Positions 1 to 64,000 of a stretch of 64,000 nucleotides of DNA are shown here, piece by piece. The translations under genes were made by a program, and so were the position numbers. A model generated the notes under the pieces. That model searched no databases. It worked only from the letters and a program-made list of their open reading frames with translations, and was not told the origin of the DNA. Numbering within the stretch: position 1 is the stretch's first letter; each line of letters begins with the position of its first letter. The stretch covers positions 1 to 64,000 of the forward strand of contig JAFSFY010000057.1 in the NCBI GenBank assembly GCA_017434985.1, written 5' to 3'. Origin of the DNA: Clostridia bacterium. Its GTDB lineage: Bacteria; Bacillota; Clostridia; Oscillospirales; Acutalibacteraceae.

Positions 1-138
1 GGCGTAAGCGTCTTCTTTATTGGAGACCACCAGAGTGATCTCGCCATGGGGCATTTTACCGGCTGCCTGGGCATCCAGAAGTGCCTGCAAATTGGTACCG
101 CCGCCGGAAACCAGCACCGCTATTTTTGCGTCTTTCAC
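1..138 (-). CDS. purN: Phosphoribosylglycinamide formyltransferase, N-terminal 46 codons (cut by window edge)
   Basis: Only the start of the gene is inside the window. The reading frame opens with GTG at 138 and stays open to base 1. The translation has the PurN N-terminus: a hydrophobic strand, then [14 protein letters not shown], the phosphate-binding turn typical of GAR transformylase, then a second strand LVVSNKEDA. PurN transfers a formyl group from 10-formyl-tetrahydrofolate to GAR in the third step of purine synthesis. Its GTG overlaps the TGA of purM by 4 bases (GTGA), so translation is probably coupled. It is the fifth gene of the purECFMN order; purH and purD would be expected beyond the edge but cannot be seen. 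Confidence 0.93.
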
Positions 139-1175
139 AAGATCACCCGCTGTTCGGATTTGACAATTTCGCCGATAAGATAGGCGTCTTCCCCGTTTTC
201 TTTCAAGACGGAAAGCGCTTTTTCGGCGTCTTCTTTGGCAACCACGATGCTCATGCCCACACCCATATTGAAGGTGTTGAACATATCGTGCTCACTGATA
301 TTGCCGGTTTTGGCAATCAAATCAAAAATGGGCAACACGCGAACCGCTTCGCGATCGATCTTTGCGCCCAGCCCTTCGGGAATGCTGCGCGGAATGTTTT
401 CATAGAAACCGCCACCGGTGATGTGAGAAATGCCCTTCACTTTCACCGCATCCAACAACGCCAACACGGGTTTGACGTAGATGCGCGTGGGGGTCAACAA
501 CGTCTCACCGATGGATTTGCCGCCAAGTTCGGCAACGGGCGATTTGATGTCGGCATTCTCCACGTCAAACACTTTGCGAACCAAGGAGAAGCCGTTGGAG
601 TGCACACCGGAGGAGGGCAATGCGATCACCACGTCGCCCTCTTGCATGGTGGAGTTATCAATGATCTTGCATTTGTCCACCACGCCCGTGCAATAGCCGG
701 CGAGGTCATACTCGTCAATAGGATAAAAGCCGGGCATTTCGGCCGTTTCGCCGCCAATAAGCGCCGCACCCGATTGAACGCAACCTTCGCACACGCCTTT
801 GACAATATCGGCGATACGCTCAGGAATGTTTTTGCCGCAAGCGATATAGTCGAGGAAGAAAAGCGGTTTGGCGCCACTGCAAATGATGTCGTTGACACAC
901 ATAGCCACGCAGTCGATACCGACCGTGTCATGCTTGTCCATCAAGAATGCCAATTTCAGTTTGGTACCGACACCGTCAGTGCCGCTGACCAACACGGGAC
1001 GCGTCATCCCGGTAACATCCAGTTCAAACAAACCGCCGAAACCGCCTACATCGGAACACACGCCCGCCGTCATCGTTTTGGCAATGTGTTGTTTCATCAA
1101 TTCTACCGCACGGTAACCGGCGGTAATGTCCACGCCGGCCGCGGCGTAACTTTCGGAATGAGATTGCATGTTCAT
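135..1175 (-). CDS. purM: Phosphoribosylformylglycinamidine cyclo-ligase (AIR synthetase)
   Basis: PurM closes FGAM to AIR using ATP, step five of purine synthesis. The protein has the AIRS family layout: an N-terminal [12 protein letters not shown] helix, the [16 protein letters not shown] substrate/ATP segment near residue 60, [16 protein letters not shown], and the [10 protein letters not shown] motif in the C-terminal half. At 346 residues it is normal length. I chose the ATG at 1175, giving [14 protein letters not shown], because GGAAAGGA sits just upstream; the frame extends further up but lacks a site there. The ribosome binding site lies at the extreme end of purF, whose stop is 4 bases upstream, so the two are coupled. 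Confidence 0.96.
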
Positions 1176-1179
1176 AATA

Positions 1180-2604
1180 TTATTCCTTTCCGTTCCAACA
1201 GTAGGTACACAATTTACACGGTTCCAAACCAATGGCTTTGATCACGCCGTCCAACGATTGGAATTCCAACGATTTAAAATGAAGTTTCTCGCAGATAGCC
1301 CGACGCAGATTTTGACCACGTTCGGTGGAGGAGTCGCTGTATTCTTCGATATACTGAAGTCCCTCTTCCCCTTCGAGTTCCAAAATGACCCGACGGGCGA
1401 TAAGGTCCATATCGCTTGTCGAACGCGAAAAATTGAGATATTTGCAACCGTACATAATGGGCGGACAAGCCGATCGCATATGCACTTCTTTGGCACCGTT
1501 ATCGTAGAGGAAATCCACCGTTTCTTTCAGCTGTGTTCCCCGCACGATCGAATCGTCTACAAACAATAACTTTTTCCCGTCAATCAACTCGTGAACGGGA
1601 ATCTGTTTCATCTTGGCAACGCGGTTGCGGTCGGATTGTTTTGCCGACATAAAACTGCGCGGCCAGGTGGGCGTATACTTGATAAACGGACGGGAAAACG
1701 GCACTTCGCTCTTGTTTGCATACCCAATGGCGTGCGGCGTTCCCGAATCCGGCACACCGCTGACGTAGTCAATATCGTAAACCGTGCCGGCTTTGGCATC
1801 GTTTTCCGCCATAATTTCGCCGTTGCGGTAGCGCATCACTTCCACGTTGATTCCTTCATAGTTGGAGGTGGAATAGCCGTAATACGACCACAAGAACGCG
1901 CACATATGCATTTCTTCGCCCGGAGGTGACAACTGTTCCATCGAGTCGGCGGTCAAACGCACGATCTCGCCGGGGCCGAGTTCTTTTTCGATCTCGTAAT
2001 CCAACTTGTTACACGCAAACGACTCGAACGACACGCAATAACCGTGTTCGTTTTTGCCGATCTGAACAGGGATGCGCCCAAAGCGGTCACGAGCGGCAAT
2101 GAGTTCGCCGTTATCACGTAAGATGAGAATCGACATCGTCCCTTTGATGGCTTCCTGCGCAAAGCGGATACCCTCTGTCAGGGTATCTTTTTGGCCAATG
2201 AGCGCCGCCGTCAATTCCGTGCTGTTGACCACGCCGCCGGTCATCACGTTAAAGTGACCACCGCTACCCGCAAGATATTGGGTAATCAGCTCGTCGGCGT
2301 TATTGATAACACCGATCGTGCAGATGGCAAAGGTGCCGCACTGCGAACGTACCAACAACGGTTGCGGGTCGGAATCACTAATGCAACCGATGGCTGCAAA
2401 TCCCGTCATCTCATCAAACACATCTTCAAATTTGGTTCGAAACGGCGAATTCTCAATGTTATGGATCTCACGCTGCAGGCCAATCTTGGGATCATAAGCC
2501 GCCATGCCGCCGCGACGCGTGCCCAAATGGGAATGATAGTCGGTTCCGAAAAAAACATCTGAAATGGCGTCGTGGTCACAAACCACACCAAAAAAACCGC
2601 CCAT
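1180..2604 (-). CDS. purF: PurF-type amidophosphoribosyltransferase without the glutaminase cysteine
   Basis: The C-terminal half is a clear PRPP transferase: VPDSG near residue 280 and [15 protein letters not shown], the PRPP-binding loop, near residue 350. The protein ends with a Cys-x2-Cys-x2-Cys group (CKLCTYC) like that of Fe-S containing Gram-positive PurF. The N-terminal glutaminase half is degenerate. Active PurF starts, after Met removal or propeptide cleavage, with Cys-Gly-[IV]-[FV]-Gly; this one starts Met-Gly-Gly-Phe-Phe-Gly, so the nucleophile is Gly. The usual HRGQ[ED]SAG and RYST segments read [10 protein letters not shown] and CISDSDPQ. Similar MGGFFG-type PurF homologues are known to me from gut bacteria. 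It sits in the normal purF place, between purC and purM, behind AGAGGAG. It may use free ammonia or another glutaminase. Confidence 0.88.
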
Positions 2605-2630
2605 GGTGACTCCTCTCTACAAATCAAGAA

Positions 2631-3317
2631 TTAAGCAAAAAACAATTCCGACAAAGTCATCGGGTCAATGTATTGACCATCCTTATACACACGCATATTG
2701 CCGGAAGCAATCTCATCGATCAGCATCACTTTACCATCGGCATCGTAACCAAATTCGAATTTAATATCATACAGCACGAGCCCTTTTTCTTTTAGGTCAT
2801 CGGCGACGATCTGCGTGATTTTTTGGGTCATATCTTTGATATCGTCGTATTGCTCGGCGGTCATCACGCCCAAATCGACCAAACCGTCTTTGGTAACGAG
2901 CGGATCGCCCTTTTCGTCGTTTTTGAAGGTGGTTTCCACGTAAGCGGGGAGGTCGGCACCTTCTTCGATATAATCGCTGTAACGGCGGTAGAAACTACCC
3001 ACTGCTTCGTGACGGCAAATAACTTCGAGACCTTTACCAAAAGGTTTTGCAGCCAACACCTCCATCGTGGTGTTTTCCAAGTCAGCGCTGATGTAGTGCG
3101 TTTTGATGCCGGCAGCATTCACTTTTTCAAAGAAGTAGATGGACATACGCAAATTCACGTCGCCCACACCGTCGATGGTGAGGCCAACCGAGTTTTCACC
3201 GGGATCAAACACGCCGTCTTTGCCGGTGCAATCATCTTTAAATTTCAGCAAATAATTGCCGTTGTCGAGGGCAAAAACGTCTTTCGTTTTGCCGGTGTAC
3301 ACCAATTTCTTTTCCAT
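2631..3317 (-). CDS. purC: SAICAR synthetase
   Basis: PurC joins aspartate to CAIR with ATP. The start, [17 protein letters not shown], carries the family's GK(A/T)K nucleotide-binding segment. Later come [20 protein letters not shown] and the C-terminal [11 protein letters not shown](Y)D and LIDEI segments that bind Mg-ATP and substrate. At 228 residues it is a short bacterial type; the segment between the KFKDDCTG motif and VGLT reads as a Clostridia/Bacteroides variant. An AGGAGG site lies 8 bases before the ATG. The gene lies 19 bases after purE and 26 before purF. Confidence 0.94.
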
Positions 3318-3336
3318 AGTTATATCCTCCTAAAAA

Positions 3337-3831
3337 TTATTGACACAGTTCTGCAAAGACTTTTTTGTCTTTTTCGAGCACGATAGCCGCATCGCTTTCG
3401 CGTTTGCGATTGAGTTTATCGGCCAATTCCGTATCACCCACGGCCAAAATCTGCGCTGCCAACAACGCCGCGTTGCCGCCGCCGTCAATCGCCACAGTGG
3501 CCACGGGAATCCCCGTCGGCATTTGCACGGTAGCAAGCAGTGCGTCAAGGCCGTCCAAATTGGACGATTTGCACGGAATGCCGATAACCGGCAAGGTTGT
3601 GTTAGCGGCAACAGCACCCGCCAAATGGGCGGCCATCCCCGCCGCAGCAATCAATACGCCGAAACCGTTTTGACGCGCATTTCGCGCAAAATCAGCCGCT
3701 TCCACGGGTGTGCGATGTGCCGAATAGACATGCACTTCAAAGGGAATATCCAACGATTTCAGCATATCCGTTGCTTTGCGGATGATGGGCAGATCGCTGT
3801 CGCTTCCCATTACGATTCCTACTTTTTTCAT
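3337..3831 (-). CDS. purE: N5-carboxyaminoimidazole ribonucleotide mutase
   Basis: PurE converts N5-CAIR to CAIR. The short protein (164 residues) has the class I PurE signature throughout: [11 protein letters not shown] at the start, VYSAHRTP near residue 40, [13 protein letters not shown] near 70, and GIP...[24 protein letters not shown], which lines the octamer active site. The ATG at 3831 is 8 bases from AAGGAG; a GTG just before it (3834) is possible but too close to the site. It is the first gene of the purine operon, directly behind the ZTP riboswitch and its terminator. A partner PurK is not in the window. Confidence 0.95.
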
Positions 3832-3851
3832 CACAATCTCTCCTTGTAAAC

Positions 3852-3893
3852 AAAAAAGGGCGCACTTAACTTACCTGTAAGTTAAATGCGCCC
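3852..3893 (-). terminator. Regulatory terminator of the ZTP riboswitch
   Basis: On the minus strand the RNA reads GGGCGCA, one mismatch, TTAACTTAC, two bases, then the complement, ending in six T. The stem has 17 positions with one mismatch. Its 5' arm begins inside the final GGGC of the aptamer, so ligand-stabilised aptamer and terminator compete for the same bases. That is the classical arrangement for an ON switch acting on transcription of purE. Confidence 0.88.
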
Positions 3894-3975
3894 AGACGGT
3901 CGGCTGATACACGTTTTTTGTTCCTTTGTGGTGCTCCACAAACTGTTCCGTCAGTCGCAAAAAACGTTTTGTTTT
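3886..3975 (-). ncRNA. ZTP riboswitch aptamer (pfl motif)
   Basis: The minus-strand leader of purE has the main marks of the pfl/ZTP aptamer. A long P1 pairs ACGTTTTTTG (3920-3911 region and 3966-3958) around a core reading GCGACTGACGGAAC, a small GTGGAGCACCAC hairpin, then the conserved 3' segment CCGACCGTCTGGGC (3905-3890). The family senses ZTP/ZMP, which build up when 10-formyl-tetrahydrofolate is low, and commonly precedes pur and folate genes. Position between promoter and purE, plus the overlapping terminator, supports the call. The assignment is by eye; a covariance model search would settle the exact ends. Confidence 0.88.
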
Positions 3976-3986
3976 CAACAGGTATC

Positions 3987-4016
3987 AGTATACCATACAG
4001 GTCGTGAAAGTGTCAA
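3987..4016 (-). promoter_or_regulatory. Sigma-A promoter of the pur operon
   Basis: Minus-strand -35 TTGACA (4016-4011), 18-base spacer, -10 TATACT (3992-3987). It lies 20 bases after the pyrB stop codon and starts the RNA just ahead of the ZTP aptamer. Confidence 0.85.
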
Positions 4017-4036
4017 GGCACATTCGTCCTTTTTTT

Positions 4037-5131
4037 CTATTTTTCGGCAACTGCCCGTGTTTCGCAATAGAGGCAACGATAAATGCCGTGCTCGGCGTTC
4101 ATAAGTTTGAAAATATGGTCCAATTCCTGCTCGGTCGACGTAATACAACGCGGATTGGTGCAACGGAACGTATTGACCGCCAGCTCCCCTTCGTCGGCTG
4201 CATCACAGATCTCATCTGCGGATTGATTCAACAACTTCAAAATGAGCGCCATACGCATATATTTGCCGTTCAACACCTGTTTGAAATAGCAAGCGCGGGA
4301 ATCGCCATCCACCGCCACGCTGATCTCGTTGACACGCGGCAACGGATGCAAAATGCACATATCCGCCTTGGCGGTTTGCAGTTTGTCAAGTGTCAAAATA
4401 TAACTGTCTTTGAGGCGCTCATACGTTTCCAAATCGTCAAACCGTTCGCGTTGAATACGCGTCATATAGAGAACATCCAACTGCGGTATCGCTTCTTCCA
4501 ACGACGTGGTTTGCATATAGGACATGCCGTTTTTCTCCAGCACCTCACGCTTCACGTAGCTGGGAATTTTCAATTCTTCAGGCGAAATCAACACGATGTT
4601 GACGTTGTGATAGCGGCTGAGCGCCGCAATCAACGAATGAACCGTCCGTCCGTATTTTAAATCGCCGCAAAAACCGACAGTCAGGTTGTCAAATGTGCCT
4701 TTTTCGCGGTAAATGGTGAGCAGATCGGCAAGCGTTTGCGTGGGATGACAGTGTCCCCCGTCACCCGCGTTGATTACCGGGATTCCCGCGTGTTGTGCCG
4801 CCACGTACGGTGCGCCTTCCTTGGGATGGCGCATCGCAATAATGTCGGCGTAACAACCGATCACACGCGCGGTATCGGCAATGCTTTCCCCTTTCGAGGC
4901 TGACGAACTGTTCGCCTCGGAAAAGCCGATCACACTGCCGCCGAGTTCCAACATTGCCGCCTCAAAACTGAGACGCGTGCGCGTGGAAGGTTCAAAGAAA
5001 AGCGTGGCAAGTTTTTTGCCTTTACACGCTTCTGCATATTCTTGCGGGCGTTCGATAATGTCGCACGCGGTATCAATGAGTTGTTGTATCTCCCGTGTGG
5101 AAAAATCCACAATGTCGATCAAACTACGCAT
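4037..5131 (-). CDS. pyrB: Aspartate carbamoyltransferase with a PyrI-like zinc domain at the C-terminus
   Basis: Residues 1-305 form a complete catalytic chain: [13 protein letters not shown] (carbamoyl phosphate site, near 45-57), [20 protein letters not shown] near 128, MTRIQRERF near 223 and HPLPRVNEI near 262. About 50 extra residues follow. They hold Cys324-x4-Cys329, 23 residues, Cys353-x2-Cys356, the same spacing as the zinc-binding cysteines of E. coli PyrI (109/114/138/141), including the flanking ENVxxCxNxxCI-like and KCxYCE-like context. The nucleotide-binding half of PyrI is absent. The ATG at 5131 overlaps the pyrE stop (TAATG); the upstream extension of the frame lies within pyrE. 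It is the last gene of the pyr operon, with no clear terminator after it. Confidence 0.93.
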
Positions 5132-5772
5132 TATTTCGCACCTGCCTGAATCCAACTTTCGTCAGAAGGGTTGTTGCGGAACGCAATGAGTTTTTGTACG
5201 TCTTCGGTGCGGATGTAACCTTCAGCTGCAGCCACGTTGGCAATCACGTCAAAATTGGTGAGCGACACGTTTTTCACGTTTGCCGCAGCCAAACGTTCGA
5301 TACCTTTTTTCATACCGTAGGTGAAAATGCTGGCAATACCGAGCACTTCAGCACCGGCTTCACGCAACACGTTGACCACTTCGATCACACTGCCGCCGGT
5401 GGAGATGAGGTCTTCCACAACCACGACCTTTTGACCTTTTTCCAACTTACCCTCAATTTGGTTTTGTCTGCCGTGGTCTTTCGCACCGGAACGCACGTAC
5501 CCCATCGGCAACCCCATAATGTGACCGGTGATCGCGGCGTGGGCAATACCGGCGGTAGAGGTACCCATCAGCACTTCCGCTTCGGGATAGTGCTTACGGA
5601 TAACTTCAGCCAAACCGTTTTCCACATCGGTACGAACCTCGGGGGCGGTCAAGGTCAAACGGTTATCGCAGTAAACGGGACTTTTGATACCGCTTGCCCA
5701 CGTAAAGGGCTCGTCGGGACGGAAAAACACCGCTTTAATTTTAAGCAAATCTTTCGCAATTAACTGTTCCAT
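5131..5772 (-). CDS. pyrE: Orotate phosphoribosyltransferase
   Basis: PyrE makes OMP from orotate and PRPP. The protein (213 residues) has the PRPP loop [14 protein letters not shown] near residue 115, preceded by [11 protein letters not shown] and [12 protein letters not shown] segments seen in the family, and an N-terminal [16 protein letters not shown] orotate-binding region. The start [10 protein letters not shown] at 5772 follows AGGAG by 10 bases; the frame extends eight codons further but without a site. It overlaps pyrB by one base and follows pyrF by 13 bases. Confidence 0.95.
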
Positions 5773-5785
5773 AATTTTTCTCTCC

Positions 5786-6490
5786 TTAATCCACAAATTC
5801 TGCTACACAACGTTCATAGGCCGCAACCAGGTCTTCCGCCGCCGTAATGGGACGACCGACCACAATGTAATCCGAACCGATCTTTTTCGCTTCGGCGGGG
5901 GTCATCACGCGTTTTTGGTCGCCGATATCGCCGTCCGCAAAGCGTACACCGGGGGTCACGGTCAAGAAATCGGCGCCGCACACTTCGTGCACTTTTCCCG
6001 CCTCAAGCGGCGAACACACCACACCGTCCAAACCCGCTTTTTTGGCGTTGGCGGCATAATGCATCACCACTTTGTCGATCGGCTCGCGAATGAGCAGATC
6101 GTTTTCCATACTCTCTTGGTCGGTGGAAGTCAGTTGCGTTACCGCAATCAAGAGCGGACGCGTACCGTCGGGGCGGGTAAGCCCTTCGAGCGCGGCTTCC
6201 ATCATACGAACGGTGCCGCTCGCGTGCAAGTTGCAAATGTCCACGTCCAGATTGGACAAAACCGCCATCGCTTTTTTGACGGTGTTGGGGATATCGTGTA
6301 ATTTCAGATCCAAAAAGATCTTGTGACCGCGATTTTTGATCTCGCGCACGATTTGAGGACCGGCACCGTAAAACAATTCCATACCGATCTTGACAAACGG
6401 TTTTTTGCCGTTGCCGTTAAACTTGTCTAAGAACGCATACACTTGCTCTGCCGAAGAAAAATCGCAAGCAACAATGACATCTTTACCCAT
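5786..6490 (-). CDS. pyrF: Orotidine 5'-phosphate decarboxylase
   Basis: PyrF decarboxylates OMP to UMP. The catalytic Asp-Lys-x-x-Asp signature is present as FLDLKLHDIPNTV near residue 60, with an N-terminal VACDF strand and a C-terminal DYIVVGRPIT phosphate-binding segment. It has the single-domain type I fold and normal length (234 residues). The ATG at 6490 overlaps the pyrD stop by one base (TAATG). Confidence 0.96.
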   Translation of the reverse strand: MGKDVIVACDFSSAEQVYAFLDKFNGNGKKPFVKIGMELFYGAGPQIVREIKNRGHKIFLDLKLHDIPNTVKKAMAVLSNLDVDICNLHASGTVRMMEAALEGLTRPDGTRPLLIAVTQLTSTDQESMENDLLIREPIDKVVMHYAANAKKAGLDGVVCSPLEAGKVHEVCGADFLTVTPGVRFADGDIGDQKRVMTPAEAKKIGSDYIVVGRPITAAEDLVAAYERCVAEFVD

Positions 6491-7401
6491 TACTGAACGC
6501 CTCCGATAATGCTTTTTAAATCCGAAATTCCGTATTTATCCATCACGCGCGGTAACTCGTTGATAATATCGCGACAAATGTAGGGGTCGATCAAGTTGGC
6601 AGCACCGATCTCCACCGCGGTGGCACCGGCGATCATCATTTCGATCACGTCTTCCGCCGTGGTTACACCGCCCATACCGACAACCGGAATGTTAACGGCA
6701 TGCGCCACTTGATACACCATGCGTACTGCTACGGGGAAAATCGCGCTTCCCGAAAAACCGCCCATTTTGTTGGCGATGATCGGTTTTTTTGTGCGCAGAT
6801 CAATGCGCATACCCAACAACGTATTGATAAGGCTGATACCGTCGGCACCGGCCGCTTCACACGCTTTGGCAATGGATACAATATCCGTAACGTTGGGTGA
6901 CAATTTGATGATTATCGGTTTGGTGGTCACTTTTTTTACCGCCGCCGTGACTTCTGCCGCCGCTTCGGGCGAGGTACCAAAACTCATACCGCCGCCATGC
7001 ACGTTGGGACAACTGACATTCACTTCCAACCAGCCGACTTGATCGCAGGCATCCAATTTTTCGCAGGTATAGGCATAATCGTCAATCGAAAAACCGCTCA
7101 CATTGGCCATTACTTTTTTGTTAAAGCACGTGGAAAGTTTGGGCAATTCTTCCGAGATAACTTTTTCCACACCGGGATTTTGCAAACCAACTGCATTGAT
7201 CATACCCGCCGTGCATTCCGCAATACGCGGCGTGGGATTGCCGAAGCGCGGATCCTTGGTAGTACCCTTAAACGAAAAGGTACCAAGCACGTTAATATCG
7301 TACAATTCGGCAAATTCATAGCCGTAACCGAAGGTACCGCTTGCGGGAATGATCGGGTTGTCGAGAGGCAGACCGCAAAGATCAACATTTAAGCGTCCCA
7401 T
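6490..7401 (-). CDS. pyrD: Dihydroorotate dehydrogenase B, catalytic subunit
   Basis: Class 1B DHODH, an FMN protein that passes electrons to PyrK and on to NAD. The active-site base is Cys in EVNVSCPNVHGGG near residue 130, as expected of class 1 enzymes. PASGTFGYG at the N-terminus, IIKLSPNVTDI near 168, GGMGGV/MIAGATAVEIGAANL near 245-275 are FMN-binding segments. The start lies behind AAGGAGGAG inside the 3' end of pyrK, with a 13-base overlap. Confidence 0.95.
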   Translation of the reverse strand: MGRLNVDLCGLPLDNPIIPASGTFGYGYEFAELYDINVLGTFSFKGTTKDPRFGNPTPRIAECTAGMINAVGLQNPGVEKVISEELPKLSTCFNKKVMANVSGFSIDDYAYTCEKLDACDQVGWLEVNVSCPNVHGGGMSFGTSPEAAAEVTAAVKKVTTKPIIIKLSPNVTDIVSIAKACEAAGADGISLINTLLGMRIDLRTKKPIIANKMGGFSGSAIFPVAVRMVYQVAHAVNIPVVGMGGVTTAEDVIEMMIAGATAVEIGAANLIDPYICRDIINELPRVMDKYGISDLKSIIGGVQ

Positions 7402-8123
7402 TTGATCTCCTCCTTCTCCAAAACAGGCCCATCTTTACAAATGCGTTTATACCCCGTAATGGTTTTGCACGAACAGCCCATACACGCACCGAAACCGCAA
7501 CCCATACGCTCTTCAAAGCTGAATTGTCCACTTGTGGAGGAAGTCCTGTAGACAGCTTTCAACATCGGTTCGGGACCGCAGGTGTAAAAATACGAATAGG
7601 TTTTCTCTTTCATTGCGTCAGTAACAAAACCTTTTACACCGTAAGAGCCGTCTACAGTGGTCACCGTTACATCGGCACCGAGTGCGCGGAATTCCTCTTC
7701 ATAAAACACTTCGTTTTTGGTATTAAATCCGAGAACAACCGACACACGTTTCCCTTGTGCAATCAACTGTTTGGCAAGCATATAGAGCGGCGGAACACCC
7801 ACGCCACCGCCAAGCAACAACGGGCTGTCTCCCGAAAGGGCGGTATCGTAACCGTTGCCAAGGCCGGTGAGAATATCCAATTCTCCCCCATTCATCGCCG
7901 CCATCTGTGCCGTGCCCTTCCCTACTACTTTATATACGAGGGTAAGAACATCGTCGGTACAATCGCAAACGGAAATGGGACGACGCAAATAGTTGCCTTC
8001 CAATTTGATGTTGACAAATTGACCGGGGCCGGTAATCGCCGAGGTATCACCGTGAAGTGTCATTCGATAAACCGTATCGGTCAACCGCTCGTTCGCGGCA
8101 ACCGTAAATACACGTTGTTTCAT
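7389..8123 (-). CDS. pyrK: Dihydroorotate dehydrogenase electron transfer subunit
   Basis: PyrK is the FAD and 2Fe-2S partner of PyrD. RRPISVCD near residue 48 is the flavin-binding signature of the ferredoxin reductase family; LLGGGVGVPPLYMLAKQL near 105 is the nucleotide-binding glycine loop; and the C-terminal cysteine set in MGCGFGACMGCSCKT plus RICKDGPV binds the cluster. Normal length at 244 residues. Its ATG is 9 bases after the carB stop, behind AAGAGG. Confidence 0.95.
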   Translation of the reverse strand: MKQRVFTVAANERLTDTVYRMTLHGDTSAITGPGQFVNIKLEGNYLRRPISVCDCTDDVLTLVYKVVGKGTAQMAAMNGGELDILTGLGNGYDTALSGDSPLLLGGGVGVPPLYMLAKQLIAQGKRVSVVLGFNTKNEVFYEEEFRALGADVTVTTVDGSYGVKGFVTDAMKEKTYSYFYTCGPEPMLKAVYRTSSTSGQFSFEERMGCGFGACMGCSCKTITGYKRICKDGPVLEKEEIKWDA

Positions 8124-8132
8124 AAGTACCTC

Positions 8133-11100
8133 TTAACACGCGTCAATGGTGGAAACTTTGTTGGTGATCTCTTCCAACACGTCCAATACGATCCGCACCG
8201 TATCCAGTGAGGAGAACAACGTCACGCCGTTTTCCACCGCGCAGCGGCGAATGGCCACACCGTCTTCATAGTGGACACCGGACAAGATTGCACGCGTGTT
8301 GATCACGTAGCTGACGTAACCGGCACGAATGGATTCCAAAATCTCTTCGCTGCCTTCGCTGATCTTACCGCGCACACGGGTACGGATGCCGTTTTCTTTC
8401 AAGAAATTGGCGGTACCGATGGTGGCTTCAATGTTAAAGCCCATGTCGTAGAAACGGCGTACCAGAGGCAACGCTTCTTCTTTATCTTCGTCCGCCAACG
8501 TAACGATGACCGTGCCGTAGTTTTGCAGACTCATACCCGAAGCGATCAATGCTTTTTGCATCGCACGGGACAATTTTTCATCGTAACCGATGGCTTCACC
8601 GGTGGATTTCATTTCGGGCGAGAGATATGCATCCAAGCCCTTAATTTTATTAAAGGAGAAGACCGGCACTTTCACGTAAAAACGTTTTTTCTCATCGGGA
8701 TAAATATCAAAAATCCCTTGTTCTTTAAGCGATTTGCCGAGGATCACTTCGGTGGCAATATCCGCTAAACTGTAACCGGTTGCCTTGGAAAGGAACGGCA
8801 CCGTACGGGAGGAACGCGGATTCACCTCAATGATATACACGTCGTCGTTTTTATCCACAATGAATTGGATGTTAAACAAACCGATAATGCCGATACCCAA
8901 ACCGAGTTTCTTGGTATATTGCAGGATCGTGCCCTTTACTTTATCGGACACCGAGAACGTGGGATACACACTGATGGAGTCGCCCGAGTGCACGCCCGTA
9001 CGTTCCACCAATTCCATAATACCCGGCACAAACACGTTGCGGCCATCGCAAATAGCGTCGACCTCCACTTCTTTGCCTTGGATGTATTTATCAACCAAAA
9101 CAGGTTTGTCTTCGTCAATTTCCACCGCCGTTTTCAGGTATTGACGTAAATGTTCGTCTTTGGCCACAATCTGCATTGCACGACCACCCAACACAAAACT
9201 GGGACGAACCAGCACGGGATAGCCGATCTCGTTGGCAGCTTTGATACCGTCTTCAATATTGGTGACCGCCTGTCCTTTCGCACGCGGGATATCCAGTTCG
9301 TTAAGCAAATTTTCAAACGCGTTGCGGTCCTCCGCACGGTCGATAGCGGCACAATCGGTGCCGATGATCTTCACACCGCGATCGGTCAACGGTTGCGCCA
9401 GGTTGATGGCCGTTTGTCCGCCGAGCGACGCCACAACGCCTTCCGGTTGTTCAAAATCAATGATCGCCATCACGTCTTCGGGCGTCAGGGGTTCAAAATA
9501 CAGTTTATCGGCGGTGGTATAGTCGGTAGAAACCGTTTCGGGATTGTTGTTGATGATGATTGATTCGTAACCGCTTCTCTTGATCGTTTGCACCGAGTGA
9601 ACGGTCGAATAGTCAAATTCCACACCTTGACCGATACGGATCGGGCCGGCGCCCAACACCACAATCTTCTTTTTATCGGTTAGCCGCGAATCGTTTTTGC
9701 CGATATAAGAAGAGTACAAATAGGCGATATATGCACCCGTGTGCATGGTATCCACCATACGGAACACCGGCGTAATGCCCGCCGCTTTTCGTTGATGGTA
9801 GATCGCGATCTCTTCACAATTCCACAGTTTGGCAATGAATTTGTCGGAGAAGCCGAGTTGTTTGGCAGCGCGAAGCGCCGTCTCATCCCCCACTTTCTCC
9901 TTCAAAATGCCCTCCATTTCCACGATACGTTGCAAACTCTCAAGGAAAATGTCGGTGATCTTGGTGATCTCGTGCAGTTCTTCTACCGTCATGCCCAAAC
10001 GAATGAGTTGCGTGATCGCAAAAATGTTGTCATCTTTCGATTCGTCAATATAGGCAAGCAATTCTTCTTTGGTCATACCGTCAAATTTCGGCATATAGAA
10101 GTGGCACACACCGGTCTCGAGAGAACGCACCGATTTGAGGAAGCACTCATCCAATGTAGAACCGATGCCCATCACTTCACCGGTAGCCTTCATTTGCGTG
10201 CCAAGGGTATTGGGGGCGGACGCAAACTTATCAAACGGGAAACGCGGGAATTTGGCCACAATATAATCCAAATTCGGTTCAATGGCCGCCGTGCCGCCGG
10301 CAACAGGAATCTCTTCCAACGACATACCGACCGCAATTTTTGCCGTGACACGCGCAATCGGATATCCGCTCGCCTTGGATGCGAGTGCCGAAGAACGCGA
10401 CACACGCGGATTGACTTCAATAAGGTAATATTCGCTCGATTCGGGATTGAGGGCAAATTGCACGTTACAACCGCCTTCGATCTTCAATTCACGAATGATT
10501 TTGATGGCACTGTCATTGAGCATTTTAAGGTCGTGATCGTTCAGCGACAAAATGGGCGCCACTACGATGGAGTCACCTGTATGCACGCCAACAGGATCCA
10601 CGTTTTCCATACCGCAAATGGTGATGGCGTGGTCATTGGAGTCGCGCATGACTTCAAATTCGATCTCTTTGTAGCCTTTGACACTCTTTTCGATCAAGAC
10701 TTGATGTACAGGAGAGAGTTTGAATGCATTTTTGCCGATCTCCAACAACTCCGCTTCGTTGTAAGCAAAACCGCCGCCGGTACCGCCAAGTGTAAAAGCA
10801 GGACGCAACACAACCGGGTAACCGATGCGAGCGGCCGCTTCACGCGCTTCGTCCAGCGAATAGGCAATCTCCGAGGGAATGGTCGGTTCACCAATGGATT
10901 GGCAAAGTTCCTTAAACAGTTCGCGGTCTTCCGCGCGTTCAATACTTGCGCTACTGGTACCGAGCAATTCCACGTTGCATTCTTTGAGGATGCCTTTCTT
11001 TTCGAGTTGCATCGCCAAGTTAAGGCCCGTTTGACCGCCGATACCGGGAACGATGGCGTCGGGACGTTCGTAACGAATGATCTTCGCTACGTATTCCAGT

Positions 11101-11309
11101 GTCAACGGCTCCATATACACCTTATCAGCAATCGTCGTATCGGTCATAATGGTGGCAGGGTTAGAGTTGGCGAGAACCACCTCGTACCCCTCTTCTCTGA
11201 GTGCCAAACACGCTTGTGTACCGGCATAGTCAAATTCAGCGGCCTGACCGATCACGATCGGGCCGGAACCGATGATCAAAATCTTCTTAATGTCTGTTCT
11301 TTTAGCCAT
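8133..11309 (-). CDS. carB: Carbamoyl-phosphate synthase large chain
   Basis: CarB makes carbamoyl phosphate from bicarbonate, two ATP and ammonia supplied by CarA. The chain (1058 residues) has the two duplicated synthetase halves, each opening with a glycine loop (IIGSGPIVIGQAAEFDYAG and VLGAGPIRIGQGVEFDYS) and carrying a LVRPSFVLGG-type ATP-grasp motif, then a C-terminal MGS-like regulatory domain. The ATG at 11309 lies behind AGGAGG in the last codons of pyrC. The small subunit carA is not next to it, which is unusual; it must be elsewhere or ammonia is supplied otherwise. Confidence 0.96.
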   Translation of the reverse strand: MAKRTDIKKILIIGSGPIVIGQAAEFDYAGTQACLALREEGYEVVLANSNPATIMTDTTIADKVYMEPLTLEYVAKIIRYERPDAIVPGIGGQTGLNLAMQLEKKGILKECNVELLGTSSASIERAEDRELFKELCQSIGEPTIPSEIAYSLDEAREAAARIGYPVVLRPAFTLGGTGGGFAYNEAELLEIGKNAFKLSPVHQVLIEKSVKGYKEIEFEVMRDSNDHAITICGMENVDPVGVHTGDSIVVAPILSLNDHDLKMLNDSAIKIIRELKIEGGCNVQFALNPESSEYYLIEVNPRVSRSSALASKASGYPIARVTAKIAVGMSLEEIPVAGGTAAIEPNLDYIVAKFPRFPFDKFASAPNTLGTQMKATGEVMGIGSTLDECFLKSVRSLETGVCHFYMPKFDGMTKEELLAYIDESKDDNIFAITQLIRLGMTVEELHEITKITDIFLESLQRIVEMEGILKEKVGDETALRAAKQLGFSDKFIAKLWNCEEIAIYHQRKAAGITPVFRMVDTMHTGAYIAYLYSSYIGKNDSRLTDKKKIVVLGAGPIRIGQGVEFDYSTVHSVQTIKRSGYESIIINNNPETVSTDYTTADKLYFEPLTPEDVMAIIDFEQPEGVVASLGGQTAINLAQPLTDRGVKIIGTDCAAIDRAEDRNAFENLLNELDIPRAKGQAVTNIEDGIKAANEIGYPVLVRPSFVLGGRAMQIVAKDEHLRQYLKTAVEIDEDKPVLVDKYIQGKEVEVDAICDGRNVFVPGIMELVERTGVHSGDSISVYPTFSVSDKVKGTILQYTKKLGLGIGIIGLFNIQFIVDKNDDVYIIEVNPRSSRTVPFLSKATGYSLADIATEVILGKSLKEQGIFDIYPDEKKRFYVKVPVFSFNKIKGLDAYLSPEMKSTGEAIGYDEKLSRAMQKALIASGMSLQNYGTVIVTLADEDKEEALPLVRRFYDMGFNIEATIGTANFLKENGIRTRVRGKISEGSEEILESIRAGYVSYVINTRAILSGVHYEDGVAIRRCAVENGVTLFSSLDTVRIVLDVLEEITNKVSTIDAC

Positions 11310-12540
11310 GGTTTTGTTCCTCCTGCATCTGCGAAAACTCATTATAAACAAGCGTACCGTTACACACGGTCAACTTACATCTGCCAAACAGGCGCTTCCC
11401 CGCAAAGGGAGTCGCCTTCCCCATCGAAAGGAATTCTTTAGGATCCACGATATAGTCTTGATTAAGATCCCACACCGAAAAATCGTTGCCGAGCGGGATA
11501 CCAAATCGCCGCCGCGGATTGGTAACCAACAGGTCCACAACGTTATCAAGTGTAAGGATACCCGGTTTTACCAAATACGTATACAAAATGGGCAAAGCTG
11601 TTTCCAAACCGACAATACCAAAGGCACTTTTTTCGAGGCCTTTCCCTTTTTCTTCGGCGCTGTGAGGTGCATGGTCGGTGGCAATCATATCGATGGTACC
11701 GTCCAGCACGCCATTCAGCAAAGCGATTCGATCTTCTTCGGAACGAATCGGCGGGTTCATTTTAAAACGGCCGTCTTCCTGCAAATCCCTATCGCTCATT
11801 ACCAAATAATGCGGTGCCGTTTCGCAGGTAACATCCAATCCTTCCGCCTTGGCTTTTCGAATCAGTTCCACGCTTTCCTTGGTGGAAATGTGGCACACGT
11901 GATACCCGCATCCAATTTCGCGCACCAAATCCAAATCACGCGCGATCTGTTGATATTCGCTGGCACTGCAAATGCCTTTGTGCCCGTGTAGACGGGCGTA
12001 TTCGCCATCGTGGATGTAGCCGCCGTGCAGCAAATCGTTCACTTCACAATGCGCTACAATCAGTTTGTCAAGCGCCTTCGCTTTCATCATTGCTTGACGC
12101 ATCAAGACATCACTTTGCACCCCGCGCCCATCGTCAGAAAAGGCAATCGCCGAATCGGACATTTCGTCCATCGCCGATAGTGCTTCCCCCTTTTGAGAAC
12201 GCGTGATTGCCGCATAGGGGTATACGTGAATACACGCGGTATTGTCAATGATACTTTGTTGCAACTGCAACGCTTCACGGCAATCGGGAACGGGATTCAA
12301 GTTTGGCATGGTGCAAACCGCCGTATACCCGCCGCGTGCCGCCGCTGCGCTGCCGGTTGCAATGGTCTCTTTATAAGAAAAGCCCGGCTCACGAAAATGC
12401 ACATGCACATCGCAAAAGCCGGGAAAAATCGTATATGAAGAAGAGGCAATACGAGAAAGAAGTTCGGACGGCAAAGAGGCCGACAATGCGGCCTGCGAAA
12501 TCAAATTTGAAACAAACGACGTTTTGGTGATAGCCGACAT
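11302..12540 (-). CDS. pyrC: Dihydroorotase
   Basis: PyrC cyclises carbamoyl aspartate to dihydroorotate. It has the class I, two-metal amidohydrolase motifs: GFCDVHVHFREPG near residue 40, the HCE and HISTKESVE histidines near 155 and 210, and MIATDHAPHS near 285 with the catalytic Asp. Length 412 residues is normal. The ATG at 12540 follows AAGGAG by 6 bases; a further 17 codons upstream read through the leader terminator and are not coding. It is the first gene of the pyr operon and overlaps carB by 8 bases. Confidence 0.95.
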   Translation of the reverse strand: MSAITKTSFVSNLISQAALSASLPSELLSRIASSSYTIFPGFCDVHVHFREPGFSYKETIATGSAAAARGGYTAVCTMPNLNPVPDCREALQLQQSIIDNTACIHVYPYAAITRSQKGEALSAMDEMSDSAIAFSDDGRGVQSDVLMRQAMMKAKALDKLIVAHCEVNDLLHGGYIHDGEYARLHGHKGICSASEYQQIARDLDLVREIGCGYHVCHISTKESVELIRKAKAEGLDVTCETAPHYLVMSDRDLQEDGRFKMNPPIRSEEDRIALLNGVLDGTIDMIATDHAPHSAEEKGKGLEKSAFGIVGLETALPILYTYLVKPGILTLDNVVDLLVTNPRRRFGIPLGNDFSVWDLNQDYIVDPKEFLSMGKATPFAGKRLFGRCKLTVCNGTLVYNEFSQMQEEQNHG

Positions 12541-12689
12541 AGCGAACTCCTTTACAAACAAAAAATCTTGCCAACAGGGCAAGATTTGCACACAGAAAAA
12601 AGGCCGATACTATCTAAACGTATCCGCTTCTTTCATATCACTCAATCTTGCCGATCTCACGGTATCGTGCTTAAAGATCAATTTTTGAC
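12541..12689 (-). promoter_or_regulatory. Transcription attenuator leader of the pyr operon
   Basis: The 150-base leader holds a terminator near pyrC (12563-12587) and, upstream, an exact second copy of its 3' arm, GGCAAGATT, at 12652-12644. The upstream copy can pair with the terminator's 5' arm, so two exclusive folds exist. Just before it the RNA reads ATACCGTGAGATCGG, which resembles but does not exactly match the CCnGnGAG loop bound by PyrR, and TTTAA lies upstream as in PyrR sites. A second pair, CGATAC (near 12664) with GTATCG (near 12607), could form a wider stem. I infer UMP/PyrR-type control; the exact protein is not proven. Confidence 0.65.
12555..12588 (-). terminator. Intrinsic terminator in the pyrC leader
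   Basis: Minus-strand stem AAATCTTGCC / GGCAAGATTT with a five-base loop, followed by TTTTTTG. It stands upstream of pyrC, so it works as an attenuator and not as an operon end. Confidence 0.8.
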
Positions 12690-12718
12690 ATTATAGCACA
12701 ATCCCTTGTGTCTGTCAA
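12690..12718 (-). promoter_or_regulatory. Consensus sigma-A promoter of the pyr operon
   Basis: Minus-strand TTGACA (12718-12713), 17-base spacer, TATAAT (12695-12690): both hexamers match consensus exactly. Such a strong promoter fits a unit that is mainly controlled by attenuation afterwards. Confidence 0.92.
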
Positions 12719-12725
12719 TGGATTT

Positions 12726-12762
12726 TGCAAAAAGAACGGAGTGGAAAATCCACTCCGTTCTT
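12726..12762 (-). terminator. Terminator after the Cys/Asp-rich zinc-ribbon gene
   Basis: Minus-strand stem AAGAACGGAGTGG / CCACTCCGTTCTT, 13 perfect pairs, loop of five, then T tract. It ends the efp unit just before the pyr promoter. Confidence 0.88.
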
Positions 12763-12769
12763 AAAAACA

Positions 12770-13216
12770 TTATTCTTCGTCGCAATCGCAACCGCAGTCA
12801 CAGCAATCGTCGTCGCATTCTTCAATGTCGAACTCCAAATGCTCACCGCAGTTGGGGCATTCCACGCCACCGTCGAGAAGGGTTTCTTCGTCCACGCAGA
12901 ACTCTTCTTCACAGCTGGGGCAGGTAATGTCATAGAACTCGTCTTCGCAATCACAATCACAATCGCAGCAATCGTCGTCATAGTCGTCGTAGTCATCACC
13001 GTAATACTCGGTCTCGAGGGTATCGAGATCTTCGTCAATGGTGTCGACTTGCTCGCCCATTTCTTCAACGACCTCTTCCAGATCTTCCACGCTGAGCGCG
13101 AGATCGGACAAAACGTCCATAACCGCTTTGAGGATCTTGCCCTCTTTGGTAGCGGCATCGATTTCCATACCTTCAATGAGGCCTTTCAAATAGGCCACTT
13201 TTTCCGTAATCGTCAT
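12770..13216 (-). CDS. Conserved Clostridia protein with N-terminal helical domain, zinc ribbon and Cys/Asp clusters (CD1247-like)
   Basis: The function is unknown. Residues 1-70 are helical and acidic, opening MTITEKVAYLKGLIEGM, which I recognise as the CD1247-type N-terminal domain of Clostridia. Residues 72-92 are a run of Asp, Tyr and Cys (five Cys within DCCDCDCDC). A zinc ribbon follows with CPSC at 99-102 and CPNC at 120-123, then a second cluster with CDDDCCDCGCDC to the end. With 14 cysteines among many acids it looks like a metal-binding protein. The ATG at 13216 follows GGAGG; five extra upstream codons are unlikely. It lies 43 bases after efp and is probably cotranscribed. Confidence 0.85.
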   Translation of the reverse strand: MTITEKVAYLKGLIEGMEIDAATKEGKILKAVMDVLSDLALSVEDLEEVVEEMGEQVDTIDEDLDTLETEYYGDDYDDYDDDCCDCDCDCEDEFYDITCPSCEEEFCVDEETLLDGGVECPNCGEHLEFDIEECDDDCCDCGCDCDEE

Positions 13217-13259
13217 AACAAAAACCTCCAATCATTCATTCGTCAAAACGAATCAAAGC

Positions 13260-13817
13260 TTACGCGCGCTCCATGTATTCGCCGGTACGGGTGTCCACAC
13301 GAATCATTTCGCCTTCATCGATGAAGAGCGGCACGCGGATTTCAGCACCGGTTTCAAGCGTAGCCGGCTTGGTTGCGTTGGTAGCGGTATCACCTTTGAA
13401 GCCGGGATCGGTTTGAGTAACCTGCAACTCCACAAAGTTCGGGGGCTCCACGCCAAACACGTTGCCTTTGTAGGACATCACGCGGCAGATCATATTTTCT
13501 TTCACGAATTTGAAGTTGTCGGACAAGACATCGCTGTTGATGGGCATCAACTCGTACGTTTCTTGGTCCATAAAGTAGTACAGATCGCCGTCGTTGTAAG
13601 AGTATTCCATCTCTTTTCTTTCAACAAAAGCAGTCGGATACTTATCGTTGGGGTTGAACGTACGCTCCACCACCGTACCGGCAATCACGTTGCGGATCTT
13701 GGCGCGAACGAATGCCGCACCTTTACCGGGTTTTACGTGTTGGAACTCCACGATTTGGTAGACGTTACCATCCATTTCGAAGGTAACACCGTTACGAAAA
13801 TCACCTGCAGAAACCAT
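13260..13817 (-). CDS. efp: Translation elongation factor P
   Basis: EF-P helps the ribosome through polyproline stretches. The protein (185 residues) has the three beta-barrel domains, with the tip loop [12 protein letters not shown] whose central Lys is the usual modification site, and the closing [11 protein letters not shown] signature. The ATG at 13817 follows TTGGAGG by 8 bases. No pepP or aroQ neighbour is present, unlike in Bacillus; the M24 peptidase is 20 kb away. Confidence 0.96.
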
Positions 13818-13851
13818 TTCATAATCCTCCAATTATCACTTTGGTTATTCT

Positions 13852-13880
13852 ATTCTACCCTATCTTTGCGGTTTTTTCAA
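13852..13880 (-). promoter_or_regulatory. Sigma-A promoter of efp
   Basis: Minus-strand TTGAAA (13880-13875), 17-base spacer, TAGAAT (13857-13852), about 35 bases before the efp start. Confidence 0.75.
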
Positions 13881-13889
13881 GAGAAAAAT

Positions 13890-13932
13890 CAATAAAATCG
13901 CCGCCGAGCGATATTTTTTTCGCTCGGCGGCG
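13890..13932 (-). terminator. Terminator after the EF-G-like gene
   Basis: Minus-strand stem CGCCGCCGAGCGA / TCGCTCGGCGGCG, 13 perfect pairs around an A-rich loop, followed by ATTTTATT. It lies 10 bases after the stop codon. Confidence 0.82.
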
Positions 13933-13942
13933 GTAAAAGGCG

Positions 13943-16012
13943 TTATTCTTCGTCGGTTTTGCTTTCGGCAATCACCTTTTGAGCAATGGACGAGGGGACT
14001 TCCTCATAACGGGTAAATTCCATTTCATAGCGACCGCGGCCCTGCGTCGCAGAGCGCAGCATCGTCGCGTAATCGCCCATCTCGGCCATCGGAACTTCGG
14101 CGCAAACGCAAGTCAGGTCGGAATTCTCTTCCGGGTTCATACCAAGCACGCGACCACGACGTTTGTTGATATCCCCCATAATATCACCGGTGCAATCGGA
14201 CGGAACATACGCATTGACCGTACCGATGGGTTCGAGCAGGACGGGGTTGGCATCTGCAATACCGGCCTTATACGCCAGTGAGGCCGCCGTTTTAAACGCC
14301 ATTTCCGAAGAGTCAACCGGATGGTAAGAGCCGTCAACCAAGGTGGCTTTCACGCCAACCAACGGATAACCGGCCAGGACACCTTTTTGGGCGCTGTCGC
14401 GCAAGCCTTTTTCCACAGCAGGGAAATAGTTCTTCGGCACGGAGCCGCCGAACACTTTTTCTTCAAAGATAATATCTTCGGTATCGGCAGGTTCAAATTC
14501 AATCCACACATCACCGAATTGACCGTGCCCACCCGATTGTTTTTTGTGGCGGCCTTGCACTTTAACCTTGCGGCGGATCGTCTCTCGATACGGCACGCGC
14601 GGCACCTGCAACGTCACTTCCACACCAAATTTACTCTTCAACTTGGAAACGATAACGTCCAAATGTTGTTCGCCCAAGCCGGAGAGAACTTGTTCTCTCG
14701 TTTCGGGATGGATTTCAAAAGAGATGGTAGGATCTTCTTCTTTCAAGCGATTAAGACCGGCCACGATCTTTTCTTCTTCGCCCTTCTTCTTGGCATACAC
14801 TGCCATCGAAAGTGACGGTTTTTCAAAGTTAACACCCGGCAAAATTACGGGACGAACGGGCGAACACAAAGTATCGCCGGTATTGGTAGCTGCCAATTTG
14901 GCAACCGCGCCGATATCGCCCGCAACAACACACGGAACCTCTTCTTGCTTTTTGCCGCGCACCATAAAGAGTTTGCCGATCTTTTCGGCAGTGCCGGTAC
15001 GCATATTCATCAGCGTGCAATCGGGGGTAACTTTACCACTGATCACTTTGAAATACAACAGTTTTCCGACAAACGGGTCTACGATACTCTTAAAGACGAT
15101 GGCGGCGGTTTGCGCTTGCTCGGAAACGGTCAATTTCACTTCCTCGCCATTGGGGTCAATACCGGTCTCACCCGCTACTGTTTCAGCCCAAGGAGCGAGC
15201 CACATCAAACCATTCAGCAATTGGTCGACACCTTCCATACATTGTGAAGCGCCGCAATACACGGGTGCGATCTCACCGCGACGGACACCCGTTGCCAAAC
15301 CGAGAATCAACTCATCAGGCGTAAATTCGATACCAGAGAAGTATTTTTCCATCAGTTCTTCACTGGTTTCGGCAACCGCCTCGTTAATGGCAGTACGCAA
15401 ACCCTCCAAACGGTGTCCCATATCCGGAATCGGGCATTCGATAGCCTTGCCGTTTTCGTATTTGTAGGCTTTGTATTCCAACATATTGACATAGCATTGG
15501 ACTTTATGGTCTTCCACGTACGGAACGACCAACGGACAAACCATCGGCCCGAATTTGGTTTTCAGCTCTTCAAACACACGATAGAAATCGGCATGTTCGC
15601 TATCCATTTTGTTAATGAAGATAATTTGAGCAATACCCTTTTTCCGTGCCGCTGCAAAGGCTTTTTGCGCACCGACCGTCACACCGCTCTTGCCGGAAAT
15701 GACAATAACACTGCTGCCCGCCGCACGGATGCCTTCGCTCAAGCCGCCGGCAAAATCAAACAAGCCGGGGGTATCAAGCAAATTGATTTTGGTATCTTTC
15801 CATTCCAACGGAAGAACGGAAGTGGAAACCGAAGATTGACGTTTGATCTCTTCAGAATCAAAATCGGAAATGGTGGTACCGTCGGTCACTTTTCCCAAAC
15901 GGTCGGTCGCACCCGATAAATAAAGCGCTGCCTCAGCAAGCGAGGTCTTACCGGTACCGGCATGCCCCACCAAGGCAACGTTACGGATATGTTTAGCATT
16001 ATACTGTTTCAA
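13943..16012 (-). CDS. Elongation factor G-like translational GTPase (EF-G paralogue)
   Basis: The five-domain EF-G layout is present: GHAGTGKTS P-loop near residue 15, INLLDTPG (G3) near 75, INKMD (G4) near 130, then domains II-V including VNAYVPSDCTGDIMGDINKRRGRVLGM. At 689 residues it has the normal length. Two marks set it apart from canonical EF-G: the switch I consensus RGITI is replaced by SSVST, and the G3 motif is DTPGL, not DTPGH, so the His that assists GTP hydrolysis is missing. This matches the EF-G-like paralogues of Firmicutes with unclear roles. I start at TTG 16012, seven bases after GGGGAG, giving LKQYNAKHIRNVALVGH; the upstream extension is unlike the family. Confidence 0.88.
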   Translation of the reverse strand: MKQYNAKHIRNVALVGHAGTGKTSLAEAALYLSGATDRLGKVTDGTTISDFDSEEIKRQSSVSTSVLPLEWKDTKINLLDTPGLFDFAGGLSEGIRAAGSSVIVISGKSGVTVGAQKAFAAARKKGIAQIIFINKMDSEHADFYRVFEELKTKFGPMVCPLVVPYVEDHKVQCYVNMLEYKAYKYENGKAIECPIPDMGHRLEGLRTAINEAVAETSEELMEKYFSGIEFTPDELILGLATGVRRGEIAPVYCGASQCMEGVDQLLNGLMWLAPWAETVAGETGIDPNGEEVKLTVSEQAQTAAIVFKSIVDPFVGKLLYFKVISGKVTPDCTLMNMRTGTAEKIGKLFMVRGKKQEEVPCVVAGDIGAVAKLAATNTGDTLCSPVRPVILPGVNFEKPSLSMAVYAKKKGEEEKIVAGLNRLKEEDPTISFEIHPETREQVLSGLGEQHLDVIVSKLKSKFGVEVTLQVPRVPYRETIRRKVKVQGRHKKQSGGHGQFGDVWIEFEPADTEDIIFEEKVFGGSVPKNYFPAVEKGLRDSAQKGVLAGYPLVGVKATLVDGSYHPVDSSEMAFKTAASLAYKAGIADANPVLLEPIGTVNAYVPSDCTGDIMGDINKRRGRVLGMNPEENSDLTCVCAEVPMAEMGDYATMLRSATQGRGRYEMEFTRYEEVPSSIAQKVIAESKTDEE

Positions 16013-16112
16013 CGAAGGTCTCCCCTTTCTTTTTGGCGGCGAAACCACCAAAACTGACAAAATCAAGCAATATTATACAAAAATTACCAACGTATAACTA
16101 TTACTTTTGATA

Positions 16113-16141
16113 ATTATAACCTATTTTTTTGAAAATTGCAA
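16113..16141 (-). promoter_or_regulatory. Sigma-A promoter of the EF-G-like gene
   Basis: Minus-strand TTGCAA (16141-16136), 17-base spacer, TATAAT (16118-16113), about 100 bases before the TTG start. A second TATAAT further down could be another -10. Confidence 0.7.
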
Positions 16142-16155
16142 CAACAATTGTATAC

Positions 16156-16197
16156 AAAACGCCCTCCGTCTTTTAAAAAACGGAGGGCGTTTTTTAG
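16156..16197 (-). terminator. Terminator after the P-type ATPase-like gene
   Basis: Stem AAACGCCCTCCG / CGGAGGGCGTTT around an A/T-rich loop, with T on both flanks. It ends the rlmB unit 17 bases after the stop codon. Confidence 0.85.
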
Positions 16198-16213
16198 TTA
16201 TTTTGAACAAGTG

Positions 16214-18538
16214 TTACTGTTTTTTAACAAAAATGGAAATCGCCGCAAACACCAATGTGGCCGCCAACAACATCTCCGCTAAATAGAGCGGTGACAAGAT
16301 ACCGCCCGTAAAGAACATCGTATAGGCGACAAAGGCCATCATGGCAACGGACAAGACCGTTTGTAAAACAGTAAACAAATGTCTGCTCTTTGTCAAACGG
16401 CGGCACAAAGCGAGCGCCAAAACAAGGCCGTTGCGATTGCCGTTGGATACCACTGCAGAGACTTCCGATTCGCTGACACCGTCAACCAAGCCTTCAAACG
16501 AACGGCCGGCGGGAGCACCGAGGAGTTCGACGTAGAAACCATCCAATCCATAAACAGAAGAGATCAACTGTTCGGTAATGTTTTGATCGCAGGTGCGAAC
16601 AAGCAACGTCACACGTTGTTTCGTCAGCGAGGTAAGCATTGTTTTTACCGTTTCATCCGCCACATAACTGACTACGAACATAGCCGAGAGTTCACCGGCG
16701 ATGGACAAGTATACCAGTTGTCGACCGTTGATGGCATAGCGTTCCTCGTAATCTTTGGAGGGGATATCAATGCCGTGGTTATCAAGCAGTTTGCGGTTGC
16801 CGATCAACACACGGCGGCCGCTCACCCAACCGGAAAGACCCATATCCTGTTCGTACACCAACGTATCAACGTCACGCAGCATATCCACTTTGTTTTGAAT
16901 CATACGGCAGAAAACCGCGGACAAGGGACCGCCGGCGCGAATGGACACCGAAGCAGCATCCAAAATCGCATCGTCAATGCGTGTGCCGGAGAAGGTTTTA
17001 ATGCCGTGCAACAACACGCAGTGTTCCGGGAAAATATCCGTTGCATCCATCGCCAATGCGTGAACTTTCCCAAAATTTTCAACCGCTTTGTGACCGACCA
17101 AAGCGCAGCCTTCCCTTTTAGCGGTTCGCGCCGCACTCGTAAAAGCAAGTTGTAACGAAAAGAGTAAGAGCGACGGAGCGACAACGGCAATCAAGGCGCA
17201 AAACAACGTGAGCGTTACCATCCAAGAAGAAATGCCGTTAAGTGCAAAAAAGACAAGTGAAATAAGCAAAGAGGAACCAAAAAGAATCGGCAAGTACCAT
17301 TTCATTTGTCTGGAAGAAAGCGTGCTGTCATCCGCCGTTTTCTCGTACTGATCCACCGCGTTGGTTTCACGATAATACGCCACGCGCGGAACACCGATTG
17401 CCAGGGCGGGACGGCCAATTTCCTCTGCTAACGAGTCGTCATCAATGCAGCGATACACCGTCTTAGAAGTTCTATCTGACAACACAAAAGGCGCATTTTT
17501 GAGGCGGCGATCCCATTCAAAATGTTTGGCGAGAGCCAAAAGCAGTATGCTTAAACCGGAAATGGCCGTTAACAACGGTGTCGTTCCGTTGCGAAGATCG
17601 GTTGTATTCAAAAATTGAAGAGCGGTGTGCACCAAGGTGATCAGCGCCGATATGGTTATCCCGGAAGCAACCGTCGGTTTTCCCGCAAAAAGGTTTTTTA
17701 ATCCATCGCGTAAAAGTGTTAGATTCGAGGCGCACAGGGCGACAAATAAGGCGAGTTGAATACACAAATACGCTATCGGACCCATCGCCAAAACAGGAGA
17801 GAAAGCCGAAAACAAGGTGAGCAAGAACAAGACAATCTCCAAAATAACCGAAAAGAACAGGGCGATAGCTGAACGGCGTACCGATTCAGCGAAACGACGA
17901 ACGGAGACCGAGGATGCTTCCCGTTGTTCAGGAGGTTGTTCCTCGATTTCTTTTTCCGATGCTTCCAAAGGTGTTTCGGGGTACACAACGTCCCCGCGTT
18001 CGTCCGAAATCGGCGTATTTTCGTCGGCATCTTCACGCATATGCTGTTCTCGGCGTTGCGAGAAGTCTTCAATCTGCTCACGACGGACACGGCGTAATCG
18101 TTCTTCACGACCGATTTCTTCGCGCGGTTCTTCGGCTTCTTCAAAGCCTTCCAGCATCATTTGTGTTCCCTTGTCGGCGGGAGGTTCCTCTTCCCCATCC
18201 AACACTTGCGTATCGGACAACGAGGGAATCGGTTGCGTCGGCTCTTCGGAAAATACCTCGCGAGTATCATCGATCTCAGCGGCGATTTCCTGCGTTTCAA
18301 ACACGCGCATTTCCTCCGCTTCTTCCGTTATCGAAACGGGAGAACTCTCCTCTTCTTTTCCTTTTTTTGCACGGCGAAAGAGCCCACCTTTTTTCTTGGT
18401 GTGCTTTTTCTGCGCCAATTCTTCGTCCTCTTTGACAGTCGGGAACTCGGTCGTCGTTTCACGGAAAGTCGTTACCTCTTCAGGGATTTCTGCCGTGTTG
18501 ACTTCTACAAGTTCATCTTGCTGTTTTTTCTTTTTCAT
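16214..18538 (-). CDS. Degenerate P1B-type ATPase-like membrane protein with a long charged N-terminal tail
   Basis: Residues 1-220 are charged, low-complexity and cytoplasmic. Eight membrane helices follow at about 224-246, 251-273, 287-310, 321-340, 414-436, 439-466, 720-742 and 749-771, the P1B topology of heavy-metal ATPases. Residues 475-710 align with the P and N domains: EGCALVGHKAVENFGKVHALAMDATD stands where CopA-type pumps read GILIKGG..LE....V..VVFDKTGT, and GWVSGRRVLIGNRKLLDNHGID is a typical N-domain segment. All catalytic motifs are lost: DKTGT is DATDI, TGDN is RTCDQN, GDGxND is SNGNRNG, the helix-6 CPC is APS, and no TGES is found. It should not pump ions by the normal cycle. 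It follows rlmB by 9 bases behind GGGGG. Role unknown. Confidence 0.8.
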   Translation of the reverse strand: MKKKKQQDELVEVNTAEIPEEVTTFRETTTEFPTVKEDEELAQKKHTKKKGGLFRRAKKGKEEESSPVSITEEAEEMRVFETQEIAAEIDDTREVFSEEPTQPIPSLSDTQVLDGEEEPPADKGTQMMLEGFEEAEEPREEIGREERLRRVRREQIEDFSQRREQHMREDADENTPISDERGDVVYPETPLEASEKEIEEQPPEQREASSVSVRRFAESVRRSAIALFFSVILEIVLFLLTLFSAFSPVLAMGPIAYLCIQLALFVALCASNLTLLRDGLKNLFAGKPTVASGITISALITLVHTALQFLNTTDLRNGTTPLLTAISGLSILLLALAKHFEWDRRLKNAPFVLSDRTSKTVYRCIDDDSLAEEIGRPALAIGVPRVAYYRETNAVDQYEKTADDSTLSSRQMKWYLPILFGSSLLISLVFFALNGISSWMVTLTLFCALIAVVAPSLLLFSLQLAFTSAARTAKREGCALVGHKAVENFGKVHALAMDATDIFPEHCVLLHGIKTFSGTRIDDAILDAASVSIRAGGPLSAVFCRMIQNKVDMLRDVDTLVYEQDMGLSGWVSGRRVLIGNRKLLDNHGIDIPSKDYEERYAINGRQLVYLSIAGELSAMFVVSYVADETVKTMLTSLTKQRVTLLVRTCDQNITEQLISSVYGLDGFYVELLGAPAGRSFEGLVDGVSESEVSAVVSNGNRNGLVLALALCRRLTKSRHLFTVLQTVLSVAMMAFVAYTMFFTGGILSPLYLAEMLLAATLVFAAISIFVKKQ

Positions 18539-18547
18539 AACAGCCCC

Positions 18548-19297
18548 CTATTTTATCCCCAACCGTTGTCTTGCCACTTCGTAGGCGATAATCCCGCAAG
18601 CAACGGATGCATTTAATGAATTAATGTTACCACGCATCGGCAACGAAAGAACAAAATCACATTGTTCGCGTACCAATCGACTGATACCGCGCCCTTCAGA
18701 GCCGAGAACCAACGCCACAGCCCCGGTGAGGTCGGTTTGACACCACGGTTGCCCGTCCATATCCAAGCCGTACACCCAAAGTCCGCGTTTTTTCAGCTCT
18801 TTCAACGTTTCTGTCAAGTTGGAAACCCTGACAACCGGAACGTATTCCACGGCGCCGGCAGAGGTCTTGTACACGGTGGAATTCAACCCCACCGCATGGC
18901 GCTTGGGAATGATGACACCGTGGCACCCCGCTGCTTCTGCCGTACGCAGAACGGCACCCAAATTGTGCGCATCTTCCAATTCGTCACAGACAATAAAGAA
19001 TGGCGCTTCCCCCGACTCTTCCGCTTTGGCAAACAAGTCATCCAAGGTAGCGTATTCTTTACAAGCGGCAATCGCCATCACACCTTGATGATTGGGGCCG
19101 CACTTCGCTGTTAATTTCCGAACATCGGTCTCCTTGATCGGAATGCCGGCCTCACGGCATTTGGCTAAGATCGGGCCGATACTGCCGCTGCGGTCACCGG
19201 AAGCAACCCAAACAGAGTCCAACGGCCGCTGCGAACGCAACGCTTCCATCACCGCATTACGGCCTATAATAAAATCTTGTTCAACAGTTGGTTGCAT
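18548..19297 (-). CDS. rlmB: TrmH/SpoU-family 23S rRNA (guanosine-2'-O-)-methyltransferase RlmB
   Basis: The N-terminal domain opens with IIGRNAVMEALRS, the RlmB substrate-binding domain. The SPOUT methyltransferase follows with motif 1 DELEDAHNLGAVLRTAEAAGC near residue 108, motif 2 LVLGSEGRGISRLV near 197 and motif 3 LPMRGNINSLNASVACGI near 220, forming the knotted S-adenosylmethionine site. Length 249 is normal. It is cotranscribed with the P-type ATPase-like gene below it. Confidence 0.93.
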   Translation of the reverse strand: MQPTVEQDFIIGRNAVMEALRSQRPLDSVWVASGDRSGSIGPILAKCREAGIPIKETDVRKLTAKCGPNHQGVMAIAACKEYATLDDLFAKAEESGEAPFFIVCDELEDAHNLGAVLRTAEAAGCHGVIIPKRHAVGLNSTVYKTSAGAVEYVPVVRVSNLTETLKELKKRGLWVYGLDMDGQPWCQTDLTGAVALVLGSEGRGISRLVREQCDFVLSLPMRGNINSLNASVACGIIAYEVARQRLGIK

Positions 19298-19370
19298 TTC
19301 GAAAACCTCACAAAACGCCTATGATACTACAGTATAACACATCATTTTTGAAAAAGGAAGTACTCTTTGA

Positions 19371-19406
19371 TAAAAAAAGCCGATTTGCAACAGCAAATCG
19401 GCTTTT
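19371..19406 (-). terminator. Terminator of the oligopeptide ABC operon
   Basis: Minus-strand stem AAAGCCGATTTGC / GCAAATCGGCTTT with a short loop and a run of seven T, 5 bases after the last gene. Confidence 0.9.
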
Positions 19407-19410
19407 AAGA

Positions 19411-21003
19411 TTAAGAACGAGCGTTGGTTCCGATCAAATCGGCGGCATCAAACAGATAGTTTCCGTTTTCATCCAGTTTACGATCCAGATTATGACACGC
19501 CACAAAGTGACCGGGCTCAACCTCCGTGAGCGGAGGCGGCACACGCTTGCATTTATCGCAAGCCATAAAACAACGCGTATGGAATTTACAGCCGGAAGGC
19601 GGTTTGATGGGACTGGGGATATTGCCTTCCAAAATAATGCGCTCTTTGGTCAAACTCTCGGGATCGGTGGTGGGGATAGAACTGAGGAGAGCCACCGTGT
19701 ACGGATGACGCGGATCTGCGAAGATCACGTCGGTAGGTGCCACTTCCACCATATTGCCGAGGTACATAACACCGATGCGATCGGAAATGTAGCGCACAAC
19801 AGAAAGGTCGTGAGAAATGAACAGATAGGTCAGTTTCTCTTGCTCTTTCAACTCTTGCAACAGGTTGATGATCTGTGATTGGATCGAAACGTCCAACGCC
19901 GACACACACTCGTCACACACCACGAATTTCGGTTTCACCGCCAACGAACGCGCAATACTGATACGTTGGCGTTGACCACCCGAGAATTGGTGCGGATAAC
20001 GGTTGTACATATAATTCTGCAAACCGCAGGACTGCATCGTCTTAAAAACGTATTCCTTCATCTTCGCCGAACCGGGTTTGAAGAACTTGTGCGTCGTTAA
20101 CCCTTCTTCGATGATCTGACCAATGGTCATACGCGGATTAAGAGAGGAATACGGGTCTTGGAAGATCACCTGCAAATCTTTGCGAAGAAGGCGCATTTCC
20201 TGTTCGGTTAAACGAGAAAGATCAATGCCGTTGTCCAGCATTGCTTCAAAATGGAGGAACTCTTCATCCTGTGCAAAGGGGCGTTTGGCTTCTTCGATTT
20301 GCTTTTCCACATCTGCCGAGGAAGCAACAAGGCTCTCGCGCTCTTTTAACAACGTCTCGCGCTTAGCGGAAAGTTTGGCCAATTTTTTCTCAATAGCTTC
20401 TTTTTTCTCCGAAAGTTCCAAGCCGGATTCCAAAACTTCCGTTTCAAGGTCTATGTCGTCCGTTTGGGAATCGATTTTGGCAACTCTCACAGCATAGTTG
20501 AACTTTTGAAGCAACAACGCAGCGCCGTTTTTGGTATCCCGAACCATAAAACCGCCCAAGATTTTGGCCACGTGTTCCAGCGCCGTTTTGGCTTCGGCAA
20601 CCGCCAAATTCTTTTCTTGTAACTCAAAGAAGGAGGCTTGCTCCCCCAACTCGTCGCATTTTTGCGTCAGTTGAGCAGCTTTTTCGTTTGCTTTGGTATA
20701 TTTGGCGATATACGCATCTGCATGTTTCAGCGTATCCAACACGTAGGACGGTGCCACGGCATTGATATCCCGACCGTAGTACATCGTACTGCCGGCGGTT
20801 TGATCGTATAATTGCAGCAACACACGGCCGAGAGTCGATTTACCGCAACCGGATTCACCGACGAGGCCGAACGTTTCGCCTTCAAAAATATCAATGGAAA
20901 TTTCCTCGTTGGCGCGAACGTACAGTTGTTCCTTTTGGAAAATGCTGGTCTTGGCCACGGGGAAGTACTTTTTGAGGTTATTTATTGACAGTAATTTCTG
21001 CAT
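19411..21003 (-). CDS. oppF: Oligopeptide ABC transporter ATP-binding protein with a large helical insertion
   Basis: An OppF/DppF-type ATPase: Walker [10 protein letters not shown] at 49-57, Q-loop [10 protein letters not shown] near 281, signature [15 protein letters not shown] near 345, Walker [12 protein letters not shown], then the C-terminal oligo_HPY domain with four Cys ([17 protein letters not shown]). Normal family members have about 50 residues between Walker A and Q-loop; here there are about 225. The extra residues, about 83-262, are mostly helical and include a clear coiled coil at 195-245 rich in Lys, Glu and Leu. The start at 21003 overlaps oppD by 26 bases; AAGGAG lies 11 bases before it. 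Confidence 0.92.
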
Positions 21004-21991
21004 GCTCAGCACTTCTCCTTTCCGCTTTTTCCGGATAGAAACATCTTACCAACTGGCCATCCGCCACTTTGGTCAACTTCGGTTCTTCCTCTAAACATTT
21101 TTGAGTGCAATACTTGCAACGCGGCGAAAATTTGCAACCTTTCGGCAGATCAAGCGGGTGCGGAACCACACCGGGGATGGGATCCAATTTTGCACGATCG
21201 TCGTTGAGGCGCGGAATCGAGTGCATAAGACCTTCCGTGTAGGGATGGCTTTGTTCACAATCGGCAAAGATCAACTTGGCCGGTGCTTGCTCCACCACTT
21301 GACCGCAATACATCACAACCACGTCGTCGGCCATTTCGTTAATAACACCGAGGTCGTGCGTGATAAACATAATGGCAGTACCGTTTTCTTTTTGGAGTTG
21401 ATTCATCAACCGCAAAATCTGCGCTTGAATGGTTACGTCGAGCGCAGTCGTCGGTTCGTCCGCAATCAAAATATCCGGTTTACACGCAAGCGCCATTGCG
21501 ATCATCACGCGCTGACGCATACCGCCCGACAATTGGTGCGGATATTGGCGTGCCACCGCCTCGGGGTTGGGAATCTGCACCGCACGCAACATCTCGATAC
21601 ATTTTTCTTCCGCTTGTTTTTTGGTCATCCCTTGGTGAATGATAAAGGGCTCGGACAACTGTTTTTTTACCGAAAAGACGGGGTTTAAGCTGGTCATCGG
21701 CTCTTGGAAAATCACCGAAATACGGTTGCCGCGGATATGATACATATCCTGCATCGGCAAGTTAACCAGGTCTTGTCCGTCGAACAGCACTTCACCATCG
21801 GCAATATAGCCGTTGGCATCGAGCAAGCGCAAAATACTCATAGCCGAAACGCTTTTGCCGGAACCGGACTCACCCACGATGCCGAGGGTCTTCCCTCTTT
21901 CGATGGAGTACGAAACGTCGTTTACCGCTTTGACCGTGCCGTTTCTGGTCTTGAAAAACGTACGGAGATTCTTAACTTCTAACAGTGCCAT
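20978..21991 (-). CDS. oppD: Oligopeptide ABC transporter ATP-binding protein
   Basis: The other ATPase of the pair, of ordinary build: Walker A GESGSGKS near residue 42, Q-loop [10 protein letters not shown], signature [15 protein letters not shown], Walker [15 protein letters not shown], then the oligo_HPY domain with [15 protein letters not shown], a Cys group found in peptide-importer ATPases. 337 residues, family-typical. The ATG overlaps the oppC stop by one base (TAATG) behind GGAGGTGG. Confidence 0.95.
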
Positions 21992-23946
21992 TATTTTTCC
22001 ACCTCCGATTTAGGATCCAACACGTCACGGAGCGTATCACCGATAACGTTGATGCAGATGACGGTGATGGACAAGAAGATGGCCGGGAACAACCAACGCC
22101 ACCAATAGTTTTGGATAACGACCGAGTTACGGCAGCCATCCAGCATATTGCCCCACGTCGGACGCGGCAACTGTACGCCGAAGCCCAAGTAGGAAAGTGT
22201 GGATTCGGTCAACATACAGGTGGCAAAATCAAGCGTAACACTGACCAAAATAACCGAGATCACGTTGGGCAGAATGTGTTTAAAAGCAATACGGCGTTGA
22301 CTGACGCCCATTGATTTGGCCGCCGTTACGAATTCTTTTTCACGCTCGGCAAGCACTTGTCCGCGTACCAATCGCGCAAGGCCCGTCCACGAAAGAAGAC
22401 CCAAAATAATCATAATAATGAAAATTCGCGTATCTTCGTTCAGGTTGGACGCTTGCAAAATGGAGGACAAAACAAGCGCAAACGGCAAAAACGGGATGGC
22501 ACCGAAAATTTCGGTAACACGCATCAGGAACATATCCACCCAACCGCCGAAATAGCCGGAAATACAACCGATGATCACGCCGATGATGGTTGCCACAATA
22601 ACAGCAACCGCACCGATGGTCATGGTCATACGACCGCCGTTCATCACACGATTGAAGATGTCACGTCCCATATTGTCGGTACCAAAGACGTACCCTTTGA
22701 GGCCCCACGCATCCACGAACTCACCGTCTTTATAGGCATAGTTTTGGAAACCGGAAGCGATTACCGTATCCACGGCTCCCGCAACGGTCAGTTGTTCGGG
22801 AACGTCGGTTTGTCCAAGTTTGCCATTACCCCAAGCATACACTTTACCGTTATCAGTCACCAAAATAAAGTGACGCGTACCGGCAGAAACCTCAACGATC
22901 TTTTCGCCCTCCGCCAACACCGGCGGTTTCGTCGCAGTGCCAAGCGTAATCACTTCGCTGTCATCGGTCAACAGTACGACCGAGTCACCACTCGCGGCAA
23001 TGTCGACGATCTTGCGAGTACCGATATAATCAAAAATGTTCACCACTTTTGTGGCGCCGTTTTCATCCAAAATCTGCAAGTTGTCATACTTGGCACTACC
23101 GCCGGTAACGAACTCGCCTTCGTCCGTCAAAGCGAACATACCGCTGTTGGTAAACGCAATTTCATCGAAATTGGCATTTTCTTTGGCAAGTTTCATCACC
23201 GCTTGCATATTGGGAGCACCCGTTTGGTCGTTACCCCACGCATACAGCGAACCGTCCTTCATCAGGATGGCCGTCACTTGGTTGCCGCAGATCAATTGCT
23301 TTACGTTATCCACATTCAACGTACCGTTGAGCAACTCGGTCGGTTGTTTGATGCACATGGCAATCAGGGTACCGTCATGGCTGTATTGCGCATTATCGTA
23401 CATACCCCAGCCGTACACTTTTCCCTTATCGTCAATGGCGATACAGTGGTCGGAACCGGCCGCCGCAAACCGAATGTTCGCATCCTGCACTTCCTGCGGG
23501 ATCTTCATCACGTCAACACGATCTTCTTTGGAAGTGGTGCCGTAGTAACCCCAAACGTGAACGTCTCCCTCTTCGTCCAAACCAAGGGTAAAGGAACCGT
23601 TGGAGGTGATAGAAACCGCACCGTCTTTCAACGAATCGGGCAATTTCATCATGTTCATATTGGGGGCAACGTTTGCATGCGCAGCCTCCATATACGACAG
23701 GTCAACCGGGTCAAACGCCGGACCGATAAACACGAACAGGAACATCGACAGCAAAACGATAACAGCCGTCGTCGCCAGCGGTTTGCGGAAAAAGCGTTTT
23801 ACCGCCAGTTTAGAGGGACTGTCATATCGCTCGTTTTCGACCGTATGCTCTTCCCCACGCATTCTGCCAAACAGATTGCCGAAAAACATTTTTTGCAAGC
23901 ATTCGGCAATAAACAACTTTTTGGGGGCTTTCTTTTGATTATTCAT
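21991..23946 (-). CDS. oppC: Oligopeptide ABC transporter permease (OppC) with an inserted extracellular RCC1-like beta-propeller
   Basis: Residues 1-57 are cytoplasmic with the family's SPSKLAVKRFFRKPLA segment, and helix 1 spans about 58-76. A normal OppC has a short outer loop here, leading into HPLGTDxxGRDxxSR. In this protein about 310 residues (106-416) come first. They carry RCC1-type repeats: DVHVWGY at 128, KVYGWGM at 176, SLYAWGN at 233, KVYAWGN at 368, and weaker ones at 275, 327 and 406. That makes about seven repeats, enough for a closed propeller. The permease then resumes with FGTDNMGRDIFNRV at 421 and the core with the EAA-like loop (AREKEFVTAAKSMGVS). By OppC topology the insert faces outside. 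The frame is unbroken with AAGGAGG before the ATG. Confidence 0.93.
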   Translation of the reverse strand: MNNQKKAPKKLFIAECLQKMFFGNLFGRMRGEEHTVENERYDSPSKLAVKRFFRKPLATTAVIVLLSMFLFVFIGPAFDPVDLSYMEAAHANVAPNMNMMKLPDSLKDGAVSITSNGSFTLGLDEEGDVHVWGYYGTTSKEDRVDVMKIPQEVQDANIRFAAAGSDHCIAIDDKGKVYGWGMYDNAQYSHDGTLIAMCIKQPTELLNGTLNVDNVKQLICGNQVTAILMKDGSLYAWGNDQTGAPNMQAVMKLAKENANFDEIAFTNSGMFALTDEGEFVTGGSAKYDNLQILDENGATKVVNIFDYIGTRKIVDIAASGDSVVLLTDDSEVITLGTATKPPVLAEGEKIVEVSAGTRHFILVTDNGKVYAWGNGKLGQTDVPEQLTVAGAVDTVIASGFQNYAYKDGEFVDAWGLKGYVFGTDNMGRDIFNRVMNGGRMTMTIGAVAVIVATIIGVIIGCISGYFGGWVDMFLMRVTEIFGAIPFLPFALVLSSILQASNLNEDTRIFIIMIILGLLSWTGLARLVRGQVLAEREKEFVTAAKSMGVSQRRIAFKHILPNVISVILVSVTLDFATCMLTESTLSYLGFGVQLPRPTWGNMLDGCRNSVVIQNYWWRWLFPAIFLSITVICINVIGDTLRDVLDPKSEVEK

Positions 23947-23960
23947 TTGTAAAAGCCTCC

Positions 23961-24980
23961 TTACTTGTTCACACGGATACGCGGATCCACGAATCCGTAC
24001 GCAATATCAATGAGCAGGTTACCAAGCAAACCGACGATAACATAGAACATTTGAAGCAACAACACCACTTCAAAATCTTTGCCGGTAAGCGAATTTATAT
24101 AAATGAGGCCCATACCGTTCAGGCCAAAAATGTTTTCAATCATAATAGAGCCGGAGAAAATGCTGAGGAACCAACCAATTACCAAGGTAACGATCGGGAT
24201 CAAGGCGTTTCTCCAAGCGTGCGAATAGATCACAACTTTCTCACGCAAACCTTTTGCACGAGCGGTGCGAATGCAGTCCATCGACAACGCTTCGGTCATG
24301 GATGCACGCACGTAGCGCGTCATACCGCCGAGCGACGACAAGGTCATAACAATCAGCGGCAACGCCATATATTTCATCTGGTCGAAAAACTTTTTCATCC
24401 CCGTATAGTTTGAGCCGGGGGTTTTCATGCCGGAAACCGGAAAAATTCCAAGCACGATAGCAAAGAACCATACACATAAAATGGCGGTAATAAATATGGG
24501 AATACTATACCCGATGATGGTTCCTGCTTGTATGGCGGTATCTCGCTTACTTCCTCGATGTACCGCGCAGAAAATACCCATGGGAATCGTGATGCCGAGT
24601 GCCAAGAATGTGGCAAAAAGATTGATAAAAATGGTGTTTTTCATCGGCTCAACCAATACTTCTTGCGCCGGACGGTCGTGGATATAGCTATACCCGAAAT
24701 CCCCCTGCAACAAACCTTGATATTTGCCGTTGATCGGAGCAACACCGATCCAGCCGAAATAACGAACGATAATATTCTCGTCCAACCCCATTTCTTTCCG
24801 CAACTCTTCATAGCGTTGTTGGAAACCTTCGGGATTGTTTTTATACGCATTCTTTAACGTTTCCACTTCGGCGCGTGCGCGATCGAACGGAATCATCGTG
24901 TATACCACAAACATTAAGAATGAGAGTATTACCGTGACAATCGCCATATACCCCAATCGTTTCAGTATATATTTTCCCAT
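23961..24980 (-). CDS. oppB: Oligopeptide ABC transporter permease
   Basis: OppB-type permease of 339 residues with the N-terminal YILKRLGYMAIVTVILSFLMF helix, the outer segment containing GLDENIIVRYFGWI, five further helices, and the cytoplasmic EAA-like loop MDCIRTARAKGLREKVVIYSHAWRNALIP that docks on the ATPase. It pairs with OppC to form the channel. It lies 160 bases after oppA, separated by two hairpins, and 14 bases before oppC. Confidence 0.94.
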   Translation of the reverse strand: MGKYILKRLGYMAIVTVILSFLMFVVYTMIPFDRARAEVETLKNAYKNNPEGFQQRYEELRKEMGLDENIIVRYFGWIGVAPINGKYQGLLQGDFGYSYIHDRPAQEVLVEPMKNTIFINLFATFLALGITIPMGIFCAVHRGSKRDTAIQAGTIIGYSIPIFITAILCVWFFAIVLGIFPVSGMKTPGSNYTGMKKFFDQMKYMALPLIVMTLSSLGGMTRYVRASMTEALSMDCIRTARAKGLREKVVIYSHAWRNALIPIVTLVIGWFLSIFSGSIMIENIFGLNGMGLIYINSLTGKDFEVVLLLQMFYVIVGLLGNLLIDIAYGFVDPRIRVNK

Positions 24981-24998
24981 TTTTATCTCTCGCTTCCG

Positions 24999-25018
24999 GC
25001 CCGTTTGCTAACGGGCTG
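24999..25018 (-). other. Small hairpin just before oppB
   Basis: Stem GCCCGTT / AACGGGC, seven pairs with a four-base loop, 20 bases before the oppB start. It may mark or shape the processed 5' end of the oppBCDF message. Confidence 0.5.
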
Positions 25019-25065
25019 TATATAGTAAATCCTTAAAAGGATATGGATAGGCAAACATAACAACA

Positions 25066-25099
25066 CCGTATGGGGTAGCCACATGGCTACCCCATACGG
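25066..25099 (-). other. Strong hairpin between oppA and oppB
   Basis: A 15-pair perfect stem (CCGTATGGGGTAGCC and its complement) with a four-base loop, 42 bases after the oppA stop. There is no T tract on the minus strand, so it is unlikely to be a full terminator. Such hairpins after a binding-protein gene often stabilise its message relative to the permease genes. Confidence 0.8.
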
Positions 25100-25140
25100 A
25101 CGGAGCTATTCGCTCACAGTGTCAATACCGTACAGTTGAA

Positions 25141-27276
25141 TTATTCAGCTTCAACGGCGTTTTTGATGGTCGCGTACACAACAGCATCCGCGCAACCCCA
25201 GAACGGACTGGTTTTGTAGTTCTCGATCTTGGAGTTGTAGATGTCATAGTAGTAGTTGGAGTACAGCGGGATATCGGGAACCAAGGAGTTCCATTTCTCG
25301 ATGTAAGCTTTCCACCACTCGTTGTATTCCGCTTCGGTCTTGGCGTTGTACACCATCGCCATGGAGAGATAATCCATACCGAGGTTTTCAGCGCCGGCAG
25401 CTTTCGCAGCAGCCAAAGCATCCGCATAGGACAGTTTCTCAGCGGTGATGTCATAGGGATACTTCGCATCGTCGGGATCGAAGAACTTGTTGGAAGAATA
25501 GCCAAAGTACTTCGGATCGCTGGACCAGTTGAACGCATAGTCATAGATAGCGGAGTTCCAGCCGGTAGCCAGGTTGAACATACCGTAAGTGGGAGTACCG
25601 CCGTAGCCGTAGCTCTCTTCACGATAGATCTCGCCGAGGAGTTTGTCGAAGTCACCGGTGGTGGAACGGATCACCATACCGGCGGAAGTAACTTCCGCGC
25701 TGTTCGCCAAGGAGGTGCCGATCAAGTCGGTCACGTCGTTGGGGGTGGTGCCGAACCAGTTGATGACGAGCGGCATGTAATAGTCGTTGCCGACTTTCAC
25801 GGTTTTGTATTCCACACCGTCGGTGTTGGCCACGGAGGTGTAGGTTTTGTTGACGCCGTCGCAAGCAGCAGCTTCTTCAGCGGTCAATTTCTTATAGCGG
25901 ACAGCGTCCACACCGGTGGCGCCTTCCACGTAGGCTTCGCCCTTGGAGTTGTAGACCCAGCCGTTGTCTTCGAGGACCTTCTTAGCGGAAGCCAAGGAGT
26001 ACTCGTAGCTGTTGAGTTGGATGGTGTCTTTCACAGCGAGCCATTGCGCGAAGTCAGGAGAATACGGGCCGTGCACCACTTGACCGTAACCGCCGGTGAA
26101 GGTGGAGCAGAACGCGTTTCTGTCGAGCAAGTAGGTGATGGCTTGACGCACTTCGTTGAACATCGTGGGACCGAAGTCGCATTCGAATTGGATCTTACCG
26201 TAGCCGGCACGTTGATAGTGGTTCTCCGCCAATTTGCCTTCGGAGGCTTTCATCGCGTCGAGAGCCGCTTTGGTGTCGGTACCGCCGGTGATGTTGGCGA
26301 GAACGTCGATAACACCGTTCTTCAACTGGTCAAGTTGAGTCTCGGAAACGATCTTCACGTACACAACGGTGGTGATGGCCGGTTTTTGGCCTTCAAAGTT
26401 ACCCGCGAATTCGGGGTTGATCTTCAAGGTGACTTCTTTGGTGCTCTCATCCCAAGCCGAGATGGTGTAGGGACCGGAGAACGCGTATTTGGTCACGTCG
26501 TAACGAGCCGCTTTGAGGTGCTCGCTCTTCTCGTAGGTGAGGGTTTCGGCGGTGGAATCAGCCGCTTTCTTGTACCAAGCATCGGTCAAGTAAGCACCGT
26601 TACCGTCGTCCTTCACTTCCACGCCTTCACCCAACACGAGGTCGAGCGGATAGGGCGTGACAGCGCCGTAGGTGTTCGCATAGTAGTAGGGATAGAAGCC
26701 CGCTTCTTTGCTAACGGTCAGCGAGAATTTGTAGTCGCCGAGCAAACGAACGCCGGCAAACTCTTTGGTGGCACCTTTCACTTCAACGTCGGCACCAACG
26801 TAGGCTTTGAAGCTATCGAAACCGACAAAGGCTTGGCCGGACATACCGGTGTGGCCCGCATTGACGGAAACGTTCGTGCTGAAAGCCAAAACGTAAGCCA
26901 AGTAGTTGACAGCCTTCACTTCAGAACCATCGCTGAATTTGAGACCGGGGTTGATTTCGACGGTCACGACCAAGTTGCCGTTCTCGTCTTCAACTTCCGA
27001 GTGCTCTTTGACAACCGTTTGGTTCCACACATAGGCACCGTTTTGGTTGGTTTCCATGGTGGAGTAACCGGTAGTCAAGCGGTTGATGTCTTGGTCAGAC
27101 GCGCCGGCAGAGCTGCCGCCGAAACCGGGCCAGCGGAAGTCGCCGGAAAGTTCCGTCACGTTACCAAGGATGACTTTGTTCTCGTTTTTCTCAACTTTTT
27201 CGCCGCAACCCGCGAACATGCCAAGGCACAACAGGGCGACGAGGAGCAGAGCAAGAACTTTTGAGAATTTGCGCAT
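25141..27276 (-). CDS. oppA: Oligopeptide-binding lipoprotein, family 5 solute-binding protein
   Basis: The protein starts with a lipoprotein signal peptide: MRKFSKV, a hydrophobic core, and the lipobox FAGC at about 21-24. The mature part (about 690 residues) fits family 5 binding proteins: an N-terminal lobe with PGLKFSDGSEVKAVNYLAYVLAFST near 105 (the usual LKFHDGTPVTAEDV region), the EVRQAITYLLDRNAFCS segment near 370 and C-terminal lobe. It is longer than common OppA (about 540-600), with extra loops rich in Asp and Gly. AAGGAGAGG lies before the ATG. First gene of the operon. Confidence 0.93.
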   Translation of the reverse strand: MRKFSKVLALLLVALLCLGMFAGCGEKVEKNENKVILGNVTELSGDFRWPGFGGSSAGASDQDINRLTTGYSTMETNQNGAYVWNQTVVKEHSEVEDENGNLVVTVEINPGLKFSDGSEVKAVNYLAYVLAFSTNVSVNAGHTGMSGQAFVGFDSFKAYVGADVEVKGATKEFAGVRLLGDYKFSLTVSKEAGFYPYYYANTYGAVTPYPLDLVLGEGVEVKDDGNGAYLTDAWYKKAADSTAETLTYEKSEHLKAARYDVTKYAFSGPYTISAWDESTKEVTLKINPEFAGNFEGQKPAITTVVYVKIVSETQLDQLKNGVIDVLANITGGTDTKAALDAMKASEGKLAENHYQRAGYGKIQFECDFGPTMFNEVRQAITYLLDRNAFCSTFTGGYGQVVHGPYSPDFAQWLAVKDTIQLNSYEYSLASAKKVLEDNGWVYNSKGEAYVEGATGVDAVRYKKLTAEEAAACDGVNKTYTSVANTDGVEYKTVKVGNDYYMPLVINWFGTTPNDVTDLIGTSLANSAEVTSAGMVIRSTTGDFDKLLGEIYREESYGYGGTPTYGMFNLATGWNSAIYDYAFNWSSDPKYFGYSSNKFFDPDDAKYPYDITAEKLSYADALAAAKAAGAENLGMDYLSMAMVYNAKTEAEYNEWWKAYIEKWNSLVPDIPLYSNYYYDIYNSKIENYKTSPFWGCADAVVYATIKNAVEAE

Positions 27277-27340
27277 AAATATCCTCTCCTTCTTTTTCTT
27301 ATATTAGCGAGTTACCCTCGCATAATATACAATTAAACCA

Positions 27341-27365
27341 TTATGGCACATAAAATGTGCCATAA
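27341..27365. promoter_or_regulatory. Perfect palindrome upstream of oppA, candidate operator
   Basis: TTATGGCACA, five bases, TGTGCCATAA: ten-base arms without mismatch. It lies about 65 bases before the oppA start, just above AT-rich -10 candidates (TATATT/TATTAT near 27330), so a dimeric repressor here could block the -35 region. It lacks a T tract. Confidence 0.6.
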
Positions 27366-27386
27366 CAAAAGGGGTACCCCTTTTGT
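27365..27386 (-). terminator. 22-base perfect palindrome after pepF, probable terminator
   Basis: ACAAAAGGGGTACCCCTTTTGT, 7 bases after the pepF stop and touching the next palindrome. As RNA it gives a nine-pair stem with a short U-containing tail (TTTTGTTAT). The tail is weak, so partial readthrough into opp is possible. Confidence 0.55.
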
Positions 27387-27392
27387 CTTTTA

Positions 27393-29096
27393 TCAGGCAA
27401 TGTCGCTCAAATCAAACGCCGCCAACCAACGATTGGCCACGTCACACACATTGCGCAGGCAAGTTTCTTCAAACGGGCTATCCAATCCCGCGTTTTTGAG
27501 CAGTTCGGTGAACACACGGCTGCCGCCTTGCGAGGTGTACGCCATATAGTGCTTCCATGCATCTTTGGGATCCGCTTGAATCTTCGCCCAGAATTGCAAC
27601 GCCACGGTTTGGGCAAGGCAATAGTCGATATAGTAGAACGGGCTGGAATAAATGTGATGTTGACGTTGCCACCCCTCCCCTTCGCTGTAGAAAGGAATGT
27701 CGCCGTCAAGTTTCATCCACGGCATATACACGCCGAGCAGTTCTTTCCACTTCGCATGACGGTCGGCCGGTGTCATTTCGGGGTGTTCGTACACCTCGTG
27801 TTGGAAATGATCCACCAACGTGCCGTACGGAATAAACGTGAGGGCACCCGCCAAATGGCTGTACATAAACTTGCGCGTATCCGCGCCGAAGAAGCCTTCT
27901 GCCCACGGCCACGCAAAGAATTCCATCGACATCGAGTGAACTTCGCAACCTTCCATGCTGGGCCAAATGGTCTCCATCGGAATGCGTTTGCGATTGAGCC
28001 AATCGGCAAACGCGTGACCCGCTTCGTGGGTAACCACTTCCACGTCGTGTTGGGTACCGTTAAAGTTGGCAAAAATGAACGGTACTTCGTAAGCGTGAAG
28101 CGAGGTGCAGTAACCGCCGCCCGCTTTCCCCTCGGTAGAGAGCACGTCCAACAGTTCGTTATCCAACATCGTGTTGAAAAATTCGCTGGTTTCGGGAGAC
28201 AACTCATCGTAAAACACTTTGCCGTGTGCCAAAATATCGTCCGGCGTTCCGCAGGGTTTGGGATTGCCGGAACGGAACATCAAAGCATTGTCCGCAAAAC
28301 TCATCGGATAGGTCTTGCCCAAGCGCTTGGCCTGTTCGCGGTAGATCGCATCTGCCACCGGCACCAAATACTTCACAACGGCGGCGCGGAATTTTTCCAC
28401 GTCTTCTTTTCCGTAGCAGTTGCGGCCCATATTGTAATAACCGAGTTCCGTGTATCCCGCGTAACCCAATTTCTTACCCATTGCATCACGCAAAGTGGTC
28501 AACTCATGATAAATGTTATCCAGTTTTTCTTGGTTATCTTTGTACCATTGGCCCTCCGCCTTCCAGGCAGCCAAACGGCGCTCGTCATCCGCATCGGTTT
28601 TAAACGGCGACATCTGCGAAATGGTATACTCGCCGCCTTCAAACGGGATCTTCGCGGAAGCCAACAGCTTTTCGTATTCCTGGGTCAATTCATTCTCTTT
28701 TTGCAATTCGGGAATGATGTCCGGTGAAAACGCTTTCAGCGCGATTTCGGCATTGAGGAACATTACGTCACCGAATTCTTCGGCAAACTCTTTGCGGAAA
28801 GGCGAAGCTAAGAGCGCCATCGTCCATTTTTGTTGATACTCTTGTAATTCCGGCATCGTCACGTTCCAGAACTTCATTTCTTCATCGTAGAAAGTATCAC
28901 GCGTATCAATGGAATGACGAATATGTGCCAACGTGCCGTTGGTGGCAAAGTTCTTAATAAACTCTTCCTTTTCCAAAAAAACGGCGCGCGCTTGCTCGTA
29001 AGTTGCTGCATCGGCCAATGCCTTCGTCAACATCTCCAATTGTTGTTTCGCCGCCTCGGGATCGGGGCGATGATACGGCATTTCGGAAAATTTCAT
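27393..29096 (-). CDS. pepF: M3-family oligoendopeptidase (PepF type)
   Basis: A cytoplasmic zinc peptidase that degrades short peptides. VVTHEAGHAFADW near residue 350 is the HExxH zinc site of family M3, and the third ligand Glu comes in PSMEGCEVHSMSMEFF about 25 residues later, the family order. It has no signal peptide. Length 567 fits the M3 oligoendopeptidase subfamily. It lies directly upstream of the oligopeptide importer, in keeping with a role in using imported peptides. GGAGGG is 7 bases before the ATG. Confidence 0.94.
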   Translation of the reverse strand: MKFSEMPYHRPDPEAAKQQLEMLTKALADAATYEQARAVFLEKEEFIKNFATNGTLAHIRHSIDTRDTFYDEEMKFWNVTMPELQEYQQKWTMALLASPFRKEFAEEFGDVMFLNAEIALKAFSPDIIPELQKENELTQEYEKLLASAKIPFEGGEYTISQMSPFKTDADDERRLAAWKAEGQWYKDNQEKLDNIYHELTTLRDAMGKKLGYAGYTELGYYNMGRNCYGKEDVEKFRAAVVKYLVPVADAIYREQAKRLGKTYPMSFADNALMFRSGNPKPCGTPDDILAHGKVFYDELSPETSEFFNTMLDNELLDVLSTEGKAGGGYCTSLHAYEVPFIFANFNGTQHDVEVVTHEAGHAFADWLNRKRIPMETIWPSMEGCEVHSMSMEFFAWPWAEGFFGADTRKFMYSHLAGALTFIPYGTLVDHFQHEVYEHPEMTPADRHAKWKELLGVYMPWMKLDGDIPFYSEGEGWQRQHHIYSSPFYYIDYCLAQTVALQFWAKIQADPKDAWKHYMAYTSQGGSRVFTELLKNAGLDSPFEETCLRNVCDVANRWLAAFDLSDIA

Positions 29097-29158
29097 GAGA
29101 TACCCTCCGCAAAATCAACGAATCCACAAGTCGTATGCAGACCCAAATATTTATACTA

Positions 29159-29187
29159 AATATAGCACATAAAACAAATTAAGGCAA
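29159..29187 (-). promoter_or_regulatory. Sigma-A promoter of pepF
   Basis: Minus-strand TTGCCT (29187-29182), 17-base spacer, TATATT (29164-29159), about 60 bases before the pepF start. Confidence 0.65.
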
Positions 29188-29245
29188 GGCTTTCCTTTAG
29201 TTTTTTGCAACTTTGTAACTAAATTTATGCATTTTCACAAAGCAA

Positions 29246-29299
29246 AGGCCCCCTTTCTTGTCTGTTATCACGTGAAACAGCATTCAGGGGGCCTTGTTT
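29246..29299 (-). terminator. Terminator after the SipL-like gene
   Basis: Minus-strand AAGGCCCCCT and AGGGGGCCTTT close an arm that holds an inner CTGTT/AACAG stem, followed by a T-rich tail. Confidence 0.72.
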
Positions 29300-29302
29300 G
29301 TA

Positions 29303-30835
29303 TTAGGGTGTCAACATTATCATACAATCATTTTGCAAAACGTCATCTGCAGTTAAATTGTTCTCATAACACACATTCTCTATGGCAATCCGATGTTTCT
29401 TTCCGATTTCCCAAACCGACTCTCCTTTTTCGGCAAAATAGATCTTCGCGCAACATTTCTCCTTTTTCTCTTTACCTTCATCGTTTTCTTTTTCCATCAT
29501 TTCCATTTCCGAAACCGTCTGAATTTTTCTTATCGCAGACGTACAAAACTCCACTGCGAGCGTTACAGTCAATTCGCAGAAAGTTCCCTGTATCCTCCAT
29601 GCTGTTTTTAACACGTTTATACGTATTTGATTCGACTCAGCCAAACCTTGTAACGGAACGTTGAGTTCAATCGGCCTTTCATAAAAAGCAAGCGAATGAT
29701 TCTTATTCCGCGTCAACATAGAAACCGTAGCGGCGATGGCAAGAATTTTCCCCTCATCTCTCAAGGATTCGGATACCGATTCAATATCACACCACAAATC
29801 CTCCGGATATTCAATTTCCGTATCCGGCAATTCCCATGTAGCCGAAGCACTTTCAAGCCGATTTTCCGCGGTAGTAACGGCACAAAATTCCATCAACTCC
29901 ATCGAGTTTTTAATTGTACAATCAGTACGATAAGCGTCGGTAAGAACACTAACGTTCTCAGTGCAAAAAGCACCCAATTCCAGATTGATTTTCAAACTAA
30001 CACTTAATAGTTTATTTTCTCCAACGGTTGTCTGTGCAGGATGCACTTCACAATGCGAAACCGCTGTTTGGCAAAAGCAGAGATGATCTTCTTCCAAGCC
30101 CTCTAAATCCACAATTTGACTAAACGGAATATGGTTTTCTGAACACCCGATTTTCCCGCTTTCGCCATTCATAACATAGATGGTTCGTAAGAAAACCTCC
30201 CCTTTGACAATCGCTTTGTTTTTGATGGCTTTACATTCTGTCACATGGGAAACGGCACTGCTTCGCAACAAAGTATGCGCTTCCACACTATCGGCCAATT
30301 CCAGTGTTTCGTTTATGGTAAAGCTTTTTGACTTTCCGCCAACCAACCGCGAGTACGGAACCGTTTCCACTTTAGTTTGGCATTCCTTTTCCAAAGGGAG
30401 CTCCAAACAAATTTTTTCTCGTTCCGCATAACGGATCAACTTCACACTGAAAGTGCCATGAATGTCCACACGGCGCGGACTGATTGCACGACAGTTAACG
30501 ACATTGTTCTGAGCGAAGAACTTGATAAAAGAATCGTCTTTTGTTTCTTTGAGCGGGAATGAACAGCCAAACGCCTGCACCGTTTCAAACGTGTACACGT
30601 TGTTTCTCTCCTCATCCGAATACAGGATTTGGATTTTGGTCGTCCCCTCCACCATCACACGATCGCCGCTTATTTGATGGTGTTGCACCATCGGTTCAGC
30701 AATGCACTTGAAAATAGCGGCAATATCCGGCAAATAGTCCGGAAGCAGCAAGTCGCAATCAAGCGATTCTTCCGACACTTCTTCCGGCAATATTTCCATT
30801 GCCTTTATGCACCTTTTCGCGATTTGAAGTTCCAT
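29303..30835 (-). CDS. DUF3794 (SPOCS) and LysM protein, SipL-like spore morphogenesis factor
   Basis: The N-terminal part opens with the DUF3794 pattern (LPDYLPDIAAIFKCIAEP near residue 30, VMVEGTTKIQILYSDEE near 60) and this beta-rich module seems to repeat up to about residue 420. After a Lys/Glu linker the last 45 residues form a LysM: GESVWEIGKKHRIAIENVCYENN near 465. This is the architecture of C. difficile SipL, which binds SpoIVA on the forespore surface and starts coat assembly in the mother cell. It lies downstream of spoVM, the other partner of SpoIVA, behind a probable sigma-E promoter. Exact orthology is inferred. Confidence 0.88.
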   Translation of the reverse strand: MELQIAKRCIKAMEILPEEVSEESLDCDLLLPDYLPDIAAIFKCIAEPMVQHHQISGDRVMVEGTTKIQILYSDEERNNVYTFETVQAFGCSFPLKETKDDSFIKFFAQNNVVNCRAISPRRVDIHGTFSVKLIRYAEREKICLELPLEKECQTKVETVPYSRLVGGKSKSFTINETLELADSVEAHTLLRSSAVSHVTECKAIKNKAIVKGEVFLRTIYVMNGESGKIGCSENHIPFSQIVDLEGLEEDHLCFCQTAVSHCEVHPAQTTVGENKLLSVSLKINLELGAFCTENVSVLTDAYRTDCTIKNSMELMEFCAVTTAENRLESASATWELPDTEIEYPEDLWCDIESVSESLRDEGKILAIAATVSMLTRNKNHSLAFYERPIELNVPLQGLAESNQIRINVLKTAWRIQGTFCELTVTLAVEFCTSAIRKIQTVSEMEMMEKENDEGKEKKEKCCAKIYFAEKGESVWEIGKKHRIAIENVCYENNLTADDVLQNDCMIMLTP

Positions 30836-30869
30836 AGTCGTTCTCTCCTTTTCACAGCTTCTTTGCTAC

Positions 30870-30898
30870 ACTATATTCGAAAGAACGGCAGAATATGC
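30870..30898 (-). promoter_or_regulatory. Candidate sigma-E promoter before the SipL-like gene
   Basis: Minus-strand GCATATT (30898-30892) matches the Bacillus sigma-E -35 consensus; 14 bases later AATATAGT (30877-30870) matches most of CATACAnT. It sits about 35 bases before the start codon and overlaps the T tract of the spoVM terminator. Mother-cell expression is what SipL needs. Confidence 0.5.
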
Positions 30899-30935
30899 AA
30901 AAAGCGAGTATTGGAAAAACCAATACTCGCTTTTC
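30897..30935 (-). terminator. Terminator after spoVM
   Basis: Minus-strand stem AAAAGCGAGTATTGG / CCAATACTCGCTTTT with a five-base loop and T tail, directly after the spoVM stop. Confidence 0.9.
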
Positions 30936-30936
30936 T

Positions 30937-31026
30937 TCATTCGATTGGTGCTCCTTTTTTGATTTTAAACCAACTTCTTAACAAGGTTCCAAGGAATTTC
31001 GGGCTTTTCACAACAACGATCTGCAT
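30937..31026 (-). CDS. spoVM: Stage V sporulation protein M (29 residues)
   Basis: This tiny frame is easy to miss. ATG at 31026 follows GGGGG by 7 bases and encodes 29 residues with KSPKFLGTLLR near the N-terminus, matching the KLPKFLGGIVR core of Bacillus SpoVM, including the Pro that makes the amphipathic helix sense membrane curvature. In Bacillus, SpoVM sits on the convex forespore membrane and anchors SpoIVA. Its place between a small membrane peptide and a SipL-like gene, with its own terminator, supports the call. The C-terminus (FKIKKGAPIE) is charged as expected. Confidence 0.88.
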   Translation of the reverse strand: MQIVVVKSPKFLGTLLRSWFKIKKGAPIE

Positions 31027-31048
31027 AGCATATCCCCCTATCGTAAGT

Positions 31049-31198
31049 TCAGCCGCACTTTAGCAGTGAAAGTCCGGCGAGAATCAAAAGGAAAGCCGCA
31101 ATGATTAAAATAAAGCGCAACGGAAAGGCAATCACCAGTAAAACGCCAATCCCGAATGCCAAACAATATCCGCCGCATCCTTTGTTTCTTCTGTACAT
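31049..31198 (-). CDS. Small hydrophobic membrane peptide (49 residues) upstream of spoVM
   Basis: ATG at 31198 follows GGGAG by 6 bases. The product begins MYRRNKGCGGYC, then is almost wholly hydrophobic (two short helices separated by FPLR) and ends LLKCG. I do not recognise a family. It lies 22 bases before spoVM and is probably cotranscribed with it, so a role at the forespore or mother-cell membrane is plausible but unproven. The clear ribosome binding site, the start and the lack of any competing gene support it as real. Confidence 0.7.
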   Translation of the reverse strand: MYRRNKGCGGYCLAFGIGVLLVIAFPLRFILIIAAFLLILAGLSLLKCG

Positions 31199-31269
31199 AA
31201 CGCTCTCCCCTTTTGTCTTCTACATTATCAGTTTATTCGGCAAAGTCAAAAGGGTGAGTAAAACAAAAA

Positions 31270-31305
31270 GAAAACCCGTGCAAAAATGCACGGGTTTTCA
31301 AACAC
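31270..31305 (-). terminator. Terminator after the MsmX-type ATPase gene
   Basis: Minus-strand stem AAAACCCGTGCA / TGCACGGGTTTT with a short loop, followed by CTTTTTG. Confidence 0.88.
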
Positions 31306-31309
31306 TCGA

Positions 31310-32464
31310 TTAGTTGCAGATGGTTTTCTCGGTGTCTTTGTCGAAGAGATGAATCTTGGTGTTATCCAAAACCATATCGATCTCGTCACCGGGACGCGCC
31401 ACGGAAGTGGGATCCACGCGGGCGACCATATTGAAGCCTTCCACATTGAAGTACAAGAAGGTTTCGGAACCCATAAGCTCGGTAACTTCAATGTTGGCAC
31501 GGATGCGGCAATCCGCAAAAGCTTCCATAAAGCGAGGCTCGTCATGCACGTCTTCGGGACGGATGCCCATCACGATCTCTCTCTCGTCAGCTTTGCCGAG
31601 ATACTCGTCCAAAATGCCTTTGTGGTTTTTGGATTCGGGCAACGGAATGAGGTATTTGACACCTTTTCTCGTTTTGGTATCTTCGGTACCGAACTCGACG
31701 CAGAATTTGCCGTCAACCTTTTTCAACATACAATCCACAAAGTTCATTTGCGGGCTGCCGATAAAGCCGGCGACGAACATATTGCCGGGTTTGGAATAGA
31801 GGTTGTTCGGGGAATCCACTTGTTGAATCAAACCGTCTTTCATAACCACGATACGGTCGGCCATGGTCATAGCTTCGGTCTGGTCGTGGGTAACGTAGAT
31901 AAAGGTGGTACCCAATTTCTTGTGCAATTTGGAGATCTCCGTTCTCATTTGAGCACGAAGTTTCGCATCCAAGTTGGAGAGCGGTTCGTCAAGCAAGAAG
32001 ACCTTCGGCTCACGAACGATCGCACGACCCAACGCAACACGCTGACGTTGACCGCCGGACAAAGCCTTCGGTTTTCTGTCGAGCAAGTGAGCGATATCCA
32101 AAATACGAGCAGCTTCTTCCACGCGACGTTTGATTTCGTCACGAGGAGTTTTACGCAATTTCAAACCGAACGCCATATTGTCAAACACGGTCATGTGCGG
32201 ATACAGAGCGTAGTTTTGGAACACCATCGCGATGTCGCGATCTTTCGGGGCCACGTCGTTGACCAAACGATCGCCGATGTACAACTCACCGTCGGAAATC
32301 TCTTCCAAACCGGCAATCATACGCAAAGTGGTAGATTTACCGCAGCCGGAAGGACCGACCAAAATAATAAACTCTTTGTCTTTGATTTCCAAGTTGAAAT
32401 CGGAAACCGCAACAACGCCGCCGGGATACTTTTTGTAGATCCCTTTCAAGGACAAACTTGCCAT
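31310..32464 (-). CDS. msmX: ABC transporter ATP-binding protein of the MsmX/UgpC family
   Basis: The ATPase for carbohydrate importers. Walker [11 protein letters not shown] near residue 37, Q-loop [13 protein letters not shown], signature [16 protein letters not shown] near 135, Walker [12 protein letters not shown], then a C-terminal TOBE-type regulatory domain with [11 protein letters not shown]. 384 residues, family length. No permease or sugar-binding gene lies near it, as for MsmX of Bacillus, which serves several importers at once. GGAGG is 8 bases before the ATG. The 145 bases upstream are AT-rich, with no promoter I can call firmly. Confidence 0.93.
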
Positions 32465-32609
32465 TTAATAACCTCCATATCTTTGAGCAGAAAAGTATAC
32501 AGCACCCTTCCACTATGATACCCATATTGTAACAAGATTTTCCGCATTATGCCATATCAATAGCAAACAAAGTTTTTAAAATCCTTTGTCTGTTTTTAAC
32601 AAAAACTTC

Positions 32610-33323
32610 TCACACAAACAGTTTCGACAACTCGTCTGCCGTTAAATAGCGGCTTTCCCCTTCCTTTAGACGGGTGTCCAGCTGCAACCGACCAATGGAA
32701 ACTCGCTTCAGCCAATTTACGCCGCGATCGCGCACACCGAACATTCGCTTGATCTGATGATATCGTCCCTCGGTGATCACGACTTCTGCCAATGGTTCGT
32801 TTCCGTCTTCTAAAATTTTGAGCGAAGCCGGACGACACAGCGTACCGTCCGCCAACACGATCCCCTCGCGAAAAGCGGCAACATCCTCATCCGACAACGG
32901 ACCGTCTAATCGAACATGATAGCACTTTGCCACCGCCTTTTTGGGGGCCAGCATACGATGGGCAAAATCACCGTCGTCCGTTAAGATAACCAACCCAACC
33001 GTATCTTTGTCAAGACGCCCTGCGGGAAACAGTCCTTTTCGTTGTTGTTCGGGCGGCAACAGATCCACTACCGTTTTCACCTTTGGATCACGCGAAACGC
33101 ACAAAATACCGGCCGGTTTATTCATCATCAAATAGACAAATTTTTGATACACGATCGGCGTTCCGTCCACAGCGACGACAACGTCGGCTTCTTCAATTTT
33201 GAAAGCTGCATCGCGGCACACGGCACCGTTTACCGTTACGCGCCCACGTCGAACCAGGCGCGTGGCATCGCTGCGGCTTAACGTGCCCTGCGAAGCAATG
33301 AATTTGTCCAATCGCTGTGACAT
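32610..33323 (-). CDS. rsuA: 16S rRNA pseudouridine synthase (RsuA family)
   Basis: An N-terminal S4 RNA-binding domain (MSQRLDKFIASQGTLSRSDATRLVRRGRVTVNG) is followed by the synthase domain. The catalytic Asp is in AGRLDKDTVGLVILT near residue 103, and the C-terminal EGRYHQIKRMFG motif is typical. 237 residues. The family isomerises a uridine in 16S rRNA (U516 in E. coli); the exact site here is inferred. Confidence 0.92.
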   Translation of the reverse strand: MSQRLDKFIASQGTLSRSDATRLVRRGRVTVNGAVCRDAAFKIEEADVVVAVDGTPIVYQKFVYLMMNKPAGILCVSRDPKVKTVVDLLPPEQQRKGLFPAGRLDKDTVGLVILTDDGDFAHRMLAPKKAVAKCYHVRLDGPLSDEDVAAFREGIVLADGTLCRPASLKILEDGNEPLAEVVITEGRYHQIKRMFGVRDRGVNWLKRVSIGRLQLDTRLKEGESRYLTADELSKLFV

Positions 33324-33342
33324 AACGTTTCACGTTCCTTTT

Positions 33343-33798
33343 TTAAATGAGAGGCGCCACCCCGTCGGCACCGGTGATATGGCCGGCGATCACCGTATCG
33401 CGATACACGTACAAGCACGCCTGTGTCGGAGAGTTTTCTGCGTTGAGAACACGGTAGGTGTACCGTTTTACTCGTTTTCCCAAATAGGCTTCCAGATCAA
33501 ACCCGACCTTTTTTTGAATTTCGTTGTACTTCTTGATGGTCTCATCGCTTTCATCGGGCAAGCGGATCTCCTCCACTTCCAGCGCTTCACCGTCGGTTTC
33601 ATACCCGAGATTTTTCAAAAAAGCAACACGTTCTTCCCCACTTCCGCCCCGTGTGCTGACCACCGGAATCTCGTTCGTGGAGATGGTATCCGCAGGCGGG
33701 ATCACCAAAGCCAACACGGCCACAACAGCCACCGCACAAACGGTAAGCAAGGAAAAAAGAATTTGTTTTTTGTCGGTTTTAACAGAAAGAACAAACAT
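33343..33798 (-). CDS. Single-pass membrane protein with a DUF4830-like domain
   Basis: A short basic N-terminus (SVKTDKKQ) precedes one membrane helix at about residues 12-34. The outer part, ending at residue 151, reads RVAFLKNLGYETDGEALEVEEIRLPDESDETIKKYNEIQKKVGFDLEAY, which I associate with DUF4830, a Clostridia family without known function. The start could be the ATG at 33798 or GTG codons at 33804 or 33810; AAAGGG lies just above them. It stands between the M24 peptidase and rsuA. Confidence 0.75.
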   Translation of the reverse strand: MFVLSVKTDKKQILFSLLTVCAVAVVAVLALVIPPADTISTNEIPVVSTRGGSGEERVAFLKNLGYETDGEALEVEEIRLPDESDETIKKYNEIQKKVGFDLEAYLGKRVKRYTYRVLNAENSPTQACLYVYRDTVIAGHITGADGVAPLI

Positions 33799-33856
33799 CT
33801 GCACACACACCCTTTACTGATCTTGATATCAGTATACGGGAAATGTCGATGCGATA

Positions 33857-34930
33857 TTACAGAACGATCAATTCTTTCGGCGAACGGGTGAGATTACGAC
33901 AACCGTCTTGGGTGATAAGCACCATATCTTCAATGCGAACGCCAAAACGGCCTTCCAAATAAATGCCCGGTTCCACGGTAACGACGTTGCCGACTTTCAA
34001 CAAGCGTTCACCTGCGCGCGGGGAAAGGTTGGGGGCTTCGTGCACCTGCACGCCAACACCGTGACCCGTTCCGTGACCAAAGGATTCGCCATAACCGGCG
34101 GCTTTGATAATATCACGTGCCGCCGCGTCACCATCCACACACGAAACACCGGCTTTGAGAACAGAAAGAGCATTTTTCTGCGCTTTTAAGACCGTTTCGT
34201 AGATGTGCTTTTGCTCATCGGAAACAAAGCCGAGCGCTACTGTTCTTGTCATATCGGAGTGATAACCGTCGATGACCGCACCGAAATCCATTGTGATAAA
34301 ATCGCCTTTTTCAATGGGTTTGTCCGACGGAATCCCGTGCGGAAGTGACGTATTGGCGCCCGACACGACAATGAAATCAAACGCCACGCGCTGTGCACCT
34401 TCACGACGCATAAAAAATTCCAATTCGAGCGCCACTTCGCGTTCGGTTGCGCCCTCGCGAATATACGGCAAAATGTGCTCAAATCCCGCTTCGGTAATGC
34501 GTTGCGCCTGTTCGATCAACGCCACTTCGTGTTCGTCTTTTACCGCACGCATCCCTACTAACCACGAATCCAATTCGTCGCCCATTTCAAAATCGACATC
34601 GGAAACAGCTCGACGAAGCAAATTGGCTTGCGCGAGTGAGGTTTCACTTTCTTCCAAAAAGATACGCGTGACGCCTTCTTTGTGGCAAAGATCGATCAAC
34701 GTTTGGGACAAACGGGTAATCATCACGCATTCAGCGCCGACAATGGTATTTTTTGCCACTTCGATATATCGAAAATCGGTCAAAAAATAGGATTTTCCAC
34801 GCGTAATAAACAACCAACTGTCACCGGAAGGAAAGCCGGTGAGATAACAAAGGTTATGCGGCGCCGCCACCAAAGCGGCAGAAGTATCGTCCGGCAGCAT
34901 AGCTGCCAACGTTTCTAATTTCTTATTCAT
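33857..34930 (-). CDS. pepP: M24-family Xaa-Pro aminopeptidase
   Basis: A creatinase N-terminal domain (residues 1-125) is followed by the pita-bread catalytic domain with the full metal set: MDFGAVIDGYHSDMTRT (two Asp) near 225, GHGTGHGVGVQVHE (His) near 290, VTVEPGIYLEG (Glu) near 325 and GVRIEDM (Glu) near 338. It removes N-terminal residues before proline. 357 residues. The ATG at 34930 follows GGAGG by 8 bases and overlaps the stop of the gene above by 4 bases (ATGA). Confidence 0.94.
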   Translation of the reverse strand: MNKKLETLAAMLPDDTSAALVAAPHNLCYLTGFPSGDSWLFITRGKSYFLTDFRYIEVAKNTIVGAECVMITRLSQTLIDLCHKEGVTRIFLEESETSLAQANLLRRAVSDVDFEMGDELDSWLVGMRAVKDEHEVALIEQAQRITEAGFEHILPYIREGATEREVALELEFFMRREGAQRVAFDFIVVSGANTSLPHGIPSDKPIEKGDFITMDFGAVIDGYHSDMTRTVALGFVSDEQKHIYETVLKAQKNALSVLKAGVSCVDGDAAARDIIKAAGYGESFGHGTGHGVGVQVHEAPNLSPRAGERLLKVGNVVTVEPGIYLEGRFGVRIEDMVLITQDGCRNLTRSPKELIVL

Positions 34931-35781
34931 CCTTGATCGCCTCCGTATAATTGCTGTAACGTGCACGCGTCTTCCACTTGTGTGCCGTCAGATTCACAAA
35001 TAAAGGTGGGCGTTAACCCCCGTTCATGAATAAGCGCCATCAGCGGTGCCGGCTCGGGACCAAAGACGCTGTCTTCAAAAGTCAAATGACGTTTTTCGCC
35101 GCCTTTGGTATATTCGATTTTGGAGAAATGCGCGTGGAATCGGGAAGCGCGTTCCGCCCCGAGATCGTTTTCCAAGCGATCGAGCAACGCACCAAACGCT
35201 TCTCTCGAATTGAGTTCACCACCGGTTCGGCTGTTCAAATGTCCAAAATCAATACACGGCAACATTCGTTCGTCCAAACGGCAAAATGTCAATATCTCGT
35301 CCAAATTGCCCAGCTGATTGATCTTCCCCATCGTTTCGGGACACATAATGACTTCGCTGAGACCTTCGTCATCCAACGCCTGTTGGGCACGGTGCAAAGT
35401 ATCGCACGCGATCTGCGTTGCCTCTTCACGCGAACGACCTCCCAATCCGCCGGGATGAATGACAATGCGTTTGCCGCCCATTTGATGCACCGCACGGGCG
35501 CTTTCCAAAATATACCGAATGGAATTGTCCCTTTTTTCTTCTTCTGCCGAAGCAAGAGAGATGAAGTACGGCGCATGCAGGGACAATTGAATATCATATC
35601 GTTCGGCTTGCGCACGCAACGAAAGCGCCGATTCTTCCGAAATGCGCACGCCGCGGCCACATTGGTATTCATATGCCGTGAGTCCCAATTGATGCAACCA
35701 TTCAGGGGCTTGTACCGTCGATTTTTTGCCGGCGGCATAAAAGGCGTCACCGTTACCGGCAGGACCAAATCGCGCTCTCAT
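34927..35781 (-). CDS. Endonuclease IV-like TIM-barrel protein (AP2EC family)
   Basis: A sugar isomerase/endonuclease IV-type barrel of 284 residues. Metal ligands of the AP endonuclease IV fold can be read in order: LSLHAPYF near 67, IVIHPGG near 107, CPETMGK near 147, CIDFGHLN near 178, FHAHFSKIEY near 217 and FICES near 260. This spacing supports a trimetal site, so Nfo-type abasic-site nuclease activity is possible, but the segments differ from standard Nfo and the substrate is not certain. It overlaps both neighbours by 4 bases. Confidence 0.8.
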   Translation of the reverse strand: MRARFGPAGNGDAFYAAGKKSTVQAPEWLHQLGLTAYEYQCGRGVRISEESALSLRAQAERYDIQLSLHAPYFISLASAEEEKRDNSIRYILESARAVHQMGGKRIVIHPGGLGGRSREEATQIACDTLHRAQQALDDEGLSEVIMCPETMGKINQLGNLDEILTFCRLDERMLPCIDFGHLNSRTGGELNSREAFGALLDRLENDLGAERASRFHAHFSKIEYTKGGEKRHLTFEDSVFGPEPAPLMALIHERGLTPTFICESDGTQVEDACTLQQLYGGDQG

Positions 35782-36275
35782 TTCTTTCCCTCTTTTCGTT
35801 TATAAAAATATCGTTCCAACTTGCGTTTCAACGCTAAAATAGGTTTGCCTGTTTCGAGCAAAATGGGTTGCAGTTGTATACAAGGAACGCCACATAAATT
35901 CGCACCGAGAATATCGGTAAACACCTGATCACCGATGGCAACACATTCTTTGCGCTTAAGTCCCATCCGACGGGCGCCGCGCAAAAAGCCGAACGGCAAG
36001 GGTTTACAAGACAGAGAGGTATGGCGCAAACCGATTCGTTTGGCAAACGGAGCAACACGCCATTCCCACGAATTGGAAACCACCGTCATCAAAAAACCGG
36101 CCTCTTGCATCGTGTGAAGCCACGCGGCCACATCGTCGCTCAAATATTGACTTCCGTGCGTAGTAAGGGTATTATCAACGTCCAACAGCAACCCGCGCAC
36201 ACCCATATCGTGCAACAAATCGGGGGTAATATCCGTAATACGGTCACGATATACCGTCGGGTAAAACAGCGCCAT
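35778..36275 (-). CDS. yqeG: YqeG-family HAD phosphatase
   Basis: HAD subclass IIIA: motif I LLLDVDNTLTTHG near residue 30, motif II VVSNSWEW near 65, motif III Lys in SCKPLPFGF near 90 and motif IV AIGDQVFTDILGAN near 112. 165 residues. The ATG at 36275 follows AAAGGAG. YqeG proteins resemble PGP phosphatases; the substrate is not known from sequence. Confidence 0.9.
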   Translation of the reverse strand: MALFYPTVYRDRITDITPDLLHDMGVRGLLLDVDNTLTTHGSQYLSDDVAAWLHTMQEAGFLMTVVSNSWEWRVAPFAKRIGLRHTSLSCKPLPFGFLRGARRMGLKRKECVAIGDQVFTDILGANLCGVPCIQLQPILLETGKPILALKRKLERYFYKRKEGKK

Positions 36276-36297
36276 ACACGTTCTCCTTTCCAAAATG

Positions 36298-36330
36298 ATA
36301 AAAAGCGGGCTTGTAGCCCGCTTTTTACTT
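36298..36330 (-). terminator. Terminator after rpsU
   Basis: Minus-strand stem AAAAAGCGGGCT / GCCCGCTTTTT with a short loop and T tail, between rpsU and yqeG. Confidence 0.85.
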
Positions 36331-36505
36331 ATTTGAACTTTCTCTTACGAGCAGCCTCAGACTTCTTCTTGCGACGAACAGAAGGCTTCTCATAGTGTTC
36401 TCTTTTCCGAACTTCGGCCAGAACACCGGAGCGAGCACAAGACTTCTTCCAACGACGAAGAGCGCTATCCAAGGATTCGTTCTCTTTAACTTTGACTTCA
36501 GACAT
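36329..36505 (-). CDS. rpsU: Ribosomal protein bS21
   Basis: 58 residues, very basic, with [21 protein letters not shown] and the closing [14 protein letters not shown] tail of bS21. The ATG at 36505 follows GGAGGGA by 6 bases; the longer upstream frame is not coding. Confidence 0.96.
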
Positions 36506-36559
36506 TCCTATTCCCTCCCTCCGCCTGTCAGCAGGGGTAATTTTATTGGTAACTACGTT

Positions 36560-36588
36560 ATTATACACTATGATTTGTCACTCGTCAA
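36560..36588 (-). promoter_or_regulatory. Sigma-A promoter of rpsU
   Basis: Minus-strand TTGACG (36588-36583), 17-base spacer, TATAAT (36565-36560), just after the leuS end. Confidence 0.85.
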
Positions 36589-36594
36589 GACCTT

Positions 36595-36613
36595 TTTGTA
36601 ATTAAATTACAAA
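36595..36613 (-). terminator. Weak hairpin at the leuS stop
   Basis: Stem TTTGTAAT / ATTACAAA spanning the leuS stop codon, AT-rich and without a T run, so a poor terminator. Confidence 0.35.
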
Positions 36614-39027
36614 GGTTTTACGACCAAGTTGACCAACTTGCGCGGAATGTACAACTCTTTCACGATTTGCTTGCCGTCAAGTTCAGCGGCAATTTTTTCT
36701 TGCGCTTTTGCCAAGGCAATCACATCGTCCGCCGCGGCATCCACCGCCACGTTGAGGCGGTCACGAATTTTACCGTTGACCTGCACCGCGATCTCCACCG
36801 TGCTTTCCTCACACTTGTTCGGGTCAAACGTCGGCCACGGACGATGATCCAACGTGCCTTCGTAACCAAACATTTCCCACAATTCTTCGGTCATATGGGG
36901 CGCAAACGGATTGAGAAGTTGGAGCAAAATCGCATATTCCGCACGGGTAACACCGCCGGCCGCACTCAAATCGTTGAGCAACGCCATCATCGCGGCGATC
37001 GCCGTATTAAATTTGAGGTTTTCGATATCGTCGCCGACCTTGCGGATGGTACGGTTGACCGAGATCTCCAAGGCGGGACGAATCTCGTCGCTGTCGATCA
37101 ATTGTTCACCGAGCATCCACACACGTTCCAAGAAACGCTGCGAACCGCGAATGCTGGAGCTGGACCACGGTGCGGCCTTTTCAAAGTCGCCGATAAACAT
37201 CTCGTACAAACGCAACGTATCCGCACCGTAATCGTGCACGATCTCATCGGGGTTGACAACGTTGCCGCGAGATTTGGACATCTTTTCGCCGTTTTCACCC
37301 AAAATCATACCGTGGCTGGTACGTTTGGCATAGGGTTCCGCCGTGGGAACTACGCCGATATCGTAAAGGAATTTGTGCCAGAAACGGCTATAGAGCAAGT
37401 GCAGCGTCGTATGTTCCATACCGCCGTTGTACCAATTGACGGGCATCCAATAATCCAAGGCTTCCTTCGAAGCGAGCGCATTGTTGTTGTGCGGATCGCA
37501 GTAGCGCAAGAAGTACCAGGAAGAGCCCGCCCATTGCGGCATCGTATCGGTTTCGCGCTTCGCGGGGGCACCACATTTCGGGCAGGTGGTATTCACCCAC
37601 TCGTCAATCGTCGCCAAAGGCGATTCGCCGTTATCGGTGGGTTCATAACTATCCACCATCGGCAATTTGACGGGAAGTTGATCTTCCGGAACACCCACTT
37701 GACCGCAGTGCGGGCAGTGGACGATCGGGATCGGTTCACCCCAATAGCGTTGACGGGAGAACACCCAGTCACGCAATTTGAAGTTCACTTTGCTTTCGCC
37801 GATCCCCTCTTTTTCGAGGTGGGCGATGATAGCCGCTTTGGCTTCATCAACCGACAAACCGTTCAGGAAGCCGGAGTTGACCATAATACCGGTCGCACAG
37901 TCGGTGAACGCTTCTTTTTCCACGTCACCGCCTTGCACAACTTCGATGATCGGCAGATCGAATTTCTTCGCAAATTCCCAGTCGCGAGTATCGTGCGCCG
38001 GCACCGCCATAATGGCACCCGTACCGTACGAGACCAACACGTAGTCGGAAATAAAGAGCGGTATCTCGCGACCGTTGACGGGGTTGATTCCCATCACACC
38101 GGACAAGCAAACGCCCGTTTTATCTTTGGCCACTTCCGTGCGTTCGAAATCGGATTTGCGCGACGCGGTTTCTTGATACGCGCGCACCTCGTCAACATTT
38201 TTGAGCACACCGTTATTGATCCAAGTTTCGAGCAGAGGATGTTCGGGCGACATCACCATATAGGTCGCACCAAACAGCGTATCGGGACGGGTGGTATAAA
38301 CGACCACATCGTCGCCCGCCGTCGTTTTAAAGGTAACTTGCGCACCCGTGGAACGACCGATCCAGTTGATTTGTTGCGCTCTGACACGCTCAGGATAATC
38401 CACCAACGCCAAATCGTCGATCAAGCGTTGTGCATACGCGGTGATTTTGAGCATCCATTGGCTCTTCACCTTACGCACCACTTCGCCACCGCAGCGCTCG
38501 CAAACACCGCCGACCACTTCCTCGTTAGCCAACACGCATTTGCAAGAAGTACACCAGTTGACCGCCATCTCTTTTTTATAGGCGAGACCTTTGTTGAAGA
38601 GTTGCAAGAAGATCCACTGCGTCCATTTGTAGTAATCGGGATCGGTGGTGTTGATCTCGCGCGTCCAGTCAAACGAAAGGCCGAGCGATTGCAGCTGCGA
38701 TTTAAAACGCGCCACATTGTTTTTGGTAACCACTTCGGGATGAATGTGGTTTTTGATGGCAAAGTTTTCGGTGGGAAGACCAAACGCATCCCACCCCATC
38801 GGATACAACACGTTGTAGCCTTGCATACGGCGTTTACGCGATACCACGTCAAGTGCCGTGTAGGAGCGCGGATGGCCAACGTGTAATCCTTGACCGGAAG
38901 GATACGGGAATTCTACCAACGCGAAATAGGCAGGTTTGTCAAACCCGTCTTCCGCTGCAAAGGTGTTTTCCGTTTCCCATTTGTGTTGCCATTTCTTTTC
39001 GATTTCTGCTGCATTATACTTTTTCAT
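36607..39027 (-). CDS. leuS: Leucyl-tRNA synthetase
   Basis: Class I synthetase of the bacterial type, about 806 residues. [18 protein letters not shown] near residue 40 is the HIGH region; CP1 editing domain follows ([13 protein letters not shown] near 230, with [12 protein letters not shown] near 335); KMSKSRGN near 580 is the second ATP motif; an anticodon-binding helical domain ends the chain. The ATG at 39027 overlaps rsfS by 14 bases and has GGGGA eight bases above. Last gene of the long cluster. Confidence 0.96.
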
Positions 39028-39394
39028 GATTGTCATCCCCATTGTCCAAAAAAGTCAATAACTCTACTTCCTCGGCATCCTGCCAAAGACGTTCCAAATC
39101 GTAAAAACTACGCGTGTTTTCTTGGAAGATATGCACCACGACCGAGCCGTAGTCCAAAAGCGTCCATTGCGCCGTTTGATACCCTTCGATGCGCAACGGG
39201 TTTACCCCTTGTTGACCGAGTTCGAACTCTACGTAATCCGCCAAGGCGCGTACTTGCGTGGAAGACGTACCGCCCGCAATAACAAAGTAATCCGCCAAAG
39301 ACGAGACTTCGGTCACCCGCAATATCTTGATGTCTGCCGCTTTGTGTTTATCCAGCGAACACACCAAATTTTTCAACAATATTTCGCGTTCCAT
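39014..39394 (-). CDS. rsfS: Ribosomal silencing factor
   Basis: 126 residues. RsfS binds uL14 and blocks subunit joining when nutrients are short. The pattern [34 protein letters not shown] and [14 protein letters not shown]...FYDLERLW is diagnostic. Its order with nadD-yqeK and leuS is that of many Clostridia. Confidence 0.95.
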
Positions 39395-39395
39395 A

Positions 39396-40628
39396 TCATC
39401 CTGCTTTCTTTGTGGTGGTTGTCGTCTTGGAGGAAGTGGTAGTGGTCGTCGCAGAAGTGACTTCCGCTTTTCCGCTTTGTTCCACGACCAGCTCGGAAAG
39501 AACTTGCAGATGAACGTCCGCCTCTACATTTTGCACCAATTCGGTAACCAACAAGTCCGATTCAACGATCGTCTCACCATACGGGTTGAAATACGCATTC
39601 AGTTGCGCCACCAGCGAGGCACGACCGATCGAGTAGTAGGACTGCGAACTGTGAGAAGTGGCTTTGCCTGCCAACAGTTGCACCGTCATATCCGCCGGTT
39701 TCACGTTCGCCAGATCCAGTACCAACTTGATCATATCCGCCGTCGCCAACTCACCACTGACACGAATGGGCGTGGAACCGCGCATCACGGGACCAAGCGA
39801 ATCGTTGAGCAACTGCTCTTCGTTTTGTGCACACAGGCGTTGGAACAACGCTAAAAACACCTTGCGTTGACGCAAAATGCGGTTCACGTCGCCTTGTACG
39901 CCTTTGTCACGCTTGAGCACGTATTGCAGTGCGGCTTCACCGTCCAGCGTGCGAACGCCTTTCGCATAGGTCGTCTCCCCTACTTTGAGGGACGATTCCA
40001 AATCCACGTCCAAACCGCCGAGGAGATTAACGAGTTTGACAAAGCCGGCTTGCGGAATCATAAAATACTGATCCACGGGCATCGCAAACTGTTCGTTGAA
40101 GACGGAAATCAGGTTATACGACGCCGAACCCGTCCGTTGACTGACGGTGTGCCCCGCTTTTTTGTGATCTTCAATTTCCGCCTTAAAAATGCGTTTTCCT
40201 TCGAAATCACACCAATCGAGCGGTGCGGGATTTCCCCACACGAGACCCGCCTTTTTCACCGACCACAAATCACTTTCACCCAAATAGGTATCCTGCGGGA
40301 CTTCCATAATGTTAAGGGTGTTTTTCTTTTTGTCATGGCAGATAAACATGAGGGCTTCGGTAGCCGACGTCTCGTCTTCACCAAGCAGACCGACAACGTA
40401 ATACGCCACTTTGTTCTGCAAGGCAGACGGCGTGGTATCGTATTTATTGAGATCGGACTGTGTCTTGTCTTTTTCGCCGGAGCCCGCCGTCAACACTTGT
40501 ACCAAAATAAAGACAAGTATCGCAAACAAGACCAAAAAGATCGAGGCCGCAATGGTGATGATCTGCCGACCCTGTTTTTTCTTTCGTTTTTGGGTACCGA
40601 CTGTTTTTTTGCGTCTGTCCTTAGCCAT
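39396..40628 (-). CDS. LCP (LytR-CpsA-Psr) family cell-wall protein
   Basis: A basic N-terminus (residues 1-22), one membrane helix at about 24-47 and an outer LCP domain; the family attaches polymers from lipid carriers to peptidoglycan. The later arginine-rich motif is kept (LKRDKGVQGDVNRILRQRKVF near 240). The earlier one is altered: the usual IPRDTY is VPQDTY at 110-115, and the RSDT segment before it reads SATEAL. The chain ends in a Thr/Ser-rich tail with Lys. 410 residues. Activity may differ from LytR. It overlaps nadD-yqeK by one base. Confidence 0.88.
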   Translation of the reverse strand: MAKDRRKKTVGTQKRKKKQGRQIITIAASIFLVLFAILVFILVQVLTAGSGEKDKTQSDLNKYDTTPSALQNKVAYYVVGLLGEDETSATEALMFICHDKKKNTLNIMEVPQDTYLGESDLWSVKKAGLVWGNPAPLDWCDFEGKRIFKAEIEDHKKAGHTVSQRTGSASYNLISVFNEQFAMPVDQYFMIPQAGFVKLVNLLGGLDVDLESSLKVGETTYAKGVRTLDGEAALQYVLKRDKGVQGDVNRILRQRKVFLALFQRLCAQNEEQLLNDSLGPVMRGSTPIRVSGELATADMIKLVLDLANVKPADMTVQLLAGKATSHSSQSYYSIGRASLVAQLNAYFNPYGETIVESDLLVTELVQNVEADVHLQVLSELVVEQSGKAEVTSATTTTTSSKTTTTTKKAG

Positions 40629-41815
40629 TATTCGCGCTCCAACCTTTCTAAAATATCGTCATAACACGCCGTGGTGTCGGGATGCACGGTCAAACCGGAA
40701 GCCTGAAGATCTTCAATGGTGTAGGCAGCCGCATACTCCATTGCTTTCAAGAGATCACGATCGGTCAATTCGCGCAAAACATCCACATCGGGATAATCAC
40801 GGTCGGCCGAAGTGAAATCCGCCAAATACAAGATCATTTCCAACAGCGACATACCGGCGCGCCCTGTCGTATGATAGCGCACGGCGTTCAAGATATCTTC
40901 ATCATGAATGCCGAGAATATGCTCAATAAACACAGCGCCGGCACGTGCGTGCCACAGTTTCGGCGAGTTTTTTTCAACATCGTCTAACAGTATATCAAAG
41001 TCTTGTAAGATTTGCAACTGCGAATCGCCCGCAGTATCTTTCAAAATATCGTGCAGCAATCCTGCCGTATACGCCTTTTCAGCGTCGGCACCGTATCTTT
41101 GCGCCAATTCACGCGCTTTATCGGCAACCGCCAACGAATGGCGAAAACGTTTCGGCGTTAATCGTCCGCGAATAATATCGATGTATTGCTCATAAACGTT
41201 GCGATAGTGTTTATGGGCGGTGTACACCTCGTGCTGCGCAATGTATTGTTCTACAGCGGGCGGGACCCACTGCGTAATGGATTCACCTGCGGCCGCCCGT
41301 GCACGAATGTCGGTGGAGGAAATACGAGGCGTTTGGATATTTTCCACTCGGCAACGCGCGCCCTGCTCTTCCAACTGCGCGGCATACGCTTGCAGTTGTT
41401 CCATCGTCACGTCGTCACGCGGAACCGTGCACAGCACCGCCATTTTGGCAATATCGGCAAACCGATACCACGTTCCCAAGGTGAGAAACATATCCGCACC
41501 GACGAACAAATACAACTGTGCGTCGGGGTATCGTCCCTGTAACGCTTCCAAGGTGAGTACCGTAAAGCTGACCCCGCGGCGATTCACTTCCCATTCAGAA
41601 ACCGTCATTCGCTCGTAGGGCTCGCACGCCAAACGACACATCGCCACCCGATCGACAGCCGATGCCAGGTCGGGTTTGATCTTATGAGGCGGCACAAACG
41701 TCGGCATTAGAATTACCAAATCCAACGCCAACCGTTTTCCCAATTCATCGGCCAATATCAAGTGACCGTTGTGGATGGGATCGAACGTCCCACCAAATAC
41801 GCCAATCTTTTTCAT
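40628..41815 (-). CDS. nadD: Nicotinate-nucleotide adenylyltransferase fused to a YqeK-type HD phosphohydrolase
   Basis: Residues 1-195 are NadD: GVFGGTFDPIHNGHL at the start with the HxGH site, and the ISSTDIRARAAAGES closing motif near 165. Residues 205-395 are an HD domain: KRFRHSLAVADKARELA with the first His near 222, AGLLHDILKD near 248 (the HD pair), and LWHARAGAVF and LYLADFTSADR later. YqeK cleaves diadenosine tetraphosphate and is normally a separate gene just after nadD. Here there is no break between them. Confidence 0.93.
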   Translation of the reverse strand: MKKIGVFGGTFDPIHNGHLILADELGKRLALDLVILMPTFVPPHKIKPDLASAVDRVAMCRLACEPYERMTVSEWEVNRRGVSFTVLTLEALQGRYPDAQLYLFVGADMFLTLGTWYRFADIAKMAVLCTVPRDDVTMEQLQAYAAQLEEQGARCRVENIQTPRISSTDIRARAAAGESITQWVPPAVEQYIAQHEVYTAHKHYRNVYEQYIDIIRGRLTPKRFRHSLAVADKARELAQRYGADAEKAYTAGLLHDILKDTAGDSQLQILQDFDILLDDVEKNSPKLWHARAGAVFIEHILGIHDEDILNAVRYHTTGRAGMSLLEMILYLADFTSADRDYPDVDVLRELTDRDLLKAMEYAAAYTIEDLQASGLTVHPDTTACYDDILERLERE

Positions 41816-41817
41816 GA

Positions 41818-42117
41818 TTACGAACGCGCGCGCGGCAACACGATTTGCGGTTCTTCTTCGTTGCGACGATACAACACGAACACCCGACCGATCACCTGTA
41901 CCACGTCGGCATGAACCGCTTTGGCCAATTGCTCGGCAATCTCACGCGTGGTTTCGGGAGCGTTTTCGAGCACCTTGCCTTTCACCAACTCGCGTGCGGT
42001 CAGCGCATCGTCCGCTTGTTTTTCAATCGTTGCCGACAGACCGCCTTTTCCCACGTGCACGATCGGTTGCAACGGATTCGCCAAAGAGCGCAAATACGCG
42101 CGTTGTTTGCTTGTCAT
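41818..42117 (-). CDS. yhbY: YhbY-family RNA-binding protein (CRM domain)
   Basis: About 99 residues with the CRM pattern: TSKQRAYLRSLANPLQPIVHVGKGGLS at the start and the DALTARELVKGKV segment. The family binds pre-50S particles. The start at 42117 fits family alignment; an ATG three codons above, overlapping the rdgB stop, is an alternative. Confidence 0.92.
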   Translation of the reverse strand: MTSKQRAYLRSLANPLQPIVHVGKGGLSATIEKQADDALTARELVKGKVLENAPETTREIAEQLAKAVHADVVQVIGRVFVLYRRNEEEPQIVLPRARS

Positions 42118-42122
42118 AGTTG

Positions 42123-42731
42123 TCATCCCATTCTTGTCAATAATTCTTGTTTAAACAGTCGAAGCGCGTTGCCGCGATGACTGATAGCATCTTTTTCTTC
42201 ATCGGTCAATTGCGCGGCCGTTTTGTACGTACCGTCATCCTGTAACACGTAAAACAGCGGATCATAACCGAAACCTCTGTCTCCATGCTGTTCCGTGCCG
42301 ACATAGCCGTGCATTTCGCCTTCCACCATAATGGCGGGCGCATTATCGGGAAACACACAGCAAACCGCACAGGCATAATGCGCCGTACGTTTCTCCCACG
42401 GCACACCGTCCATTTCGCGAAGCAACAACAAATTGCGCCCTTGATCGTCGCAATCGGGGCCGCCGTAGCGCGCGGAATACACACCCGGAGCACCGTTAAG
42501 CGCGTCCACCACGATACCCGAATCGTCGGCAATGGCCGGAAGTCCGGTAGCTTTACAGGCGGATTCTGCTTTCAAAAACGCGTTTTCGGCAAACGTGGTT
42601 CCCGTTTCGTCCACTTCGGGAAGTTCGATTCCCAAATCGCGGTCGGTCACCGCTTCGATACCGAGCGGTTCCAAAATGCGCGAAAGTTCACGCAATTTTG
42701 CCACATTATGTGTTGCAATAATGTATTTCAT
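42123..42731 (-). CDS. rdgB: XTP/dITP diphosphatase
   Basis: The Ham1 family enzyme removes non-canonical purine triphosphates. KYIIATHNVAKLRELSRIL at the N-terminus, the DDSGIVVDALNGAPGVYSARY segment near 68 and GFGYDPLF near 150 are diagnostic. The ATG at 42731 is seven bases after GGAG; an ATG two codons above overlaps the ftsY stop. Confidence 0.95.
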   Translation of the reverse strand: MKYIIATHNVAKLRELSRILEPLGIEAVTDRDLGIELPEVDETGTTFAENAFLKAESACKATGLPAIADDSGIVVDALNGAPGVYSARYGGPDCDDQGRNLLLLREMDGVPWEKRTAHYACAVCCVFPDNAPAIMVEGEMHGYVGTEQHGDRGFGYDPLFYVLQDDGTYKTAAQLTDEEKDAISHRGNALRLFKQELLTRMG

Positions 42732-42733
42732 AC

Positions 42734-43642
42734 TCATTCTCCAAACAGCCCGTCGGCAAATTCGTCGGGATCAAAGGGTTGCAGATCGTCAATGCCCTCA
42801 CCCACGCCGATAAATTTCACCGGCACGTCCAATTCTTTGCGAATGGTCAATACCACGCCGCCGCGCGCCGTACCGTCCAACTTGGTAAGGATGATACCGG
42901 TAATCCCTGCAGCTGCACGGAACTCGCGCACTTGATTAACAGCGTTTTGTCCTGTCGTGGCATCAAGCACCAGCAACACTTCCCGATCCGCGTCGGGCAA
43001 CTCGCGATCGATCACACGACTGATCTTCCCGAGTTCATCCATCAAATTCTTTTTGTTGTGCAAACGACCGGCCGTATCGCAGATCGCCACGTCGGCACCG
43101 CGCGCTTTGGCGGCCGCTAACGTATCAAACACCACCGCTGCCGGATCGGCACCTTGTGTGTGTTTGACGATCGGCGTATCGGTACGCTCGGCCCAAATTT
43201 CCAGCTGTTCGATGGCGGCGGCGCGGAACGTATCCGCCGCGCCGAGCACCACTTTTTTGCCTTGGCTCTTAAAGAGAGCCGCCATTTTCCCAATGGAAGT
43301 GGTCTTCCCCACACCGTTGACACCAATCACCAAAATTACCGACGGCGAGGTGGAAAGAGCCAATTCCTGACCCCCGCGCAGCATATCCGCCACCGTTTCG
43401 CGAAGTAGCTCGCGAATCTGCGAGGGATCGGTGATGCCACGTTCTTTGACCGTCTCACGCAATTGCGTGCAAATATCCTCGGCTGCCGTCACGCTGACGT
43501 CACCGGTAATCAAAATCTCTTCCAATTCTTCAAACAGTTCATCGTCGATCTTGGTGAACGAATGCAACAACGAGTTGACCGTCCCCATCAACGAGTCCCG
43601 CGTTTTTTTCAGGCCCTGTCCGATTTTACTGAAAAAGCCCAT
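42734..43642 (-). CDS. ftsY: Signal recognition particle receptor FtsY
   Basis: 302 residues: a short helical N domain and the SRP-type GTPase G domain with GVNGVGKTTSIGKMA near 108, ADTFRAAAIEQLEIWA near 138, DTAGRLHNKKNLM near 190, TKLDGTARGG near 255. The acidic A domain of enterobacterial FtsY is absent, as usual in Gram-positives. It targets SRP-bound ribosomes to the membrane. It follows smc by 22 bases. Confidence 0.96.
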   Translation of the reverse strand: MGFFSKIGQGLKKTRDSLMGTVNSLLHSFTKIDDELFEELEEILITGDVSVTAAEDICTQLRETVKERGITDPSQIRELLRETVADMLRGGQELALSTSPSVILVIGVNGVGKTTSIGKMAALFKSQGKKVVLGAADTFRAAAIEQLEIWAERTDTPIVKHTQGADPAAVVFDTLAAAKARGADVAICDTAGRLHNKKNLMDELGKISRVIDRELPDADREVLLVLDATTGQNAVNQVREFRAAAGITGIILTKLDGTARGGVVLTIRKELDVPVKFIGVGEGIDDLQPFDPDEFADGLFGE

Positions 43643-43664
43643 TCTGTTTCAACGCCTTTCTTTA

Positions 43665-46600
43665 TCACACGGGTGCATTTCCTTTAATACCAAGTTTGGC
43701 CTCTACTTCGCTGGCGCGCAGTTCAAGCAACTTGGAAACGCCCTCTTCCTGCATCGTAACGCCGTACAACACGTCGGCTTCTTCCATCGTACCGCGACGG
43801 TGGGTAATGACGATAAACTGACTGCGATCGCACATACGACGCAAATATTGCGCATAGCGATCCACATTCACGTCGTCCAATGCCGCTTCGATTTCGTCCA
43901 AAACGCAGAACGGCGAGGGGGTCACTTTCAAAATGGCAAACAAGAGAGCGGTGGCGACCAATGACTTTTCACCGCCCGAAAGCGAATCCATATTGAGGAT
44001 CACCTTGCCCGGAGGTTGTACCTTCATCTCGATACCGGAATGCAAAATATCGTCGGGATCGGTGAGCACCAATTCGGCTTTACCACCATCAAACAACTCG
44101 CCGAACACCGTACCGAAATGCGTATTGATCTGATGGAAGCGTTCGATGAACATCTCACGCATTTGTACCGTAAGATCACCGATCAATTTAAGCAATTCTT
44201 CGCGCGAGACTTCGACGTCATTCACCTGAACGGACATAAATTCGTACCGTTCACTGACCTCTTTGTATTCTTCAATCGCATCCACGTTGACGCTGCCGAG
44301 CGCACGAATTTTGTTTTTCAATTCGGTCAAACGGCGCGTAGCCTCACCCATATCCTCGATGGGTTTGGCAATCTCCTCCGCTTGATGTCGCGTCAATTCA
44401 TATTCTTCGTACAAACGACGCAAAATATCGTCGGTTTCTTTCTGCGCGGCGGCATATTTTTCTTCCAACCGCACCACGTCACGACCGCATTGCTCACGCT
44501 CGTCGCCCTTTTCACGGCTTTGTTGACGAAGTTGCGTTTGGCGCGCCTCCCCTTGCATACGTTGTTCGGCAAGAGTGTCCACCGCCGTAACGGTAGCTTG
44601 TGCCTTTTCACGCAATTGCGCGGCTTGTTCGGTCAGAAGGAGCGCTTGCGCTTCCAATTCTTCGTTTTTGGCGAGCAATTCGTCGACACGCTGCGCCAGC
44701 AACGTTTTGGCCGTCGCTTGATCGGCCTTGCGCAATTGAATCTCCGTGATCGCCGCTTCTTCTGCTTCGATCTCTTTTTGTAACGCCATCACAGCCAGCT
44801 TCAAATCGGCAATTTTCTCCGCCAACGCTTCTCGTTCCTCGGAGAGCTTTTGACGACCGCCGTCCAAGGCGGTCAATTCGTCTTCGGCTGCCTGTCGTTT
44901 CTCGTTCATAGCCGTCGTTTCCGAAGAAGAGGTCTCCATCACGTGACGGCATTCTGCCGCGCGGTTTTCCAAATCAGCGGCTTCCGCCTTCAACGCGGCG
45001 ATTGCTTCTTCGTTGGTGGACAGCACTTCGTCAAGGCGATGCAATTCGCCTTCCACGCGAATCTTATCTTCCTGTGCGGTTGCCAACTCGCCCTGCGTAC
45101 CGGAAAGTTCGGCTTGCACGGCAGACACTTCTTCGCGAATGGCTTTAAACTGCTCTTGTGCCGCTTCGGCTTTAGCCGTTAACGTTTCTTTTTCGGCAGT
45201 CAAACGCTCAATTTCACTGCGACGCGACAACAAGCCCGCACCCTTCACGTGCGAACCACCCGTCAAAGAACCGCCGGCATTCACCACTTGACCGTCCAAC
45301 GTAACCACGCGGAAACGGTAGTCGTATTTACGCGCAATGGCCACCGCGTAATCCAAATCCTCAGCAACCGCAATACGACCGAGCAAACTGTACGCGATCT
45401 GCCGATATTCCTCATCGTATTGCACGAGCGAAGCGGCAATACCGACGAAACCGTCCTCGTTTTCGAGACCTTTTTCGTTGAGCAGATTACCGCGAATGGA
45501 GCGGATCGGCAGGAACGTGGCACGACCGCCTTTGGTGTTTTTAAGGAACGCGATACCGCGTTTGGCATCCTCTTCACGGTCACACACAATGTTTTGCGCC
45601 GCCGCACCAAGCGCGGTTTCCACCGCCAAGGCATAGGTGCCTTCTGCTTGAATCAGGCGCGAAACCGGACCGCGAATACCGCGAAGTTCTCCACGTTCCG
45701 CTTGTTTCATCACCGCTTTTACGCTTTGAGCGAAACCTTCCATACTGCGTTCCATCTCTTCGAGCATACGGATGCGGCGTTCTTTTTCTTCCACATCCAA
45801 ACGCAAACGGTCGGCTTCTTCTTTGGCAGTATCCAATTTCAAACTGCGCGAATTGTAGCGCAACTCATAGCCTTTCAGGGCATTTTGCAGTTCCACCACG
45901 TACTCGGACAAGCGCTCGTAATCCTCTTCACACGCCGCCTTTTCCTCGCGCGTTCCCTCACTTTGTTGCAAACGAAGAGACAGCGCCGCGTTTACCTGCG
46001 ACAAACGCATGGTAATTTCAGAAAGCGACGATTCCGCCGTGACCGTCTTGACACGAATGTCGGACAATGCCGCCACACATTCCGCGACACGACGAGACAG
46101 TTCTTCAATTTTGCCCGAAAACTCATCGCTGCTGCGAAGCAACTTTTCCCACTCATCCGAAAGAGACAAACGCTGTTGTTCCGCCCCTGCAATCTCGGTT
46201 TGCTTGGCAGTAATCACCGCGCGGCGCGCTTCAACTTCTTCATCCAAACGGAGATTGCCGAGATCCGATTGCTCCATTTCGCCGCGAATACGGGCAATAT
46301 CTTCCAAGTGGTGCGCGATGTCGTTTCGAAACAAACTTGCGTTACCGTCACAACGCACCGCTTCCTCTTCCAAAGTGCCTTTTTCAATACGCAAACGATC
46401 CATTTCGACCGCCAATTCGCGGCCCGTTTGCGCCAAGGTTTCGATTTCTTCTTCAATGGCTTCAATTGCTGTTCCGGCGGCGTCGTATTGCGTGCGGGAC
46501 AACTCCAATTTTCCGTCCAACTCACGCAAGGTCACGCGGGAATTGTCCAGCGTTTTCAACCACACGCCAATCTCCAATTCCTTCTTTTCGCCGGCCAATT

Positions 46601-47249
46601 CCAAGAATTTTTTGGCTTTTTCCGATTGCGTTTTTAACGGCCCGATGCGCTCTTCCAATTCTTGCAAAATATCCCGCAAACGAAGAAGATTTTCTTCCGC
46701 CGATTTCAAACGGCGCTCCGCCTCGTTTTTGCGATACCGATATTTCGCAATACCGGCAGCCTCTTCAAAAATCTCGCGACGTTCCTCCGATTTCGAGGAA
46801 ACAATGTCCGTAATACGTCCTTGACCGATGATGGAATACCCGTCACGACCGAGACCGGTGTCCATAAACAAGAGTTGCACGTCGCGTAACCGCACCGTCG
46901 CATTATTAAGCAAATATTCGCTTTCGCCCGACCGATAATATCGCCGAGTCACTTTCACCGTATCCGAATCAAAATCCAGCAAACGGTTGGTATTGTCAAT
47001 AATCAACGATACCTCGGCAAAGCCGACGCCCTTACGGCGAGACGTACCGCTGAAAATCACGTCTTCCATTTTCGAGCCGCGCAACGACTTGGAGGATTGC
47101 TCACCGAGCACCCACCGAATCGCGTCACTGATATTGGATTTGCCGCTTCCGTTGGGACCGACAACCGCCGTGATCCCGCTGCCAAACGACAGCACCGTTT
47201 TATCGGGGAACGATTTAAACCCCTGAATTTCCAACGATTTCAGTATCAT
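43665..47249 (-). CDS. smc: Chromosome segregation protein SMC
   Basis: 1194 residues with the full SMC layout: Walker A GPNGSGKSNISDAIRWVLGEQ at the N-terminus, a first coiled coil (about 165-500), the hinge (about 510-660) with GGRATFLPI-type strands, a second coiled coil to about 1030, and a C-terminal head with LSGGEKSLVATALLFA signature and FCVLDEIEAALDDVN Walker B. It compacts and separates chromosomes with ScpAB, which are not in the window. ATG overlaps the radical SAM stop by 4 bases. Confidence 0.97.
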   Translation of the reverse strand: MILKSLEIQGFKSFPDKTVLSFGSGITAVVGPNGSGKSNISDAIRWVLGEQSSKSLRGSKMEDVIFSGTSRRKGVGFAEVSLIIDNTNRLLDFDSDTVKVTRRYYRSGESEYLLNNATVRLRDVQLLFMDTGLGRDGYSIIGQGRITDIVSSKSEERREIFEEAAGIAKYRYRKNEAERRLKSAEENLLRLRDILQELEERIGPLKTQSEKAKKFLELAGEKKELEIGVWLKTLDNSRVTLRELDGKLELSRTQYDAAGTAIEAIEEEIETLAQTGRELAVEMDRLRIEKGTLEEEAVRCDGNASLFRNDIAHHLEDIARIRGEMEQSDLGNLRLDEEVEARRAVITAKQTEIAGAEQQRLSLSDEWEKLLRSSDEFSGKIEELSRRVAECVAALSDIRVKTVTAESSLSEITMRLSQVNAALSLRLQQSEGTREEKAACEEDYERLSEYVVELQNALKGYELRYNSRSLKLDTAKEEADRLRLDVEEKERRIRMLEEMERSMEGFAQSVKAVMKQAERGELRGIRGPVSRLIQAEGTYALAVETALGAAAQNIVCDREEDAKRGIAFLKNTKGGRATFLPIRSIRGNLLNEKGLENEDGFVGIAASLVQYDEEYRQIAYSLLGRIAVAEDLDYAVAIARKYDYRFRVVTLDGQVVNAGGSLTGGSHVKGAGLLSRRSEIERLTAEKETLTAKAEAAQEQFKAIREEVSAVQAELSGTQGELATAQEDKIRVEGELHRLDEVLSTNEEAIAALKAEAADLENRAAECRHVMETSSSETTAMNEKRQAAEDELTALDGGRQKLSEEREALAEKIADLKLAVMALQKEIEAEEAAITEIQLRKADQATAKTLLAQRVDELLAKNEELEAQALLLTEQAAQLREKAQATVTAVDTLAEQRMQGEARQTQLRQQSREKGDEREQCGRDVVRLEEKYAAAQKETDDILRRLYEEYELTRHQAEEIAKPIEDMGEATRRLTELKNKIRALGSVNVDAIEEYKEVSERYEFMSVQVNDVEVSREELLKLIGDLTVQMREMFIERFHQINTHFGTVFGELFDGGKAELVLTDPDDILHSGIEMKVQPPGKVILNMDSLSGGEKSLVATALLFAILKVTPSPFCVLDEIEAALDDVNVDRYAQYLRRMCDRSQFIVITHRRGTMEEADVLYGVTMQEEGVSKLLELRASEVEAKLGIKGNAPV

Positions 47250-48268
47250 TCGATCACTTCCACTCTTAAATCCTTTTCGTTCAAATCGGGATCGGCTTTT
47301 ATGACAGCGACGTATCCCTCTGCTCGTAATTTATCAACATTTTCGCGTTTTTGACCAATCGCTTTTGACAACTGTGACGGGGAAACTCCTATACGAACCA
47401 TTCCCCTTTGTCGCTCCCGCAATACTGCACGGATACGTTGCAGCCAAAGCAAGCTTTCGCAACGTTCCCGAAATGCGGGATGAAACGGGCCCGCCAAACA
47501 ATGGCCTTGCATATCCGTTTCATTGTGCAGTCCCAGCCGAATGACGGGGATGTGCCGTTCTTCTTCGAAAAAAGACAGCAAACGGCTACACAATTCAACG
47601 GCTTCTTCCACGGTTTGCGGCTGATACTCGCCGCGCCGATACCACCGGGCAAGCGGCGTATTTTCAATGACCAGCGTCGGATAGATACGCACACAATCGG
47701 GTTGAAGATCCGCCAATTGTCGCGCCGTATTTATCGCACCGTCGTCGCTGTCACCCGGCAATCCTGTCATCATCTGTAAACCCAACGAAAACCCGTGCAC
47801 TTTTATCAACTTTGCTGCCGCTTGGACATCTTTCGCCGTATGACCGCGACCGTTTTGGAGTAATACGCGATCGTCCATACTTTGCGCGCCAAGTTCAATG
47901 GTGGTTACCCCATAATCCCGCAGCAATAAAAGAATATCCTCATTAATAGCATCGGGACGAGTCGAAAGGCGAATCCCGCCAAAAGACCCGTTTTCAACAT
48001 AGGGATAGGCCGCTTTCAACAAGTCAACCATCGTTTCCTGCGCGATTGCCGTAAAACTGCCGCCGAAAAAAGCAATTTCAGACTCCTCTGCACAAGTACG
48101 CCTCGTTTTCAACGCATTTTCACAAGCCGTTATCACGTCCTGCACTGTCGGCATCGACTGCGTGCCGGCAATATGGCGTTGATTGCAAAAACTGCATTGA
48201 TGCGGACAACCGGCATGCGGCACGAACAACGCCACGTTACTGTGTCGTTTTTTCGGTTCAGTCATCAT
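47246..48268 (-). CDS. Radical SAM protein (Elp3-like), upstream of smc
   Basis: The cluster motif is CPHQCSFCNQ (C-x3-C-x2-C) near residue 21, followed by the FFGGSFTAI glycine-rich strand near 70, IRLSTRPDAI near 100, IELGAQSMDD near 125 and MMTGLPGDSDDG near 165. This is the Elp3-like radical SAM fold, but the acetyltransferase domain is missing. A protein of this kind between rnc and smc is common in Clostridia; its substrate is unknown, though RNA modification is plausible. Start may be 48268 or the next codon. Confidence 0.88.
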   Translation of the reverse strand: MMTEPKKRHSNVALFVPHAGCPHQCSFCNQRHIAGTQSMPTVQDVITACENALKTRRTCAEESEIAFFGGSFTAIAQETMVDLLKAAYPYVENGSFGGIRLSTRPDAINEDILLLLRDYGVTTIELGAQSMDDRVLLQNGRGHTAKDVQAAAKLIKVHGFSLGLQMMTGLPGDSDDGAINTARQLADLQPDCVRIYPTLVIENTPLARWYRRGEYQPQTVEEAVELCSRLLSFFEEERHIPVIRLGLHNETDMQGHCLAGPFHPAFRERCESLLWLQRIRAVLRERQRGMVRIGVSPSQLSKAIGQKRENVDKLRAEGYVAVIKADPDLNEKDLRVEVIE

Positions 48269-48938
48269 AACCCATCAATTTCAGGGCTTCTCTGGCCGCT
48301 TGTTGTTCTGCTTCCTTTTTACTGCGACCTCGACCCGTACCGATCACGTTGGAGTTGAGATGCACTTCCATAACGAATTGCTTGTTGTGATCGGGACCCG
48401 ACTCGCCTTTCAATTCATACTCCAGATGTTCACCGGGATTTTGCTGAACGATCTCTTGCAAAGCCGTTTTGTAATCTTTAAATTTCACTTTGCGCTGTTG
48501 AGAACGTTCTTGTTCCAAAAAGGGCAATAAAAACCGTTCCACCGGCTCCAAACCACCATCCAAATAAATCGCCGCAATCAACGCTTCGAAAGCATCCGCC
48601 AAAATGGACGGGCGCGAAGCACCACCTGTCAAGCGTTCGCCTTTACCGAGCAGTAAGTATTGCCCGAGGTTCAACTGCAACGCATACGAATGCAGCGCCT
48701 TTTCGCAAACCAGCGAAGCACGGAGTTTGGTAAGTTCTCCTTCTTGGCCATTTTCATGGCTGAACAAGTACCGTGCCGTAATAAAGCCCAGCACCGAATC
48801 GCCCAAAAACTCCAACCGTTCGTTGCTTTTCAAATGGCGGTTACCCTCATTGGCATACGAAGAATGAGTCAGAGCGTTCTCCAGCAACTCCCTATTTTGA
48901 AAAACATATCCGATTTTCTCCATGATTTCCGTTACCAT
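48258..48938 (-). CDS. rnc: Ribonuclease III
   Basis: The catalytic domain has the signature NERLEFLGDSVLGFI near residue 40, with a second acidic pair in ADAFEALIAAIYLDGG near 110, and a C-terminal double-stranded RNA-binding domain (DYKTALQEIVQQN ... KKEAEQQAAREALKLM). 226 residues. It trims rRNA precursors. The last 11 bases overlap the radical SAM gene. GGAG lies 13 bases above the first ATG; an ATG five codons later is possible. Confidence 0.96.
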   Translation of the reverse strand: MVTEIMEKIGYVFQNRELLENALTHSSYANEGNRHLKSNERLEFLGDSVLGFITARYLFSHENGQEGELTKLRASLVCEKALHSYALQLNLGQYLLLGKGERLTGGASRPSILADAFEALIAAIYLDGGLEPVERFLLPFLEQERSQQRKVKFKDYKTALQEIVQQNPGEHLEYELKGESGPDHNKQFVMEVHLNSNVIGTGRGRSKKEAEQQAAREALKLMGYDD

Positions 48939-48959
48939 ATCGCGAAACCCACTCTCCTC

Positions 48960-49184
48960 TCACAAACGATCTTCCACATACCCGACCATATCTTCCAACG
49001 TTTCAAACGATTGCAAACAATCGGCCGGAATTTCTATGCCGTAAAGATCCTGTAAACAAACCACAATTTCATAGGTATCATCGGCAGATAAGTTCAGTTC
49101 ATCGAACGTAGCTGCCAACGTCACGTCTTCTTCATCACAACCAAAGCGGTCGGGCAGAAGACTTTTTAAATATCGTAAAACCAT
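48960..49184 (-). CDS. Acyl carrier protein-like protein without the usual attachment serine
   Basis: 74 residues of ACP fold: hydrophobic helix 1, FDELN, then DDTYEIVVCLQDLYGIEIP, which lines up with the DTVELVMALEEEFGIEIP helix of ACP, and a closing acidic helix. In normal ACP the DTVE helix is preceded by DSL, whose Ser carries phosphopantetheine. Here the three residues are SAD, so the serine position is Ala. It might still be modified on the Ser one residue upstream, but the DSL motif is gone. It lies between plsX and rnc, where acpP is often found. Confidence 0.82.
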   Translation of the reverse strand: MVLRYLKSLLPDRFGCDEEDVTLAATFDELNLSADDTYEIVVCLQDLYGIEIPADCLQSFETLEDMVGYVEDRL

Positions 49185-49186
49185 TC

Positions 49187-50182
49187 TTATGCTTCCTTTT
49201 GTACCGAAGCGGTAATTTTCCCTACCACGTCGGCATTAACCGTTTCCATCGCCACACGGATCGCGTTTTTAAGGGCATACGCCTTGGAATTGCCGTGAGC
49301 TTTGATCACCGGCGCGGTCACACCGAGAAGCGGTGCTCCGCCGTATTCCGCCGTGGATAACTTTTTCTTCAATCCGCCAAAACGGGATTTCATCGTCAAG
49401 GCACCAAGTTTGGTAATAAGCGAGGCGTAGAGAATTCCTTTCAGAAACCCCATCAACATATCCACGGTACCTTCCATGCTTTTCAGCAAGACGTTTCCCG
49501 AGAAGCCGTCAGCCACGATCACGTCGGCAATACCGCCGGGAACGTCACGCGCTTCCACGTTGCCGATGAAATTGAGGTCGCTGTCTTTGAGCAAAGCGTA
49601 GGTCTCGTGTTGCAATTCGCCACCTTTGTGTTCTTCGGTGCCGACGTTCAACAAACCGACCGTTGCCGCGCGACCGTGATTCATCACCTCGGTCATATAG
49701 ATGCTGCCCATCTGTGCAAATTGAAACAACATTTCGGGACGGCAATCCACGTTGGCACCCGAGTCGAGCAACATCATCGGTTTCTTAGCCGTGGGGATCA
49801 CCGCCGCCAAAGCGGGACGGGAAACGCCTTTAATGCGTTTGAGCAAAAACGTGGCACCCATAATCAAGGCACCGGTGCTACCCGCCGAAACAAACGCATC
49901 CCCGCCACCTTCTGCCAACAAGCGAAGCCCCTTGGCCATCGAGCAGTCTTTATGTTCACGCAAAATGGATTTTGGAATATCGTTCATCGAAATCACATCG
50001 GGAGCATCCACGATCTCGACACCGTCAAAGGAAAACGCATTTTCCTCAAACAAACGGCGAATCTCGCCTTCATTACCGCAAAGCACCAATTCACAACCGT
50101 ATTCGTTTCGTGCATCCATTGCACCTTTTACAATTTCAGCAGGGGCGTTGTCGCCACCGTAGGCATCCACGATGATTTTCAT
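49187..50182 (-). CDS. plsX: Phosphate acyltransferase PlsX
   Basis: PlsX turns acyl-ACP into acyl phosphate for phospholipid synthesis. DAYGGDNAPAEIVKGAMDA at the N-terminus, SAGSTGALIMGATFLLKR near 100, and VEARDVPGGIADVIVADGFSGNVLLKS near 210 are family landmarks. 331 residues. It has AAAGGA before the ATG and precedes the ACP-like gene by 2 bases. Confidence 0.96.
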   Translation of the reverse strand: MKIIVDAYGGDNAPAEIVKGAMDARNEYGCELVLCGNEGEIRRLFEENAFSFDGVEIVDAPDVISMNDIPKSILREHKDCSMAKGLRLLAEGGGDAFVSAGSTGALIMGATFLLKRIKGVSRPALAAVIPTAKKPMMLLDSGANVDCRPEMLFQFAQMGSIYMTEVMNHGRAATVGLLNVGTEEHKGGELQHETYALLKDSDLNFIGNVEARDVPGGIADVIVADGFSGNVLLKSMEGTVDMLMGFLKGILYASLITKLGALTMKSRFGGLKKKLSTAEYGGAPLLGVTAPVIKAHGNSKAYALKNAIRVAMETVNADVVGKITASVQKEA

Positions 50183-50187
50183 TTGCG

Positions 50188-51495
50188 TTACAGTCCTTTC
50201 GCCTTAAAATAGTCCATGGAGCGCTGCGCCAATGCGGCATATCGCTGTCGCTTATCTCGAATATGCTCATCAAGCGGCGGCAAAATGCCGAAATTGGCAC
50301 CCATCGGTTGAAAATCGTCAACCGTTTCATCCACCACGTGGTGAAGCAAGGCACCAATCATCGTCTCGCGCGGCAGAATAAGCGCATCCTCTTCTAACAA
50401 GGCGTTAGCCGCATTGATGCCCGCCATCAGACCGCTTGCCGCCGATTCCATATACCCTTCCACGCCGGTCATTTGTCCGGCAAAAAACAGATGGGGCGCC
50501 GATTTGAGACGCATATCGGCGGTGAGAAGCCGCGGCGAATCCAAAAACGTGTTGCGATGCATCACACCATAGCGGACAAATTCTGCCTCTTTTAAAGCAG
50601 GAATCATCGAAAAAACACGTTTTTGTTCGCTAAATTTCAAGTTTGTTTGAAAACCGACCAGATTGTAGAGTGAACCCTCGGCATTTTCAGCGCGGAGTTG
50701 CAACACCGCCCACGGACGATGCCCCGTACGCGGGTCACGAAGACCAACAGGTTTCATCGGGCCAAACCGAATGGAATCGGTCCCTCGCTTTGCCAAAATC
50801 TCGATCGGCATACAGCCCTCGTACACTTTTGGCTTGTCAAACCCGTGCAACAGAGCCGTTTCGGCCTCCACCAACGCTTGATGAAAAGCCTCATACTCTT
50901 CCTTGTTCATCGGGCAGTTGATGTAATCGCCTTCTCCGCTTTCTTCACGATCATAGCGCGAAGCGCGGAATGCCGCCGACATATCCACACTGGCCGCCGT
51001 GACGATCGGCGCAGCCGCATCGTAAAAATGAAGCCCTTCACCACAGTGGTTGGCAATATCGGTTGCAAGTGCATCCGAGGTCAGCGGACCACTGGCAACC
51101 ACCGTCATTCCCTCGGTGGGAAGTTGCGTCACTTCACGGTGTTCGATCGTGATAAGCGGATGCGACGTGATCTTCTCGGTTACCAACATGGCAAACCGAT
51201 CGCGATCTACCGCCAACGCGCCGCCTGCGGGAACGGCGCACTGACGCGCCGCCCACACACAAACCGAACCGAGCTTTGCCATTTCTTCTTTCAACAGACC
51301 GGCGGCACTGTCGATTCGCGCCGCTTTGAGCGAATTGGAACAAACCAATTCCGCCAACTGCGGGTGGTGATGTGCCGGTGTGTATTTATGCGGTTTCATT
51401 TCCACAAGCGTTACGGCAACACCTTTATTCGCTGCCGCCCACGCCGCTTCACAACCGGCAAGACCACCGCCGATAACCGTGAGTCGTTTATTCAT
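50188..51495 (-). CDS. trmFO: Methylenetetrahydrofolate-tRNA-(uracil-5-)-methyltransferase
   Basis: TrmFO makes T54 in tRNA using folate and FAD. GGGLAGCEAAWAAANKG at the N-terminus is the FAD loop; VEMKPHKYTPAHH, CSNSLKAARIDSAAGLLKEEM and a C-terminal GQMTGVEGYMESAASGLMAGINAA segment are typical. About 435 residues. The ATG at 51495 follows AAAGGAAAG and overlaps topA by 8 bases. Confidence 0.96.
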   Translation of the reverse strand: MNKRLTVIGGGLAGCEAAWAAANKGVAVTLVEMKPHKYTPAHHHPQLAELVCSNSLKAARIDSAAGLLKEEMAKLGSVCVWAARQCAVPAGGALAVDRDRFAMLVTEKITSHPLITIEHREVTQLPTEGMTVVASGPLTSDALATDIANHCGEGLHFYDAAAPIVTAASVDMSAAFRASRYDREESGEGDYINCPMNKEEYEAFHQALVEAETALLHGFDKPKVYEGCMPIEILAKRGTDSIRFGPMKPVGLRDPRTGHRPWAVLQLRAENAEGSLYNLVGFQTNLKFSEQKRVFSMIPALKEAEFVRYGVMHRNTFLDSPRLLTADMRLKSAPHLFFAGQMTGVEGYMESAASGLMAGINAANALLEEDALILPRETMIGALLHHVVDETVDDFQPMGANFGILPPLDEHIRDKRQRYAALAQRSMDYFKAKGL

Positions 51496-53587
51496 CTTTC
51501 TTTCCTTTGACAGCGGCTTTTTCAAAACCGCAATTCTCTGTCAAACACACCAATTTGTTTCCTGTACGGCTATTTTTCTTAAAGAGGGTTTTGCCGCATT
51601 GAGGACACTGCTCTTTGGAGGGTTCGTTCCACGTGGCAAAATCGCACTTCGGATAGTTCTCACATCCGAAAAATTTGCGATTGCGCTTGGATTTACGCGC
51701 CACGATATTGCCGCCGCATTTGGGGCAAACGCCGGCCGTGGTATCAACCAACTGTTTGGTGTTTTTGCAGGTGGGATAGCCGGGACAAGCCAAGAACTTG
51801 CCGTAGCGACCGCTTTTAATCACCATACGGCGCCCGCATTTGTCACAAATCACGTCGGTTTCTTCCTCAGGCACTTGAATCCGTTCTCCCGAAAGCGTTT
51901 CTTCCGCTTTGCTCAAGGTCTGCGAAAAACCGTCGTAAAACTCGCGAATGATCGCGATCCAATCTTGTTCACCCGACTCCACACTATCCAACTGCCGTTC
52001 CATCGTTGCGGTGAATTCCGTATCCACTATTTCGGGGAACTGCGCTTTCATCAAACTGGTGGTAACTTCCCCGAGCGCCGTCGGCTTCAACAACTTGCCG
52101 TCGCGCTCAATGTATTCACGATTCAAAATGGTCGTAATGGTAGGCGCATAGGTTGACGGACGACCGATACCGTTTTCTTCCAACGCTTTGATAAGCGTTG
52201 CCTCGGTGTAACGTGCAGGCGGTTGGGTGAAGTGTTGACTGCCTTGCAGATCACGCAACGTCAAACAATCGCCCTCATTCAGCGGAGGAAGCGTCGCATC
52301 CCCCTCCCCTTCTTCGTCCTTTCCTTCCGTATACAGGACCGTATAACCGTCAAAACGAACGGTATGGCCCGATACTTTAAAAACGTATTCACCCGCTTTA
52401 ATAACCACTTGACAGGTATCGTGGACCGCATTCGCCATCAAACTGGCAATAAAGCGTTCCCAAATCAGTTTGTAGAGGCGATATTGATCCGAAGTCAAAA
52501 AGGCTTTTACTTTGTCAGGCGACAACGACGGGTCGGACGGACGGATCGCTTCATGGGCATCCTGAGCGCTGCCTTTTGACTTGTAATAACGCGGTTTTTC
52601 GGGCAGGTATTGTTCGCCGAACTCGGCGCGAATGTAGGCATTACCGTCACGACGGGCATCTTCCGAAATGCGCAACGAATCGGTACGCATATAGGTGATC
52701 AAACCCATCGCGCCCATTCCGCCAAGTTCCACACCTTCATACAGCTCTTGCGCCGCTTTCATCGTGCGACGAGAAGAGAACCCGAGTTTGCGGCTGGCTT
52801 CTTGTTGCATCGTTGAGGTAATAAACGGGGGCGCGGGAGAAACCTTGCGCACACCGCGCTTGACGGTATCTACCGCAAAGGTGAGCGGACGAATAGCCGC
52901 CAAAATCGTGTCGGCTTGTTCTTTATTTTTGATCTTCAACTTTCCTTTGGCGTTACCGTACAACCGTGCCGAAAACGGCATACCGTTTTTATCGGTTGCC
53001 AACAGGGCATCGATGTTCCAATATTCTTCGCTGACAAACGCACGGATCTCTTCTTCACGGTCAACCACAATGCTGACCGCCGCCGATTGAACGCGGCCGG
53101 CTGAAAGACCTTTGCGTACTTTTTTCCACAAAAAGGGGCTCAAGCGATAACCAACGATACGATCCAACACGCGACGCGCTTGTTGCGCGTTAACAAGATC
53201 CATATCCACCTTTCGCGGTTGTGCCATCCCTTGCGTCACACCGGTCTTGGTGATTTCATTAAAGGTGACACGATTGCAGGATTGCAGATCGGTTTTCAAC
53301 AACTGCGCCAAATGCCACGAAATGGCCTCCCCTTCACGGTCCGGGTCGGTTGCCAAAATGACGTCGTCGCTCTCGGCGGCCATCACTTTCAGTTGGCGAA
53401 TCAGCGCCGATTTCCCCGCAATATCCACGTATTTCGGCGTAAAATCGTGTTCAATATCCACACCGAGCAGTGTTTTGGGCAGATCGCGAATGTGACCCAT
53501 TGAGGCCACGACCTGATATCCGTCCCCCAAATATTTTTGTATCGTCTTTGCTTTGGCCGGTGATTCCACAATAACCAGCTTCGACAT
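51488..53587 (-). CDS. topA: DNA topoisomerase I with three zinc-ribbon modules
   Basis: Type IA topoisomerase of about 699 residues. TOPRIM domain at the N-terminus (LVIVESPAKAKTIQKYLG, DPDREGEAISWHL), the active-site Tyr in GLITYMRTDSLRIS near 300, and three C-terminal Cys4 ribbons: CDKCGRR...CPGYPTC, CPKCGGN...CENYPKC and CPQCGKT...CLTENC. The ATG at 53587 is preceded by a G-rich site; the frame continues 20 codons upstream towards dprA but without family sequence. Confidence 0.96.
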   Translation of the reverse strand: MSKLVIVESPAKAKTIQKYLGDGYQVVASMGHIRDLPKTLLGVDIEHDFTPKYVDIAGKSALIRQLKVMAAESDDVILATDPDREGEAISWHLAQLLKTDLQSCNRVTFNEITKTGVTQGMAQPRKVDMDLVNAQQARRVLDRIVGYRLSPFLWKKVRKGLSAGRVQSAAVSIVVDREEEIRAFVSEEYWNIDALLATDKNGMPFSARLYGNAKGKLKIKNKEQADTILAAIRPLTFAVDTVKRGVRKVSPAPPFITSTMQQEASRKLGFSSRRTMKAAQELYEGVELGGMGAMGLITYMRTDSLRISEDARRDGNAYIRAEFGEQYLPEKPRYYKSKGSAQDAHEAIRPSDPSLSPDKVKAFLTSDQYRLYKLIWERFIASLMANAVHDTCQVVIKAGEYVFKVSGHTVRFDGYTVLYTEGKDEEGEGDATLPPLNEGDCLTLRDLQGSQHFTQPPARYTEATLIKALEENGIGRPSTYAPTITTILNREYIERDGKLLKPTALGEVTTSLMKAQFPEIVDTEFTATMERQLDSVESGEQDWIAIIREFYDGFSQTLSKAEETLSGERIQVPEEETDVICDKCGRRMVIKSGRYGKFLACPGYPTCKNTKQLVDTTAGVCPKCGGNIVARKSKRNRKFFGCENYPKCDFATWNEPSKEQCPQCGKTLFKKNSRTGNKLVCLTENCGFEKAAVKGKKDE

Positions 53588-53607
53588 TCTCTTCACCCAA
53601 TTCTCTC

Positions 53608-54798
53608 TTATCTCGAATACTGTTGTCCCGGATGCGTTTTCACACATCCGTATATCTCCAATTCCGTTAAAACCGAAAAAATCTCTCCGAGCGGAAGTCC
53701 CGTTTTTTCAAACAGTAATTCAGCCGAAAGAGGTGCACTCGAAAGTGCATCGTACACACGACGGCAATTTTCGGACGCACCGTCGGGTAACAGTTGCAAC
53801 GTCGGCGATTCCTCTTTTAACGGCACTACGTCTTCTTGCACTTGCGGCGGTGCAATCGGTTTTCGCGGACGAGCATAAAACATTTGTTGCGCCACATCGG
53901 CCTCTTCTTCGTCCAACATATTGCCGCATCGAATTTGATATTCACTTAAAATGTGTGAGGGCGCTGCAACCAAGCAGGCACCATCACGAATGAGGTTATG
54001 GCATCCGACAGAAACCGGTGAGGTGATCGGGCCGGGAACCGCAAATACATCTTTTCCCTGATCACGGGCTAACCGCGCCGTCATCAGCGCACCGCTGCGA
54101 ACGGGCGCTTCCACCACGCACACACCCCACGACAAACCACTGATCAAACGGTTACGCACCTGAAACACCGAGCGTGTCACGGTCGTTCCGGGCGGATATT
54201 CACTGAGAAGGGCGCCGCCGTGATCCAAAATGCGCTCCCGCATATAACGATTAACAGACGGATAATCCACATCAAGCCCGCAGGCTTGTATTGCCACAGT
54301 CTTACCGCCGCCATAGAGAGCACCTTCGTGGGCGGCACGGTCAATTCCGCGTGCACCTCCGCTAACGACGGGACAACCCACCGCCGCCAAACCCGCGGCG
54401 ATGCCGCCGGCGGCTTCAATGCCGTATTCGGTGCATCTACGTGTCCCTACAACAGCAATCGCAGGCATCCGTTCAAAATCGGGCAATACACCTTTTCCGT
54501 ACAGTACCAGCGGCGGCGAAAACAACTGCTTGAGAGGTGACGGATAATCAGGACTATCCGGCGTCAAGATCCAGCCGTCTTTCAACGCACGTTCCGCCAA
54601 CTTCTTAACATTATCGAGCGACTTGTTGCACAGCGCTTCCAGCGTATCGTCCGGCATACCGATATAGCAATAATCGGCTTTGTCGGCACGGTACACATCT
54701 TCGGCCGTGGAAAAATGTTTCAACACACGCGGCGTGGTCGCCGTTCCTTGATGAATAGCAGTTTGCAACCACATCCAATACAATACTTGATCCGTCAC
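53608..54798 (-). CDS. dprA: DNA processing protein DprA
   Basis: 396 residues. The Rossmann-like DprA core has AVVGTRRCTEYG near 118, VVSGGARGIDRAAHEGAL near 145, LSEYPPGT near 198, FQVRNRLISGLSWGVCVVEA near 212 and DVFAVPGPITSP near 255. A C-terminal winged-helix region follows. It loads RecA on single-stranded DNA entering the cell; other competence genes are not in the window. The start is GTG behind GAGGA. Confidence 0.94.
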   Translation of the reverse strand: MTDQVLYWMWLQTAIHQGTATTPRVLKHFSTAEDVYRADKADYCYIGMPDDTLEALCNKSLDNVKKLAERALKDGWILTPDSPDYPSPLKQLFSPPLVLYGKGVLPDFERMPAIAVVGTRRCTEYGIEAAGGIAAGLAAVGCPVVSGGARGIDRAAHEGALYGGGKTVAIQACGLDVDYPSVNRYMRERILDHGGALLSEYPPGTTVTRSVFQVRNRLISGLSWGVCVVEAPVRSGALMTARLARDQGKDVFAVPGPITSPVSVGCHNLIRDGACLVAAPSHILSEYQIRCGNMLDEEEADVAQQMFYARPRKPIAPPQVQEDVVPLKEESPTLQLLPDGASENCRRVYDALSSAPLSAELLFEKTGLPLGEIFSVLTELEIYGCVKTHPGQQYSR

Positions 54799-54802
54799 AG
54801 CG

Positions 54803-55585
54803 TTATCCTCTCATCATTTCCCAAAACACAATACCGGCTGCCATAGACGCGTTCAATGATTCGGCACGCCCCATCATCGGAATGGTCATCGCCAAATCAC
54901 AACATTTCACGGTTTCTTCTCTCAGCCCGTTGCCTTCGTTGCCGATCACCACGACCGTGCCTTCTCCCAATGATACTGATTGCACCGGTTGCGCGGTTTC
55001 GTCCACCACACAAGCAACCGTGGTAAAACCGTCTTGTGACAATTGCGGCAACGTCGAAGAAAAATCGCCGCACAAATACAAAGGAAGGCGAAAAACACCG
55101 CCCATACTGCCACGTAACACCTTGGGATTGTACGGATCACAACACCCGTCCGACAGAAGCAGACCGTTAAGGCCCAGCGCTTCCGCCGTACGGATCATCG
55201 CCCCCAAATTGGAGGGATCTTGAACGGCTTCCAAAGCGGCATATCGACCGTCGGGTAACAAGTGCGGCAACGCACCGTCAGGCATCAAGCAAATGCAGAA
55301 AAGGCCTTGCGGCGACTTGGTATCGCTGATGTGCAAAGCCAATGAATCCGTTATTTCATACACTGAACTCGCCGCTTCAATCACCGTTTGCACTTGAGGG
55401 GCGTACCGCTCGGCGGCAGAGGCGGTGTAAAGCAGCGTTTCGATGGTTACGTGGGAGAGTGCCGCATCTTCACACAGGCGTGCACCTTCCACCACAAAAC
55501 GACCCGTTTCGCGGCGAAATTTACCGTCCGCCGACAAGTGACGATACTGTCGAATGACGTTGTTATCACGGCTGGTAACGAACAC
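54803..55585 (-). CDS. SpoU/TrmH-family RNA 2'-O-methyltransferase
   Basis: An N-terminal substrate-binding domain (FRRETGRFVVEGARLCEDAAL) is followed by the SPOUT domain with EAVQDPSNLGAMIRTAEALGL near 118, VVIGNEGNGLREETV near 213 and IPMMGRAESLNASMAAGI near 238. It is distinct from RlmB at 18548. The target nucleotide is unknown. I take GTG at 55585, five bases after GAGGGG. First gene of the long cluster. Confidence 0.9.
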   Translation of the reverse strand: MFVTSRDNNVIRQYRHLSADGKFRRETGRFVVEGARLCEDAALSHVTIETLLYTASAAERYAPQVQTVIEAASSVYEITDSLALHISDTKSPQGLFCICLMPDGALPHLLPDGRYAALEAVQDPSNLGAMIRTAEALGLNGLLLSDGCCDPYNPKVLRGSMGGVFRLPLYLCGDFSSTLPQLSQDGFTTVACVVDETAQPVQSVSLGEGTVVVIGNEGNGLREETVKCCDLAMTIPMMGRAESLNASMAAGIVFWEMMRG

Positions 55586-55611
55586 AAACACCCCTCACTT
55601 TCGGTTACAAT

Positions 55612-55648
55612 CAACGAACAAACGCCCGCAGGCACGTGCCGGCGGGCG
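55612..55648 (-). terminator. Probable terminator after rplT
   Basis: Minus-strand stem CGCCCGC / GCGGGCG with an inner GGCAC/GTGCC palindrome, then TTTGTTCGTT. The tail is imperfect. Confidence 0.6.
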
Positions 55649-55658
55649 CAAGTACAGC

Positions 55659-56015
55659 TTAATTTAAAGCAGCTTTTGCTTTCTCTACCAAGCCGGCAAA
55701 CGCGGCGGCATCCGAGACAGCCAGTTCAGCCAGCATTTTACGGTTGAGGGTGATGTTCGCCTTCTTCAAACCGTTCATAAAGGTAGAATAGTTCATACCG
55801 TTGATTTTCGCAGCAGCGGAAATACGAGTGATCCACAAACGACGGAAATCTCTTTTGCGTTGTTTACGGCCAATGTATGCATATTGACCGGATTTCATAA
55901 CCGCTTCCTTAGCGGTACGGAACAACTTGGATTTCGCACCAAAGTAACCTTTGGCCAATTTCAGAGTCTTTTTTCTTCTTTTGCGCGTCATCATTGCGCC
56001 TTTAACACGAGCCAT
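55659..56015 (-). CDS. rplT: Ribosomal protein bL20
   Basis: 118 residues, basic, with [26 protein letters not shown]-like start and the [22 protein letters not shown] segment of bL20. bL20 is both a ribosome part and, in Firmicutes, the repressor of its own operon through an mRNA leader. Confidence 0.98.
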
Positions 56016-56044
56016 GTCTTATATCCTCCGTTCTGTCTTCTCGA

Positions 56045-56242
56045 TTATTTGTACGGGATCAAGCGCTTAACCTGATACACATTGGTGACATCAGCAATCG
56101 TGGTCTTGCGCAAGTTTCTTTTGCGTTTGGTGGTCTTCTTGTTCAGGATGTGCGATTTGTAGGCGTGTGCACGGACGACTTTACCGGTCTTCGTCAATTT
56201 GAAGCGTTTTTTGGCGCCGCTGTGCGTTTTGATTTTAGGCAT
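56045..56242 (-). CDS. rpmI: Ribosomal protein bL35
   Basis: 65 residues, [22 protein letters not shown] at the N-terminus and the [11 protein letters not shown] segment, standard bL35. Middle gene of infC-rpmI-rplT, 27 bases after infC and 29 before rplT. Confidence 0.98.
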
Positions 56243-56269
56243 AACAGTTATCCTCCTTAAAATTATCCG

Positions 56270-56788
56270 TTATTTTGCAGACTTCGGGGCCAGGAACATT
56301 AACATATTCCGACCTTCCATCTTTGCAGGTTTTTCTACACTTCCCCATTCGGCACAAGTCTCGGCAAAGCGTTTCATGGTGTCCAACCCGATTTCGGGAT
56401 GACCCATTTCGCGGCCACGGAAGCGAATGGAAACTTTGACCTTATTGCCGTCTTGCAAAAAGCGTGCGGCGTGTTTGGCCTTGGTGTTGAAATCCGCCAC
56501 GTCAATATTGAGCGACAACCGAATTTCTTTGGTTTCCACCAACCGTTGATTTTTGCGAGCCTCTTTTTCGCGCTTGGCTTGTTCGAACCGATATTTGCCG
56601 TAATCCATAATGCGGCAAACCGGCGGCGTAGCAGCGGGCGCGATCTTAACCAGATCGTATCCTTGTTCGTCGGCAATCGCTTGCGCTTCTTTCGCAGACA
56701 TCACACCAAGTTGTGCGCCGTCTGCACCGATAACACGAATCTCACTGTCGCAAATCTGTTCGTTGATCTGCAATTCTTTCGTTGCGAT
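56270..56788 (-). CDS. infC: Translation initiation factor IF-3, probable AUC start
   Basis: IF-3 with N and C domains: ELQINEQICDSEIRVIGADGAQLGVMS at the start, the VCRIMDYGKYRFEQ linker motif near 65, and the C-domain VSIRFRGREMGHPEIG near 120. There is no ATG or GTG at the right place. GTGGAGG is followed nine bases later by ATC at 56788, in frame with ATKELQINE, which aligns with MISKDFIINE of Bacillus IF-3 at its AUU start. Non-standard starts are a known feature of infC because IF-3 rejects them. The ATG further upstream lies in the leader terminator. Confidence 0.93.
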   Translation of the reverse strand: MATKELQINEQICDSEIRVIGADGAQLGVMSAKEAQAIADEQGYDLVKIAPAATPPVCRIMDYGKYRFEQAKREKEARKNQRLVETKEIRLSLNIDVADFNTKAKHAARFLQDGNKVKVSIRFRGREMGHPEIGLDTMKRFAETCAEWGSVEKPAKMEGRNMLMFLAPKSAK

Positions 56789-56815
56789 GGGTAAGCACCT
56801 CCACCTGTTTTTGCA

Positions 56816-56846
56816 TAAAAAACGCGGGCACAAACGTGCCCGCGTG
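56816..56846 (-). terminator. Attenuator terminator of the infC leader
   Basis: Minus-strand CGCGGGCAC, four bases, GTGCCCGCG, then TTTTTT. A nine-pair GC-rich stem just upstream of infC; its place in the leader marks it as regulatory. Confidence 0.88.
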
Positions 56847-56946
56847 ACAAAACAATCCCTTTTTACCGAGAGAGTTATCCACTATTGACCTGTCGAGAAC
56901 GAGATCTGCAGGTGAGAACGGGCAACGTTCTGCTTTGTTTTTCTAC
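56847..56946 (-). ncRNA. L20-type ribosomal protein leader
   Basis: The leader between promoter and terminator contains CACCTGC ... GACAGGTCAATAG (56913-56881), which matches the core I know from the L20 leader of Firmicutes, a mimic of the bL20 site on 23S rRNA. It lies in front of infC-rpmI-rplT, the operon that this leader controls in Bacillus. bL20 binding is expected to favour the terminator. Confidence 0.72.
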
Positions 56947-56952
56947 CCAAAT

Positions 56953-56981
56953 ACTATACCAACATTTTTGTCAAATGTCAA
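56953..56981 (-). promoter_or_regulatory. Sigma-A promoter of the infC operon
   Basis: Minus-strand TTGACA (56981-56976), 17-base spacer, TATAGT (56958-56953), 20 bases below the pfkA end. Confidence 0.88.
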
Positions 56982-57000
56982 TACCTAATTTAAAATTTTC

Positions 57001-57969
57001 TCAAATGGAAATTTCGTGAGCAACGCGATACAACTCGCTGTCAAACGATTTTTTCATTTTGAGTGCTTCCTCAATGTCAAAATCGGTGATGCGATCTTGC
57101 TGGATGGTCACCACACGCTTGCTCTTACCGGAAAGCAACAGCTCCACCGCGTAATTACCCATACGGCTGGCAAGCACACGGTCATACACCGTCGGGTTAC
57201 CGCCGCGTTGCACGTGGCCGAGAATGGTCGCGCGGGATTCCACACCCGTTTCCTCCTCAATACGTTTGGCAAGCTCTTCCACACGGCCGATACCTTCCGC
57301 CACGATGATGATAAAGTGTTTTTTGCCGGTGGCGGCCGTTTTCTTCATACGGTCAATAATATCGCGCTCAAAATCGTACGGCACTTCGGGAACCAAAATC
57401 GTGGTAGCACCAACCGCAATACCCACATTGAGAGCCAAATAACCCGCGTGTCGGCCCATCACTTCTACGACCGAGCAACGGTCGTGAGATTCGGACGTGT
57501 CACGCAAACGGTCGATCATCTCCATACATGTATTCAGTGCCGTATCATACCCGATGGTATGCTCACAACAAGAAATATCATTATCGATCGTACCGGGAAT
57601 GCCGATACACGGCACACCGCGACGGCACAAATCTTGTGCACCGCGGAACGAACCGTCACCGCCGATGACGACCAAACCGTCAATACCAAGCTTTTTGCAG
57701 GTGTCGACCGCTTTATTCATACCTTCTTCGGTACAAAATTCGGGACTGCGCGCACTGTAAAGCGCCGTACCGCCGCGATGAATGATATCCGACACACTGC
57801 GGAGATTCATCTCTTTTACGTCACCGTTAATCAGGCCGTTGTAACCGCGATATACCGCATACACGTCCACGCCGCGGCCGAGTGCCGTACGAACCACCGC
57901 ACGAACAGCCGCGTTCATACCCGGTGCATCGCCACCGCTGGTCAAAACTGCAATCTTCTTAATCGCCAT
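57001..57969 (-). CDS. pfkA: 6-phosphofructokinase
   Basis: ATP-dependent PFK of glycolysis. AVLTSGGDAPGMNAAVRA at the N-terminus, GGDGSFRGA near 100 for ATP-Mg and GIPGTIDNDISCCEHTIGYDTAL near 120 with catalytic Asp, then VEVMGRHAGYLAL and GHVQRGGNPT. 322 residues. The ATG at 57969 (MAIKKIAV) is better spaced from GAGGG than the ATG three codons above. It follows dnaE as in many Firmicutes. Confidence 0.96.
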   Translation of the reverse strand: MAIKKIAVLTSGGDAPGMNAAVRAVVRTALGRGVDVYAVYRGYNGLINGDVKEMNLRSVSDIIHRGGTALYSARSPEFCTEEGMNKAVDTCKKLGIDGLVVIGGDGSFRGAQDLCRRGVPCIGIPGTIDNDISCCEHTIGYDTALNTCMEMIDRLRDTSESHDRCSVVEVMGRHAGYLALNVGIAVGATTILVPEVPYDFERDIIDRMKKTAATGKKHFIIIVAEGIGRVEELAKRIEEETGVESRATILGHVQRGGNPTVYDRVLASRMGNYAVELLLSGKSKRVVTIQQDRITDFDIEEALKMKKSFDSELYRVAHEISI

Positions 57970-58081
57970 AATTGCCATTCCCTCTTCAATTCAATGTCGT
58001 TACCAATTATATACATCCCCGTTTCAAATGGCAAGGAAGAAAGTGCCAAAATTCGCCTCATTTTCGATATTCGCAACTTTT

Positions 58082-61000
58082 CTACCAAACCTTTGCAACA
58101 TTTGTATCACCCAAGGCGCGTTGCAATTCTTCAATCATAACGGCTTCCGGCGTGACCCATAAATCGGTCGGCACACGCATCAATTTTCCGCTGTCGTTCA
58201 AGCGCAGATACACCGGTGTTTGCCCCTCGAAAACACGCAGTATTTTTTGTGCGCGCTTCCATTCTTGACTTTCCAACGAGGGCAACCGCAAATAGAGTCC
58301 CGGGTTAGCAACGGGTTTGGCAGGTGTCTTCGGTGCGGGAACACTGTCGGGTGAAGGCGCCGCTTCAACGGCGCTGACCAGCACTGTCGGCGCTTCCTCC
58401 TCTTTCGCGTTGATCTTGCCGCGCACAACAACGACTTGTCCCGCACGAAGCAACGATTTCACCTGGTCAAGCATACGCGAAAATACGATCAATTCCAACG
58501 AGGCATACATATCTTCTAACATCACGTACGCCATCTGGGTATTGTTGCGGGTGGATTTCACCTGTACTTTATCTATCATACCCAAAAGCGTGACCGTTTG
58601 TCCGTCCACGTAATCACTTTTTTCAGAAGACGGATCTGCCAATGCGGTAATAATCGCATCAATGCGGTCCGCACCAATATGCTCATGCAACCGCGTGTAC
58701 GGTTTCATGGGGTTGCCGGTGAGATACAGACCGGATACCTCTTTTTCCATAGCCAACAATTCAGCGTACGGAAATTCCGCCACCTGCGGCAAAAACGGTG
58801 TTGATTCCGATGCGGCATCGTTGTCGCTGAAGAAATCAAGTTGCCCCTCAACGTTGCGGCGGTTCACCGTTTCCAAATTATCCATCACAAACGGTAACGA
58901 CTCGAGCATTTGACGACGATTGGCATCCAATCCATCTAACGCACCGCAACGGATCAAGCTCTCAAGCGCACGGCGATTAAAATCGCGTCGTTTGCTCATT
59001 CGCTCACAGAAAGAGTAAAAACCGGTAAAGGCGCCTCCCTCTTTCCGCTCGGCAACCAGCTCTGTAATCAGACCGCGTCCTAAATTTTTCACTGCCAACA
59101 AGCCAAAACGAATATGATCGCCCGCGACGGTAAAGGCGGCGGTACTCTCGTTGACAGAGGGCGGCAACACACGGATGCGCAACCGCTCACACTCGCCGAT
59201 ATATCCGGCAATCTTGCCGCTGTCCAACACACTGGTCAACAGCGCTGCCATATATTCTTTTGGATAAAAGGCTTTCAAATATGCCGTTTGATAGGCAACC
59301 AAGGCATACGCCGCCGCGTGCGACTTGTTAAACGCATACGACGCAAAGGAAGCCATTTCTTCAAAGATCTGTCGACCGATGGCTTCGCTCACCCCGCGAC
59401 GCACGCAACCTTCCACCACTACACGACCGTTTTCGTCAGTAAGTCCGTGTAAAAAGATTTCGCGTTCTTGCTGCATCACGTCGTGCTTTTTCTTGGACAT
59501 CGCACGGCGCACCAAATCGGCACGGCCGAGCGAATAGCCGCCGAGTTCGCGGAAAATCTGCATCACTTGTTCTTGATACACGATACAGCCGTAGGTAACT
59601 TCCAAAATCGGGCGCAACCGCTCGTGCAGGTAGGTGACTTTTTCGGGGTGATGTCGATTTTCGATATAACGCGGAATGGAATCCATCGGGCCGGGACGAA
59701 ACAGCGAGATAACCGCAATCAGATCCTCGAAGCAATCGGGTTTCAACTGCGAGAGAACCCGCTTCATTCCCGCCGACTCAAACTGAAATACGCCGTCACT
59801 GTTGCCTTGCGACAACATTTTGTAGACCGGTGCCGCATCCAATGGGATATTTTTGATGTCGAACGCCGCATCTTTTTCCCGACGAATCATTTTCTCGGCA
59901 TCGTGAATAATGGTCAGGTTGCGCAACCCCAGAAAGTCCATCTTCAGGAGTCCCAATTCCTCAAGCAGGGTCATTGTATACTGTGTAGCCACCAGATCGC
60001 CGTTGACACACAGGGGGACGTATTCCGACACCGGTTTTGCCGTAATGACCACACCGGCGGCGTGGGTGGACGCGTGTCGCGGCATCCCCTCGACTTTTTT
60101 CGCCATATCGATCAAACGGTGAACCTGTTCGTCGTTTTGATATAACTCTCGTAAATCCTTGGATTGTTTGAGCGCTTTTTCAAGCGTCATATTGATCTCC
60201 CACGGCACCTTTTTCGCCACCGTGTCACCAATTGCATAGGAAAGTCCCAAAGCGCGCGCCACGTCGCGTATGGCGGCCCGGGCGGCCAACGTACCGAAGG
60301 TAACGATCTGCGCCACGTGATCTTCGCCGTATTTGCGAATCACGTAGTCGATCACCTCTTGGCGCCGCTCGTTGCAAAAGTCAATATCAAAGTCGGGCAT
60401 ACTGACCCGTTCGGGATTCAAAAAACGTTCAAACAACAAGTTGTATTTGATGGGATCAATGCCCGTAATACCGATACAATACGCGCACAAACTACCCGCA
60501 CCGGAACCACGCCCGGGACCGACGGGGATGCCTTGACCTTTCGCATATTGGATAAAATCGTTGACAATGAGGTAGTAATCCACGTACCCCATGTCACGAA
60601 TGGTTTTCAGCTCATATTCCAAACGCTCCACGATCGCGCGTTCGGGAGAAACGCCGTAATGGCGATGCAAGCCGTCATAACATTGCGCACGAAAATAAGC
60701 ATAGCTGTCGCCGCCGGGGGCTTCAAAATGTGGCAATTTGGTTTTGCCGAACTCCAACTCCACCCGACAACGCGCGGCGATCTTCGCCGTGTTTTCCACC
60801 GCTTCTCGCGGGAACAGTTGCAACATTTCCTTTTCGGATTTGAGATAAAACTCCTCCGTTTCAAACGCAATGGGGTTGGGCTCGTCCACCGTTGTGTTGG
60901 TTTGAATGCACAAAAGCACTTTTTGCATCTGTGCATCGTCACGCGTCAAATAATGCGCGTCGTTGGTACACACGAGTTCGATCCCCGTTTCGCGCGATAA

Positions 61001-61573
61001 GCGCATCAATCCGCGATTGACCTGCGCTTGCTCTGCCAACCCGTGATCTTGCAATTCCAAAAAGAAGTTACCGTCGCCGAAAAGGCGCTGATAATACAGT
61101 GCCGTCTGTTTGGCTTTTTCATAATTATCGTTGCGTAACGCATCGGGAATTTCTCCCGCCAAGCACGCCGAAAGCGCAATTAACCCTTCGTGGTGTTTCT
61201 CCAACAATTCCCGATCGACACGCGGTTTCCCGTAAAAGCCGTCGGTCCACGCCGCCGACACGAGTCGCACCAAATTGGCGTATCCTATCTCATTCTCGCA
61301 AAGCAACACCAAATGATGATGCTCGTTGTCAATACCGTGTTGTTTGTCGTGACGGGTACGAGCAGCCACGTACACTTCGCACCCCAGAATCGGCTGAATT
61401 CCTTCGCGTTTGGCGGCTTTATAAAATTCCGCAATGCCGTACATCACGCCGTGATCGGTCACAGCGACCGCCGTTTGACCCAATTCGCGCACACGCGAAA
61501 TCAGCCCGTTCAGACGGCAAGCGCCGTCGAGCAGGCTGTACTCACTATGCACGTGGAGATGAACAAAGGCCAT
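58082..61573 (-). CDS. dnaE: DNA polymerase III subunit alpha
   Basis: 1163 residues. PHP domain at the N-terminus (FVHLHVHSEYSLLDGA), polymerase core with SMPDFDIDFCNERRQEVIDYV near 395 holding two catalytic Asp, VEVTYGCIVYQEQVMQI near 660, tandem helix-hairpin-helix and an OB-fold region (VTLLGMIDKVQVKSTRNNTQMAYVMLED) near 1000. This is DnaE-type, not PolC. AAGGAG before the ATG. It follows whiA by 12 bases. Confidence 0.96.
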   Translation of the reverse strand: MAFVHLHVHSEYSLLDGACRLNGLISRVRELGQTAVAVTDHGVMYGIAEFYKAAKREGIQPILGCEVYVAARTRHDKQHGIDNEHHHLVLLCENEIGYANLVRLVSAAWTDGFYGKPRVDRELLEKHHEGLIALSACLAGEIPDALRNDNYEKAKQTALYYQRLFGDGNFFLELQDHGLAEQAQVNRGLMRLSRETGIELVCTNDAHYLTRDDAQMQKVLLCIQTNTTVDEPNPIAFETEEFYLKSEKEMLQLFPREAVENTAKIAARCRVELEFGKTKLPHFEAPGGDSYAYFRAQCYDGLHRHYGVSPERAIVERLEYELKTIRDMGYVDYYLIVNDFIQYAKGQGIPVGPGRGSGAGSLCAYCIGITGIDPIKYNLLFERFLNPERVSMPDFDIDFCNERRQEVIDYVIRKYGEDHVAQIVTFGTLAARAAIRDVARALGLSYAIGDTVAKKVPWEINMTLEKALKQSKDLRELYQNDEQVHRLIDMAKKVEGMPRHASTHAAGVVITAKPVSEYVPLCVNGDLVATQYTMTLLEELGLLKMDFLGLRNLTIIHDAEKMIRREKDAAFDIKNIPLDAAPVYKMLSQGNSDGVFQFESAGMKRVLSQLKPDCFEDLIAVISLFRPGPMDSIPRYIENRHHPEKVTYLHERLRPILEVTYGCIVYQEQVMQIFRELGGYSLGRADLVRRAMSKKKHDVMQQEREIFLHGLTDENGRVVVEGCVRRGVSEAIGRQIFEEMASFASYAFNKSHAAAYALVAYQTAYLKAFYPKEYMAALLTSVLDSGKIAGYIGECERLRIRVLPPSVNESTAAFTVAGDHIRFGLLAVKNLGRGLITELVAERKEGGAFTGFYSFCERMSKRRDFNRRALESLIRCGALDGLDANRRQMLESLPFVMDNLETVNRRNVEGQLDFFSDNDAASESTPFLPQVAEFPYAELLAMEKEVSGLYLTGNPMKPYTRLHEHIGADRIDAIITALADPSSEKSDYVDGQTVTLLGMIDKVQVKSTRNNTQMAYVMLEDMYASLELIVFSRMLDQVKSLLRAGQVVVVRGKINAKEEEAPTVLVSAVEAAPSPDSVPAPKTPAKPVANPGLYLRLPSLESQEWKRAQKILRVFEGQTPVYLRLNDSGKLMRVPTDLWVTPEAVMIEELQRALGDTNVAKVW

Positions 61574-61585
61574 ACCGCGTCTCCT

Positions 61586-62473
61586 TTATAAATTTTCGGC
61601 AAACTCCATAATACGGCGCAGCCGATGATTGACCCCCGAACGACTGATCGGCGGTTCCAAATTCTCACCCAATTCACGCAAAGAATATTCGGGATTTTCC
61701 AGACGCAGCCGACACAGATCGCGAAGTTCCTGCGGCAACGCTTCAATCCCCACGGTACTTTCAATGCGGCGTACCGCTTCGGTTTGCAACAGCGAAGCGG
61801 CCACCGTCTTGTCAATATTGGCACTTTCGCAATTCGCCACACGATTGGCGTTGTTGCGAATATCTTTGATCATTTTGATGTTCATCAGTTCCAGCGAAGC
61901 AGACATCGCCCCCATCATCGTCAAGCAATCCTCGATCTGTTCACTTTCCTTGAAGTAGATCACGTAGTTCCCCTTGCGTTTGACGCATTTCGGAAGCAAC
62001 CCGACCTCCCCCATCAACGTCATCAAGTCGTGACTGAGGTTATAATACGGAACAGAAAATTCCAAGTGATAATCCACCTGTGGATTGGTGATAGCGCCAC
62101 ACACCAAAAAGGCACCGCGCAAATAGGCATAAACACATTGTTCACAATCCAAATTGGCACGATTCAAGCGCACGCCCACTTCTTTTCCGTGACCGAAACG
62201 CGACAGGATCTTCGACACGTTTGTCTGCTCAGCCGTGACGGTATGCAAACCCGCTTTATCCGAAAACGCCGTGTTCATCGCAACGCCGCACACATGCTCG
62301 GCAAGCTGTACGTAGCGCTTGGCGACGAGAGAATTTTCCGTTTGCAAGGATACACCGCTCGCCGAAAACAGGCGGCCGCATTCCAACATACCGTACGCCT
62401 GTGCAAGGTCGCAACACGACCGTTCGTTTTCAATAGCAGCCAATTCCGCTTTAATATCCGAGGAAAAGGACAT
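61586..62473 (-). CDS. whiA: WhiA-type DNA-binding regulator
   Basis: 295 residues: a LAGLIDADG-like N-terminal domain (SCCDLAQAYGMLECGR, YLRGAFLVCGAITNP near 115) and a C-terminal helix-turn-helix (ELRDLCRLRLENPEYSLRELGENLEPPISRSGVNHRLRRI). WhiA influences division and growth in Firmicutes. The rapZ and yvcK genes that normally lie between murB and whiA are absent here. Confidence 0.95.
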   Translation of the reverse strand: MSFSSDIKAELAAIENERSCCDLAQAYGMLECGRLFSASGVSLQTENSLVAKRYVQLAEHVCGVAMNTAFSDKAGLHTVTAEQTNVSKILSRFGHGKEVGVRLNRANLDCEQCVYAYLRGAFLVCGAITNPQVDYHLEFSVPYYNLSHDLMTLMGEVGLLPKCVKRKGNYVIYFKESEQIEDCLTMMGAMSASLELMNIKMIKDIRNNANRVANCESANIDKTVAASLLQTEAVRRIESTVGIEALPQELRDLCRLRLENPEYSLRELGENLEPPISRSGVNHRLRRIMEFAENL

Positions 62474-62483
62474 ACGCCCAACC

Positions 62484-63380
62484 CTACCTTCCGATATATT
62501 GCACTTCCCGCTCCAGCCTGACGCCGAACGTTTCCCATACTTTTTCTTGCACCTGACGGCACAACTCCATCACGTCGGCACACGTCGCACCGCCGCGATT
62601 GATCACAAATCCCGCGTGCTTCTCACTCACCTGCGCACCGCCGACCGTAAACCCTTTCAAGCCGCATTGTTCGATCAACGCACCCGCAAAATGCCCCGCA
62701 GGACGTTTAAAGAAACTGCCGCCGCTGGGATATTCGAGCGGTTGTTTCTCTTTGCGTCGCGACAGAAAGTCGTCCATACGGGCGCGGATCGCCGTCGGTG
62801 AATCGGCCTTAAGACGCAAGGTCGCTTTCAACACCGTGTACGGTTTTTCCATAAATACACTGTGGCGATACCCCAAATTCAATTCATGTTTGTGAAGAAT
62901 AAACGTATTGCCGCCTTCGTCAAGCGCAGTCACTTCCTCCAAAACATCCGCCAATTCCCCGCCGTAAGCACCGGCATTCATATATACGCCGCCGCCTACA
63001 CTGCCGGGGATACCGTAAGCAAATTCCAAGCCCGTAAGGCCGTGTTCACACGCTTCCAAACACAGTTTCCCCAGCGACATACCGGCCGATGCGATGACAA
63101 ATTCTTCTTCAAAGACCGCGTCTTGTGCCGACAGTTGCAACACCACGCCATCCACACCCGCATCGCTGACAAGAAGGTTGGAACCATTGCCGATCACCAT
63201 GTAAGGGATATTGACTTTACGGCAAAGGCGAACCGCCTCTCTTAGTTGTTCCGAAGTCGCCGAAACAAACAAATCGGCAGGTCCACCGATACGAAAGGAG
63301 GTATGCGCCGCCATCGGTTCGTCCACCAACACGCGACAACCGAGTACCTCTAATTGTTGTGCAAGGTCGTGTTTATCCAC
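62484..63380 (-). CDS. murB: UDP-N-acetylenolpyruvoylglucosamine reductase
   Basis: MurB finishes UDP-MurNAc. FAD-binding part: HTSFRIGGPADLFV near 27, VIGNGSNLLVSDAGVDGVV near 63, GLEFAYGIPGSVGGGVYMNAGAYGGE near 117; catalytic Ser in EYPSGGSFFKRP near 228, and GGAQVSEKHAGFVIN near 254. 298 residues. GTG at 63380 follows GGGGAGG by 6 bases; the long upstream frame is not coding. Confidence 0.95.
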   Translation of the reverse strand: MDKHDLAQQLEVLGCRVLVDEPMAAHTSFRIGGPADLFVSATSEQLREAVRLCRKVNIPYMVIGNGSNLLVSDAGVDGVVLQLSAQDAVFEEEFVIASAGMSLGKLCLEACEHGLTGLEFAYGIPGSVGGGVYMNAGAYGGELADVLEEVTALDEGGNTFILHKHELNLGYRHSVFMEKPYTVLKATLRLKADSPTAIRARMDDFLSRRKEKQPLEYPSGGSFFKRPAGHFAGALIEQCGLKGFTVGGAQVSEKHAGFVINRGGATCADVMELCRQVQEKVWETFGVRLEREVQYIGR

Positions 63381-63402
63381 GTCGCATCCTCCCCACGTTA
63401 TC

Positions 63403-64000
63403 TTATCGTCCCAGCGCAGCCGCGCCGACCACACCGGCATCGTTGCCGAGTTCGGCAACGCACAGTCTCGTTTGTTTTTCGCAATATTTGCTGTAACGTT
63501 CTTTTTCGATAATTCCACGTAACGGTGCCAGCAAAGTCTCGCCCTCTTTGCAGATGCCACCACCGATGCATAACACCTCCGGTTGGAAGATGTTGATCAT
63601 ATTGGTCAAACCGCAACCAACATAGTAAATATACGTGTCTACTACGTCTTTGGCAACGGCATCACCCGCACGCATCGCATCAAACGCTGTCAAGCCGTTC
63701 ACCTTGTCGAGAGTATCGGCAATCTGCCACATCTTGCTTTCGGGATGTGCTTCCATCGCACGGCGCGTTTGGTTGATAAGCGCGGTGGCCGAAGCATACG
63801 CCTCCCAACATCCGTTGCGGCCGCAGGTACACGGCTCACCGTTCGCCACAATGACCGTATGACCGAGTTCGGCGCCCGAGAAATTGAAACCGCTAAACAC
63901 CTTACCGTCCAAGATCACACCACCGCCGACACCGGTACCGAGCGTGATACACACACAACTTTCGGCCCCTTTGGCAGCACCGGCTTTCACTTCCCCGATC
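63403..64000 (-). CDS. ROK-family sugar kinase, C-terminal part (cut by window edge)
   Basis: 199 codons up to the stop, with the 5' end beyond base 64000. GEVKAGAAKG then CITLGTGVGGGVILDGKVF is the phosphate-binding region of ROK kinases; ELGHTVIVANG, CTCGRNGCWEAYAS is the zinc-binding CxCGxxGCxE motif; GLTNMINIFQPEVLCIGGGI is the C-terminal strand. The sequence is most like bacterial glucokinase, but ROK substrates vary and the N-terminal part is missing. It lies 22 bases above murB. Confidence 0.9.
   Translation of the reverse strand, partial: IGEVKAGAAKGAESCVCITLGTGVGGGVILDGKVFSGFNFSGAELGHTVIVANGEPCTCGRNGCWEAYASATALINQTRRAMEAHPESKMWQIADTLDKVNGLTAFDAMRAGDAVAKDVVDTYIYYVGCGLTNMINIFQPEVLCIGGGICKEGETLLAPLRGIIEKERYSKYCEKQTRLCVAELGNDAGVVGAAALGR

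Follow-up and report, generated by a model that had tools for sequence, protein, structure and literature searches.

P-type ATPases are a textbook family of pumps, and we are aware of no established member in bacteria that has been retained in the absence of its catalytic motifs. A literature search for bacterial pseudo P-type ATPases also returned nothing relevant. The window analysed here, a stretch of 64,000 nucleotides, encodes a protein that was described from the sequence alone as precisely such a case: a P1B-type ATPase that has kept its fold and lost every catalytic motif. This locus raises the question of what the protein descends from, how much of the pump is left and what role might have kept it in place.

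P1B fold and domain layout

The gene is an unbroken frame of 774 codons on the minus strand (16214-18538). No Pfam model matched the 774-residue protein, its tail included, and individual family members gave only HAD matches in Pfam, all of them sub-threshold. NCBIfam models for CopA and other heavy-metal pumps aligned with residues ~406-673 (E 1e-13 to 1e-12), far under their cut-offs. Since no Pfam or NCBIfam model recognizes the family above cut-off, it is probably carried as hypothetical in many genomes. Among solved structures, Legionella CopA (3rfu) is the closest in sequence, at E 4.5e-11, or at E 1.5e-25 when the query is a profile built from 78 members of the family.

In an AlphaFold2 model built with 78 homologues, the core reaches a pLDDT of ~95 from residue 210 onward, while the first 140 residues are disordered. 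The top Foldseek matches of this model were P1B pumps (4bbj, E 2.5e-18), and VIA-align superposed 482 residues, spanning residues 216-774, on 3rfu with a Z of 24.0. The eight helices that had been proposed are present and follow the P1B order: MA (203-252), MB (254-284), M1 (290-316), M2 (324-353), M3 (409-434), M4 (436-475), M5 (702-744) and M6 (750-773), with the P and N domains inserted between M4 and M5. Model, structure alignment and profile all place the protein among the P1B ATPases by fold and descent. A second model, of the distant member L086, has an architecture identical to that of the window protein. The gene and its parts are as follows.

16214..18538, minus strand: pseudo-P1B-ATPase gene, 774 aa plus stop (P1B fold, homologues)
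18110..18538, minus strand: acidic disordered tail, residues 1-143, with no heavy-metal-associated domain (pLDDT, composition, no Pfam match)
18023..18109, minus strand: membrane-proximal helix, residues 144-172, with the family motif R.[KE]K...F (model and motif)
17480..17932, minus strand: helices MA, MB, M1 and M2, residues 203-353 (model, profile alignment, conservation)
17315..17479, minus strand: A-domain remnant, residues 354-408, without TGES (TGES column gapped in 42/42 pseudo members)
17114..17314, minus strand: helices M3-M4, residues 409-475, with APS for CPC at 17171-17179 and the proline kept (model, motif alignment)
16994..17113, minus strand: first half of the P domain, residues 476-515, with DATDI for DKTGT at 17033-17047 (motif alignment)
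16661..16993, minus strand: N domain, residues 516-626, the most conserved part of the family, with AGGP for SEHP (model, structure alignment, conservation)
16436..16660, minus strand: second half of the P domain, residues 627-701, with CDQN for TGDN at 16580-16591 and the GDGxND block deleted (alignments)
16217..16435, minus strand: helices M5-M6, residues 702-774 (model, profile, structure alignment)

The P/N domain is as recognizable as had been claimed, its N domain aligning with those of CopA and HMA at a Z of ~14-15, and G279 is consistent with the kink that P1B pumps have in MB. The domain between the fourth and fifth helices (M2 and M3) had been judged unlike an A domain. TGES is indeed missing there, but the site holds an A domain shrunk to ~55 residues, a small beta-alpha-beta unit that is conserved within the family. 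The A domain of the genome's own CopA has ~115 residues, and a full A domain with a TGE motif is absent from the window protein.

The whole fold, from MA-MB-M1 to M6 together with the N and P domains, is common to the family and to the CopA-group P1B ATPases (Legionella CopA 3rfu, 4bbj), among which Legionella CopA is the best match by both structure and profile. Unlike that group, the family lacks DKTGT, TGES, TGD, GDGxND, CPC, SEHP and the heavy-metal-associated domain. It has instead the shrunk A domain, a deleted GDG block, a long acidic tail and an N domain that is its most conserved part.

Loss of the catalytic motifs

Motifs were read from an alignment in which the pseudo family was set beside true pumps, among them the CopA of the window genome and CopA, ZntA and KdpB of E. 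coli; counts refer to ~123 aligned homologues, a few pairs of which possibly come from one genome. An intact DKTGT phosphorylation motif, which was sought among these homologues, occurs in 0/123. Its K, G and T are missing in every one, and the window protein reads DATDI at residues 498-502. The window protein and 84/123 homologues retain the aspartate, D498; in the remaining third or so, the position is occupied by S, T, R, E, G, N or H. TGD is likewise gone (0/123; CDQN at 650-653 in the window protein), although its aspartate, D651, is kept in 123/123. No homologue has the CPC of M4, which is APS at 454-456 in the window protein; the proline persists in 102/123. SEHP of the N domain was found in 0/123, with the ATP-contact E and H missing in all, and two glycines taken as equivalent to G1101 and G1149 of ATP7B are kept in 122-123 of 123.

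The TGES and GDGxND columns were compared between 42 pseudo members and 48 unnamed true pumps. The TGES column is gapped in 42/42 pseudo members and reads TGE[SAPN] in 48/48 pumps; the GDGxND column is gapped in 42/42 and reads GDGxND in 48/48. GDGxND is found in 0/123 homologues, and profile alignment with Legionella CopA places ~38 residues that hold it within a deletion. The original prediction had taken SNGNRNG (698-704) for the altered GDGxND. This assignment was rejected: two alignments put SNGNRNG after the GDG block, at LLHGD of Legionella CopA, so GDGxND has been deleted and not mutated. The other substitutions (DATDI, CDQN, APS) and the absence of TGES were described correctly. That everything catalytic is lost is true of the motifs, but not of the residues D498 and D651. 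On both points chosen to challenge it, the structure search and the search for homologues with DKTGT, the original prediction was upheld.

It is very likely, judging from the sequence, that the pump cycle has been lost, with neither ATP hydrolysis nor pumping.

Distribution, descent and selection

A class-wide sample gave long matches in 12/12 genomes of the same order and only true pumps outside it. Within the order (probably Oscillospirales), 134/147 genomes carry one copy at E < 1e-30, and three more have divergent copies, bringing the family to 137/147. Among 147 sampled genomes of the same phylum outside the order, 0/147 have it. Named relatives, whose names are the basis for taking the order as GTDB Oscillospirales, include Anaeromassilibacillus, Caproiciproducens, Faecalispora and Massiliimalia. 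A CopA-like pump (E < 1e-90) is also present in 38/44 sampled genomes of the order. A tree built from the M3-M4-P-N region groups the pseudo members in a single clade (SH-aLRT 100) separate from all true pumps; the sister P1B branch is not resolved in this tree, where long branches make the deep order unsafe.

Purifying selection on the family is strong: dN/dS between the closest pairs is 0.03-0.20 in the core, 0.02-0.11 in the P/N region and 0.08-0.27 in the tail. The retention of the frame is therefore not due to chance, in agreement with the selection that had been proposed from its intactness; the role so kept would be a non-pumping one, in sensing or scaffolding.

It is noticeable that the pattern of conservation is inverted relative to true pumps. 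In the pseudo family, the N domain ranks highest (2.70 bits, against which the helices score 1.15-1.74 and the A remnant 1.75), whereas in CopA orthologues of the same order it ranks lowest (2.03 bits, versus 2.68-2.96 elsewhere and 2.83-2.96 in the helices); the two sets differ in diversity, and the values are comparable only as ranks within each. The strongest positions are W571, H588, Y610, Y562, F621, D522, E563, G567, G580, P593, E598 and D651, with D522, W571, H588 and E598 counted as invariant in the N domain.

The N-terminal tail

A charged tail of 220 residues had been proposed at the N-terminus. An acidic tail is present, with 59 D+E versus 31 K+R in the first 200 residues, but its disorder ends near residue 140 (pLDDT < 50 for nearly all of residues 1-139) and is followed by the helix at 144-172. 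A helical motif near the N-terminus, [YF]S[LV]DDIL or more broadly [YF]S[LVI][DE][DE]IL, was found in 62/166 sequences, counted with a slightly looser form of the motif, versus 0.26 expected from shuffling. In L086, it folds as an ordered helix (pLDDT ~88) capping a tail whose pLDDT is < 50. The motif is missing from over half of the members. Those without it include the window protein and its genus, where the other tail motifs, L.GF and R..K...F, are kept. A common partner would be suggested if other proteins of the same genomes carried the motif. This idea was rejected, as a pattern search of 15 genomes found [YF]S[LVI][DE][DE]IL at the N-terminus of no other protein.

Linkage to rlmB

The adjacent genes and the intervening terminator are as follows.

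18548..19297, minus strand: rlmB (23S rRNA ribose methyltransferase, SpoU family), directly upstream with a 9 bp gap
16160..16189, no strand assigned: inverted repeat with a T run, a likely terminator between the pseudo-pump and the EF-G-like gene (sequence)
13943..16066, minus strand: second EF-G-like gene, which is the first gene downstream of the pseudo-pump, shares its strand and is a neighbour in 35/80 homologous loci

The original prediction drew no clear hint from the link with rlmB, a view that needs revision. Of the loci of the 80 close homologues, 77 can be assessed, the other three being truncated contigs, and 77/77 have rlmB as the immediate upstream neighbour on the same strand. 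The arrangement recurs in nearly all distant members. Beyond rlmB, the next gene upstream varies, being common to at most 6/49 loci, so it is the two-gene unit of rlmB and the pseudo-pump that is specifically conserved.

Replacement of yacP beside rlmB by the pseudo-pump was considered and is not clean, YacP being absent from the window genome and one other member of the order and present in a third, G037. The EF-G-like factor at 13943-16066 (minus strand) belongs to the NF009381 subfamily, and its place in the gene order beside rlmB and the pseudo-pump may be ancestral.

Possible role of the pseudo-pump

The reading that we consider somewhat more probable than its alternatives taken together is that a duplicated copper-type P1B ATPase lost the catalytic cycle in a single event, in the order's ancestor, and has persisted as a membrane scaffold or sensor that does not pump. 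Its helices would serve as an anchor, and the fixed P/N head would offer a putative binding surface for a protein partner or for a small ligand in the altered nucleotide pocket. The long disordered tail, tipped by a short helix in many members, would tether a putative cytoplasmic partner. Co-expression with rlmB would probably reflect shared regulation and may mark a link to the ribosome or to growth state. Two features favour a scaffold or sensor headed by the N domain: the inversion of the conservation pattern and the helix on its tether. The fuller proposal, of an order-defining pseudo-P-type ATPase in which the dead P1B pump is a core, near-universal membrane scaffold or receptor, with the N domain, once nucleotide-binding, as recognition surface, a family-specific docking helix on the tail and co-expression with RlmB, has about an even chance of being right. 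D498 in about two-thirds of the members and D651 in all of them count against the scaffold or sensor, as does the lack of the tail motif in the window's genus and in over half of the family; the rlmB adjacency may also be plain operon inheritance.

A more specific role is unlikely, namely that of a non-pumping metal or metabolite sensor that keeps a membrane site, or of a regulatory subunit of a true P-type ATPase that pairs with the genome's real CopA, signalling in either case through the tail. P1B descent, the M4 proline in 102/123 homologues and the CopA-like pump in most sampled genomes speak for it. The CPC cysteines are gone, however, and the helices, less conserved than any other structured part, show no conserved set of ion ligands; the neighbourhoods contain no genomic link to a true pump. 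Eukaryotic P1B pumps have been discussed as transceptors (PMC10654040), with a long cytoplasmic terminus acting as a receptor or localization signal, an idea that could apply to the window family. Those pumps stay active and have metal-binding termini, whereas the family has neither the catalytic motifs nor a metal-binding domain in its tail.

A membrane partner for ribosome or translation functions would explain the rlmB linkage and the frequent EF-G-like neighbour, and the constancy of rlmB beside a variable upstream gene agrees with it. Pfam scans found no RNA- or ribosome-binding domain in the protein, however, and the linkage may reflect a shared promoter only, which makes this role quite improbable.

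We regard it as slightly less probable again that the protein still works as a pump or flippase, through a non-canonical cycle. The model for this is TMEM94 (ERMA), a human endoplasmic reticulum protein with a P-type-like A/P/N architecture in which TGES is missing and GDGxND is changed (PMC12134183, PMC13322241). One group reports that it pumps Mg2+ (PMC13322241), which a cryo-EM study disputes (PMC12134183). The report of pumping without TGES and GDGxND means that loss of motifs alone is no proof of inactivity, and the persistence of D498 and D651 is consistent with some activity. The resemblance to the window family lies in a P-type architecture without TGES and with an altered GDGxND, compared at the superfamily level. 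TMEM94/ERMA is eukaryotic, has ten helices, is nearest to SPCA-type pumps and keeps the aspartate in DKQGI (sequence from PMC13322241), whereas the K of this DK pair is missing in 123/123 members of the family. The family has lost more than TMEM94/ERMA. Counting against activity are the substitution of D498 itself in about a third of the members, the deletion of the Mg2+-binding GDGxND block and the absence, in every member, of K, G and T of DKTGT and of the N-domain E and H that contact ATP.

The loss of all catalytic motifs might also suggest a decaying pump pseudogene or an assembly artefact, but intact frames, one copy each, in well over 100 species across the order and the strong purifying selection leave this next to no probability. 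The favoured scaffold or sensor would make the family a test case for the reuse of a pump fold in signalling or scaffolding. The gene is single-copy, near-universal and strongly conserved in one order of gut Clostridia, yet no Pfam or NCBIfam model assigns it a function above cut-off.

Other genes in the window

Three further genes on the minus strand have unusual domain layouts or composition. The product of 21991-23946 is an OppC-type peptide permease (OppC_N 43-95, BPD_transp_1 456-646) in which RCC1-like beta-propeller repeats are inserted between the first helix and the permease core. An OppF-like ABC ATPase is encoded at 19411-21012; its Walker A region is separated from the remainder of the domain by ~190 inserted residues that are charged and coiled-coil-like. 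The gene at 12770-13231, which adjoins an EF-P-like gene, encodes an Asp- and Cys-rich protein of 153 residues, with long acidic runs and a zinc-finger-like stretch, CPSCEEEFCVDEET...CPNCG.

Follow-up and report, generated by a model that had tools for sequence, protein, structure and literature searches.

Why should the permease subunit of a bacterial peptide importer carry a domain of RCC1-type repeats in a loop outside the membrane, and what could such a domain do there? The question is raised by an OppC gene in the window, by which we mean the whole stretch of DNA analyzed (64,000 nucleotides of contig JAFSFY010000057.1 from a Clostridia bacterium, assembly GCA_017434985.1). A first-pass annotation, made from the letters alone, described RCC1-type repeats between helix 1 of this OppC and the conserved GTDNMGRD segment, in an intact frame and with all operon neighbors present, and knew of no described peptide importer of such a build. 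It expected about seven repeats to close a propeller facing outward, which could dock OppA, select peptides or sense something outside. It proposed structure prediction, a search for homologs and a comparison of insert boundaries across genomes as checks, and named an assembly join as the finding that would overturn it.

The operon and its neighbors

Pfam analysis gives the gene order OppA, OppB, OppC, OppD, OppF, all on the minus strand, and bears out the statement that the neighbors are all present: the operon is complete, with a binding protein of SBP family 5, two permeases and two ATPases carrying oligo_HPY domains. The features of the locus are listed below with their evidence in brackets.

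19411..21012, minus strand: oppF, ATPase of 533 aa, GTG start as listed (frame list, Pfam, NCBIfam)
20227..20760, minus strand: helical insert of OppF, about residues 85-262, Walker A to Q-loop, four long helices (span pattern, AlphaFold)
20978..21991, minus strand: oppD, ATPase of 337 aa without insert (Pfam; Walker A to Q-loop span)
21991..23946, minus strand: oppC with RCC1-type propeller, 651 aa (frame, Pfam, AlphaFold model, fold alignment)
22009..22677, minus strand: OppC permease core, residues 424-646 (BPD_transp_1; alignment to 8z21_B)
22702..23637, minus strand: predicted seven-bladed RCC1-type propeller, residues 104-415, outer TM1-TM2 loop (Pfam, AlphaFold, fold alignment, conservation)
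23713..23781, minus strand: first transmembrane helix of OppC, residues 56-78 (OppC_N match; helix 56-78 in the AlphaFold model)
23961..24980, minus strand: oppB, permease of 339 aa (Pfam)
25141..27276, minus strand: oppA, binding lipoprotein of 711 aa, SBP family 5 (Pfam, profile search)
27393..29096, minus strand: M3 family oligoendopeptidase (NCBIfam/Pfam; associated with the operon by position only)

The oppF frame as listed overlaps oppD by 35 bases, and its true start may therefore lie later. OppA has an N-terminal cysteine, C24, that is invariant in 43 aligned sequences. Among solved proteins the closest to it is 9p48, an entry for a peptide-binding OppA (E 1.4e-56 with a profile, 3.1e-26 with the single sequence), for which we found no paper. 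The M3 oligoendopeptidase gene precedes oppA by 116 bases and is read from the same strand, and an RlmB gene lies downstream of the operon. The solved relative of OppA and the peptidase next door point, indirectly, to peptides as the likely cargo of the importer. Relatives of this peptidase are the commonest flanking family across 48 loci, being found near the operon in 10 of them in either orientation. An ABC ATPase is found near the operon in 9 of the 48, and six other flanking clusters occur in four to six loci each, at least two of these clusters resembling frames on the wrong strand. In the 48 loci, whose flanks reach at most 7 kb and are often shorter, we saw no additional gene that accompanies the operon throughout. 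A separate observation concerns positions 16214-18538, which encode a 774-aa protein with a long charged N-terminus that matched nothing in NCBIfam at 1e-20 or in Pfam at 0.001.

A predicted RCC1-type propeller within OppC

OppC is encoded by a single intact open frame with an ATG start (21991-23946, minus strand, 651 residues), as the first reading had it. Pfam finds OppC_N at residues 43-95 (E 3.6e-7) and BPD_transp_1 at residues 456-646 (E 4e-33), and the GTDNMGRD segment starts at residue 422; the two permease domains, together with the OppC fold seen in the fold alignment, identify a permease of the Opp/Dpp type. With the named Opp subfamilies of NCBIfam, the best score was 314 bits for Opp4C, below the cut-off of 350, and among the matches listed (25 of 26 NCBIfam rows) all others were below their own cut-offs, including E. 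coli OppC PRK15406. This OppC is a relative of the named subfamilies, not a member.

Matches to RCC1-type Pfam families span about residues 107 to 415, and the repeats reported between helix 1 and GTDNMGRD are indeed there. RCC1_2 matches over four stretches (E 1.3e-27, 95.3 bits against a cut-off of 22) and RCC1 at E 5.4e-9 (36.9 bits against 21.7), while the full-length RCC1-like domain WD40_RLD reaches 1.1e-38 but, with 133.9 bits, stays below its curated cut-off of 150. The four strong motifs named in the first-pass annotation have their final WG at G133, G181, G238 and G373, and G283, G336 and G415 are the last residues of the three weaker ones; the spacings, counted on the protein sequence, are 48, 57, 45, 53, 37 and 42. 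The insert begins at about residue 96-104 and extends to residue 415. An ad hoc repeat motif catches five of the repeats and nothing in the remainder of the protein, and in 2000 shuffles of the insert it occurred 0.017 times on average and at most once; since this motif was composed after viewing the sequence, the Pfam E-values are the fairer test. A PDB sequence search returned OppC (8z21_B, 3.3e-53) for the permease half of the protein, and UVR8, HERC2, RCC1 and BLIP-II for the insert half.

We modeled OppC alone with AlphaFold, using an alignment of 50 OppC sequences as input. The model (mean pLDDT 80.9, pTM 0.73, the insert mostly at pLDDT 80-95) has helix 1 at residues 56-78 and predicts that the insert, at about residues 96-415, is a closed seven-bladed RCC1-type propeller. 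The blades appear as strand groups at 110-133, 158-181, 215-238, 260-280, 313-335, 350-373 and 394-415, a count that covers the window OppC only and not the remaining 70 sequences of its clade (see below). BLIP-II also has seven blades. In comparisons with VIA-align, E. coli OppC (8z21_B) aligned over 277 of its 278 residues to model residues 41 to 645 (Z 29.3, rmsd 2.3); nearly the entire chain aligns, and therefore the insert sits in the TM1-TM2 loop. Among propellers the best match was BLIP-II (3qi0_C), which aligned to OppC residues 96-406 over 250 residues with Z 25.6 and rmsd 2.5; UVR8 (7vgg_B, Z 25.3) tied with it, and RCC1 came next with Z about 21. The PDB titles of 3qi0 and 7vgg both name complexes or interactions with other proteins.

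The TM1-TM2 loop of E. coli DppC is periplasmic according to excerpts from PMC12136057. The N-terminal flank of the window OppC is basic (13 K+R against 6 D+E in residues 1-55), as expected of the cytoplasmic side. By homology we infer that the propeller faces outward, where the first-pass annotation had placed it. We see no ground to expect RCC1-like exchange on the Ran GTPase outside a bacterial membrane.

A single clade with shared boundaries

We built a tree of 108 OppC core sequences with the insert left out (71 with RCC1 repeats, 18 with other inserts and 19 with none), by a quick method with no bootstrap. The 71 distinct RCC1 sequences make up one side of one branch with an SH-aLRT of 99. 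Because the rows are loci fetched with the window OppC or its alignment as the query, the tree is uninformative on the frequency of the trait; one row without insert (L132) is cut by a contig end and probably belongs with the other inserts. All 71 clade sequences match the insert profile at 198 bits or more, and no row lacking the RCC1 insert was found inside the clade among the sampled rows.

The insert also has the same boundaries across genomes, a point on which the first-pass annotation had wanted evidence, as both the alignments and the clade of 71 indicate. A conserved linker (residues 79-109) leads into it, and its last strand runs into the conserved GLKGY...GTD...GRD stretch, with six residues between that strand and GTD. 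Mean conservation is 0.698 at residues 416-423, 0.669 in the OppC core and 0.533 in the linker; conserved attachments at both ends of the insert fit a rigid mount. Conservation is lowest in the long inter-blade loops (0.336), and the two sets of short loops are conserved alike (AB 0.534, BC 0.532), so that by this measure neither face of the propeller stands out as conserved. In seven of seven close pairs the dN/dS of the insert is 0.04-0.22, against 0.006-0.124 for the core, and it exceeds that of the core in six of the seven; the insert is therefore under purifying selection that is looser than that on the core. The insert dS is near 1.1 in three of the seven pairs and near 2.1 in one, which makes those omega values rough. 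Taken together, the anatomy of this OppC and its place in a single clade can be regarded as almost certain.

In a search of 196 class genomes, OppC inserts scored at least 193 bits, and the best matches to the insert outside OppC reached 153 bits at most. The top three of the latter lie in frames of 3188, 1952 and 681 residues, and among the matches listed the frames range from 311 to 29380 residues. This suggests that a large RCC1-repeat protein was the source of the propeller.

Distribution of the propeller-bearing permease

The search for homologs was answered by a scan of a species-genome collection, which found the RCC1-OppC at 48 further loci or contigs with 36-69% identity and nearly full coverage; the patterns came from the window OppC alone, so that close relatives only were reached. 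Carriers occur in records named Oscillospiraceae, Lachnospiraceae, Tissierellia and others, they include isolates or named strains (Acetivibrio ethanolgignens, Soehngenia longivitae, Merdimmobilis hominis), and some come from gut and digesters. Of 391 genomes sampled evenly across the class, 17 encode it, the window's own genome counted, and of 398 sampled from the phylum 14 do so, two genomes (G000 and G102) being common to both counts; these whole-genome profile searches scored three candidates per genome as a rule. Among 40 relatives of the window genome there is one carrier (G039), and there is none among the eight genomes of the same genus, several of which are incomplete; the distribution is therefore patchy. 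Plasmid records gave 168 matches, none to more than 80% of the query.

We found nothing in favor of an assembly join or a frame artefact as the explanation of this gene; the genome that holds the window is a draft assembly of 66 contigs, 89.93% complete. Against such an artefact stand the 48 separate contigs that encode the protein nearly end to end, those of the three isolates named above among them, and the single clade, so that we regard it as ruled out for practical purposes. In the window genome the OppC query matches itself alone, the only OppC-type permease found, and this OppC is the only protein above the RCC1_2 cut-off (none of 14 control genomes had a match). SBP_bac_5 matches no protein there other than OppA, and searches of the draft for PTR2 and OPT transporters found none. 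This is therefore the only peptide importer found in the draft genome for the families tested.

A helical insert in the partner ATPase OppF

The OppF insert went unmentioned in the first-pass annotation and is a new observation here. Between its Walker A motif and its Q-loop, the window OppF has about 180 residues more than is usual. In the AlphaFold model the insert has helices at 98-125, 128-156, 160-198 and 204-246, mostly with pLDDT above 90. A fold comparison aligned the core with 310 of the 328 residues of E. coli OppF; the ATPases that it listed align to the core, so the comparison barely tests the insert itself. By sequence, no solved relative of the insert was found up to E 1.

A strict pattern gave a Walker A to Q-loop span of 176-235 in all 54 readable RCC1 operons (71 in total, 17 unreadable), and of 27-48 in the 16 that it read out of 37 operons without RCC1-OppC. 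A looser pattern read 22 of those 37, with a span of at most 44, and hence an insert in none of the 22. With the loose pattern 55 RCC1 operons were covered, 52 with both ATPases and three with OppF alone, and in three it stopped early (75, 85 and 113), though the proteins have 513-546 aa. Two operons unread by the strict pattern (L136 and L137) encode an OppF of 556 aa. In the class sample, searched again with three candidates scored per genome as a rule, an OppF frame matching at least part of the insert occurs in all 17 RCC1 genomes (partial in G375, G222 and G288). An eighteenth genome, G140, has an insert-bearing OppF, and no RCC1-OppC was found there; the partner may be missing, since this OppF sits at the end of a contig of 3742 bases in an assembly with a completeness of 78%. 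The RCC1 propeller in OppC is thus paired with the OppF insert in every readable operon. In two loci (L151 and L055) OppF is split into two frames in the draft assemblies, possibly through sequencing errors. The NCBIfam OppD model of the MMSYN1 series, which we take to be derived from mycoplasma, aligns to the window OppF in one stretch (29-512), a lead suggesting that inserts in the same ATPase region may exist there too.

Possible function of the propeller

In ABC importers, specificity and docking are commonly ascribed to the binding protein and to short loops of the permease. Excerpts from PMC12136057 describe docking through these elements; in the Dpp system of E. coli, DppB grips DppA with its TM1-TM2 scoop, DppC contacts DppF, and DppB contacts DppD. 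The most likely reading, to which we give a probability of about 0.4, is that the propeller serves on the outer side as a platform for docking, perhaps of OppA. An RCC1/BLIP-II-type propeller would have been inserted, most simply once, into the outer TM1-TM2 loop of OppC in the ancestor of a clade now spread across the phylum, and would have been kept since. It would adjoin the docking place of the binding protein, at the position in OppC that corresponds to the OppB scoop, and could form a rigid platform that keeps the lipoprotein OppA in its loaded state, or the cargo of OppA, above the channel. By analogy with the DppC-DppF pairing, the propeller and the OppF insert are probably on one half of the machine, where the latter may hold or regulate something cytoplasmic.

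The outer segment of OppB has a median length of 46.5 residues in 48 RCC1 operons (23 unread), 38 in 13 operons without insert (six unread) and 49.5 in four operons with other OppC inserts (14 unread), a rough measure. Substitution of the propeller for the OppB scoop was rejected, as the scoop region is retained and is not shorter where read; the propeller would add to the scoop and is not needed as a replacement. In 50 operons, distance correlation gave a partial r of 0.36 for the insert with OppA, 0.39 with the OppF core and 0.15 for the two inserts with each other; the correlation is not specific for OppA, because that with the OppF core cannot reflect contact. Counting against docking, at the level of sequence, are the faster evolution of the insert relative to the core in six of seven pairs and the low conservation of the long inter-blade loops.

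These variable loops would be expected of a changing partner, and it is possible, if rather unlikely, that the propeller binds something other than OppA, such as the cell wall, a surface protein, a secreted protease or a soluble ligand, and in this way positions or recruits the importer. Propellers of the RCC1 type act as general protein binders, and the long open frames with the best non-OppC matches to the insert may encode surface proteins; however, the operon has no constant companion gene, the commonest (the M3 peptidase) being present in 10 of 48 loci. The pairing of propeller and OppF insert, both expected on the C-F half, would also suit joint sensing, in which binding outside alters ATPase activity or a cytoplasmic partner. 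We think this improbable, as common descent in one clade accounts for the pairing without any link and the partial r between the inserts is only 0.15.

Least probable of these functional readings is that the propeller is a tolerated passenger or spacer with no specific binding role. Neighboring OppCs carry unrelated inserts in the same loop, which therefore tolerates insertions, and insert omega is above that of the core in six of seven pairs; however, all 71 clade members match the insert profile, no insert-less row was sampled inside the clade, and omega is at 0.04-0.22. Beyond docking as such, one may speculate, though we hold it doubtful, that these operons are a distinct two-ended importer subtype whose C-F half gained a protein-binding propeller outside and a four-helix domain inside, so that docking would be physically coupled to ATPase control or to a partner in the cytoplasm, in organisms that may have no other peptide importer.

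Relation to known systems

The importer shares its permease core, ATPase cores and family-5 binding protein with E. coli OppBCDF and DppABCDF and with M. tuberculosis OppABCD (8z21, 8z1v-z, 8j5q-t). Unlike the window proteins, the solved OppC and DppC chains (273-289 residues) are too short to contain a propeller, and the same holds for the aligned E. coli OppF chain (328 residues) and the helical insert. BLIP-II (3qi0, 1jtd), a bacterial RCC1-type propeller, has the same predicted fold and is a free-standing inhibitor, whereas the window propeller sits within a loop of a permease. UVR8, RCC1 and the HERC RLD domains also have RCC1 repeats and the same fold, but are eukaryotic and give no sign of a common function.

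In the open-access literature searched, with preprints and most subscription papers outside its scope, we found no account of a peptide permease with RCC1 repeats, in agreement with the view of the first-pass annotation. Excerpts from PMC10928387 deal with RCC1-like proteins of Hepatoplasmataceae and no transporter; in those from PMC10804542 and PMC13210998 RCC1 is a strain name, in that from PMC2950845 it is one of the domains listed for glutamate-receptor relatives, and those from PMC10710014 and PMC2394750 describe no such permease. An importer with an outside propeller and a helical insert in OppF is therefore a variant of the Opp/Dpp type undescribed in that literature. A conserved permease propeller with a matching ATPase insert is a natural test case for recruitment of a binding protein by a permease and for the passage of a signal across a half-transporter. 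The system occurs in named strains (A. ethanolgignens, S. longivitae, M. hominis) and is therefore open to testing.

Other clostridial OppCs (L003-L005, L115-L126) also have a large extra segment in the same outer loop. These proteins (e.g. L003:631-2196, L004, L005, L018 and L115-L126) have roughly 415-656 aa and no RCC1 repeats. Their inserts gave no Pfam match above cut-off in four tested and no PDB profile match up to E 0.1 in 11 sequences. Unlike the RCC1-OppCs, they do not match the insert profile, and their operons, where read, have an ordinary OppF. Seventeen of the 18 such rows fall in another part of the OppC tree and one lies elsewhere.
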